35,247 bases of DNA from a virus. Location: IMG/VR virus record IMGVR_UViG_3300035035_000030, positions 1-35,247 of that record. The stretch is one strand, 5' to 3'. Under the pieces are notes generated by a model, which saw only the letters and a list, made by a program, of their open reading frames with translations, was not told the origin of the DNA and ran no database searches. The position numbers were made by a program, and so were the translations under genes. Below are positions 1 to 35,247 of this stretch, one piece after another (the stretch's first letter is position 1; each line of letters starts with the position of its first letter).

Positions 1-1
1 T

Positions 2-223
2 TACGAAGAACCACATTTATTATTTTGTGTTGATGACCCAACTGATCGTGAAGATCACGAAGTTATTTTTACAGCTACTAAACGTGGGGTTGATATTAGA
101 TTTATTTTTCCTATAGATGGAGAACATTTTGGAGAAGATTATTTTATGACTCACGAAAAATGTTTTGAATATCTTGAGCAATTGCCAAAAAATTGGCATC
201 ACTTTACGGAGGAACCACAATGA
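2..223 (+). CDS. Unknown early protein, 5'-truncated
   Basis: The reading frame is open from the first bases of the window to a TGA at 221-223, giving 73 codons with no start, so the gene begins upstream. The protein is acidic (Asp/Glu-rich near the visible start, for example DDPTDREDHE) and ends HHFTEEPQ. I do not recognise a family. Its stop overlaps the next start as ATGA (220-223), so the two are translationally coupled. A strong Shine-Dalgarno (GGAGG, about 208-212) lies inside its last codons and serves the next gene. Its cut-off start shows that the left terminus of the phage genome lies outside the window. Confidence 0.6.
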   Translation, partial: YEEPHLLFCVDDPTDREDHEVIFTATKRGVDIRFIFPIDGEHFGEDYFMTHEKCFEYLEQLPKNWHHFTEEPQ

Positions 224-399
224 AAACTTACAGAGTACTTATGGCTGAAACACATAGCCAGTATTATGAAGTCAAAGCTAAGAATGAAGATCAAGCTATT
301 GAAAGAGCCTATGCTTATGACGAAGATAAGTCTTGGGCTTTAGATACTTATGACGAAGGAGTCAACGATCAAGTCCATGCAGATACGGAGGAAGTTTAA
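220..399 (+). CDS. Small early protein, possibly DpnD/PcfM-like
   Basis: This 59-residue protein starts at ATG 220, chosen over an upstream in-frame ATG at 193 because GGAGG sits at ideal spacing and the start overlaps the previous stop as ATGA. It begins MKTYRVLMAETHSQYYEV and continues with an alternating acidic/basic helix (KAKNEDQAIERAYAY). This strand-then-helix pattern resembles small DpnD/PcfM-type phage and plasmid proteins whose function is unknown; the resemblance is by eye only. It sits in the coupled early operon, directly abutting the next gene. Confidence 0.65.
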   Translation: MKTYRVLMAETHSQYYEVKAKNEDQAIERAYAYDEDKSWALDTYDEGVNDQVHADTEEV

Positions 400-633
400 A
401 TGAATCAATTAACTTATCAACAAAGATGTTTCGGTTGGGCATCAGGTCATTATCTAGCAGATGAAGTTGATAAAACTTTTTGGGAACTAGATTATGATGA
501 ACAACTTGAACATTTAGAAAACAATGCTTGGGAACCCTTTGAAAATTATGCAGGTAAAGACATTTATCAATGGATAAATCAACTTGCTTATGACATACAA
601 AACAAACTCTATCCTACGAAAGAAGATTTATGA
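400..633 (+). CDS. Unknown early protein, 77 aa
   Basis: The ATG follows the previous TAA with no gap, and a GGAGG-type ribosome binding site (about 388-393) lies in the end of the upstream gene. The protein is acidic and rich in Trp, Tyr and Asn (WASGHYLADEVDKTFWEL), with no membrane segment, cysteine motif or family that I recognise. It ends in an ATGA overlap with the next ORF. Small acidic proteins before the RNA polymerase of T7-like phages often bind and inhibit host enzymes. That is a hypothesis from position only. Confidence 0.65.
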   Translation: MNQLTYQQRCFGWASGHYLADEVDKTFWELDYDEQLEHLENNAWEPFENYAGKDIYQWINQLAYDIQNKLYPTKEDL

Positions 634-773
634 ACTTTATGGAAGAGATCAACAAAGAAACTCAAGCCATGCTGAAACAAATCAGCATACGAAAAGCTGA
701 AAAGACAGCCAACGCAGCCAAGCGTATAGCTGAACTAAAAAAACTTATCAAGTTTTGGGAGGAAAACCTATGA
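630..773 (+). CDS. Tiny basic helical protein, 47 aa
   Basis: The ORF runs from ATG 630 (ATGA overlap with the preceding stop) to TGA 771-773. The peptide is almost entirely a charged helix, with Lys/Glu/Ala repeats such as KAEKTANAAKRIAELKKLIK, and could form a short coiled coil. A GGGAGG ribosome binding site near its end (about 758-763) serves the next gene, which starts in another ATGA overlap. The function is unknown. Support comes from the unbroken coupled chain, not from homology. Confidence 0.55.
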   Translation: MNFMEEINKETQAMLKQISIRKAEKTANAAKRIAELKKLIKFWEENL

Positions 774-901
774 ACAGATTAAAAGTTATCGAGTGGTTAC
801 TTGAAAACGACTGTCCGTTTGACTTTGATGTACAGGATAGTTATTGGGAAACTAACTCATGCACTCTTGTATTTACCGATCAGGAGGAGAAAGACCTTTG
901 A
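770..901 (+). CDS. Tiny acidic protein, 43 aa
   Basis: ATG 770 overlaps the preceding TGA and the ORF ends at TGA 899-901. The peptide starts MNRLKVIEWLLENDCPFDFD and is acidic with two cysteines (DCPFDF and TNSCTL). I recognise no family. Its final codons carry an AGGAGG ribosome binding site (about 882-887) and its stop overlaps the TTG start of the zinc-ribbon gene, so its main evidence is position in the coupled early operon. Confidence 0.5.
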   Translation: MNRLKVIEWLLENDCPFDFDVQDSYWETNSCTLVFTDQEEKDL

Positions 902-1131
902 AGTGTGAAAAATGCGAAAGCCTAAATATAAAAGTTCTTCAAACTATTTATAGGAAAGCTGAACTAATTAAAGGCTTTCGAAATAAAAGCAGTACACCTT
1001 ATGTCTATAGACGTAGGGTGTGTCTTTCTTGTGGTCATAGATTTACCACAAGAGAATATACAATCCCTGATCTTATCGCCTTTGGTAAGCAGGGCTATCT
1101 TGAAATGATAGATGACCTAACACCTAACTAA
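898..1131 (+). CDS. NrdR-like zinc-ribbon protein
   Basis: This 77-residue protein is read from a TTG start at 898, chosen because AGGAGG lies at proper spacing and the start overlaps the previous stop as TTGA. An upstream ATG at 859 would lie deep in the previous gene without such a site. The protein begins with CEKC, followed about 35 residues later by RRRVCLSCGHRFTTREYT. This is the pattern of the N-terminal zinc ribbon of NrdR (CxxC, then R-R-x-C-x-x-C-G-x-R-F-T-T-x-E), the repressor of ribonucleotide reductase genes in bacteria. The ATP-cone domain of full NrdR (about 150 aa) is missing, so nucleotide sensing is unlikely. It may bind host nrd promoters or act as a general DNA-binding protein; no nrd gene is present in the window. 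Confidence 0.75.
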   Translation: MKCEKCESLNIKVLQTIYRKAELIKGFRNKSSTPYVYRRRVCLSCGHRFTTREYTIPDLIAFGKQGYLEMIDDLTPN

Positions 1132-1148
1132 TTTAAAGGAGAACCACA

Positions 1149-1298
1149 ATGTTTACAGAAGCAGAACTCAGTTTGATTTGCATACATATTGGCAAGTTGC
1201 ATACTGAAAAAGTTATTGAACGAATAGAAGTACCAACAGATTTAGTCGAGCTATTGGTAGATACTGTTTACGAATATCAAATGAACTCAATCAAATGA
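1149..1298 (+). CDS. Small early protein, 49 aa
   Basis: The ORF starts at ATG 1149, preceded by AAAGGAGAACCACA, a strong ribosome binding site that shares its AACCACA tail with the site before 220. It ends at TGA 1296-1298 and overlaps the integrase start as ATGA. The product begins MFTEAELSLICIHIGKLHTE and looks like a compact two-helix acidic peptide of no recognised family. Immediate coupling to the integrase makes a regulatory or accessory role in integration conceivable, for example an excisionase, but it is more acidic than typical Xis proteins and no DNA-binding motif is visible. Confidence 0.55.
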   Translation: MFTEAELSLICIHIGKLHTEKVIERIEVPTDLVELLVDTVYEYQMNSIK

Positions 1299-2134
1299 AA
1301 AGAAAAATGCTCAAACTTTCTGAAGCAACTAGAGTTGTATATAAAAGAAGAAAGAACGGAACTAAATCTGCTACTAATTTCTTGATAGGAATGAAGCATA
1401 ACATCAAAGCACTAGGGGATTTACCAGTAAATAAAATTACTAGACCTCTGATTAATCAAATGATGGATACCTTAAAACAAGAACACAAAAATAGTAATGC
1501 AGTAATCAATCAGAAGATGGGCTACCTGAGAGTCGTACTTCAAGAGATGGAGGAAGACGGATACATTGAAATGATTAAGTTCCCAAAACCTAGACCAACT
1601 AAGAACAGCAAGGTTCATTATCTAACTAACGATATGGAGAAAGAATTGCTTGATTATTTAGTTGAGCATGAATACAAAGCAGCTAAAAATATTATTGAAT
1701 GTCTTATTGATTTAGGTTGCAGAGTGAATGAATTACTAGGACTTGAAAAAAGATTCGTTGACTTTGACAACAACCAAATCAACTTCAATGATAGAAAGAA
1801 CGATCAAGCTGTAGCTGTACCCATGACTAACAGAGTAAGAGATAATTTAACTAATCATTGTATTGGTCTAAAAGATTTTGATAAAGTTTTTTTATATAAC
1901 TACTCTGAACTAAATGCTATCTGGCAGAAGGCTAGGAAGGACTTAGGCTATGCCGATAAGAAGTTCTATACCTTACACCTATGCCGACATACATGTGCAT
2001 CAAGGCTAGTACAAAGAGGAGTACCGATACTGTTAGTTAAGGATTGGCTAGGGCATGAGGACATAGAGAACACCATGATCTATGCACACTTAGCACCCAA
2101 AGCTTTGCACTCTGTAGTGGAGGTGTTGAACTGA
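1295..2134 (+). CDS. int: Tyrosine-recombinase integrase
   Basis: This 279-residue phage integrase would recombine a phage attP with a host attB. Residues 1-100 look like an N-terminal arm and core-binding domain; the catalytic domain follows. Visible catalytic residues are Arg143 (LGCRVNELLGL), a candidate Lys168, His228 and Arg231 (LHLCRH), His254 (WLGHED) and the nucleophile Tyr263 (TMIYAHL). All are in the expected order and spacing, so the enzyme looks intact. The start ATG overlaps the preceding stop, and its own TGA shares one base with the next gene, so it is embedded in the early operon that leads to the RNA polymerase, the location seen in several marine T7-like phages. No attP can be defined from the window alone. 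Confidence 0.95.
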   Translation: MKRKMLKLSEATRVVYKRRKNGTKSATNFLIGMKHNIKALGDLPVNKITRPLINQMMDTLKQEHKNSNAVINQKMGYLRVVLQEMEEDGYIEMIKFPKPRPTKNSKVHYLTNDMEKELLDYLVEHEYKAAKNIIECLIDLGCRVNELLGLEKRFVDFDNNQINFNDRKNDQAVAVPMTNRVRDNLTNHCIGLKDFDKVFLYNYSELNAIWQKARKDLGYADKKFYTLHLCRHTCASRLVQRGVPILLVKDWLGHEDIENTMIYAHLAPKALHSVVEVLN

Positions 2135-2349
2135 TGGCTACTACAGAATACAAAGGCTTTAAAGTGTCAAATGCACTTATGAGAGGTGTAAAATACTATT
2201 GGATTTGGAAAGAGTATGATGGCATTGGGATAAGTCTTTATGACATAGGAGAAAAAGAAAGAAAACGAAGAAGAAAATATGAATTTAAAGTTGGATATTT
2301 TGAAACTTTTGACAAAGCTAAAGAAGCAATAGATAAGGGTTTTAATTAA
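2134..2349 (+). CDS. Small basic protein between int and RNA polymerase
   Basis: The 71-residue product is bounded by one-base overlaps with the integrase stop and the RNA polymerase start. It begins MATTEYKGFKVSNALMRGVK, has an aromatic stretch (YYWIWKEYDG), then a very basic block (KERKRRRKYEF) and a helix with FDKAKEAIDK. The alternation of aromatic strands and a Lys/Arg block suggests a nucleic-acid-binding fold, but I do not recognise a family. Its position, translationally locked between two genes, suggests it is really expressed. Confidence 0.7.
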   Translation: MATTEYKGFKVSNALMRGVKYYWIWKEYDGIGISLYDIGEKERKRRRKYEFKVGYFETFDKAKEAIDKGFN

Positions 2350-4745
2350 TGGTTGAACCAAGTAAGAAACAACTAGAGCTAGAGCAAAGTATCTCTAGTA
2401 TCTCAGCCTATAACAAGATCAGTAAACAAAACAAAAACATAGAGAAGGGCAGGGAGTCCGAGAACTATTATGCTCGCAACATTATAGAGTCAGGACTACA
2501 GAAGTTAAGCAAAGCAATACAAGATCATATAGATGAAAGTCTTAGCGGTAAGGTAGGAGTTAAAGCTGTCTCTGCTTTGTTTCTTTCTCAGTTCCCAGAC
2601 GTAGATGTAGTTGCCTTTATTGCTTTTAAAGTATTACTAGATAATGCTTCGCAGTTAAAGACAACTGTATCTACTGCACTCAAGATAGGGCAGATGCTAG
2701 AAGACGAACTTAGGTTTACTAAGTTTGAAGAGCTAGACCCTAAACATTTTAAGAACATAAAGAAACATACCAGAGATACCAAGAACGAAGGCTATAAAAG
2801 AAACCTTATGGTCTTTCACATGAACAGTAAAGGCCATGAGTTTAAGACTTGGACAAGGGGTAATAAACTTAAGGTTGGGCTGAAGTTGATCGAGTTGATA
2901 ATGATAAAAATAAATATGGTCAACCTAGTAAACAAGAAGGTAGGCAAAGCAACTACAAGTTATGTTGTCTTTACTGATAGGTTTATGAAATATATAAGGC
3001 AGGGTAGATCAAATAGGATTGCTGCCTTTCCTATCTACCTACCTTGTCTTGATGTACCAAGAGAGTGGACTTCAATAGATAGCGGTGGTTACTTTACAGA
3101 CAGACTAAAAACAAAAGCAATCAAGAGTTCTAATCAAGACTACCTAAACACACTACGAGGAGAAGACTTAACAACAAGTCTGAAAGCGTTAACTCTGGCG
3201 AGTCAGACAGCTTGGGGTGTAAATCAGTTTGTACTAGAAACTCTTGAATACTGTTGGGAGGAACGAATAGAGGTTGGTTCATTGATTGATAGGGAGCTTG
3301 CAGAACTGCCAACAAAACCACTCGATATAGATACCAATAAGGAAGCAAGAAAAGAGTGGCGGTATATGGCTTCTTTAATCCATGATATGAACGCACAGAA
3401 TATGGTCAAGCGGTATCAGATACTATCCATGATTGATACAGCAAAAAGATATTGTGACGAAAAATTTTATCACGTTTATCAATTTGATTTTACTGGTCGA
3501 ATGTACCCACTAACTGCACACTTTCACCCACAAGGTAATGACATAGCAAGAGGGCTGCATAGATTCTATGAAGGTGCAGAGATAAAGACTAAACAAGACT
3601 TAAACTGGTTAGCCATAGCAGGTGCAAACCATTGGGGTATGAATAAACATACCTATGAGGAACGACTTGAGTGGGCTTACATAGAAGGAACTGATCTAGC
3701 AGAAGAAGTTTACAAAGACCCAATAGGTAATGTTGGTATATGGGGTAAAGCTAAAGAGCCATTTCAATTCTTGGCTTGGTGTAAAGAGTGGTGTGAGTTT
3801 CAATGCGAAGGGTATGGTTATATCTCACATCATGTCTGCTGTCTTGATGGTACGAACAATGGCTATCAACACATAGCAGGTCTTATATCTAATCAACATT
3901 TAGCTAATAAAGTTAACCTACAAAATGTTAAACAACCACAGGATTTATATAAACAAATACTTGATGTTCTCTTGATGCTACTGAAGTATGACAAGTCTGA
4001 GCAAGCACCAATCTGGTATGCACAGAAAGATAAGTTGACAAGAAAGTTTATAAAAAAACCTGTACTTATGATTCCATATAACTCAACTACATTCGGCATA
4101 GCAAACTACATAGAAAAATATTTTGTAAATGAAAATGTTTTTATCGCAAAAAATTTTAAGAATAATTTTTATCTGGCAACCATAATTGAACAGGCAGTTA
4201 AGTATGTAACCCCAGAAAGCTATGAAGTATTGAAGTACTTGCAGACTACAGCTTTATGTTTTAACAAAGAGAATAAACCTATCTCTTGGCATACACCATC
4301 AGGGTTTCTTGTACAACAGAACTACTACAAGAATGATGTCAAAAGAGTAAAGACTAAACTAAGTAACTCAAGTGTCAGGCTAAGTCTTGCTGAACCAGAT
4401 ACTACTAAGGTGGATAAACGTAGACAGGCACAGGGTTTTCCTAGTAATTATATACATAGTCTTGACGCTGCACATTGTCACATGAGTTTGGTTGAAGCTA
4501 GTAAGCATGGACTAAAAAACTTTTGTGTTATCCACGACTGTTATGGAAGCCCTGCAAGTGAGCTTCAAAGGTTTATCGAATGTGTAAAGCAAAGTTTCTT
4601 TAACATTTATAGTGACAACAATCTAGATAATTTATACCACCAAACAACACAACAACTAAGTGATACAAGTAAGTTACCAGCAGCACTAGATATGGGAGAC
4701 TATAACATCACAGATGTGTTGACAGCACCATATATATTTACATAG
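2349..4745 (+). CDS. T7-like single-subunit RNA polymerase
   Basis: This is the phage DNA-directed RNA polymerase that transcribes middle and late genes, 798 residues against 883 in T7, with most of the shortening towards the N-terminus. Catalytic landmarks are clear: the palm aspartate Asp500 in LDGTNNGYQH, the fingers motif Arg565-x3-Lys569-x7-Tyr577 with exact T7 spacing, SNYIHSLDAAH near the C-terminal region, and His729-Asp730 (VIHDCYG), matching T7 His811-Asp812. DFTGRMYPL and HPQGNDIARG are further family blocks. All key residues are present, so it should be active. It is translated by overlap with the preceding small gene, probably from a host-RNA-polymerase transcript, and is followed by a 74-bp gap before the SSB gene. 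Confidence 0.97.
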   Translation: MVEPSKKQLELEQSISSISAYNKISKQNKNIEKGRESENYYARNIIESGLQKLSKAIQDHIDESLSGKVGVKAVSALFLSQFPDVDVVAFIAFKVLLDNASQLKTTVSTALKIGQMLEDELRFTKFEELDPKHFKNIKKHTRDTKNEGYKRNLMVFHMNSKGHEFKTWTRGNKLKVGLKLIELIMIKINMVNLVNKKVGKATTSYVVFTDRFMKYIRQGRSNRIAAFPIYLPCLDVPREWTSIDSGGYFTDRLKTKAIKSSNQDYLNTLRGEDLTTSLKALTLASQTAWGVNQFVLETLEYCWEERIEVGSLIDRELAELPTKPLDIDTNKEARKEWRYMASLIHDMNAQNMVKRYQILSMIDTAKRYCDEKFYHVYQFDFTGRMYPLTAHFHPQGNDIARGLHRFYEGAEIKTKQDLNWLAIAGANHWGMNKHTYEERLEWAYIEGTDLAEEVYKDPIGNVGIWGKAKEPFQFLAWCKEWCEFQCEGYGYISHHVCCLDGTNNGYQHIAGLISNQHLANKVNLQNVKQPQDLYKQILDVLLMLLKYDKSEQAPIWYAQKDKLTRKFIKKPVLMIPYNSTTFGIANYIEKYFVNENVFIAKNFKNNFYLATIIEQAVKYVTPESYEVLKYLQTTALCFNKENKPISWHTPSGFLVQQNYYKNDVKRVKTKLSNSSVRLSLAEPDTTKVDKRRQAQGFPSNYIHSLDAAHCHMSLVEASKHGLKNFCVIHDCYGSPASELQRFIECVKQSFFNIYSDNNLDNLYHQTTQQLSDTSKLPAALDMGDYNITDVLTAPYIFT

Positions 4746-4763
4746 CAAGAGATCAAGGTATAG

Positions 4764-4786
4764 TTAGGGAACGTCTTTTATAGACG
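4764..4786 (+). promoter_or_regulatory. Hairpin and TTAGGGA element after RNA polymerase
   Basis: The 74-bp gap between RNA polymerase and SSB contains TTAGGGA (4764-4770), a 5-bp stem CGTCT/AGACG (4772-4776 with 4782-4786) and the string TATAG. TTAGGGA and TATAG also occur, with a shorter spacing, at the T7-promoter-like site at 35031-35046. It has no T-tract, so it is not a convincing terminator. It could be a diverged phage promoter or an RNA processing site; this is inference. Confidence 0.3.
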
Positions 4787-4819
4787 CATAAAAACGGAAA
4801 CCAAACCAAGGTATCAAAC

Positions 4820-5476
4820 ATGGAAGAACTCAAGCCTGAGACTATTAAGATAGTCACACCCAATCCTACTAACTTTAGGTATTCATATCTTGTAACCCCT
4901 GACGAGTACAAGGGTATCAAGAAATATAAAGCAGAATGTCTTATTAAAAAAGGCATAATGATGAAAGATGAAATGGGTAGAGAAGTTGATGCAGTAGAAC
5001 ATATCTACTCACAGCTAGAAGAACTACTAGAAAGATGGAAGGTTTCATTAAAAGAACACTATCCAGATAGAAAGTTTACCCTTACTAAAAATAAGTTTGG
5101 AGAACCATCTCTACCTTATTACTTAGAAGATGAATACCTAGTCATCAAGACCAGCAAGAAAGCTGGTGGAGTAAAACAAAATGGTGATGTATGGACTAAT
5201 CCACCTGTCACTTTCTGGGCTAACGAAGATCCTTTACGTCTTATGACAGACGAAGAAAAAAAGGAGTACGAAAAGATTAGTCCTATGACAGAAGGGCAGA
5301 TGTCTATGAAGTGTAGTGGCTATGACGCAGGTGCTAATGGTGTCGGTATCAGATGCCAACCTTTACAAGTCATAGTTAGAAAGCACGTTGAGTGGACAGG
5401 CAGCCCAGATTTTGAAGCAGCACCACCGAGTAGTTATGAAGAAAAAAGTACTGCGTCAACAGCAGCCGACTTCTAA
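4820..5476 (+). CDS. Single-stranded DNA-binding protein, gp2.5-like
   Basis: The 218-residue protein sits directly after the RNA polymerase, exactly where T7 has gp2.5 (232 aa), and has the expected size. It coats ssDNA during replication and recombination. It has an OB-fold-like mixture of strands (WTNPPVTFWA, CQPLQVIVRKHVEW) and ends in AADF, keeping the C-terminal phenylalanine that is important in T7 gp2.5. The tail is only modestly acidic: about six Asp/Glu in the last 30 residues, compared with the densely acidic T7 tail that contacts gp5 polymerase and gp4 helicase. The start ATG has AAGG upstream. Its end overlaps the endonuclease gene by 41 bases. Confidence 0.85.
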   Translation: MEELKPETIKIVTPNPTNFRYSYLVTPDEYKGIKKYKAECLIKKGIMMKDEMGREVDAVEHIYSQLEELLERWKVSLKEHYPDRKFTLTKNKFGEPSLPYYLEDEYLVIKTSKKAGGVKQNGDVWTNPPVTFWANEDPLRLMTDEEKKEYEKISPMTEGQMSMKCSGYDAGANGVGIRCQPLQVIVRKHVEWTGSPDFEAAPPSSYEEKSTASTAADF

Positions 5477-5852
5477 ATACAAGAGTAAATTTGAAAGTCA
5501 ATTTGCTGACAACTTAACCAAAAAGAAAATTATCTTTACCTATGAAACTCTCAGCATTGACTATGAAATCACTTGCACCTATCGCCCTGACTTTATCCTC
5601 AACAATTTTATTGTTGAAACGAAGGGCTACTTCTCGAAAGAAGATAGACGCAAACATCTTGCGATTAAGGAGAAACGACCCGACCTAGATATAAGGTTCT
5701 GTTTTCAAAATAGCAGAACCAAACTATCCAAAGCCAAGAACTCTATCTCTTACGCCAAGTGGTGTGAGAGACATGGGTTCCAATACTGCGACAAATTTAT
5801 TCCTGATGATTGGTATGAAGAGCCAATACAAAAACAAAATAGTTTGCCCTGA
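5436..5852 (+). CDS. Endonuclease I, Holliday-junction resolvase
   Basis: This is a 138-residue homologue of T7 gp3 (149 aa), a dimeric enzyme that cuts branched DNA and helps degrade host DNA. The PD-(D/E)XK site is intact: Glu20 (KFESQ), Asp52 (YRPDF), Glu61 and Lys63 (IVETKG). The later block DIRFCFQNSRTKLSKA matches the T7 pattern DIRxxFxxSRTKL. I place the start at ATG 5436; an upstream in-frame ATG at 5388 would extend it further into the SSB gene without any T7 counterpart. It overlaps both the SSB gene (41 bases) and the primase-helicase (38 bases), so all three are tightly coupled. Confidence 0.92.
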   Translation: MKKKVLRQQQPTSKYKSKFESQFADNLTKKKIIFTYETLSIDYEITCTYRPDFILNNFIVETKGYFSKEDRRKHLAIKEKRPDLDIRFCFQNSRTKLSKAKNSISYAKWCERHGFQYCDKFIPDDWYEEPIQKQNSLP

Positions 5853-7419
5853 GTGCGGTAAAAAAAACTGTGCAGTCTTTGATGATGGACACCACCATTG
5901 TTTCACTATGGACTGTGGCTACACCTACTACCCAAACAAAAAAGAAAAGAAAGTGACCACCAACATTATTCCAATATATAAACAAAACCCAAAGCTATTG
6001 AAAGTTACATCTATACCTTTAGCTAAACGTGGAATCACTAAAGAAACAGCAGAACTATTTGGTTATGGTATCTCTGAATTTAAAGGTCAGCCAGTACAGG
6101 TAGCTACATACAAAGATCAGAAAGGTAATGATGTTGCACAGCACATACGCTTTCAAGATAAGAAGTTTATATGGATAGGAGATATGTCAAAGGTACAACT
6201 ATGGGGTCAGCATCTATGGCGACAGCATGGCGGTAATGGTTCTGTCTTCTTAACTGTGTGTGAAGGTGAGATAGATTGCATGAGTGCTAGTCAGATACAA
6301 GGTAATAAGTTTCCTTGTGTGTCTATACCATCAGGAGTACAGTCAGCAGCTAAATATTTAGCAGCAAACTATAAATGGCTTGATAGTTTTTGTCGTATAG
6401 TTATTTGTTTTGACAATGATGAAGCAGGTAAGAAAGCAGCAGAAAAGTGTATGGAGGTTTTGCCAAGAGGTAAGGCAGCTATAGCAAGACTAGATCGTAA
6501 TGATATAAACGATCATCTTGTATTAGGAGAAGGAGAGCTAGTTAAAGATAGGTTATGGAAAGCTAGACCAGTAAGACCTGATTCTCTTATCAATGCAGCA
6601 GACGCTTGGGATTTGTTTACCAAAGAAACAAGTAAACCTGTATCAGACTTTCCATTTCCAAAGTTAAACGAATACACAAGAGGTTTGTTTCCTAGTCAAA
6701 TATTTACAGTAGCAAGTGCTAGTGGTGCAGGTAAGTCCACAATATGCAGGGAGCTATGCCACCATTTTCTTAAAAGAAAAATTAAAGTTGGATATATTGG
6801 CTTAGAAGAATCAGTACAAAGAACTCTTCAAGGTCTTGTAGGTATTGACTTGAACATACCTTTGCACTTAAATGAAGATGGCATAACTAAAGATGATCTG
6901 CGGATTGCGTTTGATAACCTCACATCAACACGCAATCTTTTTTTATACAACCATTTTGGTAGTCTTGAGCCTGATGTATTACTAGAACAGATAAGATACT
7001 TAGCTACTGTTGACGGAGTAAAGGTAGTAATACTAGATCATATAAGCATAGTTTTGTCTGGTCTTGAACTAGATAATGAACGCAAAGCAATAGATATAAT
7101 TATGACCAAGCTTAGAAGTTTGAGTGAAGCAACTGGCATAGCTATTGTATTGGTCAGCCATTTACGCAGACCACAAGGACAATCACATGAGTCTGGTAGA
7201 GAAGTAGATACATCTGACTTGAGGGGTAGCCATAGTCTTCTTCAACTATCAGATGTTGTAATGTCAGCTTCTAGAAATCAGACAGGAGATGTTAGTGAAA
7301 GACAAAGACTACAGCTAAAGGTACTGAAGTCTAGACATACTGGTATGACAGGAGAAGTAGATAAATTATTGTACGACCAGAAGACAGGTCGGCTTGTTGT
7401 ATATGAGGATTTTATTTAG
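5815..7419 (+). CDS. Primase-helicase, gp4-like
   Basis: The 534-residue bifunctional enzyme makes RNA primers and unwinds the fork as a hexamer. The N-terminal zinc-binding domain has Cys11, Cys14 and then Cys29 and Cys34 with histidines 26-28. The TOPRIM primase core has Glu150 (CEGEID) and Asp200/Asp202 (CFDNDEAG). The RecA-like helicase carries Walker A ASGAGKS with Lys307, Walker B ILDHIS with Asp408, and the SHLRRPQGQSHESGRE and DLRGSHSLLQLSD blocks of gp4. The start at ATG 5815 matches the full-length T7 form with zinc domain; ATG 5764 is also possible. It stops at VVYEDFI, just after the RecA core, and lacks the acidic C-terminal tail with which T7 gp4 contacts its DNA polymerase. Only two bases separate it from the exonuclease. 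Confidence 0.95.
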   Translation: MKSQYKNKIVCPECGKKNCAVFDDGHHHCFTMDCGYTYYPNKKEKKVTTNIIPIYKQNPKLLKVTSIPLAKRGITKETAELFGYGISEFKGQPVQVATYKDQKGNDVAQHIRFQDKKFIWIGDMSKVQLWGQHLWRQHGGNGSVFLTVCEGEIDCMSASQIQGNKFPCVSIPSGVQSAAKYLAANYKWLDSFCRIVICFDNDEAGKKAAEKCMEVLPRGKAAIARLDRNDINDHLVLGEGELVKDRLWKARPVRPDSLINAADAWDLFTKETSKPVSDFPFPKLNEYTRGLFPSQIFTVASASGAGKSTICRELCHHFLKRKIKVGYIGLEESVQRTLQGLVGIDLNIPLHLNEDGITKDDLRIAFDNLTSTRNLFLYNHFGSLEPDVLLEQIRYLATVDGVKVVILDHISIVLSGLELDNERKAIDIIMTKLRSLSEATGIAIVLVSHLRRPQGQSHESGREVDTSDLRGSHSLLQLSDVVMSASRNQTGDVSERQRLQLKVLKSRHTGMTGEVDKLLYDQKTGRLVVYEDFI

Positions 7420-7421
7420 CT

Positions 7422-8156
7422 ATGACTTTACTTATTGATGCTGATTGGTTGATCTACAATTCTTGTTGTGCCTGTGAACAAGACACAAGATGGAATGATT
7501 GGGAGCATACTCTTCACTCTGATGAAAGAGACATACTTAATCTGATAGAGAACAGACTAGATGTTTATACAAGTATTGCTGACAGTAAGCATGACATAGT
7601 TATGTGCTTTACTTCTTACCCTACATTTCGACATGAGATATTCCCTGAGTACAAGATTAACAGGATAGGTAAACGTAAACCACTAGCACTCAAGAGTGTT
7701 ATCAAAGAAGTAAAAAAAAGATATGAAACTGTTGCTTATGAAAACTTAGAAGGAGATGACGTATTAGGTTTGCTTGCTACCAATGGCAGATACAAAGACC
7801 CGATAATAGTTTCAGTTGATAAAGATATGAGAACACTACCATGCAAACTTATAGCTGATGATTCGATAGAACATATCACAAACAAGAAAGCAGACAGGCA
7901 TTGGTTTGAGATGTCGTTAGCTGGTGATGCTGGTGACGGAATACTAGGTATCAAGGGTATGGGTATGGTTACAGCTTCAAAAACTCTAGCCAATACACCT
8001 GATACTAAAGAAGCACTATGGTCTAAGGTACAGGAGACATATACTAAGAAAGGTTACACGATTGCTGATGCTATCTTGAATGCAAGACTTACAAGGATAC
8101 TGAGAGAAGGAGATTATGATTACAATACAGGTGAAGTAAAACTTTGGAACCCATAA
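7422..8156 (+). CDS. 5'-3' exonuclease, gp6-like
   Basis: This 244-residue FEN/PIN-type nuclease, shorter than T7 gp6 (300 aa), removes RNA primers and helps degrade host DNA. Metal-binding acidic residues are visible in family order: Asp6/Asp8 (LIDADWL), Glu110, Asp112 and Asp113 (LEGDDVLG), Asp133/Asp135 (SVDKDM) and Asp169/Asp172 (AGDAGDG), followed by the helix-hairpin-helix-like LGIKGMGMVTA. In T7 the DNA polymerase gene lies between gp4 and gp6; here the gene follows the helicase stop after two bases. It is the last gene of the DNA-metabolism cluster and is followed by a hairpin. Confidence 0.92.
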   Translation: MTLLIDADWLIYNSCCACEQDTRWNDWEHTLHSDERDILNLIENRLDVYTSIADSKHDIVMCFTSYPTFRHEIFPEYKINRIGKRKPLALKSVIKEVKKRYETVAYENLEGDDVLGLLATNGRYKDPIIVSVDKDMRTLPCKLIADDSIEHITNKKADRHWFEMSLAGDAGDGILGIKGMGMVTASKTLANTPDTKEALWSKVQETYTKKGYTIADAILNARLTRILREGDYDYNTGEVKLWNP

Positions 8157-8194
8157 AGAAAACCCCAAGAGGAACCACACCCTTGAGGTTTTCT
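8157..8194 (+). terminator. Long hairpin after the exonuclease gene
   Basis: AGAAAACCCCAAG (8157-8169) pairs with CTTGAGGTTTTCT (8182-8194) over 12 of 13 positions around a 12-base loop, starting on the base after the exonuclease stop. There is no clear T-tract after it, so it may be a weak terminator, an mRNA 3'-end stabiliser or an RNA processing site. The loop contains GAGGAACCACA, the same string as the ribosome binding site before position 220. Confidence 0.5.
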
Positions 8195-8333
8195 TAGCGT
8201 TGCAACAAGGTAACCACTCCTTGCTATTTACAGCCTAACATATAATGTAAAAATAGCTCTTCATCAAATAAATATAAACACGCTGTACTTTATTACTAAA
8301 CTTGAACTATACTATTAGTAAATGTTTTAAAGC
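8195..8333 (+). promoter_or_regulatory. Candidate control region before the structural genes
   Basis: Together with the preceding hairpin this is the largest non-coding gap in the interior. It holds a small stem CAAGG/CCTTG at about 8204-8223, a perfect sigma70-type -10 hexamer TATAAT (8241-8246) without a good -35, and a second -10-like TATACT (8308-8313). The latter is enclosed by the 7-bp inverted repeat TTACTAA/TTAGTAA (8293-8299 and 8315-8321). No ORF of useful length is visible. The layout suits a promoter with an overlapping operator. No repressor gene is recognised in the window, so this is inference. Confidence 0.4.
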
Positions 8334-8537
8334 ATGGCATCTGAAAAACTACCAGTTATCACAGATGAATTGATTTTTGCTTTAGATCAAATCTTTCCTA
8401 ATCGTCATCCTGACTTGTCTTTATCTGATAGAGAGATATGGTATAGGGCAGGGCAACGATATGTTGTTGATTATTTAATTGAGCAACAATCAAGACAGAA
8501 AGAAACCATGCTCACTAATTCAGTTTTGGAAAACTAA
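8334..8537 (+). CDS. Small conserved-looking protein before portal
   Basis: The 67-residue product begins MASEKLPVITDELIFALDQI and contains the compact helical block DREIWYRAGQRYVVDYLIEQ. Small proteins of this look often precede the portal gene of marine T7-like phages, but I know no function. There is no clear Shine-Dalgarno before the ATG. It is the first gene after the 8157-8333 control region and is followed two bases later by the proline-rich gene, so it opens the structural transcript. Confidence 0.65.
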   Translation: MASEKLPVITDELIFALDQIFPNRHPDLSLSDREIWYRAGQRYVVDYLIEQQSRQKETMLTNSVLEN

Positions 8538-8539
8538 CT

Positions 8540-8743
8540 ATGTGTCCACCAAGAAGACCAAGGCCACCAGCTTTACCACCTCCAAGGCCAACAGCACCTG
8601 CACCAGAAAGAACTGCACAAACTGTAAAGGTTGGTTCAGACAGAGGGCAAGGTACTAAAACTAAAACTGAACGCAAAAGAAAACCTACTGGTACAGATAC
8701 ATTAAGGATTCCAGTAACAATGTCTAGTGATTTGAGGTATTAA
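8540..8743 (+). CDS. Proline-rich small protein with MC start
   Basis: The 67-residue product begins MCPPRRPRPPALPPPRPTAP, an extended Pro/Arg region, then has a basic block KTKTERKRKPTGTD and ends with a short hydrophobic strand (LRIPVTM). The Met-Cys start and proline-rich N-terminus are a pattern I associate with small virion-region proteins of marine phages; the function is unknown. It is separated by two bases from genes on either side. The next gene also begins Met-Cys, suggesting related proteins or a shared processing step at the N-terminal cysteine. Confidence 0.65.
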   Translation: MCPPRRPRPPALPPPRPTAPAPERTAQTVKVGSDRGQGTKTKTERKRKPTGTDTLRIPVTMSSDLRY

Positions 8744-8745
8744 TT

Positions 8746-9030
8746 ATGTGTATCGGAAGGCAAGCATCTCAAGCTGTTGTACAAAGCCAAGCACCAAGGA
8801 ATGATGCTCCTACTGTTACTGGCAGACAAAGAGGAGTTACAGATCCTATTGATACTTCAAAAGTAACAGCACGTTTAAAGAAAAGAAGATCAGATGAAAG
8901 ATATGCTCAAGGTCTTAGAAATATGAGTGCAAAAGGTAGGTCGCCAAATGACCTTAAAATAACAGGAGGTAATTCTGCAAGGATAGGACCAGCTAGAGGC
9001 CAATCAAATAATAAAGCAAGGCTTGGCTAA
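8746..9030 (+). CDS. Small basic protein with MC start, before portal
   Basis: The 94-residue product begins MCIGRQASQAVVQSQAPRND and is rich in Arg, Gln, Ser and Gly with little hydrophobic core (TARLKKRRSDERYAQGLRN), so it is probably largely disordered. Its stop shares one base with the portal start, indicating coupled translation and a head-related role. I recognise no enzyme or structural domain. Marine T7-like phages often carry one or two such small basic genes before the portal. Confidence 0.65.
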   Translation: MCIGRQASQAVVQSQAPRNDAPTVTGRQRGVTDPIDTSKVTARLKKRRSDERYAQGLRNMSAKGRSPNDLKITGGNSARIGPARGQSNNKARLG

Positions 9031-10619
9031 TGGTTTATTCTGTACAAGGGCAAACTGCTGCTGGTAGGTATGCACAATTAGAAAGTGCAAGGTCTACCTT
9101 TGAAAGAGAAGCAAAAGAATCATCAAAGCTAACCATACCTAGCCTTATTCCTGAAAGTACAACAGGAACAAGATCAAAAATAAAAACTCCCTTCCAAGCT
9201 GTAGGAGCAAGAGGTGTGAATAGTTTGGCATCCAAACTTTTATTTGCATTACTACCTCCATCAACTGCATTTTTTAAATTAAGTATTGATAGTCTTGAAC
9301 TTTTAAAACAAGGTCAAGAAGGTCTTGAGTCAGAAATAGATAAAGGATTACGAACAATAGAAACAGCCTTGATGAATGAGATAGAGATCTCTAACGATAG
9401 GGTTGCAATGTTTGAAGCACTTAAGCATCTAATCGTTGGAGGGAATGTTCTTCTTTATCTTACAGATGCTGGACTTAAGGTATATCCATTATCTAAGTTT
9501 GTATGTAAACGTGATGCAGTGGGTAATGTCTTAGAAATTATTACAAAAGAATCAGTCAACCCTAATGCACTTTCACCACAGTTTTTAGAACAAATAAAAA
9601 AGAAAGAAAACTATGATGAAAAAACAATGGAAGGAGATCTTGATATATACACATACATCAAAAGAATTAATGATGAACATTTTTGGCATCAAGAATGTAA
9701 AGGAGAAAAGATACCAAATACTGATGGCAGATCAAAGGTAGAAGTATCTCCTTGGATTACTCTTAGATTTGTTCGTATTGATGGAGAAGATTATGGTAGA
9801 GGTTATGTAGAAGAATACAGAGGAGACTTGATTAGTTTAGAAGCTTTGATGCAAGCCATTATAGAAGGTGCGGCAGCTTCAGCTAAAACAATATTCCTTG
9901 TAAACCCTAATGGTGTAACAAGAGCAGCTACTTTAGCAAAGGCTCCTAACGGTGCAATAAGAGAAGGATCTGCTAATGATATAAGTGTTATGCAAGTTGG
10001 GAAAGGTTCAGACTTTAACGTATCTTTCTCTGCAATACAAAGAATAGAAGCAAGACTTGAATATGCTTTTCTTATGGCTAGATCTGTACAGAGAGATGCT
10101 GAAAGAGTAACAGCAGCAGAAGTTACTTTGATGGCTAACGAGTTAGAAAATTCTTTGGGTGGTATATACAGCATTTTGACCCAAGAGTTTCAACTTAAAT
10201 ATTTAAAGAGAAGGATGCACATGTTAGTCCGTTCTGGTAAAGCACCAAAGCTGCCAGAAAGATTAGTCAAACCTAAGATCGTTACTGGTGTTCAAGGGCT
10301 TGGTCGTGGTAATGATCGTAATAAGCTTGTTGAATTTATTGGAACGGTGTCACAAGCTTTAGGTCCAGATATAATGCGTCAGTACATGAATGTGGATGAA
10401 GCCATAAAAAGGCTTGCAAACTCTATTGGTATAGATACTGTAAACTTAGTTAAGACGCAAGAAGAAATCCAAGATGAGATGGAAGCTATGCAACAGCAGC
10501 AGCTTATTCAAAGTCTTGGACCTGCTGCTCTTGGATCACCATTAATTGATCCACAAAAAATTGCAAACGCAAATTCACAACTACCAATGGAGGAAAGTGA
10601 TGACACCGAAGAAGCCTAG
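9030..10619 (+). CDS. Portal protein (head-tail connector), gp8-like
   Basis: The 529-residue protein (T7 gp8 is 536) forms the dodecameric ring at the capsid vertex through which DNA is packaged and ejected. It opens with an ARSTFEREAKESSKLTIPSL-type segment and carries GARGVNSLASKLLFALLPP, followed by SIDSLEL, typical of gp8. Further along, ITLRFVRIDGEDYGRG and AERVTAAEVTLMANELE also match the family. The C-terminus is Gln-rich and acidic (EESDDTEEA). The last 20 bases overlap the next small gene, which uses a ribosome binding site inside the portal C-terminal codons. Confidence 0.95.
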   Translation: MVYSVQGQTAAGRYAQLESARSTFEREAKESSKLTIPSLIPESTTGTRSKIKTPFQAVGARGVNSLASKLLFALLPPSTAFFKLSIDSLELLKQGQEGLESEIDKGLRTIETALMNEIEISNDRVAMFEALKHLIVGGNVLLYLTDAGLKVYPLSKFVCKRDAVGNVLEIITKESVNPNALSPQFLEQIKKKENYDEKTMEGDLDIYTYIKRINDEHFWHQECKGEKIPNTDGRSKVEVSPWITLRFVRIDGEDYGRGYVEEYRGDLISLEALMQAIIEGAAASAKTIFLVNPNGVTRAATLAKAPNGAIREGSANDISVMQVGKGSDFNVSFSAIQRIEARLEYAFLMARSVQRDAERVTAAEVTLMANELENSLGGIYSILTQEFQLKYLKRRMHMLVRSGKAPKLPERLVKPKIVTGVQGLGRGNDRNKLVEFIGTVSQALGPDIMRQYMNVDEAIKRLANSIGIDTVNLVKTQEEIQDEMEAMQQQQLIQSLGPAALGSPLIDPQKIANANSQLPMEESDDTEEA

Positions 10620-10752
10620 AGCAAGAGATGAAGATGGCAAATTTGTCTCTGCAAAAGCTATTGTTAGCGAATTAGGTGTAAACGATACACCCGAACCGAA
10701 CAAACCAAAAGTGGTCGAAACTAAAAATGGTCGTACAATGACTTATAACTAA
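10600..10752 (+). CDS. Small basic protein between portal and scaffold
   Basis: The 50-residue product starts at ATG 10600, chosen over an in-frame ATG at 10546 because GGAGG with good spacing (about 10589-10593) precedes it. It reads MTPKKPRARDEDGKFVSAKA and ends with KNGRTMTYN. Mostly charged and Pro-rich, it has no visible domain. Its start lies inside the end of the portal gene and it is followed 11 bases later by the scaffold gene, so it belongs to the capsid assembly block. Function unknown. Confidence 0.6.
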   Translation: MTPKKPRARDEDGKFVSAKAIVSELGVNDTPEPNKPKVVETKNGRTMTYN

Positions 10753-10763
10753 CCAAAAAAATT

Positions 10764-11552
10764 ATGACTTCATCACAAGTAAACATTTCAGAAACACCAC
10801 CAATGTCTGCTAATGACTTGGAAAGTTTAAAAGATGAAAATGGTTTATATGCTGGTAAGTTTAAATCTGTCGAGGATCTTGTAGGAAGCTACAAAGAACT
10901 TGAAGGTAAACTTGGAGCTATAGATCAAACCAGAGAAGAACCAGAAGGCAACGTAGAAGAGCAAGCAGAAGAACAAGAAGTTAATGATTCTGAATTTAAT
11001 GCAGAAGAATATTATGGAGATGGTCTTGCTTCTGTTTTAGAAGAAGTTGGTATTGATGCAGAAGACATATCAAATCGTTTTTTAGAAAATGATGAGATCT
11101 CTGAAGATGATTACAACAAACTTGCAGAAGCAGGGTTTTCAAAACAAGTTGTTGATTTATATTTAGACGGTGTTCGCAATGCTGGTATTGCAGGTGAAGT
11201 AGATGCAGAAGGTATTAAAGAATCAGTTGGTGGAGATGAAAGCTATGGTCAGATGGTTTCTTGGGCTATGGACAATCTACCTGCTGAAGATATACAAGCT
11301 TTTAATAAGCTTACCGATACAGGAGATGGACCTGCTATTAAGTTAGCTGTTCAAGGTATCTACTCACAATACAATAACGCTATGGGAATTGAACCAAATT
11401 TAGTATCAGGTCGTGCTTCTCAAGGTGGACCTACACCATATAGATCCTCCGCAGAAGTAAAAGCTGCTATGTCTGATCCTCGCTATGGTAAAGATGTAAC
11501 ATACACAGAGAGTGTCTACTCTCGATTAGAAAACAGTGACGTATTTGGCTAA
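10764..11552 (+). CDS. Capsid scaffolding protein, gp9-like
   Basis: The 262-residue acidic protein lies between portal and capsid genes, the T7 gp9 position (T7: 307 aa), and would template procapsid assembly before leaving the shell. After an N-terminal GLYAGKFKSVEDLVGSYKEL segment it is strongly acidic (EEPEGNVEEQAEEQEVND) and helical. The C-terminus, SAEVKAAMSDPRYGKD with VYSRLENSD, matches the conserved end of T7-type scaffolds, where the basic C-terminal helix binds the capsid protein. Its TAA shares one base with the next small gene. Confidence 0.9.
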   Translation: MTSSQVNISETPPMSANDLESLKDENGLYAGKFKSVEDLVGSYKELEGKLGAIDQTREEPEGNVEEQAEEQEVNDSEFNAEEYYGDGLASVLEEVGIDAEDISNRFLENDEISEDDYNKLAEAGFSKQVVDLYLDGVRNAGIAGEVDAEGIKESVGGDESYGQMVSWAMDNLPAEDIQAFNKLTDTGDGPAIKLAVQGIYSQYNNAMGIEPNLVSGRASQGGPTPYRSSAEVKAAMSDPRYGKDVTYTESVYSRLENSDVFG

Positions 11553-11698
11553 TGGCTAACAAACCTACAAATCCAGAACTTTATTCAAGAGTTAAGGCAG
11601 AAGCTAAAAAGAAGTTTGATGTTTATCCTTCTGCATACGCTAATGCTTGGTTGGTGAGAACCTACAAAAAACGTGGCGGTGGTTATCGCAAAACTTAA
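11552..11698 (+). CDS. Small basic protein, 48 aa
   Basis: The ORF starts at ATG 11552, overlapping the scaffold stop by one base, and ends at TAA 11696-11698. The peptide begins MANKPTNPELYSRVKAEAKK and continues with a YPSAYANAWLV motif and a KKRGGGYRKT tail. I have the impression of this compact motif from many marine phage genomes, always small and in structural regions, but no function is known to me. High Lys/Arg content suggests nucleic-acid contact. First of five tiny genes between scaffold and capsid. Confidence 0.75.
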   Translation: MANKPTNPELYSRVKAEAKKKFDVYPSAYANAWLVRTYKKRGGGYRKT

Positions 11699-11700
11699 TT

Positions 11701-11820
11701 ATGAAAAAACTAACAGACAAACAAAAAAAGAATCTTGATAAAACTGGTGATGGTAAAATCAGTAAAGAAGATTTTTTACTTCTTCGTAGATTGAAGAAAA
11801 AGAAAAATGGCAAAGCTTAG
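11701..11820 (+). CDS. Tiny EF-hand-like protein, 39 aa
   Basis: The 39-residue peptide contains the segment DKTGDGKISKED (residues 13-24). It follows the 12-residue EF-hand loop: Asp at 1, Asp at 5, Gly at 6, Ile at 8 and an acidic residue (Asp) at 12, with Thr instead of Asp/Asn at 3. It is flanked by basic helices (MKKLTDKQKKNL and LLLRRLKKKK). Ca2+ binding is plausible but not proven. The gene begins two bases after the previous stop and its end overlaps the next gene by 14 bases. Confidence 0.65.
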   Translation: MKKLTDKQKKNLDKTGDGKISKEDFLLLRRLKKKKNGKA

Positions 11821-11959
11821 TCTTAGTCAGATGAGAACTCTGAAGAAACATTCAGAGCATCACTCTAAAAAACATATGGATATGATGAAGAAGCTTATGC
11901 GTGAAGGTTCTTCATTCAAAGCTGCACATAAAAAAGCACAAAAAGATGTAGGCAAATGA
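11807..11959 (+). CDS. Small His/Lys/Met-rich protein, 50 aa
   Basis: Starting at ATG 11807 inside the end of the preceding gene and ending at TGA 11957-11959, this ORF encodes MAKLSLSQMRTLKKHSEHHS followed by a KKHMDMMKKLMREG helix and an FKAAHKKAQKDVGK tail. The peptide is highly basic, with many His and Met residues and a probable helical hairpin. The same type of peptide is, to my memory, frequent in marine phage structural regions; its role is unknown. The stop overlaps the next start as ATGA. Confidence 0.7.
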   Translation: MAKLSLSQMRTLKKHSEHHSKKHMDMMKKLMREGSSFKAAHKKAQKDVGK

Positions 11960-12210
11960 GTCTTACTAGATGGTTCAAAGAAAAATGGGTTGATGTCAAA
12001 ACAGGCAAAGACTGTGGTAGAGGTAAAGATGAAAAAGGTAGACCTTACCCTGCTTGCAGGCCATCCAAAAGAGTTAGTAGTAAGACTCCAAAAACTACAG
12101 GAGAAATGAGTAGCAAAGAAAAATCTAGATTCAAAAGAGAAAAGACAGGCTCAAAAAAAATTAGTTACCAACACAGAAGAAAAAAAAGAAATAGTTTAAA
12201 GATTGCGTAA
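11956..12210 (+). CDS. Small basic protein, DUF5872-like
   Basis: The 84-residue product begins MSLTRWFKEKWVDVKTGKDC and has CGRGKDEKGRPYPACRPSKR, a two-cysteine basic block that resembles the DUF5872-type proteins of viruses and phages. The remainder is a Lys/Ser/Arg-rich disordered tail. It starts in an ATGA overlap with the previous gene. A role in DNA condensation inside the capsid or in capsid assembly would fit charge and position; this is inference. Confidence 0.75.
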   Translation: MSLTRWFKEKWVDVKTGKDCGRGKDEKGRPYPACRPSKRVSSKTPKTTGEMSSKEKSRFKREKTGSKKISYQHRRKKRNSLKIA

Positions 12211-12242
12211 AGGTGTTATATTTTAAATAGCTTACATTTTTT

Positions 12243-12506
12243 ATGTCTAAGGGCGTATCAATGACCAAGAAGGATAAAGACCCCACAGGTGGTCTTACTG
12301 CTTCTGGTCGTAGAAAATACAACCGAGCAACAGGTGGAAACTTGCAAGCTCCTGTTACTAAAAAGACAGGTCTAACCAAGACAGAGAAAGGCAGAAGAAA
12401 ATCTTTTTGTGCCAGAATGTCTAAGGTAAAAGGACCATTAAAAAAAGATGGCAAGCTAACTCGCAAAGCCCTTGCCTTAAGAAAGTGGAATTGTGGGTCT
12501 GTATAA
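12243..12506 (+). CDS. Small basic protein, DUF6321-like
   Basis: The 87-residue product starts at ATG 12243 (a second candidate is ATG 12261; neither has a clear Shine-Dalgarno). It shows DPTGGLTASGRRKYNRATGG and then RRKSFCARMSKVKGP with LTRKALALRKWNC, the pattern of DUF6321-type viral proteins, with two cysteines. Very basic; the function is unknown. A 32-bp A+T-rich gap precedes it, and it is the last gene before the capsid promoter-like region. Confidence 0.75.
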   Translation: MSKGVSMTKKDKDPTGGLTASGRRKYNRATGGNLQAPVTKKTGLTKTEKGRRKSFCARMSKVKGPLKKDGKLTRKALALRKWNCGSV

Positions 12507-12533
12507 ATTAACAAAGTAGAAATCTAAATATCT

Positions 12534-12569
12534 AAGTGCCTGATGCGTCAGATACCACTTGAGAGAAAG
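12534..12569 (+). promoter_or_regulatory. Hairpin and phage-promoter-like element before capsid gene
   Basis: The 118-bp gap 12507-12624 precedes the capsid gene. It carries an imperfect hairpin (AAGTG with CACTT; CTGA with TCAG around loop TGCG, 12534-12560) and, overlapping it, CCACTTGAGAGAAAG at 12555-12569. That string aligns with CCACTATAGGAGAAAG at 35038-35053, the T7-promoter-like site, with one deleted base and two or three changes. A strong AAGGAG (12612-12617) then serves the capsid ATG. I infer a promoter or processed leader for the most highly expressed gene. Confidence 0.4.
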
Positions 12570-12624
12570 GATTGAAACGAAGTTAGTTACTCAAATTTGT
12601 AAACATTAATCAAGGAGTCTTTCT

Positions 12625-13617
12625 ATGGCTAACGCCACAGTCTCACGCCTTGGTTTGGTTAATAACACTGGTACAGCGTTTGACGCACTTTTCCTTAAAG
12701 TTTTTAGTGGAGAAGTTCTAACAGCGTTTGCTAGAAATAACATTTTCAACGAGCAACTTCATTCAGTTCGTACTATCACAAGTGGTAAGTCAGCACAGTT
12801 CCCAGTATTAGGAACTGCAACGGCGGCTTATCATACCGTAGGCACCCCCCTCGTTGGAGCGAACCAAATCAAGGCAAATGAAAAGATTATCAACATTGAT
12901 GATCTTCTAATTTCTCAAGCTTTTGTCTCAAACTTAGACGAGCTTAAGAATCACTATGATGTTCGTGCTACTTATGCTGATGAGCTTGGTAAAGCTTTAG
13001 CTCGTACGTACGATCAAAACGTAGCGAAGATGATAGCAAATGCTTCTAGAGCATCTACTACATTATCAGGTGGACAAGGTGGTATCGTATCTAGTTTCCC
13101 AACTGGTGCAGGTAACACAACTTCTTCTGGTATTACTGGTGATGAACTAGCTGGTGCTATCTATGATATTGCACAAGCATTTGATGAGAGAGACATTCCT
13201 CCAACAGATCGCTTCTGTGTATTACCACCTGCTGAGTATTACAAACTTGCCGAGTCTGCTACAAGAACTGTAGATGTTGACTTCAACCCACAGGGTAATG
13301 GTTCGTTTGCTTCTGGTAAGGTACAACAAGTTGCTGGCATCCCAATAATGATGTCTAACAACGTACCTCAGACTAACGTTTCTTCTAACCCAAGTGGTGC
13401 GAACAACACTTACTCAGGTGACGATAGTAAAACTATTGGTCTTGTCTTCCATAAATCTGCTGTTGGTACAGTAAAATTAATGGATATGACTACTGAGATC
13501 TCTGGTTCTGACTACGGAATTATGTATCAAGGTACATTAATGGTTGCAAAATACGCACTTGGTCATGGAATCCTAAGACCAGAATGTGCTGCAACAATTA
13601 AACTTGCTGCTTCTTAA
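12625..13617 (+). CDS. Major capsid protein, gp10-like
   Basis: The 330-residue protein (T7 gp10A is 345) forms the icosahedral shell with the HK97 fold. Recognisable features are the N-terminal FLKVFSGEVLTAFARNNIF, SGKSAQFPVLGTATAAYHTV, and the INIDDLLISQAFVSNLDELK block shared with T7-type capsids, then PPTDRFCVLPPAEYYKL and a C-terminal GMxG-like strand region (YGIMYQGTLMVAKYALGHG). AAGGAG lies seven bases before ATG 12625. The gene has its own leader and is followed by the best intrinsic terminator in the window, as in T7. No frameshift extension (gp10B) is evident. Confidence 0.97.
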   Translation: MANATVSRLGLVNNTGTAFDALFLKVFSGEVLTAFARNNIFNEQLHSVRTITSGKSAQFPVLGTATAAYHTVGTPLVGANQIKANEKIINIDDLLISQAFVSNLDELKNHYDVRATYADELGKALARTYDQNVAKMIANASRASTTLSGGQGGIVSSFPTGAGNTTSSGITGDELAGAIYDIAQAFDERDIPPTDRFCVLPPAEYYKLAESATRTVDVDFNPQGNGSFASGKVQQVAGIPIMMSNNVPQTNVSSNPSGANNTYSGDDSKTIGLVFHKSAVGTVKLMDMTTEISGSDYGIMYQGTLMVAKYALGHGILRPECAATIKLAAS

Positions 13618-13629
13618 TTTCAATTTATA

Positions 13630-13659
13630 GGGTATCTTATTATTAGATACCCTTTTTTT
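13630..13659 (+). terminator. Intrinsic terminator after capsid gene
   Basis: GGGTATCT (13630-13637) and AGATACCC (13645-13652) form a perfect 8-bp stem with a 7-base loop, followed by seven T residues. It sits 13 bases after the capsid stop, the position of T7 terminator Tphi after gene 10. It would reduce expression of the tail genes relative to capsid. Confidence 0.93.
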
Positions 13660-13665
13660 ATACCC

Positions 13666-13746
13666 ATGTATCATTCAACAAAGAAAAAAAAGAAGAAAAT
13701 GAAAGGTGGAAGAGACTCCCTTAAAATGAAAAAGAAAGGATATTAA
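13666..13746 (+). CDS. Tiny polylysine peptide, 26 aa
   Basis: ATG 13666 to TAA 13744-13746 encodes MYHSTKKKKKKMKGGRDSLK followed by MKKKGY. About half the residues are lysine. It lies directly after the capsid terminator and two bases before the next small gene. Lysine-rich micro-peptides of this kind occur, to my memory, near capsid genes of marine phages, and could be DNA- or RNA-binding. A chance ORF in A-rich sequence is possible, so confidence is moderate. Confidence 0.5.
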   Translation: MYHSTKKKKKKMKGGRDSLKMKKKGY

Positions 13747-13748
13747 AG

Positions 13749-13931
13749 ATGGAAGAAGGAAGAAAGTCTTTACAAATTAAAGCATCAAAAAATAAACAGA
13801 CTCCTAGCTCATGGTTTGTTAAACAATTAAAAAAGAAGTATGACAATCCTAAAGAAGTTAGCAAATTTGGTATCATCTCTAAAGGTAGAAAAGCTAGAGA
13901 AGATGCCTTAAAACAATTAAACCAGTATTAA
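13749..13931 (+). CDS. Small basic protein, 60 aa
   Basis: The 60-residue product begins MEEGRKSLQIKASKNKQTPS and continues with SWFVKQLKKKYDNPKEVSK and a C-terminal helix (RKAREDALKQLNQY). It is basic and probably helical, with no recognised domain. It lies between the capsid terminator and the tail tube gene with only short spacers and therefore belongs to the structural transcript. The function is unknown. Confidence 0.65.
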   Translation: MEEGRKSLQIKASKNKQTPSSWFVKQLKKKYDNPKEVSKFGIISKGRKAREDALKQLNQY

Positions 13932-13944
13932 TTAAGAGGTACTT

Positions 13945-14553
13945 ATGGCTGTAGCTGCAACAACAGAATTAGAGAGCATTAACATTATGTTGGCTGCTAT
14001 AGGCGAAGCTCCTATCAACAGTCTCACAGGTACTCTTCCTGTTGATGCTCGACTAGCACAATCAACCCTTACAGAAGTAAGTAAAGAAGTTCAATCGGAA
14101 GGGTGGTCTTTTAATACTGAAATAGATGTAACTCTTACTAGAGATGTATCTAATCACATATCTCTTTCAACAGATGTTTTAAGAGTTGATCCTAATATTC
14201 ATCAACATCCTACGATAGATGCAATACAAAGATCTTTAAAACTGTATGACAGATTAAATAATAAATATGAATTTGATGAAGATCTTATTTGTACTATTGT
14301 TTACTTTAGAGATTTTAATGAGATTACAGAACCTGCTAGGCGATATATAACAATAAAAGCTGCTCGTATTTTTGTTGATAGATTAGTTAGTGATGATGGA
14401 TTAAGAACTTATACACAACAAGATGAAACTAGAGCAAGAGCTATCTTGATGGAGACAGACTTAGCTAATGGAGATCATAATGTTCTTAGAGGAGATCCTT
14501 CTTTAACAAGTGTCTTTGATACTTATTCACCTTCTAGTGCTTTAATTAGGTAA
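13945..14553 (+). CDS. Tail tube protein A, gp11-like
   Basis: The 202-residue protein (T7 gp11: 196 aa) forms the adaptor ring between portal and nozzle. The opening TTELESINIMLAAIGEAPIN corresponds to the gp11 signature (AVNDILASIGEPPV in T7), and EVQSEGWSFNTE matches the family QSRGWTFN block. YFRDFNEITEPARRYITIKA and the C-terminal DETRAR helix also fit. It is preceded by AAGAGGT and followed two bases later by tail tube protein B. Confidence 0.92.
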   Translation: MAVAATTELESINIMLAAIGEAPINSLTGTLPVDARLAQSTLTEVSKEVQSEGWSFNTEIDVTLTRDVSNHISLSTDVLRVDPNIHQHPTIDAIQRSLKLYDRLNNKYEFDEDLICTIVYFRDFNEITEPARRYITIKAARIFVDRLVSDDGLRTYTQQDETRARAILMETDLANGDHNVLRGDPSLTSVFDTYSPSSALIR

Positions 14554-14555
14554 CA

Positions 14556-17231
14556 ATGGGTTTAATCTCAAGAGCTATACCAACTTTACTAAGGGGTATA
14601 TCACAAGCTTCAGATGCAACTAAGCAAGATGACCATGCTGACTTACAAGACAATGCTGATAGCAATCCTGTCTTAGGTCTTACAAAAAGGTCAGGTCTTG
14701 AATATGTATCAACTATTTCTAATACAACTTTAGGTAATGTACATATTCATACTATTAATAGAGATGTAAACAGAAGATTTATTTCTGTCTTTAGTAATGG
14801 AAATGTAAGAGTTTTTGAATTAGATGGAACAGAAAGAACGGTACAAAAACCTGATGGCACAACATATTTAAATACAACAAATCCTAGAGATGATATAAAA
14901 ACTGTTACTATTGCAGACTTTACTTTTGTTGTTAATAAAAGTGTAGTAACTGCAATGGATACCAGCACTTTAACCAGTGGAAATATTACACAGGCCATAA
15001 TTTTTGTAAGTCAAGTATCAAATAGCACGACATATTCAGTCACGATTGATGGAGTAACAGTTTCTGACAATACAGCTAATGATTCAACTTTAAGCACTAC
15101 ACAAGTTGCAACTGATTTAAGAACAGGTTTAGCTGCTGGTTTAACAGGATTTACATTTCAACAAAATGGTCCTGTTGTTCATGTAAAAAAAACAGATGGA
15201 TCTGATTTTTCTATAGATGGAAATGACACACAAGGTAATCAAGATTTAGTAATAGTAAAAAATAGTATTCAAAGATTTTCTGACTTACCAACAGTTTCAC
15301 CTCATGGTTATGTAGTGGAAATAAATGGAGATGATACAACAGATTTTGATAATTACTACGTTAAGTTTGTTGCTAACAACAGCACCACTACAGGTACGTT
15401 AGAAGAAGGGCATTGGGAAGAATGTGCTGAATCAGGTATTCCTTTTAAATTTAATTACAACACAATGCCACATATTCTTATAAGGCAAAGTGATGGTGAT
15501 TTTAGATTTGCAAGAGTTGATGGTGATTCATTTACAGATCTAAATACTTCTGGAACTTACAGTCAATCAGGAACTACTGTTACTGTAACTTCTGCTAATC
15601 ATGGATTATCAAGTAGTGATTCAGTACAATTTGATTTTGTTTCTGGCAACGCTGTTGATGGTACTTTTACAGTAACGGTCACAAATGCAAATACGTTTAC
15701 GTTTACAGCAGCAGGTTCTTTAACAACAACTGGTAATGTAGCCTTTGGTAAAGTAAACAATTCGACCTTACCTAAATGGGGAGAAAGAACTGTAGGTGAT
15801 ATTGTTTCTGCACCTGATCCTTCATTTATTGGTAAGGCTATAAATAATGTATTTTTTTATAGAAGCAGACTAGGAGTATTAGCTGATGATAATGTCATAC
15901 TTACAACAGTATCTGAGTTTTTTCAATTTTTTAGAGAAACAGTTTTAACTATTGTTGATAGCGATCCTATAGATGTATCAGCTTCACATACAAAAGTATC
16001 AATATTAAAACACGCTGTACCAATGGCAGAACAATTAATATTGTTTTCTGACCAAACACAATTTATTCTTACATCATCATCTGTTCTTACTCTTACACCT
16101 AAAACAGCTACAGTTGTAGTTGCAACAGAATTTGAAAGTAGTGATGCAGCACCTCCTGTAGCTTCTGGTAATAGTATTTATTATCTAACTAAGAAAGGAA
16201 CTTTTGCTGGTGTAAGAGAATATATTACACAAGAAGATTTAACAATAAGAGAAGCAGCTAATATAACTGTTCATGTTCCAAGATTAATTCCAGTAAATAT
16301 ATTTAAGTTAGCTATTTCAACAAGTGAAGATGTTTTAATTTGTCTAGGAACTGATAACCCTAATCAATTATTTGTTAACAGATGGTTGTTTGGTCCTCAA
16401 GGAACAAAAATTCTGAACTCTTGGTCTACTTACACAATCAATTCAAATAGAACCATACTAAATGCAGATTTTATTGGTACTGATTTATTTTTAGTAATAC
16501 AAGAAGCTAATGGTACAACTATTGAAAAAATACCATTTGAAGCAGATGTAAAAGAAGCTAATGCAACTTTTAAATTTTGCCTAGATCATAAAGTTACTGA
16601 AGCCACTACAGGGGTATCAGTAGCTTACAACGCTACTACTGATGTTTCTACGTTTACTGTTCCTTATAGATTAAGAGCAAATATGAATGTAGTTGGTAGA
16701 TATTTAGCCAGTGGAGAAACAAGTACATTTGTTGATACGCAAGGTAATACCAAAACTCTGAAAGCTGGAAGATTAATCCCTACGTCAAATTCTACAGATG
16801 GATCAACATCTACTATTACGGCTAGTGGTGATTTTAGAAATAGTAAATTTATTATTGGTGAACCATACGAAATGCACTACAGGTTTAGTCAAAGAAGATT
16901 GAATCAAGGAGGACAAGGTAGGGATGAAATCTTAAGTGGTAGATTGCAACTACATCATTTTTATATAAAGTTTGAAGATACAGGATTTTTTAAAGTAGAA
17001 GTCACTCCAGAGAATAGAAGTACATCTACACATAAATTTACTGGTCGTTTTCTTGGTTTAACTTCTTCTACATTAGGAAACATAACTTTAGAGTCAGGTA
17101 CATTTAAAGTGCCAATAATGTCAAGAGCAGATAGAGTAGATATAGATGTAAAGAATGACACATTCTTACCTACACAACTGGCAAGTGCTGAATATGAAGC
17201 TATGTTTCATTTAAGATCTAGACGTACTTAA
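14556..17231 (+). CDS. Tail tube protein B (nozzle), gp12-like
   Basis: The 891-residue protein (T7 gp12: 794) forms the tail nozzle through which DNA leaves. The N-terminus LLRGISQASDATKQDDHADL matches the gp12 start LKGGISQQPDxxR; ISVFSNGNVRVFELDG and the beta-rich body follow, ending in ASAEYEAMFHLRSRR as in T7-like nozzles. Residues about 333-398 (GTYSQSGTTVTVTSANHGLS to GNVAFG) look like an inserted beta module found in unrelated marine phage structural proteins, which may account for much of the extra length. Its stop shares one base with the next start. Confidence 0.93.
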   Translation: MGLISRAIPTLLRGISQASDATKQDDHADLQDNADSNPVLGLTKRSGLEYVSTISNTTLGNVHIHTINRDVNRRFISVFSNGNVRVFELDGTERTVQKPDGTTYLNTTNPRDDIKTVTIADFTFVVNKSVVTAMDTSTLTSGNITQAIIFVSQVSNSTTYSVTIDGVTVSDNTANDSTLSTTQVATDLRTGLAAGLTGFTFQQNGPVVHVKKTDGSDFSIDGNDTQGNQDLVIVKNSIQRFSDLPTVSPHGYVVEINGDDTTDFDNYYVKFVANNSTTTGTLEEGHWEECAESGIPFKFNYNTMPHILIRQSDGDFRFARVDGDSFTDLNTSGTYSQSGTTVTVTSANHGLSSSDSVQFDFVSGNAVDGTFTVTVTNANTFTFTAAGSLTTTGNVAFGKVNNSTLPKWGERTVGDIVSAPDPSFIGKAINNVFFYRSRLGVLADDNVILTTVSEFFQFFRETVLTIVDSDPIDVSASHTKVSILKHAVPMAEQLILFSDQTQFILTSSSVLTLTPKTATVVVATEFESSDAAPPVASGNSIYYLTKKGTFAGVREYITQEDLTIREAANITVHVPRLIPVNIFKLAISTSEDVLICLGTDNPNQLFVNRWLFGPQGTKILNSWSTYTINSNRTILNADFIGTDLFLVIQEANGTTIEKIPFEADVKEANATFKFCLDHKVTEATTGVSVAYNATTDVSTFTVPYRLRANMNVVGRYLASGETSTFVDTQGNTKTLKAGRLIPTSNSTDGSTSTITASGDFRNSKFIIGEPYEMHYRFSQRRLNQGGQGRDEILSGRLQLHHFYIKFEDTGFFKVEVTPENRSTSTHKFTGRFLGLTSSTLGNITLESGTFKVPIMSRADRVDIDVKNDTFLPTQLASAEYEAMFHLRSRRT

Positions 17232-17683
17232 TGGGTTATTTAAGAAAAGCTAATTTAAAAGATCTTAATTATGTATGTGAAAACATGAGAGAGATGGATC
17301 GTCTTGAAGCTGTATATCAAACAGGACAAGAACCAGCAGATGCCTTACGTCTTACATATCTAGCAGGGGAACAAGTCTTAACAATAGCTGGTGATGACGA
17401 TCAACCTATGGGCTTATGTGGAGTTATTAGAGATGGTTGTATATGGATGATATGTACTGATGAATTATTTACTAATAAGAAATATAAAATACAACTTGTA
17501 AGAAAAGGTAGAAAATGGGTAGATAGCCTATTGAAAAATTACAAAATCCTATATAATTTTGTATATGCAGAGAACGATTCTGCTATTAAGTGGTTAAAAG
17601 CTCTTGGGTTTACATTTGTTAACTATCACGAAAAATATGGAGAGCAAGAAAAACCCTTTTATGAATTTCTGAGGATAGCCTAA
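17231..17683 (+). CDS. Internal virion protein A, gp13-like (acetyltransferase fold)
   Basis: The 150-residue protein occupies the T7 gp13 position (138 aa). It has a GNAT-like pattern: DLNYVCENMREMDRLEA at the start, then PMGLCGVIRDGCIWMICTDE, QLVRKGRKWVDSLLK, and the late AIKWLKALGFTFVNYH motif typical of acetyltransferases. The acetyl-CoA pyrophosphate loop (Q/RxxGxG/A) is not clear, so it is probably a structural relative rather than an active enzyme; in T7 the protein is needed for particle assembly. One-base overlap with tail tube B. Confidence 0.8.
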   Translation: MGYLRKANLKDLNYVCENMREMDRLEAVYQTGQEPADALRLTYLAGEQVLTIAGDDDQPMGLCGVIRDGCIWMICTDELFTNKKYKIQLVRKGRKWVDSLLKNYKILYNFVYAENDSAIKWLKALGFTFVNYHEKYGEQEKPFYEFLRIA

Positions 17684-18226
17684 ATGTGTTCAGTACCAGC
17701 TATGGTAGTAGGTTCAGCAGGGTTAAACCTGTTTTCGGGTCTTGCTATGCGTGGTGCTGCCAAAAAAAATGCTAGAGATACATATAAAAGGGGATTACAA
17801 GCAAACCAATCAGTAGAAGACTCCTTTGGTAATCAACAATCAGCTTTAGGATTTAGACAGAGAGAAAATCAAGCAATAGCAGCACAAAAAAAATTAGCAC
17901 AAACAATACAAGGATTACAAGCAAGAGGAACTGCAAGAACAAGTGGTATAACAGGTATAACTGCTAGATTGATATTAGGAGATTTAGAAAGACAAACAGC
18001 TAATGCAAGAGAATCTATCAATCAAACTTTAGAGTCAACGACTCGTCAGTACAGAAGAAATGTACAGGGTCTTGTAGCAGAACGAGACAGTAGACGTAAT
18101 CAAATACAAAGTCAGATAAATCAAGCATATAATCAGATACCTTCTTTAAGTTCAGTTATCTTGGGAGCAGCTTCCCAAGGACTTTCTACCTTTGGATCAG
18201 TTTATGGTAATCCAAAATTTGGCTAA
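17684..18226 (+). CDS. Internal virion protein B, gp14-like
   Basis: The 180-residue protein (T7 gp14: 196) is ejected into the host envelope and forms the outer-membrane part of the DNA ejection channel. It begins MCSVPAMVVGSAGLNLFSGL, a Met-Cys start and hydrophobic segment like T7 MCWAAA. A long Gln-rich helical region (LGFRQRENQAIAAQKKLAQ) with an ARGTARTSGITG turn follows, then another helix ending QINQAYNQIPSLSSVILGAA. The next gene's start shares one base with its stop. Confidence 0.85.
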   Translation: MCSVPAMVVGSAGLNLFSGLAMRGAAKKNARDTYKRGLQANQSVEDSFGNQQSALGFRQRENQAIAAQKKLAQTIQGLQARGTARTSGITGITARLILGDLERQTANARESINQTLESTTRQYRRNVQGLVAERDSRRNQIQSQINQAYNQIPSLSSVILGAASQGLSTFGSVYGNPKFG

Positions 18227-20913
18227 TGACTAACAGTTTTCAAAGTACAGCTTTTCAATCTGCTACAAACCCTGTAGATACTTTTGTGCAACCTGTAACT
18301 GTGCAGCCTAAAAGTGGTGCACAGGAACTTGCAGAAATTTTGCAAATAGTAAATCCAACATTACAACAATTTATACAAAAAAAAGCAATAGAAAAAAGAG
18401 ATCAACAAATAGATGAGGGAAGGTTATTAGTAGCAAATGCCTCACCTAAAGAACTTGCAGAAATAAGAAAACAAGTAGAAGCAAACTCTGACAAAAAAGG
18501 GTTTAGAAAATTTCTTGGTACAAATTATTTTATGCAATATGGAATAGAACAACAATTAGCAATTAATATAGGTAATAGCCAACAAGCAAAAACAAAAAAA
18601 TTTTTTAACGAATATGTTGTTGACGTTGAATTAGAAAATGGAACTGTAATACAACAACCTTTATCTCAATTTGATATAAACTCTGAAGCTTTTAATAAAG
18701 CAGTTAATGAATTTCAAAGCTCACAACTAGCTAATACTAGAGGTATTAGATCAAGTTTAATAAATGAATATATACTTCCTAAACAAAGTGAAGCATTACA
18801 AAAAGTATACAGCGATCAAGAAACAAAATTAGCAGAGTCAAAAATTAAACAAGCTAGTATATTGTTTAATGATTCAGTTTTAAATTCTTGGTTTAGTATA
18901 GATAACTATAACGACAATATAGAGTTAAATTTAATAGATGATAACTATACAGAGAAAGACAGAATTAAAAATAATGGTCTTTCGCAGGCAGAATTTTTAG
19001 CTTTAAAAGAATTGCAAGGCAATGTTGATTCTATGGTAAACAGAGGTCTTGCTGCCACAGTATCTCCTTCAAAAATGATAGAAGTAGTAAAAACAAATGT
19101 ATTAAAAATTCTTGATTATTATGAAAGCAATAATCTTGATATGGATATAGGTTACGAAGAAGTAGAAGAATATATTAACTGGATAGGAAATTTAAAAGTT
19201 ACTAATGGTATGCCTTTAAGTAGTTTTTATATAGCAGATGGTGAAGATAAAATTGAAACTCTACTAACAGATGTATATGACAAGAAAGAAGATATTAAGA
19301 AAAAACAGAATGATTACAATAAAATAAGCGATCAAAATACTATATCTGATACTTTAAATAATCTAGATTTTTCTCGTACTCAATTTCAAGATGGTAAAGA
19401 AGCATTAAATTATTTTAAAAATATAGGCAATACATTAGATGCACTAGTTGATAGATTTCCAGAAGAAATTGAATTTTTATATAAACAATATGATCTTAGA
19501 AACTTTAGTGTTGATGATTTCTTTTTTGAATTAGAAACGGAATATGATGCAGGTACAGTAACGCAAAGTCAAGCCTTAATACAACTAACAGATGTCATGC
19601 AAGCTTTAGGACCAAATGCTTCTAAAGCAGATAGAGCAAAATATACTCAATTAAAAAAATATTTAAAAGAAACAGACAATAAAAGTTTAGAGCAAAGATT
19701 TCCAGCAATGAAAGAGTTAATAAAGCATGGTCAAAAAACTGTTGGTAAAGTAAGAGATGGTTTGCGTGTAATTACAGATGCTGATGATGTAGATAGAATG
19801 GAAGATTTAAATATAAAATTAAAAAGTTTAGTTAAAGAAAATGGAGGAGTTGATGCACAAATAGATATAAGAGGTCAAAGAACAACAGTTAGAAATTGGT
19901 ATTACGGTGAGTTGAGAAAATTAAAAGACCCAAGAAGGTTTGGTTCATATGAGTTTTATGATTCAGTTTTAGATTTATCAAAGCCTATAGAATTTGAAGA
20001 AGTAGTAGAAGATGATGATGGAGATGGTCAAGATGATGGCAAGACAGTAAATATACAAGAACAAAAGGTTTTAACTTACGATACAAATACAAAGTTATTT
20101 AGTGAAGTTAATACTAATGAATTACAAGTAGGACCAACTACTACAGTTGTATCTATTAATGGTGCAGTTACACCTGCTGGCGAATCGTTACGTCAAAATT
20201 TAAAAATAAAATCATTTGAGAATTTTAATGTTGATTTTTATAATGCAACTTTTGAAGACAAACAAACAGAAACAAGAAATGAACAATTACTTAGAGATGA
20301 TTTAGAAGCTAGTGCTTTTAGTGGTGACTCACCTACTACAGTTGAAGTTGAACAAGGAGACACTTTAAGTGAGTTAGCAGATCAGTTTGGCTCGTCAGTA
20401 CAAGCAATTATGGAAGCTAATAATCTTACTAATCCAGATATGATAAGAGTAGGGCAAGAGCTAGTCATGCCAATAGTTGAAAGAATAAATATGAAAGAAG
20501 TAAAAGATAATCAGATAAAAGCATTAGACGTTATTTTAAAAGATACAGACAAGACAAAAGTAATACCTCAACCTAAAATAGAAGAAATGCTATTGGCTGT
20601 GGGTTTTGAACCAGACATTGCAAAAATTATGGCTGCTGTTTCAATGGCAGAATCAGCAGGTGATCCTATGATTGATACTGTCAAATCTGGTTTAGATCCT
20701 GAGAAGAAAAAAGAATTTTCTATAGGTTTGTTACAGCTAAATATGAAAGATGATAGAGACAGATTATTAAATGTATTTGATATTGAATCTGAAGAAGAGT
20801 TATATGACCCTATTATTAATGTAATTGCAGCCAAGCGACTATATGATGAGCAAGGGCTTAATGCTTGGGGTGCATACAAAAATGGTTCCTATAAAAAGTT
20901 TCTAAAGAACTAA
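18226..20913 (+). CDS. Internal virion protein C with LysM and transglycosylase
   Basis: The 895-residue protein lies at the T7 gp15 position (747 aa) and its long helical N-terminal two thirds are ejection-channel-like (QPKSGAQELAEILQIVNPTL near the start). It differs at the C-terminus. A LysM peptidoglycan-binding motif spans about 704-750 (VEVEQGDTLSELADQFGSS to GQELVMPI). A lytic-transglycosylase-like domain follows at about 785-890, with candidate catalytic Glu809 (SMAESAGDP), then SIGLLQLN and NAWGAYKNGSYKKF. In T7 the transglycosylase lies at the N-terminus of gp16 instead. It probably cuts the cell wall locally during DNA entry. It is the only muralytic domain that I recognise in the window. 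Confidence 0.88.
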   Translation: MTNSFQSTAFQSATNPVDTFVQPVTVQPKSGAQELAEILQIVNPTLQQFIQKKAIEKRDQQIDEGRLLVANASPKELAEIRKQVEANSDKKGFRKFLGTNYFMQYGIEQQLAINIGNSQQAKTKKFFNEYVVDVELENGTVIQQPLSQFDINSEAFNKAVNEFQSSQLANTRGIRSSLINEYILPKQSEALQKVYSDQETKLAESKIKQASILFNDSVLNSWFSIDNYNDNIELNLIDDNYTEKDRIKNNGLSQAEFLALKELQGNVDSMVNRGLAATVSPSKMIEVVKTNVLKILDYYESNNLDMDIGYEEVEEYINWIGNLKVTNGMPLSSFYIADGEDKIETLLTDVYDKKEDIKKKQNDYNKISDQNTISDTLNNLDFSRTQFQDGKEALNYFKNIGNTLDALVDRFPEEIEFLYKQYDLRNFSVDDFFFELETEYDAGTVTQSQALIQLTDVMQALGPNASKADRAKYTQLKKYLKETDNKSLEQRFPAMKELIKHGQKTVGKVRDGLRVITDADDVDRMEDLNIKLKSLVKENGGVDAQIDIRGQRTTVRNWYYGELRKLKDPRRFGSYEFYDSVLDLSKPIEFEEVVEDDDGDGQDDGKTVNIQEQKVLTYDTNTKLFSEVNTNELQVGPTTTVVSINGAVTPAGESLRQNLKIKSFENFNVDFYNATFEDKQTETRNEQLLRDDLEASAFSGDSPTTVEVEQGDTLSELADQFGSSVQAIMEANNLTNPDMIRVGQELVMPIVERINMKEVKDNQIKALDVILKDTDKTKVIPQPKIEEMLLAVGFEPDIAKIMAAVSMAESAGDPMIDTVKSGLDPEKKKEFSIGLLQLNMKDDRDRLLNVFDIESEEELYDPIINVIAAKRLYDEQGLNAWGAYKNGSYKKFLKN

Positions 20914-20914
20914 C

Positions 20915-23900
20915 ATGACAGACTCAAATATTGTTAAAAGCCTTCTTGATAACAAAGAAGAAGAAAAAACAGATTTAAATATTGTTGATAACCTTAATCA
21001 GCAACCATCTAATTTTACTAATGTTTTTAAAACAGAATCTAAGTTTGATGACTATGTAAATAACACTTTATTTGATGAAGAAACTTTTGACTTTGCTTCA
21101 CAAGATTTTGATTTTACTAATAATATATTTACCGATTTAACAGAAGAAAAGCCACAACAAAACCTGTCAGGGTTAGCAAAAGGTTTAGGTATAGAAATAG
21201 GTACTGGTATAGGTGCTGATTTAGCTTTTGCACCTTTATTAGCTCTTGGTCCTTTAGGTATTGCAGCTTATGGTGGAGGTCAGTTTACTGTTGGCTATTA
21301 TGCAAATATCGCAGCACAAAAAGCTAGGGGTGTAAAAAAAATAAGTCAAGCTGAAGCTGTAGCTGCTGGTCTTGTACAAATAATACCTGCTGGCACAACA
21401 GCAAAAGGTCTTAAAGGTGTTGCAAAGAGTGGTGTTTTTGGTGCTGGCTTTGGTGTGGGTGAAACTTTCCTTAGAGATTTATTAGGAGATGATGTAACTC
21501 GTGATGAATATTTATTAAGTTTAGGTTTTGGTGGTGCTTTTGGTGCTGGTTTTAAAGGTTCATTAGAAGGTTTAAGCGGTATTTTTAATAAAGTCAAAGG
21601 TAAAACACCAGCAGAAGCAGATGCAATATTAACTAAACAAGATAAAAAAACTATTAATGATGCAGTAAAGAATATAGATACAGTATCAAAAAAACAAAAA
21701 CAAAAATTAAAACAAGAAGGTGTAGATACTGATAAATTAGATCAAGAAATAAATAATCGAAAGCAGCAAACAACAGAACAGACACCAGCAGTTCAAACAG
21801 AAGTTACACAAGATCTTACTTTTACAGCACCAGAAGCTTACAAAAGAACTAAACCTCGTTATGGGTCTGCCAATATACAATTCCAATCTGACTTCGATAA
21901 GATGTCTTGGTCTTTAAGAAATGGAAGAAAAGTAAAAGCACAGAATGATGGAAAGATGTTAAAAGTATTTTTAGATCAAGGCTTTACAGAAAAAGAAGTT
22001 AGATTGCATGGAGACAAAGTACACGCAAAAATAAAGTCAATAGTTAAAGAACAGACAGGTAGTGCTAGTGCTTCGGTTTCAAATACAAGTGGTTTAAATT
22101 TAGAAGTGCCAATATTGCAAGACTTTGCAAATAAAGTACAAACACCATTAAATAAATTAGATAGTCAACCTGACTTGGATTTAGGTAATACACAATTAAA
22201 TCCACAGAAGATGAATCGCATTAAAGATATGCAGAAAGGTAAAAAAGATTTAGTAACTGCCAAAGTAAGAAAGAAGAAAGATGAAGGAGGATTTAAAGGT
22301 GCTGAAAGAAAAAGTCAGTTTGATACGCAAGAAGGTGGATTAGGTAAAATGGTAGACAGTAAAGGCAAGATAGGTATAGATAAAAAGAATTTAAAATTTT
22401 TTCAAGAGTACACAAGAAAGAAAGCATTACTACAAAATAGATTACCTGATGATGAAGAAGTTGTTATTAACCAACAAGGTTTGCAAATAGCTACAGATAG
22501 AGTTGGAAACGCCACTCAAAATTTTATAGATATAATTAAAAAAAATGCTGGTAAGAAAACTAAAAAAAGTCAAGCTGCTATAGATAAAGCAGGTGCAGAA
22601 ATTATTAATGCTGAAAAATTAGTAGATGATTGGTTAGGTTATGGTATTCCTTTAGGCACAAGATTAGGTAGAGCTTTGCAAGCTTTTAAAATTAAACCAG
22701 TAGAAGGCATAGAAGGTATGACACCTGCTGAAGTAATGAAACTAAGTCCTTTAGAAAAGAAAAACTTAACAGCACAAAATCGTGACGTATCACCTGCTCT
22801 TACAAAGTTAATAGAACAAAGTCAAGACTTCCAAGAAAATTTGCTTGCAAAAATAAAAGAAGGACATGAAACAGGAGATTACTCGCAAGTTATAAAAGTT
22901 GCACAAGACATGAAAGAAGCAGGTGGAAGTATAGAAAACATGGTAAAACTTTATAACGCAGATGCTTTTGGTAAGACTTTAAAACTTGCTAACCAAACCT
23001 CAAGAATAATTAACGAGGTAGGAATCAATGGAGTTTTATCTGGTCTACCTTCTCAAAGAGTCAATTTATATTCTGGTATTGTGCAAACATTTTTGGGTAA
23101 CATGAAAAACTTTAGCGGTACTTTAGATGTTGCAAATGGCAAGGGGTTAATAAGAAAAGAAGGAGTAGAAGCAGCTACTAGACACTTATTTGCCATGATG
23201 TATAACTTTGATTTTGGATTAAAGGTATGGAAAAGATCATGGGATATGGAAGATAACTTTATAAATGTTGGTAATTCTAAAATTGAAACTGGTCAAAGAT
23301 TTGTTATTTCATCTGAAAGTCCTTTCTTCCCACTAAGAACAGCTATAAACTCAACAGGTAAAATTATAAGATTGCCTAGCAGGTTAATGACATCTAATGA
23401 TGCTCTTATACAGACACCAAATATTCTTGGTTCTACTGCTTATCATGCAACTATGGAAGCTTTGAAGAAAGGTTTAAAAGGACAAGACTTAGATGATTAT
23501 GTAAAAGGTAGTCTTGATGGTGTTATAGCTTATATTTTAAAAGGACAGGAAGGTGAGCTAGGCAGATTAAAACCACTAGAAGGAGATACATTTTTTAAAA
23601 AAGGTATAGGTCCAAGAGAGTTTATTGCTGATCCTGTTCTTGCAAAAATATTTCAAAGAGCTAAAAACTTTGGTAAAGAGATTACATATACACAACAAAT
23701 AAGAGGTGGTCGTAGTGATGATGTTACAGATCCACTTGGTTTGTTTGCAGAAGAAATAAATAATTTAGCAATACAATACCCACCAATGAGAACATTTTTT
23801 AAATTTACAAGAACACCTACAAATATGATTAAAGACATAATGAGGTATATTCCTGTAATAAATACACCTGCAAGATTTGGTGGTAAAAAGAATTATAATT

Positions 23901-25618
23901 TTTTAAATGCTTTTCTTTTACCAGAACTAGCAGCAGACCTTAGAAGTCCTGATCCTCAAGTAAGAACTAATGCAAGAGGTCAAATTTATATGGGTAATGC
24001 TTTTGCTACTATTTTAGGATTTCTTGCTTACAAAGAGATTTATCAACCAGCAAATGAATTTATAAGTTCAAGTGAATATGATAGTGAAGATAAGATACCA
24101 AAAACATTTTTAACTGGTGGTGGTCCTAGTTGGAAAACAAAAGAAGGTGCTGCTAAACATCTTTCATTATTAAGGGCTGGTTGGCTGCCATACGCTAGAG
24201 CTTATTTAATGTATGACGAAGATGGTGAAATATTATTTGATGAAGATGGAAAACCGAAATATAACTATGTTTCTTATGAAGATTTACCAGATCCAGTTTT
24301 ATCTTTTGTTAAAGCTTGGGTTGATTTTCAAGAGATGTCTCCATTCTTTACTAAGAAATTAGACAGAATATATGATGAATATACTATTGGTTGGGCAGGT
24401 TTTATAGGTCGTGTCATTACAAATAAAAGTTATGTTCAACAATTTAATGAAACAATGGATATGTTTACTGCCTTACCAGAAGTAGGTGCAGGTGGAGTTG
24501 ATCCAGACGATACTATAAGTTATGAAAGACAAAGAAATATAGCTTATTTAGGTAGATTATTTGAATCTTCTGTAACTCCTTATAGTAGTTTATGGGAAGA
24601 TATACTTCGTTTGCCAGCAGATGTTACTGCACAAGTACTAGGTATAGATGAACAGAAAGCACAACAACTTAGAAAAGAAGGATCAGAAGGTTTAACAAAA
24701 TATGCGATAGAAGTTCTTGGTAAAGAAATAAAATTAGGTACTGTTAAAAATAAAAGACTTATAAGATTATTTGCCAAAATGGATACTAAAACATACTCAG
24801 GTGATTTTTCTGATTTAACAAGAAATATAAAAAATTTAAGATACCTTACAAGTGAAGATAAGTTAGGTTTATCGGATCAAGACTATAACGAAGTTAATGG
24901 TGCTTTGCAATATTTACATGGACTACTACAACAAATGAAAGCAAACGTGCCTTCTAATGTAGGTGGAGACTTACCATTTCAAGTAGAACATATTACTAAT
25001 GATGTGGTTACATATCCTAGTAGAAGAGGATTGAATGTATTTACAAATGCAAAACATTCAAAAAGTAATAATAATTTATTACATGAAGCTAGTTATACGA
25101 TAGGTAGATTATTGCCAGAGCCACCTAATATTATTAGGGGTAGTAAAGTAAAAAACTTTGTTAGAAATTCTAACTTTAGTAGTAAGTTATTTAAGCCAAT
25201 AAAATTAGACACAATACAATATAACAACTTAAAAAAATATGTTAATACAACTGTTTTAAGTATTGGCGGTAAAAGTTATAACAATGCAGATGCTTTAAAA
25301 GCATATATTAAAGGTGAACTTGAAAGGATAGAAGATGGATTTAGAGCAAAAGACCAATATAGTTATGCAGCAAATAAACAACAAATAGAAACACATGGAT
25401 TAAGTTCAGAAAAAGGACAGATTGCAGCAAATAGAATATTTAAAGTAATGAATGGAATAAATCAAAAATTTATTAACGCAGGTATTGAAAAATATGTTGA
25501 AGCAAACTTTTCAGAAGAAGAATTAGAAGCTAGGATAAACGTAAAACTAGATCAACAAAATGAGTATAATAAAGAAATGGAAGAAATCTTAGATACACTT
25601 AACCTAAATAGGTTTTAA
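20915..25618 (+). CDS. Internal virion protein D, gp16-like
   Basis: The 1567-residue protein, the longest gene in the window, takes the T7 gp16 position (1318 aa) and should form the inner-membrane part of the ejection channel. It starts with an acidic low-complexity segment. Two Gly/Ala-rich hydrophobic stretches follow (about residues 85-140, for example LGIEIGTGIGADLAFAPLLA, and about 155-215), able to insert in membranes. Next come a Lys/Gln-rich linker and a long helical body. No transglycosylase is visible at its N-terminus, unlike T7 gp16; that activity lies at the end of the preceding gene. One base separates the two genes. Confidence 0.85.
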   Translation: MTDSNIVKSLLDNKEEEKTDLNIVDNLNQQPSNFTNVFKTESKFDDYVNNTLFDEETFDFASQDFDFTNNIFTDLTEEKPQQNLSGLAKGLGIEIGTGIGADLAFAPLLALGPLGIAAYGGGQFTVGYYANIAAQKARGVKKISQAEAVAAGLVQIIPAGTTAKGLKGVAKSGVFGAGFGVGETFLRDLLGDDVTRDEYLLSLGFGGAFGAGFKGSLEGLSGIFNKVKGKTPAEADAILTKQDKKTINDAVKNIDTVSKKQKQKLKQEGVDTDKLDQEINNRKQQTTEQTPAVQTEVTQDLTFTAPEAYKRTKPRYGSANIQFQSDFDKMSWSLRNGRKVKAQNDGKMLKVFLDQGFTEKEVRLHGDKVHAKIKSIVKEQTGSASASVSNTSGLNLEVPILQDFANKVQTPLNKLDSQPDLDLGNTQLNPQKMNRIKDMQKGKKDLVTAKVRKKKDEGGFKGAERKSQFDTQEGGLGKMVDSKGKIGIDKKNLKFFQEYTRKKALLQNRLPDDEEVVINQQGLQIATDRVGNATQNFIDIIKKNAGKKTKKSQAAIDKAGAEIINAEKLVDDWLGYGIPLGTRLGRALQAFKIKPVEGIEGMTPAEVMKLSPLEKKNLTAQNRDVSPALTKLIEQSQDFQENLLAKIKEGHETGDYSQVIKVAQDMKEAGGSIENMVKLYNADAFGKTLKLANQTSRIINEVGINGVLSGLPSQRVNLYSGIVQTFLGNMKNFSGTLDVANGKGLIRKEGVEAATRHLFAMMYNFDFGLKVWKRSWDMEDNFINVGNSKIETGQRFVISSESPFFPLRTAINSTGKIIRLPSRLMTSNDALIQTPNILGSTAYHATMEALKKGLKGQDLDDYVKGSLDGVIAYILKGQEGELGRLKPLEGDTFFKKGIGPREFIADPVLAKIFQRAKNFGKEITYTQQIRGGRSDDVTDPLGLFAEEINNLAIQYPPMRTFFKFTRTPTNMIKDIMRYIPVINTPARFGGKKNYNFLNAFLLPELAADLRSPDPQVRTNARGQIYMGNAFATILGFLAYKEIYQPANEFISSSEYDSEDKIPKTFLTGGGPSWKTKEGAAKHLSLLRAGWLPYARAYLMYDEDGEILFDEDGKPKYNYVSYEDLPDPVLSFVKAWVDFQEMSPFFTKKLDRIYDEYTIGWAGFIGRVITNKSYVQQFNETMDMFTALPEVGAGGVDPDDTISYERQRNIAYLGRLFESSVTPYSSLWEDILRLPADVTAQVLGIDEQKAQQLRKEGSEGLTKYAIEVLGKEIKLGTVKNKRLIRLFAKMDTKTYSGDFSDLTRNIKNLRYLTSEDKLGLSDQDYNEVNGALQYLHGLLQQMKANVPSNVGGDLPFQVEHITNDVVTYPSRRGLNVFTNAKHSKSNNNLLHEASYTIGRLLPEPPNIIRGSKVKNFVRNSNFSSKLFKPIKLDTIQYNNLKKYVNTTVLSIGGKSYNNADALKAYIKGELERIEDGFRAKDQYSYAANKQQIETHGLSSEKGQIAANRIFKVMNGINQKFINAGIEKYVEANFSEEELEARINVKLDQQNEYNKEMEEILDTLNLNRF

Positions 25619-25621
25619 ATT

Positions 25622-27901
25622 ATGGCTACTAACACTACTGCATCTTTTACAAACCACACAGGCAATGGTACTGCTGGTCCGTTTAGCATTTCTTTTTCTT
25701 ACTTATCAGAAGCTGAAGTTGACGTATTTGTTGGTGGTGTTTTAAAAACCATTACTACACACTACACATTTACAAGTGCAACTCAGATTACTTTTACTTC
25801 TGGTAATGAACCTGCTAATGGTGCTGTAATTAAAATTCAAAGAGATACAAATATAGGTGCAAAAAAAGTAGATTTTAATGATGGTAGTGTTCTTACAGAA
25901 TCAGATCTTGATACACAAAACGATCAATTATTGTTTGGTTTACAAGAACTGTCAGATGAATATGTAAAAAGAAATGGAACTCAATCTATAACTGGTAATC
26001 TTGTATTTGAAGGAAGTACTGATGATAATAACGAAACAACTTTAGCTATAACAGATCCTACTGCTGATAGAACAATAACTTTACCTGATAGATCAGGAAC
26101 TGTAATTACATCAGGAGATACAGGTACAGTCACCTCAACAATGATTGAAGATGGAACTATTGTAAATGCTGATGTAAATGCAAGTGCAGCTATAGCTGGT
26201 ACAAAAGTTACACCAGCCTTTGGAAGTCAAAACTTATCTACAACTGGTACGGCTGCAACTGGAGCTTTGTCAGTAACAGGAAATATTGGCGTTTCTGGAA
26301 CTGTTGACGGTAGAGATGTAGCTGCTGATGGTACAAAATTAGATGGTATAGAAACTGCTGCAACGGCAGATCAAACCGCAGCAGAAATAAGAACTTTAGT
26401 TGAAGCTGCTACTGACTCCAATGTATTTACAGACGCAGACCATACAAAGCTAAATGGTATAGAAACTGGAGCTACCGCAGATCAGACAGATGCAGAGATA
26501 AGAACTGCTGTTGAAAATGCAACAGATAGTAATGTCTTTACAGATGCAGATCATACTAAATTAAATGGCATAGAAGCTGGAGCTACTGCTGACCAAACAA
26601 ACTCAGAAATAAAAACAGCATATGAAGCAAATTCAGATACCAACGCTTTTACAGATGCAGAAAAAACTAAGCTTAGTAATTTAGGTTCTTTAAATGCTTT
26701 ATCTGATGTAAATACAGCAGGTGTACAAGATGGGAAGATACTTAAATATCAAGCATCAAGTAGTAGTTTTATAATTGCTGATGATAGTGGTGGATCTCAA
26801 GGTGCTACTACATTTACAGGATTATCAGATACCCCTGCAAACTTTGGTAATGCTGCAAATAAAACATTAAAAGTAAACTCTAGTGGTAATGCTGTTGAGT
26901 TTGTTGATGTAACAACTTCATTCGCTGGACTAACAGACACACCTTCTTCACTATCTGGACAAGGCGGTAAAACAGTTAAAGTAAACTCAGGTGGTACAGC
27001 TTTAGAGTTTGAAACTGTAACTACAGACGTTGTAAATGACACCACACCACAGTTAGGTGGTAACTTAGATGTTCAAGCAAATGAAATTAATACAAGCACA
27101 ACTAACGGCAACATTAAATTAAATCCAAACGGCACAGGTGTTGTTGAAATCAAAGGTGATGGTAGTAGTGCTGATGGAACTTTACAACTTAACTGCTCAC
27201 AAAATACTCATGGTGTAAAAATAAAATCACCACCTCATAGTGCTGGACAAAGCTATACGTTAACTTTGCCTAGTGGAATTGTTAATGGTGGACTATTATC
27301 AACAGATAGCAATGGAAATCTTGGTTGGTCTACTAGCTATGTTCCTTCAACTGGTGGAAGTTTTACTGGTCAAATTAGTGCTTTTGGTGGTATTTTATTA
27401 GGCTCAAACGATATAATTAAATTTGATTCAGACGATACAGACACTAATCATATAAGTTTTAAAGGACCAACTTCTTTAAGTAGCACAGTTACTTATACAC
27501 TTCCCGAAGATGGCTCTAACGGACAGTTTTTAAAAACAAATGGTAGTGGTGTATTAAGTTTTGATACTATAGATTTAACTGCCTTGAGTGCATCTAATTT
27601 AACGTCTGGAACTGTACCTGATGCTAGATTCCCTGCAACTTTACCAGCAGCTTCAGCAGCAAACCTTACTTCAATACCAGCAGCTAACATTACTGGTACA
27701 TTACCAGCTATTGATGGGTCTGCTTTAACAGGAATATCGGGAGCAAAAGGTGGGTCAGGTGAGGCTATATTCTATGAAAGTGAAAATACAATGGATAATG
27801 ATTACACAATATCAACAAATCATAACGCTTTGGTTGCAGGTCCACTGACAATTAATGCTACACTAACAGTAAATACTAACTCTGTTGTGACGATTCCATA
27901 A
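25622..27901 (+). CDS. Tail fibre protein, gp17-like
   Basis: The 759-residue protein (T7 gp17: 553) binds the host receptor. Residues 1-115 form the T7-type fibre N-terminal domain that attaches to the tail (GPFSISFSYLSEAEVDVFVG, IKIQRDTNIGAKKVDFNDGS, then SDLDTQNDQLL). Residues 236-346 are three 37-residue repeats, and 398-469 two 36-residue repeats beginning F-x-G-L-S/T-D-T-P. Two related modules with GP or SP and LP motifs lie at 532-569 and 610-647. The C-terminus (GAKGGSGEAIFYESENTM with TINATLTVNTNS) resembles the beta tip of other marine phage fibres. Its stop overlaps the next gene by one base. Confidence 0.92.
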   Translation: MATNTTASFTNHTGNGTAGPFSISFSYLSEAEVDVFVGGVLKTITTHYTFTSATQITFTSGNEPANGAVIKIQRDTNIGAKKVDFNDGSVLTESDLDTQNDQLLFGLQELSDEYVKRNGTQSITGNLVFEGSTDDNNETTLAITDPTADRTITLPDRSGTVITSGDTGTVTSTMIEDGTIVNADVNASAAIAGTKVTPAFGSQNLSTTGTAATGALSVTGNIGVSGTVDGRDVAADGTKLDGIETAATADQTAAEIRTLVEAATDSNVFTDADHTKLNGIETGATADQTDAEIRTAVENATDSNVFTDADHTKLNGIEAGATADQTNSEIKTAYEANSDTNAFTDAEKTKLSNLGSLNALSDVNTAGVQDGKILKYQASSSSFIIADDSGGSQGATTFTGLSDTPANFGNAANKTLKVNSSGNAVEFVDVTTSFAGLTDTPSSLSGQGGKTVKVNSGGTALEFETVTTDVVNDTTPQLGGNLDVQANEINTSTTNGNIKLNPNGTGVVEIKGDGSSADGTLQLNCSQNTHGVKIKSPPHSAGQSYTLTLPSGIVNGGLLSTDSNGNLGWSTSYVPSTGGSFTGQISAFGGILLGSNDIIKFDSDDTDTNHISFKGPTSLSSTVTYTLPEDGSNGQFLKTNGSGVLSFDTIDLTALSASNLTSGTVPDARFPATLPAASAANLTSIPAANITGTLPAIDGSALTGISGAKGGSGEAIFYESENTMDNDYTISTNHNALVAGPLTINATLTVNTNSVVTIP
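26327..26659 (+). repeat. Three tandem 111-bp repeats in tail fibre gene
   Basis: Copies at 26327-26437, 26438-26548 and 26549-26659 each encode 37 residues of the form D-G/H-T-K-L-D/N-G-I-E, then ATADQT, a helical EI-R/K-T segment, and a FTDA end. A partial fourth begins at 26660 (EKTKLSNL). The DNA copies have diverged at many third positions while the protein stays similar, so selection keeps the protein repeat. They probably form a rod or coiled segment of the fibre. Confidence 0.9.
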
Positions 27902-28545
27902 TGGCAATAGCAATTAACGGATCTTCAAATACGATTACTGGATTAGCAGTAGGCGGTTTGCCTGACGGTTCTGTAACCGCTGCTGATCTAGCTAGTGGTG
28001 TTGCTTTTAATCCATCCTCACTTGTAGTCTTAGAGCAGTTTTATACTCCTTGTGATGGTTCAACTATTGCGACTAAAAAAGGCAATATTACTGTTCAAAA
28101 TGTTTCTGCAATACAGGATATGACATCAACTTTTACGGATATAACTGGTTCGACATTAACTTATGAACCTCCAGACGGAACTACACAAGTTATATACGAA
28201 TTTGGTTGTAATATTTCTGGTGACGGTAATGTAAGTAATGCTATATTTAGCACACAAATAGTTTTGAATGGAAACGCAATTTTACATTCAGGTCAAACTG
28301 ATAGATTAGGAGCGGCATTTGCCGATAGTTATAGAACAATTAAATTTGGAATTAATATTGGAGGTTCTACAAGTACCGATACAGGTAGACTGGCTAGTTG
28401 GAACTCAGGTATAGTTATAAAAGTACAAGGTGCTGAATATGGTTCTAACACATCTCAAGCACACAGTTTATTGAATTTTGGTAACAGTTCACCACAAAGA
28501 TTTAATATGCCACAAGTAGGAATTACAGCTATAGGAACACCTTAA
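27901..28545 (+). CDS. Accessory fibre/adhesin protein 1, 214 aa
   Basis: The 214-residue protein begins MAIAINGSSNTITGLAVGGL, a motif common at the start of marine phage fibre tips, followed by GSVTAADLASGVAFNPSSLV. The rest (TFTDITGSTLTYEPPDGTTQ, then VIYEFGCNISGDGNVSNAIF) reads as a beta-sandwich with short strands. It starts in a one-base overlap with the tail fibre stop and is followed by a second protein with a similar C-terminal style. A receptor-binding tip or fibre decoration is inferred from context. Confidence 0.7.
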   Translation: MAIAINGSSNTITGLAVGGLPDGSVTAADLASGVAFNPSSLVVLEQFYTPCDGSTIATKKGNITVQNVSAIQDMTSTFTDITGSTLTYEPPDGTTQVIYEFGCNISGDGNVSNAIFSTQIVLNGNAILHSGQTDRLGAAFADSYRTIKFGINIGGSTSTDTGRLASWNSGIVIKVQGAEYGSNTSQAHSLLNFGNSSPQRFNMPQVGITAIGTP

Positions 28546-28547
28546 CC

Positions 28548-29210
28548 ATGACAGGAAAGATTAAATTAAACGCAGCATCAGGTGGTGGCTCAGTAAGTCT
28601 AGAGGGGCCAGCTTCAAGTAATGCTGACGTAGAATTTAAATTACCTGTAGCAGATGGCAGTGCTAATCAAGTTTTAAAAACAAATGCTTCGGGTACTTTA
28701 AGTTTTGCTAATGGCGGTAAAATTGTAAATTATCAGAATATTATATGGACAGCACACGCTTCCGTAACTGCTACAACTTCAAGACCAGAAATATCTACAA
28801 GTCTTAGATTTACCTATACACCAACTTCTGCTACAAATAAAATTGTAATTAGATATAGATTAACAGCAAGTAATATAAACGCAGCAGTGACAATGTTTTT
28901 CCTTGGTAAAGATGTATCAAATTATTCTAATATGGCAGATAGTGAATATGTAAACTCACCAGCAGGATCTAGTGGTGGTTCAAGTGCTGCTCAAGATGAT
29001 GGAAACTCAGTTATGTACGGAAGTGGTAACTCAAGTGGAATGATGTCGCAAATTACTTTGATGGGAATAGAAACTGCTGGTAATACAAATCAAAGGATAT
29101 ATTCTGCACATTGTAAAAATACAAGCGGTGGTACTACGCATTTTAATAGATGGCATAGTGCAAGTTATTATGGAACTTCTTTTGGTGAACTTTTTGAGGT
29201 AGAAACTTAA
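28548..29210 (+). CDS. Accessory fibre/adhesin protein 2, 220 aa
   Basis: The 220-residue protein begins MTGKIKLNAASGGGSVSLEG and has at residues 14-53 the module VSLEGPASSNADVEFKLPVA followed by DGSANQVLKTNASGTLSF. It is clearly related to residues 610-647 of the tail fibre. The C-terminal part is a beta-rich domain (LRFTYTPTSATNKIVIRYRL) with a Ser/Gly-rich loop, ending HFNRWHSASYYGTSFGELFE. It probably is an additional fibre or tip protein. The stop shares one base with the next ORF. Confidence 0.7.
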   Translation: MTGKIKLNAASGGGSVSLEGPASSNADVEFKLPVADGSANQVLKTNASGTLSFANGGKIVNYQNIIWTAHASVTATTSRPEISTSLRFTYTPTSATNKIVIRYRLTASNINAAVTMFFLGKDVSNYSNMADSEYVNSPAGSSGGSSAAQDDGNSVMYGSGNSSGMMSQITLMGIETAGNTNQRIYSAHCKNTSGGTTHFNRWHSASYYGTSFGELFEVET

Positions 29211-29542
29211 TGGCATATTTAGATCACGAAGCTATTTACAAAGCGTACCCTAACGTTGTATCTATTGATGATGGTTTTGGTGCGTTTGATAAAGACAATA
29301 AACTAATTAGTCTTGAACAATCAAAAATAGACGAGGCAAGAACAGCTTTAAATGCTGAAGCTGCTGCTGTTAAGTATAAGACAGATAGAACAACTGATGG
29401 TAAGATTACATATCCTTCTCTCGGAGACTCATTAGACGCACTTTGGCATTGTATTGATGCTGATGCTGATTTAAAAGTTAAATTTGCAGGGTGGTACGAT
29501 TACATAAAATCAGTTAAAGATTCTAACCCAAAACCTTCCTAG
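29210..29542 (+). CDS. Possible fibre assembly chaperone, 110 aa
   Basis: The 110-residue protein has a short N-terminal domain (MAYLDHEAIYKAYPNVVSID), a helical middle (EQSKIDEARTALNAEAAAVK), and the block YPSLGDSLDALWHCIDADAD. YPxxGDxLDALW is a motif I recognise from many small proteins next to phage tail-fibre genes, including tail-fibre assembly proteins. It overlaps the preceding fibre gene by one base and likely helps fold or attach a fibre tip. The specific partner cannot be named. Confidence 0.7.
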   Translation: MAYLDHEAIYKAYPNVVSIDDGFGAFDKDNKLISLEQSKIDEARTALNAEAAAVKYKTDRTTDGKITYPSLGDSLDALWHCIDADADLKVKFAGWYDYIKSVKDSNPKPS

Positions 29543-29552
29543 GAGATAAATT

Positions 29553-29978
29553 ATGAGTAGTAGAGTTGTTGTTAACAGTATTAGACACACAGGAGCAAGT
29601 GTTGATGGAATTACTTTAGATAGTTCTGGTAATTTTTCTACAGGCGGTACAATTTCAGATAGCAAAGGCGATATAAGAAAAATAATTATAAGCAGTAAAA
29701 GTAGTGCATATACTTTAGTAGCTGCTGATGCAGGGAAAGCTATATATATTTCAACTGGTGGTGTTACTGTTCCTAATGCAGTTTTTTCTGCTGGTGATGC
29801 AGTAACTATTATTAACAATAGTGGATCGAGTCAAACTATAACACAAGGAACTAGCGTAACTATGTACAATACTGCGGATGCTGCTACAGGTAATAGAGCT
29901 TTAGCTGGTAGAGGAATGGCAACTATATATTTTGTTGATTCTTCTACTGCGTACATCTCAGGATCAGGGTTAAGCTAA
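29553..29978 (+). CDS. Accessory fibre protein 3, 141 aa
   Basis: The 141-residue product starts MSSRVVVNSIRHTGASVDGI with TLDSSGNFSTGGTISDSKGD, a start often seen in marine phage tail-associated proteins, and then reads as a small beta domain (YTLVAADAGKAIYISTGGVT, VTIINNSGSSQTITQGTSVT). AGGAG at about 29541-29545 gives a good ribosome binding site. It overlaps the glycine-rich adhesin by one base. A fibre base or adapter is inferred. Confidence 0.65.
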   Translation: MSSRVVVNSIRHTGASVDGITLDSSGNFSTGGTISDSKGDIRKIIISSKSSAYTLVAADAGKAIYISTGGVTVPNAVFSAGDAVTIINNSGSSQTITQGTSVTMYNTADAATGNRALAGRGMATIYFVDSSTAYISGSGLS

Positions 29979-30712
29979 TGGCTACTCAACAAATATTGTT
30001 GGGTGTTGGTGGTGTTTCTACTGTAGAGGTAAATGCAAGTAGCACTACTAATGTTGTTTTAGCAACTGTTTTTGGATCAGATTGGGCTGCTACTGTAGAT
30101 AAAATATACAATGTTCCATCTGGTGTAACTATAGGAGCAACTGCTGGAAATGCAGCCATATTAGTTTCATCTGGTATGGGTGGAACATTAGTAATTAATG
30201 TTGCTGGAGCAGTTCAAGGACATCATGGAACTGCTGGAAGTGGTGGTGCTTCAAATAGTATTTCGAGTCCTGCTCCAAGTGGTAGTGCTGGTGGAGCAGG
30301 CGGTCATGCAATAAGTGTCGCTTCATCTGGAACAACTATAAACAACACTGGTAGTATCTCTGGCGGTGGCGGTGGCGGTGGCGGTGGCGGTCAAGGAGGT
30401 TACAGGCAGGCAGGGTTTTTCTTTCAAATTGGAGGTGTTGGAGGTGCTGGAGGAGTAGGCCAAGGGTACAATCAATCTAATACTAGTGGTAGTGCTGGTG
30501 GAACTGGTAGTATTTATGGTAATCATGGTGGAAGTGGTGGCGGTGGTGGAACTTTTGGTTTCACTGGAAGTGGTGGTAATAGCGGCACTAGTCTTAGTGG
30601 AAGTGCTGGAAGTGGTGGAAGTGGTGGTGCTGCTGGAAAAGCTATTAATAATGGAGGAGCATCATGGACAAACGGCACTACAAGCGGAACATATCACGGT
30701 TCTTATACCTAA
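29978..30712 (+). CDS. Glycine-rich adhesin-like protein, 244 aa
   Basis: The 244-residue protein has an N-terminal beta region (about 1-90, with STTNVVLATVFGSDWAATVD) and a C-terminal half dominated by glycine, with a run of ten Gly after SIS and many GGAGG, SGGSGG and GSGG motifs broken by aromatic inserts (GYRQAGFFFQIGGV, TFGFTG). This resembles polyglycine-II-type adhesins such as gp38 of some T-even phages, in which variable loops between glycine strands contact the receptor. It is the last plus-strand member of the fibre cassette before a Pro-rich gene and a likely host-range determinant. Confidence 0.75.
   Translation: MATQQILLGVGGVSTVEVNASSTTNVVLATVFGSDWAATVDKIYNVPSGVTIGATAGNAAILVSSGMGGTLVINVAGAVQGHHGTAGSGGASNSISSPAPSGSAGGAGGHAISVASSGTTINNTGSISGGGGGGGGGGQGGYRQAGFFFQIGGVGGAGGVGQGYNQSNTSGSAGGTGSIYGNHGGSGGGGGTFGFTGSGGNSGTSLSGSAGSGGSGGAAGKAINNGGASWTNGTTSGTYHGSYT
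30362..30391 (+). repeat. GGCGGT x5 microsatellite in adhesin gene
   Basis: Five exact copies of the hexanucleotide GGCGGT encode ten consecutive glycines in the adhesin-like protein. Gain or loss of one copy would change the run by two glycines without a frameshift. G+C-rich compared with the rest of the window. Confidence 0.93.
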
Positions 30713-30715
30713 ATA

Positions 30716-31207
30716 ATGGATATACCAGAAATTAATCTGCCTGATACAGATTATATTCTTGTACCACCTAATACAATATTCTATCCACCTGTGGCAGAGA
30801 TTCCATATCTAGATCCAGTTCTTCTTCCAAGTCTGGAACAGGTAGAGTCGGGTTTGGGAGGTCAGGAAGCTTCTGTCGAAGAAGAAAAAGAATCTGCAAA
30901 GGAGGAAGGGTTGCAAGTAACACCAGAATCAATACCGAAAAACCTGCCAGAAACCAAAGAAACCTTATCAAGTGAAGAAGCTATAGCTACCTTTACTATA
31001 CCTTTTTATGGTGAAATGCCTATCCCTGCACCAGAAGTCATTGCATCCTCTGTGATAGCAGCAGGTACAGCGTCAGTTGCAAGCGTAGTAGGGGGTATTG
31101 CTATGCAGTCAGTATTAGCTTTTATCAAGAAAACATTTAAGAAAATATTTACTAAGATTCTTAAAAAAGAAGTCGCAAATGTAAAAGAAAAGATGGATAA
31201 TAAATAA
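30716..31207 (+). CDS. Pro/Glu-rich protein with C-terminal membrane segment
   Basis: The 163-residue protein has a proline-rich, hydrophobic start (MDIPEINLPDTDYILVPPNT), a very acidic middle (EASVEEEKESAKEEG, about 51-65), a hydrophobic helix at about 107-137 (VIASSVIAAGTASVASVVGG) and an adjacent basic amphipathic helix KKTFKKIFTKILKKEVANVK. The last segment looks membrane-active. It could be a holin-like or virion membrane protein; no family is recognised. It is the last plus-strand gene before the convergent minus-strand block. Confidence 0.7.
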   Translation: MDIPEINLPDTDYILVPPNTIFYPPVAEIPYLDPVLLPSLEQVESGLGGQEASVEEEKESAKEEGLQVTPESIPKNLPETKETLSSEEAIATFTIPFYGEMPIPAPEVIASSVIAAGTASVASVVGGIAMQSVLAFIKKTFKKIFTKILKKEVANVKEKMDNK

Positions 31208-31208
31208 C

Positions 31209-31265
31209 GTAGGTAGTGTTCACATACCTGTATTGGGTAACTCTTGTGGGGTCTAAACTACCTAC
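31209..31265. terminator. Inverted repeat between convergent genes
   Basis: GTAGGTAGT (31209-31217) and ACTACCTAC (31257-31265) are perfect inverted repeats of 9 bp, 39 bases apart, between the plus-strand gene ending at 31207 and the minus-strand gene ending at 31262, whose TAG lies in the repeat. Without T-tracts it may be a bidirectional terminator or a recombination footprint of the inserted minus-strand block. Confidence 0.4.
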
Positions 31266-31804
31266 TTGAATTTATCTGCGTTGGCTTTTACATAACTTCG
31301 TATATTGATTACATCATTGCAGATGTATGCGAACTTAGAAGCAGGGTTTATCATGTAGCCTGATGCGTGAAGCTGTCCGCACTTCAAGATACGAACTAGC
31401 TGCTTATCATGCACTTGCTTGTCTAATTCTTCTTTGGCTAGGTCTAGCTTTACTTTTGCTAATTCAGAACACGTATCATTATTAGTTCCTAGCGGTATCA
31501 TAAAACTCATCTGAAAACCCCAACCTTGATTAACACTATATGTTGGACCTTCTGGATTAGGGTTTCTTGCATCATTACCTGTATAAAAAGGTGTAAATGC
31601 CATAGTTGGTTGACTACAAACTAAGTTTCCAAACTGTTGTTTACCTGTCATTCCATTATTAACATTCATATTCTGATTGATAATACTAGAATTACCAATC
31701 GCATTTGGTTGAGCCTGTACGTTTGTGTCGCCTTCGGCTCTTGCTTTATTACTGACTAAAGACAGACAAAGAAGTGATAACGCTAGTAGTGTTGATCGTG
31801 TCAT
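31262..31804 (-). CDS. Exported protein with four cysteines
   Basis: The 180-residue product is read from ATG 31804, beginning MTRSTLLALSLLCLSLVSNK; an in-frame TTG at 31822 with an AGG upstream is the alternative start. A Sec signal peptide is evident (hydrophobic core LLALSLLCLSLV, cleavage likely after ARA). The mature part has an Asn/Gln-rich opening (NAIGNSSIINQNMNVNNGM), an aromatic middle (TPFYTGNDARNPNPEGPTYS) and four cysteines in LVCSQP, DTCSEL, LKCGQL and YICNDV that could form two disulfides. It looks periplasmic or surface-exposed. I know similar proteins only as hypotheticals in marine cyanophages. It overlaps the preceding minus-strand gene. Confidence 0.75.
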   Translation of the reverse strand: MTRSTLLALSLLCLSLVSNKARAEGDTNVQAQPNAIGNSSIINQNMNVNNGMTGKQQFGNLVCSQPTMAFTPFYTGNDARNPNPEGPTYSVNQGWGFQMSFMIPLGTNNDTCSELAKVKLDLAKEELDKQVHDKQLVRILKCGQLHASGYMINPASKFAYICNDVINIRSYVKANADKFK

Positions 31805-32108
31805 TCTGTGTGATCTTTTCAATCATTAAACCTGCTGCTCTTGAAGTCACATTTAATGACCAATCTTTTGAAGTATCTGCAACAGTAAATACTGCATCAC
31901 CGCCAGATATGCCTGCTGATGCAGCTACGCTTATATTAGAACCTTCCCAAGTATTTATAGTAGACCCATATTTTTCTGTGACTACGCTGCGAGTTATAGT
32001 TTGTGTAGTGTTTTCAGTTCTGTTACTTGAACCAGTAGTCCACGTTGGCACTCCATTTGCGTAACAAGGTGCAACTAAAAACAAACTTAGTAGTAATAGT
32101 TTTTTCAT
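31749..32108 (-). CDS. Small exported protein, 119 aa
   Basis: The product begins MKKLLLLSLFLVAPCYANGV, a classic signal peptide with probable cleavage after CYA (residue 17). The mature chain is Thr/Ser/Asn-rich and beta-like (TWTTGSSNRTENTTQTITRS, VAASAGISGGDAVFTVADTS). AGGT before ATG 32108 (minus strand) is a plausible ribosome binding site. Its start overlaps the stop of the upstream membrane protein as ATGA and its end overlaps the four-cysteine protein, so the three are one operon. Envelope modification or superinfection control is a hypothesis. Confidence 0.75.
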   Translation of the reverse strand: MKKLLLLSLFLVAPCYANGVPTWTTGSSNRTENTTQTITRSVVTEKYGSTINTWEGSNISVAASAGISGGDAVFTVADTSKDWSLNVTSRAAGLMIEKITQNDTINTTSVITSLSVFSQ

Positions 32109-32359
32109 TTGATACCTACATTAGTGTCTTTGTTATCTACTATCTTAGCAGCGTTATTAGGTTTCTTTTTGTTCACGCTGATACCATAAGAACCTAAGAC
32201 CCCACTTGTAAGTCCAGCTAAGAAAGCTCCGTCATTACGGATCTTATCCATATATCCAAGAGTCATCATTGCAAGCGACCAACAAAGAATCATAAATCGG
32301 ACAGCATGACCAAACAGTTCACCCCAATCCGTACCTTCTTTTTCTTCTTGTTCTTCCAT
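32105..32359 (-). CDS. Small membrane protein, holin-like
   Basis: The 84-residue product has a charged N-terminus (MEEQEEKEGTDWGELFGHAV), two likely membrane helices (about 18-37, RFMILCWSLAMMTLGYM; about 44-62, GAFLAGLTSGVLGSYGI) and a basic hydrophilic tail (SVNKKKPNNAAKIV). Size, two helices and charged ends fit a class II holin, located as T7 gp17.5 is, between fibre and terminase genes, but the gene is on the minus strand, which is unusual for a late lysis gene. It leads the three-gene minus-strand operon; an unrelated envelope role is equally possible. Confidence 0.7.
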   Translation of the reverse strand: MEEQEEKEGTDWGELFGHAVRFMILCWSLAMMTLGYMDKIRNDGAFLAGLTSGVLGSYGISVNKKKPNNAAKIVDNKDTNVGIK

Positions 32360-32373
32360 AGAAGTGCAAACTC

Positions 32374-32402
32374 TTGTCTAATACTAGCAAGTTAGCTATG
32401 TT
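32374..32402 (+). promoter_or_regulatory. Candidate sigma70 promoter, plus strand
   Basis: TTGTCT (32374-32379) and TATGTT (32397-32402) lie 17 bases apart in the 65-bp gap between the divergent genes starting at 32359 and 32425, a good spacing for a host promoter reading toward the terminase genes. The hexamers match the consensus at four of six positions each, so support is moderate. Confidence 0.4.
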
Positions 32403-32408
32403 TGAAAA
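32381..32408 (-). promoter_or_regulatory. Candidate sigma70 promoter, minus strand
   Basis: Read on the minus strand, TTTTCA (32408-32403) and TAGTAT (32386-32381) are 16 bases apart, each matching the host consensus at four of six positions. It would drive the minus-strand membrane and exported proteins and overlaps the plus-strand candidate, giving a divergent control region. Confidence 0.35.
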
Positions 32409-32424
32409 GTAACACAAGATTATT

Positions 32425-32589
32425 ATGCTAAAAATCTTAAAACCAATACTACTAAAGTTCTTTACTACAACTGCTGTAAAGAGATTAGTAGTTGATCTGC
32501 TTAGAGCAATCTGCAAACAAACTACCAACACACTAGATGATCGTGCTGTTGACATGTTAGAACAACAGTTGTTTCCTAAAATGAACTGA
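32425..32589 (+). CDS. Small amphipathic protein, 54 aa
   Basis: ATG 32425 to TGA 32587-32589 encodes MLKILKPILLKFFTTTAVKR, then LVVDLLRAICKQTTNTLDDR and a short acidic helix. The first part is an amphipathic or membrane-associating helix rich in Lys, Leu and Ile. Similar short proteins occur near the terminase genes of marine phages, function unknown. I prefer it over the minus-strand ORF covering the same bases because it sits one base before the next plus-strand gene and is preceded by the promoter-like site. Confidence 0.65.
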   Translation: MLKILKPILLKFFTTTAVKRLVVDLLRAICKQTTNTLDDRAVDMLEQQLFPKMN

Positions 32590-32590
32590 T

Positions 32591-32899
32591 ATGAATCACA
32601 AAGAGTTTTTTAAAATTCTTGTTGGCAACCCACCGCCAGAAATTGAGTTTGAAATTGAAGTTAAACAACGTGAAACAGAACAAATGCCTGATGAAGCTGT
32701 AAGGGCATACTGTTTAGACCTTATTAAATACACAAGACTACAAGATTTGCTTTTGACTTCAGCAATAACTCGTATATCAGAAATAGAAACCAAACTATAC
32801 AAGTATGAAAGAGGTATGAAACTATATAAAAAAGTTAGAAAACTAGGTTTTTTTGGTAAAATAAAATATCTTCTTACTGGCAATACAAGTAAGAAATGA
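32591..32899 (+). CDS. Hypothetical protein before terminase genes, 102 aa
   Basis: The 102-residue product begins MNHKEFFKILVGNPPPEIEF and is predicted to be mostly helical, with a heptad-like stretch (TRISEIETKLYKYERGMKLY) and a basic C-terminal tail (KVRKLGFFGKIKYLLTGN). I recognise no family. It lies one base after the preceding small gene and 27 bases before the small terminase subunit, so it may be a packaging or lysis-timing accessory. Confidence 0.65.
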   Translation: MNHKEFFKILVGNPPPEIEFEIEVKQRETEQMPDEAVRAYCLDLIKYTRLQDLLLTSAITRISEIETKLYKYERGMKLYKKVRKLGFFGKIKYLLTGNTSKK

Positions 32900-32926
32900 T
32901 TATATTATTTAAAAACAAGACTAATC

Positions 32927-33148
32927 ATGGATAAAAATTTTAAAATCCTAGAAAAGTTACACTTACTTCTTGCAAAAGAACTAACAGATAAGATTACAAG
33001 TGGAGAAGCAAAGGCAGGGGATCTAAACGTAGCTAGACAGTTTTTAAAAGATAATGGTATTGAGTGCTTACCTGTAGAAAAGAACCCAATGCAAGAACTT
33101 ATGGAGAACTTACCAGACTTAGATGCTGTACCTTTAGCTGATTTATAA
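32927..33148 (+). CDS. Terminase small subunit, gp18-like
   Basis: The 73-residue product (T7 gp18: 89 aa) would recognise concatemeric DNA and stimulate the large subunit. It begins MDKNFKILEKLHLLLAKELT with DKITSGEAKAGDLNVARQFL, the helix-turn-helix-like pattern I associate with small terminase proteins of marine T7-like phages, followed by an acidic C-terminus (ENLPDLDAVPLADL). Sequence similarity to T7 gp18 is weak; position two genes before the large subunit is the stronger argument. Confidence 0.75.
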   Translation: MDKNFKILEKLHLLLAKELTDKITSGEAKAGDLNVARQFLKDNGIECLPVEKNPMQELMENLPDLDAVPLADL

Positions 33149-33150
33149 CA

Positions 33151-33309
33151 ATGACAAGAAAAACTTTACGAATTGCAAGTGAAAACGGAAAAGTATTTTA
33201 TAAAACTATTCCTATAGGTAAAAAAAGAAAAAAAACTAGAGAAGAAAAGCTTAGAGAACAAGATATGCAATTTTATCCTAAACGATATTTTGGAGTTCAA
33301 AATACATAA
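33151..33309 (+). CDS. Small basic protein between terminase subunits
   Basis: ATG 33151 to TAA 33307-33309 encodes MTRKTLRIASENGKVFYKTI, a basic block PIGKKRKKTREEKLREQ and a YPKRYFGVQNT tail, 52 residues. It starts two bases after the small subunit stop and ends three bases before the large subunit start. The spacing and sustained coding pattern suggest a genuine gene, possibly a DNA-binding packaging accessory. No family is recognised. Confidence 0.65.
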   Translation: MTRKTLRIASENGKVFYKTIPIGKKRKKTREEKLREQDMQFYPKRYFGVQNT

Positions 33310-33312
33310 TCC

Positions 33313-35034
33313 TTGCAACCCTTACCAAAAAAACTACAAGACTTTAGATATTTCTTAATCGTTACTTGGAGACATCTAAACTTACCAGATCCTACACCTG
33401 TTCAGTTAGACATAGCTGAATATCTACAATATGGTGCAAGACGTAAAATCATACAAGGATTTCGTGGGGTAGGTAAAAGTTGGATCACATCTACCTATGT
33501 AGTGTGGAGACTTCGTATGAATCCACAGCTAAAGTTCTTGGTCGTATCTGCCAGTAAAGATAGAGCCGATAACTTTACTACATTTACCATGCGTCTTATC
33601 AATGAGATGCCAATACTTGCTGATTTGATACCCAGAGATGACCAGAGAAACAGTAAGGTAAGTTTTGATGTAAAACCTGCACAAGCCGATCATGCTCCCT
33701 CATGCTCTTCTAGAGGTGTCTTAGGGCAGATGTCAGGAGCTAGAGCAGATGAAGTTATAGCTGATGACGTAGAAGTTCCTAACAACTCCTATACACAGCC
33801 CATGAGAGACAAACTTAGTGAAGCTGTAAAAGAATTTGAAGCGATACTAAAACCAAATGGAAAGATTACCTTTCTTGGTACACCACAAGTAGAAAACTCT
33901 GTGTACCTGACACTAGAAGAAAGAGGATATGAAACAAGAATATGGACTGCACGTTACCCAGAACTAAAAAATAACTATGGAGATAGACTTGCTCCTATTA
34001 TCAACAAAAAGCTTACAGAAGGGCTTGTAAAGCCTAATGATCCTGTAGACCCTATAAGGTTTTCTGCACAGGATTTAATGGAACGTGAAGCTTCCTATGG
34101 TCGTTCTGGCTTTAATCTACAGTTTCAACTGGATACAACCCTATCTGACCAAGATAGATACCCATTAAAAATAAACGACCTAGTAATCGCTTCTGTAAAT
34201 AAAGAATTTGCACCAGAAAAAATCATCTGGTCTAATAATCCCGAATATGTAATCCAAGATCTGCAATGTGTAGGGTTCAATGGCGATAGATTTTACCGAC
34301 CTGCCCAAGAATTTGGTGACTTTATAGAATATACAGGTTCAGTTATGTTTGTTGACCCTTCTGGAAAGGGTAAAGATCAGACCGCTATAAGCTGCGTTAA
34401 GATGCTTAATGGTAATTTATACGTCACAGAGTGTTTAGGACTCTCAGGAGGCTACTCAGATGCCGTTCTGGAGAAGATTAGTAAGATTGCTAGAGATAAT
34501 AAAATAAATCAAATACTCGTAGAACAAAACTTTGGTGGTGGTATGTTCGCTGAACTACTAAAACCTTTCCTTATGAGGTTCCACCCTTGCCAAGTTGAAG
34601 ACGTTAGAAACAATAAGACCAAAGAACTAAGCATAATTGACACCCTAGAACCTGTAATGAACTCTCACAGGCTCATAATTGATCGCAAAGTGATAGAAAA
34701 AGACTTTCGTTCTAACCCTCAAGAGACACCAGAAAGAAGACTTAAGCTTCAACTTGTCTATCAACTATCTCGTATCTCTCGTCATAGAGGTTCTCTTGTA
34801 CATGATGACCTCGTAGACTCCCTAGCAGGTGCAGTTGCCTACTGGACAGACTATATGGCTCAAAATGAAGACCTTAATATCGCTAAACGTAAAAATGAAT
34901 TATTCTCTATTCACACTGATAACTGGAACTCTATGCTCAATAACACCATATCTCAAACTGCTATGGGCATGACCCCTCAACAAATAAGAAATAGCAACGT
35001 ATCAGACCAAGGTTTTATTAAGGATTTCTATTAG
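33313..35034 (+). CDS. Terminase large subunit, gp19-like
   Basis: The 573-residue packaging motor (T7 gp19: 586) hydrolyses ATP to pump DNA through the portal and cuts concatemers. The ATPase has Walker A GFRGVGKS (49-56, Lys55) and Walker B VIADDVEV (Asp151-Asp152-x-Glu154). The RNase-H-like nuclease shows Asp348 (FVDPSGKGKD), QNFGGGMFAE and HDDLVDSLAG (Asp499, Asp502). NLPDPTPVQLDIAEYLQYGA near the start matches gp19 (NLPVPTKCQIDMA). A TTG at 33313 is the only sensible start: a stop lies two codons upstream and the first in-frame ATG is beyond the Walker A motif. The nearest Shine-Dalgarno-like GGAG is 17 bases away, so initiation may rely on coupling to the preceding gene. Confidence 0.96.
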   Translation: MQPLPKKLQDFRYFLIVTWRHLNLPDPTPVQLDIAEYLQYGARRKIIQGFRGVGKSWITSTYVVWRLRMNPQLKFLVVSASKDRADNFTTFTMRLINEMPILADLIPRDDQRNSKVSFDVKPAQADHAPSCSSRGVLGQMSGARADEVIADDVEVPNNSYTQPMRDKLSEAVKEFEAILKPNGKITFLGTPQVENSVYLTLEERGYETRIWTARYPELKNNYGDRLAPIINKKLTEGLVKPNDPVDPIRFSAQDLMEREASYGRSGFNLQFQLDTTLSDQDRYPLKINDLVIASVNKEFAPEKIIWSNNPEYVIQDLQCVGFNGDRFYRPAQEFGDFIEYTGSVMFVDPSGKGKDQTAISCVKMLNGNLYVTECLGLSGGYSDAVLEKISKIARDNKINQILVEQNFGGGMFAELLKPFLMRFHPCQVEDVRNNKTKELSIIDTLEPVMNSHRLIIDRKVIEKDFRSNPQETPERRLKLQLVYQLSRISRHRGSLVHDDLVDSLAGAVAYWTDYMAQNEDLNIAKRKNELFSIHTDNWNSMLNNTISQTAMGMTPQQIRNSNVSDQGFIKDFY

Positions 35035-35051
35035 GGACCACTATAGGAGAA
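35029..35051 (+). promoter_or_regulatory. T7-like phage promoter at right end (phiOR-like)
   Basis: TATTAGGGACCACTATA (35029-35045) matches the T7 class III promoter positions -17 to -1 at 12 of 17 bases, including the whole CACTATA core, and is followed by GGAGAA, close to the T7 start GGGAGA. Transcription would begin at G35046. It overlaps the terminase stop and points to the right end, as T7 phiOR does. Confidence 0.65.
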
Positions 35052-35079
35052 AGAGTTTTCGTTAAATTTTCTCTTTCTC
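35047..35079 (+). terminator. Hairpin at start of right-end transcript
   Basis: GAGAAAGAG (35047-35055) pairs perfectly over 9 bp with CTCTTTCTC (35071-35079) across a 15-base loop. It would form at the extreme 5' end of a transcript begun at 35046, or act as a weak terminator after the terminase gene. There is no T-tract after it. Confidence 0.5.
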
Positions 35080-35083
35080 TAAA

Positions 35084-35119
35084 GAATACACTAAGGAATA
35101 CACTTAGGATTGCACTAGG
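35084..35119 (+). repeat. 12-bp tandem repeat near right terminus
   Basis: Three adjacent copies: GAATACACTAAG (35084-35095), GAATACACTTAG (35096-35107) and GATTGCACTAGG (35108-35119). The first two differ by one base. Each contains CACTA or CACTT, echoing the promoter core CACTATAGG just upstream. T7 has short repeat arrays next to its terminal repeats, and this location is equivalent. Confidence 0.8.
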
Positions 35120-35247
35120 GGGGAGAACCCTTAGACTGCTGCTGCAAGATTAACCCCAAAAAAATTTAGAAAGAAAAATTTGAAGGGCTTATACATATAT
35201 AGACTTTGCAATTTTACCCCATACCCTCGCAAAAATTACAAAAAAAA
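35120..35247. other. Gene-free A+T-rich right end
   Basis: No ORF or RNA gene is visible. After GGGGAGAACCCTTAGAC and a CTGCTGCTGC stretch the sequence becomes A-rich, ending in a run of A. This may be the start of the direct terminal repeat, which cannot be confirmed because the left terminus is not in the window. Confidence 0.5.

Follow-up and report, generated by a model that had tools for sequence, protein, structure and literature searches.

Host-cell bursting by the cyanophages that carry the gene set described here has so far had no recognised genes. In the survey of Kongari et al. (2018), 20 of the 91 phages without spanins have Prochlorococcus or Synechococcus as host (PMC6139136). 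Those listed without identifiable spanins include P-SSP7, P-HM1, P-HM2, P-SSM2, P-SSM4, Syn1, Syn9, Syn19, S-SM1, S-PM2, Syn5, P60 and others, and the authors proposed that the host outer membrane is perhaps merely fragile (PMC6139136). Our own literature search for cyanophage and spanin found no paper whose title deals with lysis by cyanophages. Here we ask what role is played by three small genes, A, B and C, that many of these phages share.

We analysed one stretch of DNA, the window, a 35,247-base virus record from IMG/VR. It belongs to a P-SCSP2-like, T7-like cyanophage in the MPP-C clade that has marine Prochlorococcus as its host group. The nearest isolate is Prochlorococcus phage P-SCSP2, with a terminase identity of 91.6%. 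Genes A, B and C form a minus-strand cassette that has the tail-fibre region on one side and TerS, the gene for the small terminase subunit, on the other (Table 1). A first-pass annotation had described them as the only minus-strand genes, and this agrees with our finding that ten further minus-strand open reading frames (78-123 aa) have no PHROG match. It had also read the layout as that of a moron, expressed independently and perhaps excluding other phages, a proposal that we weigh below.

Table 1. Positions of the cassette, its flanking elements and landmark genes in the window.
Feature	Position	Strand	Evidence or remark
Integrase	1295-2134		window phage
Internal virion protein, 895 aa, LysM and SLT_3 lysozyme-like domains	18226-20913		window
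Flanking gene, 163 aa	30716..31207	+	phrog_9426, 3.6e-7; outside the cassette, context
Convergent-end hairpin, conserved stem and loop	31208..31265	.	folding, conservation, one compensatory pair
Gene C, 180 aa from ATG (186 aa from TTG 31822), secreted, phrog_1755/848	31262..31804	-	
B/C out-of-frame overlap, 56 nt	31749..31804	-	sequence
Gene B, 119 aa, secreted, cleavable signal peptide, phrog_650	31749..32108	-	
Gene A, 84 aa, two hydrophobic segments, DUF6450 (PF20048)	32105..32359	-	
Divergent intergenic region, promoter-like block GTTACTT(t)CCAAACATAgCtA..TTGcTAgTATTAGACAAG	32360..32424	-	conserved across related loci
Flanking 54-aa gene, phrog_2738/402	32425..32589	+	phrog_2738, 3.1e-19; precedes TerS
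Terminase small subunit, right-hand locus landmark	32927..33148	+	PF11123, 3.5e-20

One membrane protein and two exported proteins

PHROG matches of 1e-11 to 1e-25, together with homologues in 18 isolated P-SCSP phages (identity 84-99%), indicate that A, B and C are real genes. Their PHROG families (phrog_721/21865 for A, phrog_650 for B and phrog_848/1755 for C) are all labelled unknown function, and Pfam labels the A family DUF6450. No enzymatic or holin domain was recognised in the three proteins by Pfam or PHROG, Pfam gave no peptidoglycan-hydrolase match for B or C, and a PDB sequence search with all three found no significant relative. Members of these families in the P-SSP7, Syn9 and GC235-237 records carry no function label, and the S-SM1 record does not label GC235-237 as structural.

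Gene A matches DUF6450 at 30.8 bits, against a Pfam gathering cut-off of 25, and phrog_21865 at 1.4e-11; its P-SSP7 homologue matches DUF6450 at 111 bits. Because it contains two hydrophobic segments, with hydropathy maxima at residues 19-35 and 46-62, we regard A as a small membrane protein. The homologue in P-SSP7, 043, is annotated with two transmembrane segments. The N terminus of A is acidic and its C-terminal half basic.

Genes B and C match phrog_650 at 8e-15 and phrog_1755 at 1.6e-25. Both begin with Sec signal peptides that end in AxA-type sites, CYA↓NG and ARA↓EG. Across family B, one signal-peptide alanine is invariant and a C-terminal SxFxQ motif is conserved. Mature C of the window has exactly four cysteines, whose columns are 100% conserved across about 400 sequences, and the four probably pair into two disulfides. 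These features bear out the first-pass description of one membrane and two exported proteins, one of them with four cysteines, and support its view that the products are directed to the envelope.

The genes overlap, as had also been noted, A with B by 4 nt and B with C by 56 nt. The coding start of the C signal peptide falls within the 3' end of B, and a B-C overlap is present in Syn9, P-HM2 and S-SM1 as well. In NATL1A-7 (3943-4827) and similar records, the annotated start of C lies far upstream, which gives a 294-aa gp165 that crosses part of B out of frame. The real start in records of this type is probably inside or just past the B overlap, and the C annotations of Syn9 and P-HM2 may be over-long too. 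The C gene annotated in P-GSP1 (3878-4594) continues in frame, at its end, into a protein that resembles the 54-aa phrog_402/2738 protein found next to the cassette in other phages.

The AlphaFold2 model of B has a mean pLDDT of 83.6 and places two long antiparallel β strands of 23-24 residues at the ends of the protein, with a small core between them. For C, the model consists of β strands followed by a 39-residue C-terminal helix; its mean pLDDT is 57, so this arrangement serves only as a lead. In Foldseek searches of the PDB, the best look-alikes of B are ring-forming pore stems, a weak likeness (E from 3.6e-3, Z at most 3.8, rmsd 7-8), and B also weakly resembles phage collar and tail proteins such as 8egr_I and 6iac_B. 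In the viral library, Foldseek and VIA found only members of the B and C families themselves. The PDB resemblances of both proteins fall below significance and were excluded as functional evidence.

Conserved elements at both ends of the cassette

Ahead of gene A, 56 of 85 related loci retain the block GTTACTT(t)CCAAACATAgCtA, which contains a candidate extended -10 element, TGcTAGTAT. Scans for sigma-70 consensus promoters and terminators at the cassette ends performed no better than chance. A search for a promoter motif common to this region and other intergenic regions of the window gave none clearly above shuffled sequences, the best being 15/20 against 11699-11806 (shuffle maximum 14). 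For the divergent promoter-like region of the first-pass annotation, the consensus scan alone thus stayed at chance level, but the block itself is conserved.

At the convergent end, where an inverted repeat had been reported, we found its arms, GTAGGTAGT at 31209-31217 and ACTACCTAC at 31257-31265. The hairpin that they form starts at the stop codon of C and has a minus-strand fold z of -2.35. It occurs in 67 related loci as 21 distinct sequences, with one compensatory C-G/G-C pair and the conserved loop bases TTTAGAC.CCACA...TGTGAAC. It has no T-run, differs from an ordinary intrinsic terminator and has no match in Rfam. We consider it a candidate transcription-end or processing element. The upstream block and the hairpins explain what had been seen at the two cassette ends. 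An invertible segment was also considered and rejected, as no long inverted-repeat pair was found at both ends.

P-SCSP1u and 10 other loci have an extra, terminator-like hairpin with a T-run between the upstream block and the start codon of A. Its stem covaries (CTGCCT/AGGCAG, CTACCT/AGGTAG, CTACCC/GGGTAG) around a conserved internal GTGGTCA. This hairpin, which is missing from the window, suggests that the cassette is controlled by attenuation or processing.

Distribution and layout in marine picocyanophages

A search for homologues of C found 405 phage records with the window protein and 443 with Syn9 gp165 queries. All are marine picocyanophages, mostly T4-like, with T7-like and other phages among them. 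The gene set is common to three morphotypes, namely T7-like, T4-like and P-HS2-type cyanophages; P-HS2 is described in the literature as a siphovirus. Of about 420 loci fetched, 396 are complete, and in 394 of these B is the gene directly before C; A is found no more than 1.2 kb upstream in 296. Eight of the named genomes have both B and C, and five have neither.

The surroundings of the genes vary with phage type. P-SSP7 has the same order, 043 (two transmembrane segments), 044 (signal peptide) and 045, co-directional and inside the late operon. The 163-aa gene that flanks the cassette in the window resembles P-SSP7 042 in position and sequence. In P-SSP7, S-TIP37, P-GSP1 and NATL1A-7, the module sits between tail-fibre genes and TerS, and P-SCSP1, P-SCSP2 and P-RSP2 carry it in the opposite orientation to its neighbours on the tail-fibre side. 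The T4-like cyanophages have an overlapping B-C pair within a block B'-B-C that is antiparallel to its neighbours (gp167-166-165 in Syn9, GC237-236-235 in P-HM2 and S-SM1), among replication genes and far from structural genes. The extra B-like secreted protein of the Syn9 type is gp167. Gene A of these phages lies on the strand opposite B-C, in the early-gene region. P-HS2 has the order A-B'-B-C.

In the window clade the genes form a separate transcription unit with its own conserved upstream block, and the independent expression proposed in the first pass may apply there; in P-SSP7-type phages the genes are part of the late operon.

Bacterial genomes gave no homologues of the cassette other than in cyanomyovirus-like contigs. 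A host-derived origin was rejected: the hits in bacterial contigs are accompanied by Syn9 neighbour genes, so we take these to be mis-binned cyanomyovirus contigs. Nonlabens xiamenensis NZ_RMVE01000006.1 and five other bacterial or archaeal contigs bear Syn9-like gene blocks. These contigs look like cyanomyovirus contamination; the Nonlabens one, at 188 kb, is the size of an entire phage.

Association with late expression

In 25 of 59 Syn9-like loci, the T4 late motif NATAAATA occurs no more than 120 nt from the gene that opens the block (shuffle control: mean 2.2, maximum 7). Its TAAATA core is present in 51 of the 59 upstream regions, mostly about 30 nt upstream, a distance at which it precedes 7% of the starts of opposite-strand neighbours. 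The P-SSP7 module belongs to the class III late genes, the class transcribed last. Promoters and position together suggest that the module is expressed late.

Alternation with endolysins

We compared 25 phages, 16 with the module and nine marine picocyanophages from which C is absent. In two of the latter, P60 and S-CBP42, an endolysin occupies the interval between tail fibre and TerS. None of the 16 module-bearing phages has a P60-type endolysin, and fifteen of them have no stand-alone PF00959, PF01510 or PF01464 enzyme; for the other, the S45-C4 phage, the search was limited to PF00959. Lysozyme domains in module-bearing phages occur only inside proteins or frames of at least 925 aa. The search covered four hydrolase families, so module-bearing phages could contain an endolysin of an unrecognised kind. 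Seven of the nine phages without C carry a stand-alone lysozyme, which is a P60-type enzyme in P60, S-CBP42, S-B28, S-CREM2, KBS-S-2A and S-N03 and a 169-aa frame in S-PM2. Neither module nor endolysin was found in Syn5 and PSS2, so lysis may be possible without both.

The alternation of module and endolysin gives p = 7e-5 by Fisher's exact test across the 25 phages, uncorrected for relatedness and with five endolysin carriers chosen by their endolysin. Restricted to phages from the spanin paper's list, it gives p = 0.09. The window itself has no P60-type endolysin. Its sole recognised wall hydrolase is the internal virion protein with LysM and SLT_3 domains, probably a wall-degrading ejection protein.

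A candidate lysis module and its alternatives

The reading that we favour, and to which we give an even chance on the strength of a correlational comparison, is that A-B-C serves marine picocyanophages as a late lysis module. The alternation with endolysins, the position in a late operon and the late promoters argue for a role in lysis over that of a moron, and a lysis role is what the first-pass annotation had named as counting against its own proposal. Under the lysis reading, A would be a small inner-membrane protein of two segments that acts like a holin. B and C would be exported through the Sec pathway ahead of lysis, C probably held by its two disulfides and B making a long β arm. Together they would breach or attack the peptidoglycan or outer-membrane layer, either when A fires or once they have accumulated. 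The module would thereby substitute for the endolysin and spanin genes missing from these phages. In the window clade it would be inverted and have its own promoter, an arrangement unusual for a T7-like lysis gene.

Likenesses to known lysis systems are partial. Two-component spanins (lambda Rz/Rz1, T7 gp18.5/18.7) are, like B-C, two small exported proteins encoded by overlapping, out-of-frame genes. B-C also lies near terminase genes in T7-like relatives, and the phages that carry it have Gram-negative hosts, many of them being listed as spanin-less (PMC6139136). In contrast to an i-spanin, which has an N-terminal transmembrane segment and a periplasmic coiled coil, B has a cleavable signal and a β-rich mature domain. 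The lipobox of an o-spanin is absent from nearly all B and C sequences, including those of the window. Unlike spanins, C has four invariant cysteines, and we detected no sequence relation. Because a membrane-anchored i-spanin and a lipobox o-spanin are both missing, we do not class B-C as a spanin pair. Gene A is holin-like in size, hydropathy and topology only: as in class II holins of the lambdoid S21 type, it is short, with two hydrophobic segments, an acidic N terminus and a basic C-terminal half, but it matches no holin family and lies opposite B-C in T4-like phages. Given that strand arrangement, A may not be a functional part of the module. The P60-type Synechococcus phage endolysin shares the interval of the module and alternates with it in our sample, but it is a single-gene enzyme annotated as lysozyme and has no sequence relation to A, B or C.

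A more specific version of the lysis reading seems to us tentative and on balance doubtful. It supposes an unrecognised lysis route in which a holin-like trigger, A, is joined by a secreted disulfide protein, C, and its β-hairpin partner, B, which come together in the outer envelope and may form a large β-barrel pore. The three would replace the endolysin and spanin genes on which other phages of Gram-negative hosts rely. Podo-, myo- and sipho-type phages that infect one host group would have passed this route among themselves.

Late expression and envelope targeting would fit other roles too. B and C might coat or alter the outer membrane late in infection without lysing the cell, with A an unrelated membrane partner; this could keep progeny or superinfecting phages from re-adsorbing, or stabilise the envelope. 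We think such remodelling unlikely but worth serious consideration, as it accommodates the export signals, the late promoters and the presence of the genes in most marine cyanophages, and agrees with the earlier idea of exclusion in all but timing. It leaves unexplained why a dedicated endolysin tends to occur in phages without the module and why P60 and S-CBP42 have one in the very same interval. We found no evidence that the genes exclude other phages. The tail-fibre genes next to the module and the weak Foldseek likeness of B to 8egr_I and 6iac_B would instead fit B and C joining the particle or forming surface fibres after late export, the strands of B serving as a stalk. However, cleavable Sec signals are atypical of virion proteins assembled in the cytoplasm, the T4-like loci are remote from structural genes and the structural matches are non-significant, so that we consider this improbable.

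The moron proposal, an accessory and independent unit expressed in lysogeny for conversion of the host, draws on the inversion of the unit and its own conserved block in the window clade. The window phage carries an integrase as well, so a temperate phase is conceivable. The proposal fails on the distribution of the genes among cyanophages: they are not a sporadic insertion but are shared by three cyanophage types in some 400 records, with B and C apart in just two complete loci. They also lie within the late operon of P-SSP7-type phages and behind T4 late promoters in T4-like phages, and we now regard a moron as very unlikely. We judge just as improbable a periplasmic inhibitor or quality-control function, for example a guard against host periplasmic proteases or against thylakoid or envelope stress. 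The disulfide-type cysteine pattern of C would suit it, as would the restriction to phages of one host group and the failure to find a host homologue, but nothing specific points to it and it does not account for the alternation with endolysins.

If the lysis reading is true, one conserved gene set, carried by several hundred cyanophages, would time a major route of fixed-carbon release in the surface ocean. A function would then be available for three large families, DUF6450, phrog_650 and phrog_848/1755.

Several further observations concern the neighbourhood of the cassette and the rest of the window. P-SCSP1 phages encode their large terminase on the cassette strand; the tail-fibre and 54-aa genes run the other way. 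The large terminase of P-SCSP1u is about 51% identical to that of the window, and the right end has been rearranged inside one clade. P-RSP2 encodes an additional 82-aa hydrophobic protein (4162-4410) adjoining the inverted cassette; it has no Pfam match and is a possible second membrane component of lysis. Near the left end of the window, positions 859-1131 encode a 90-aa protein whose zinc-ribbon domain is NrdR-like (PF22811, 30.6 bits).
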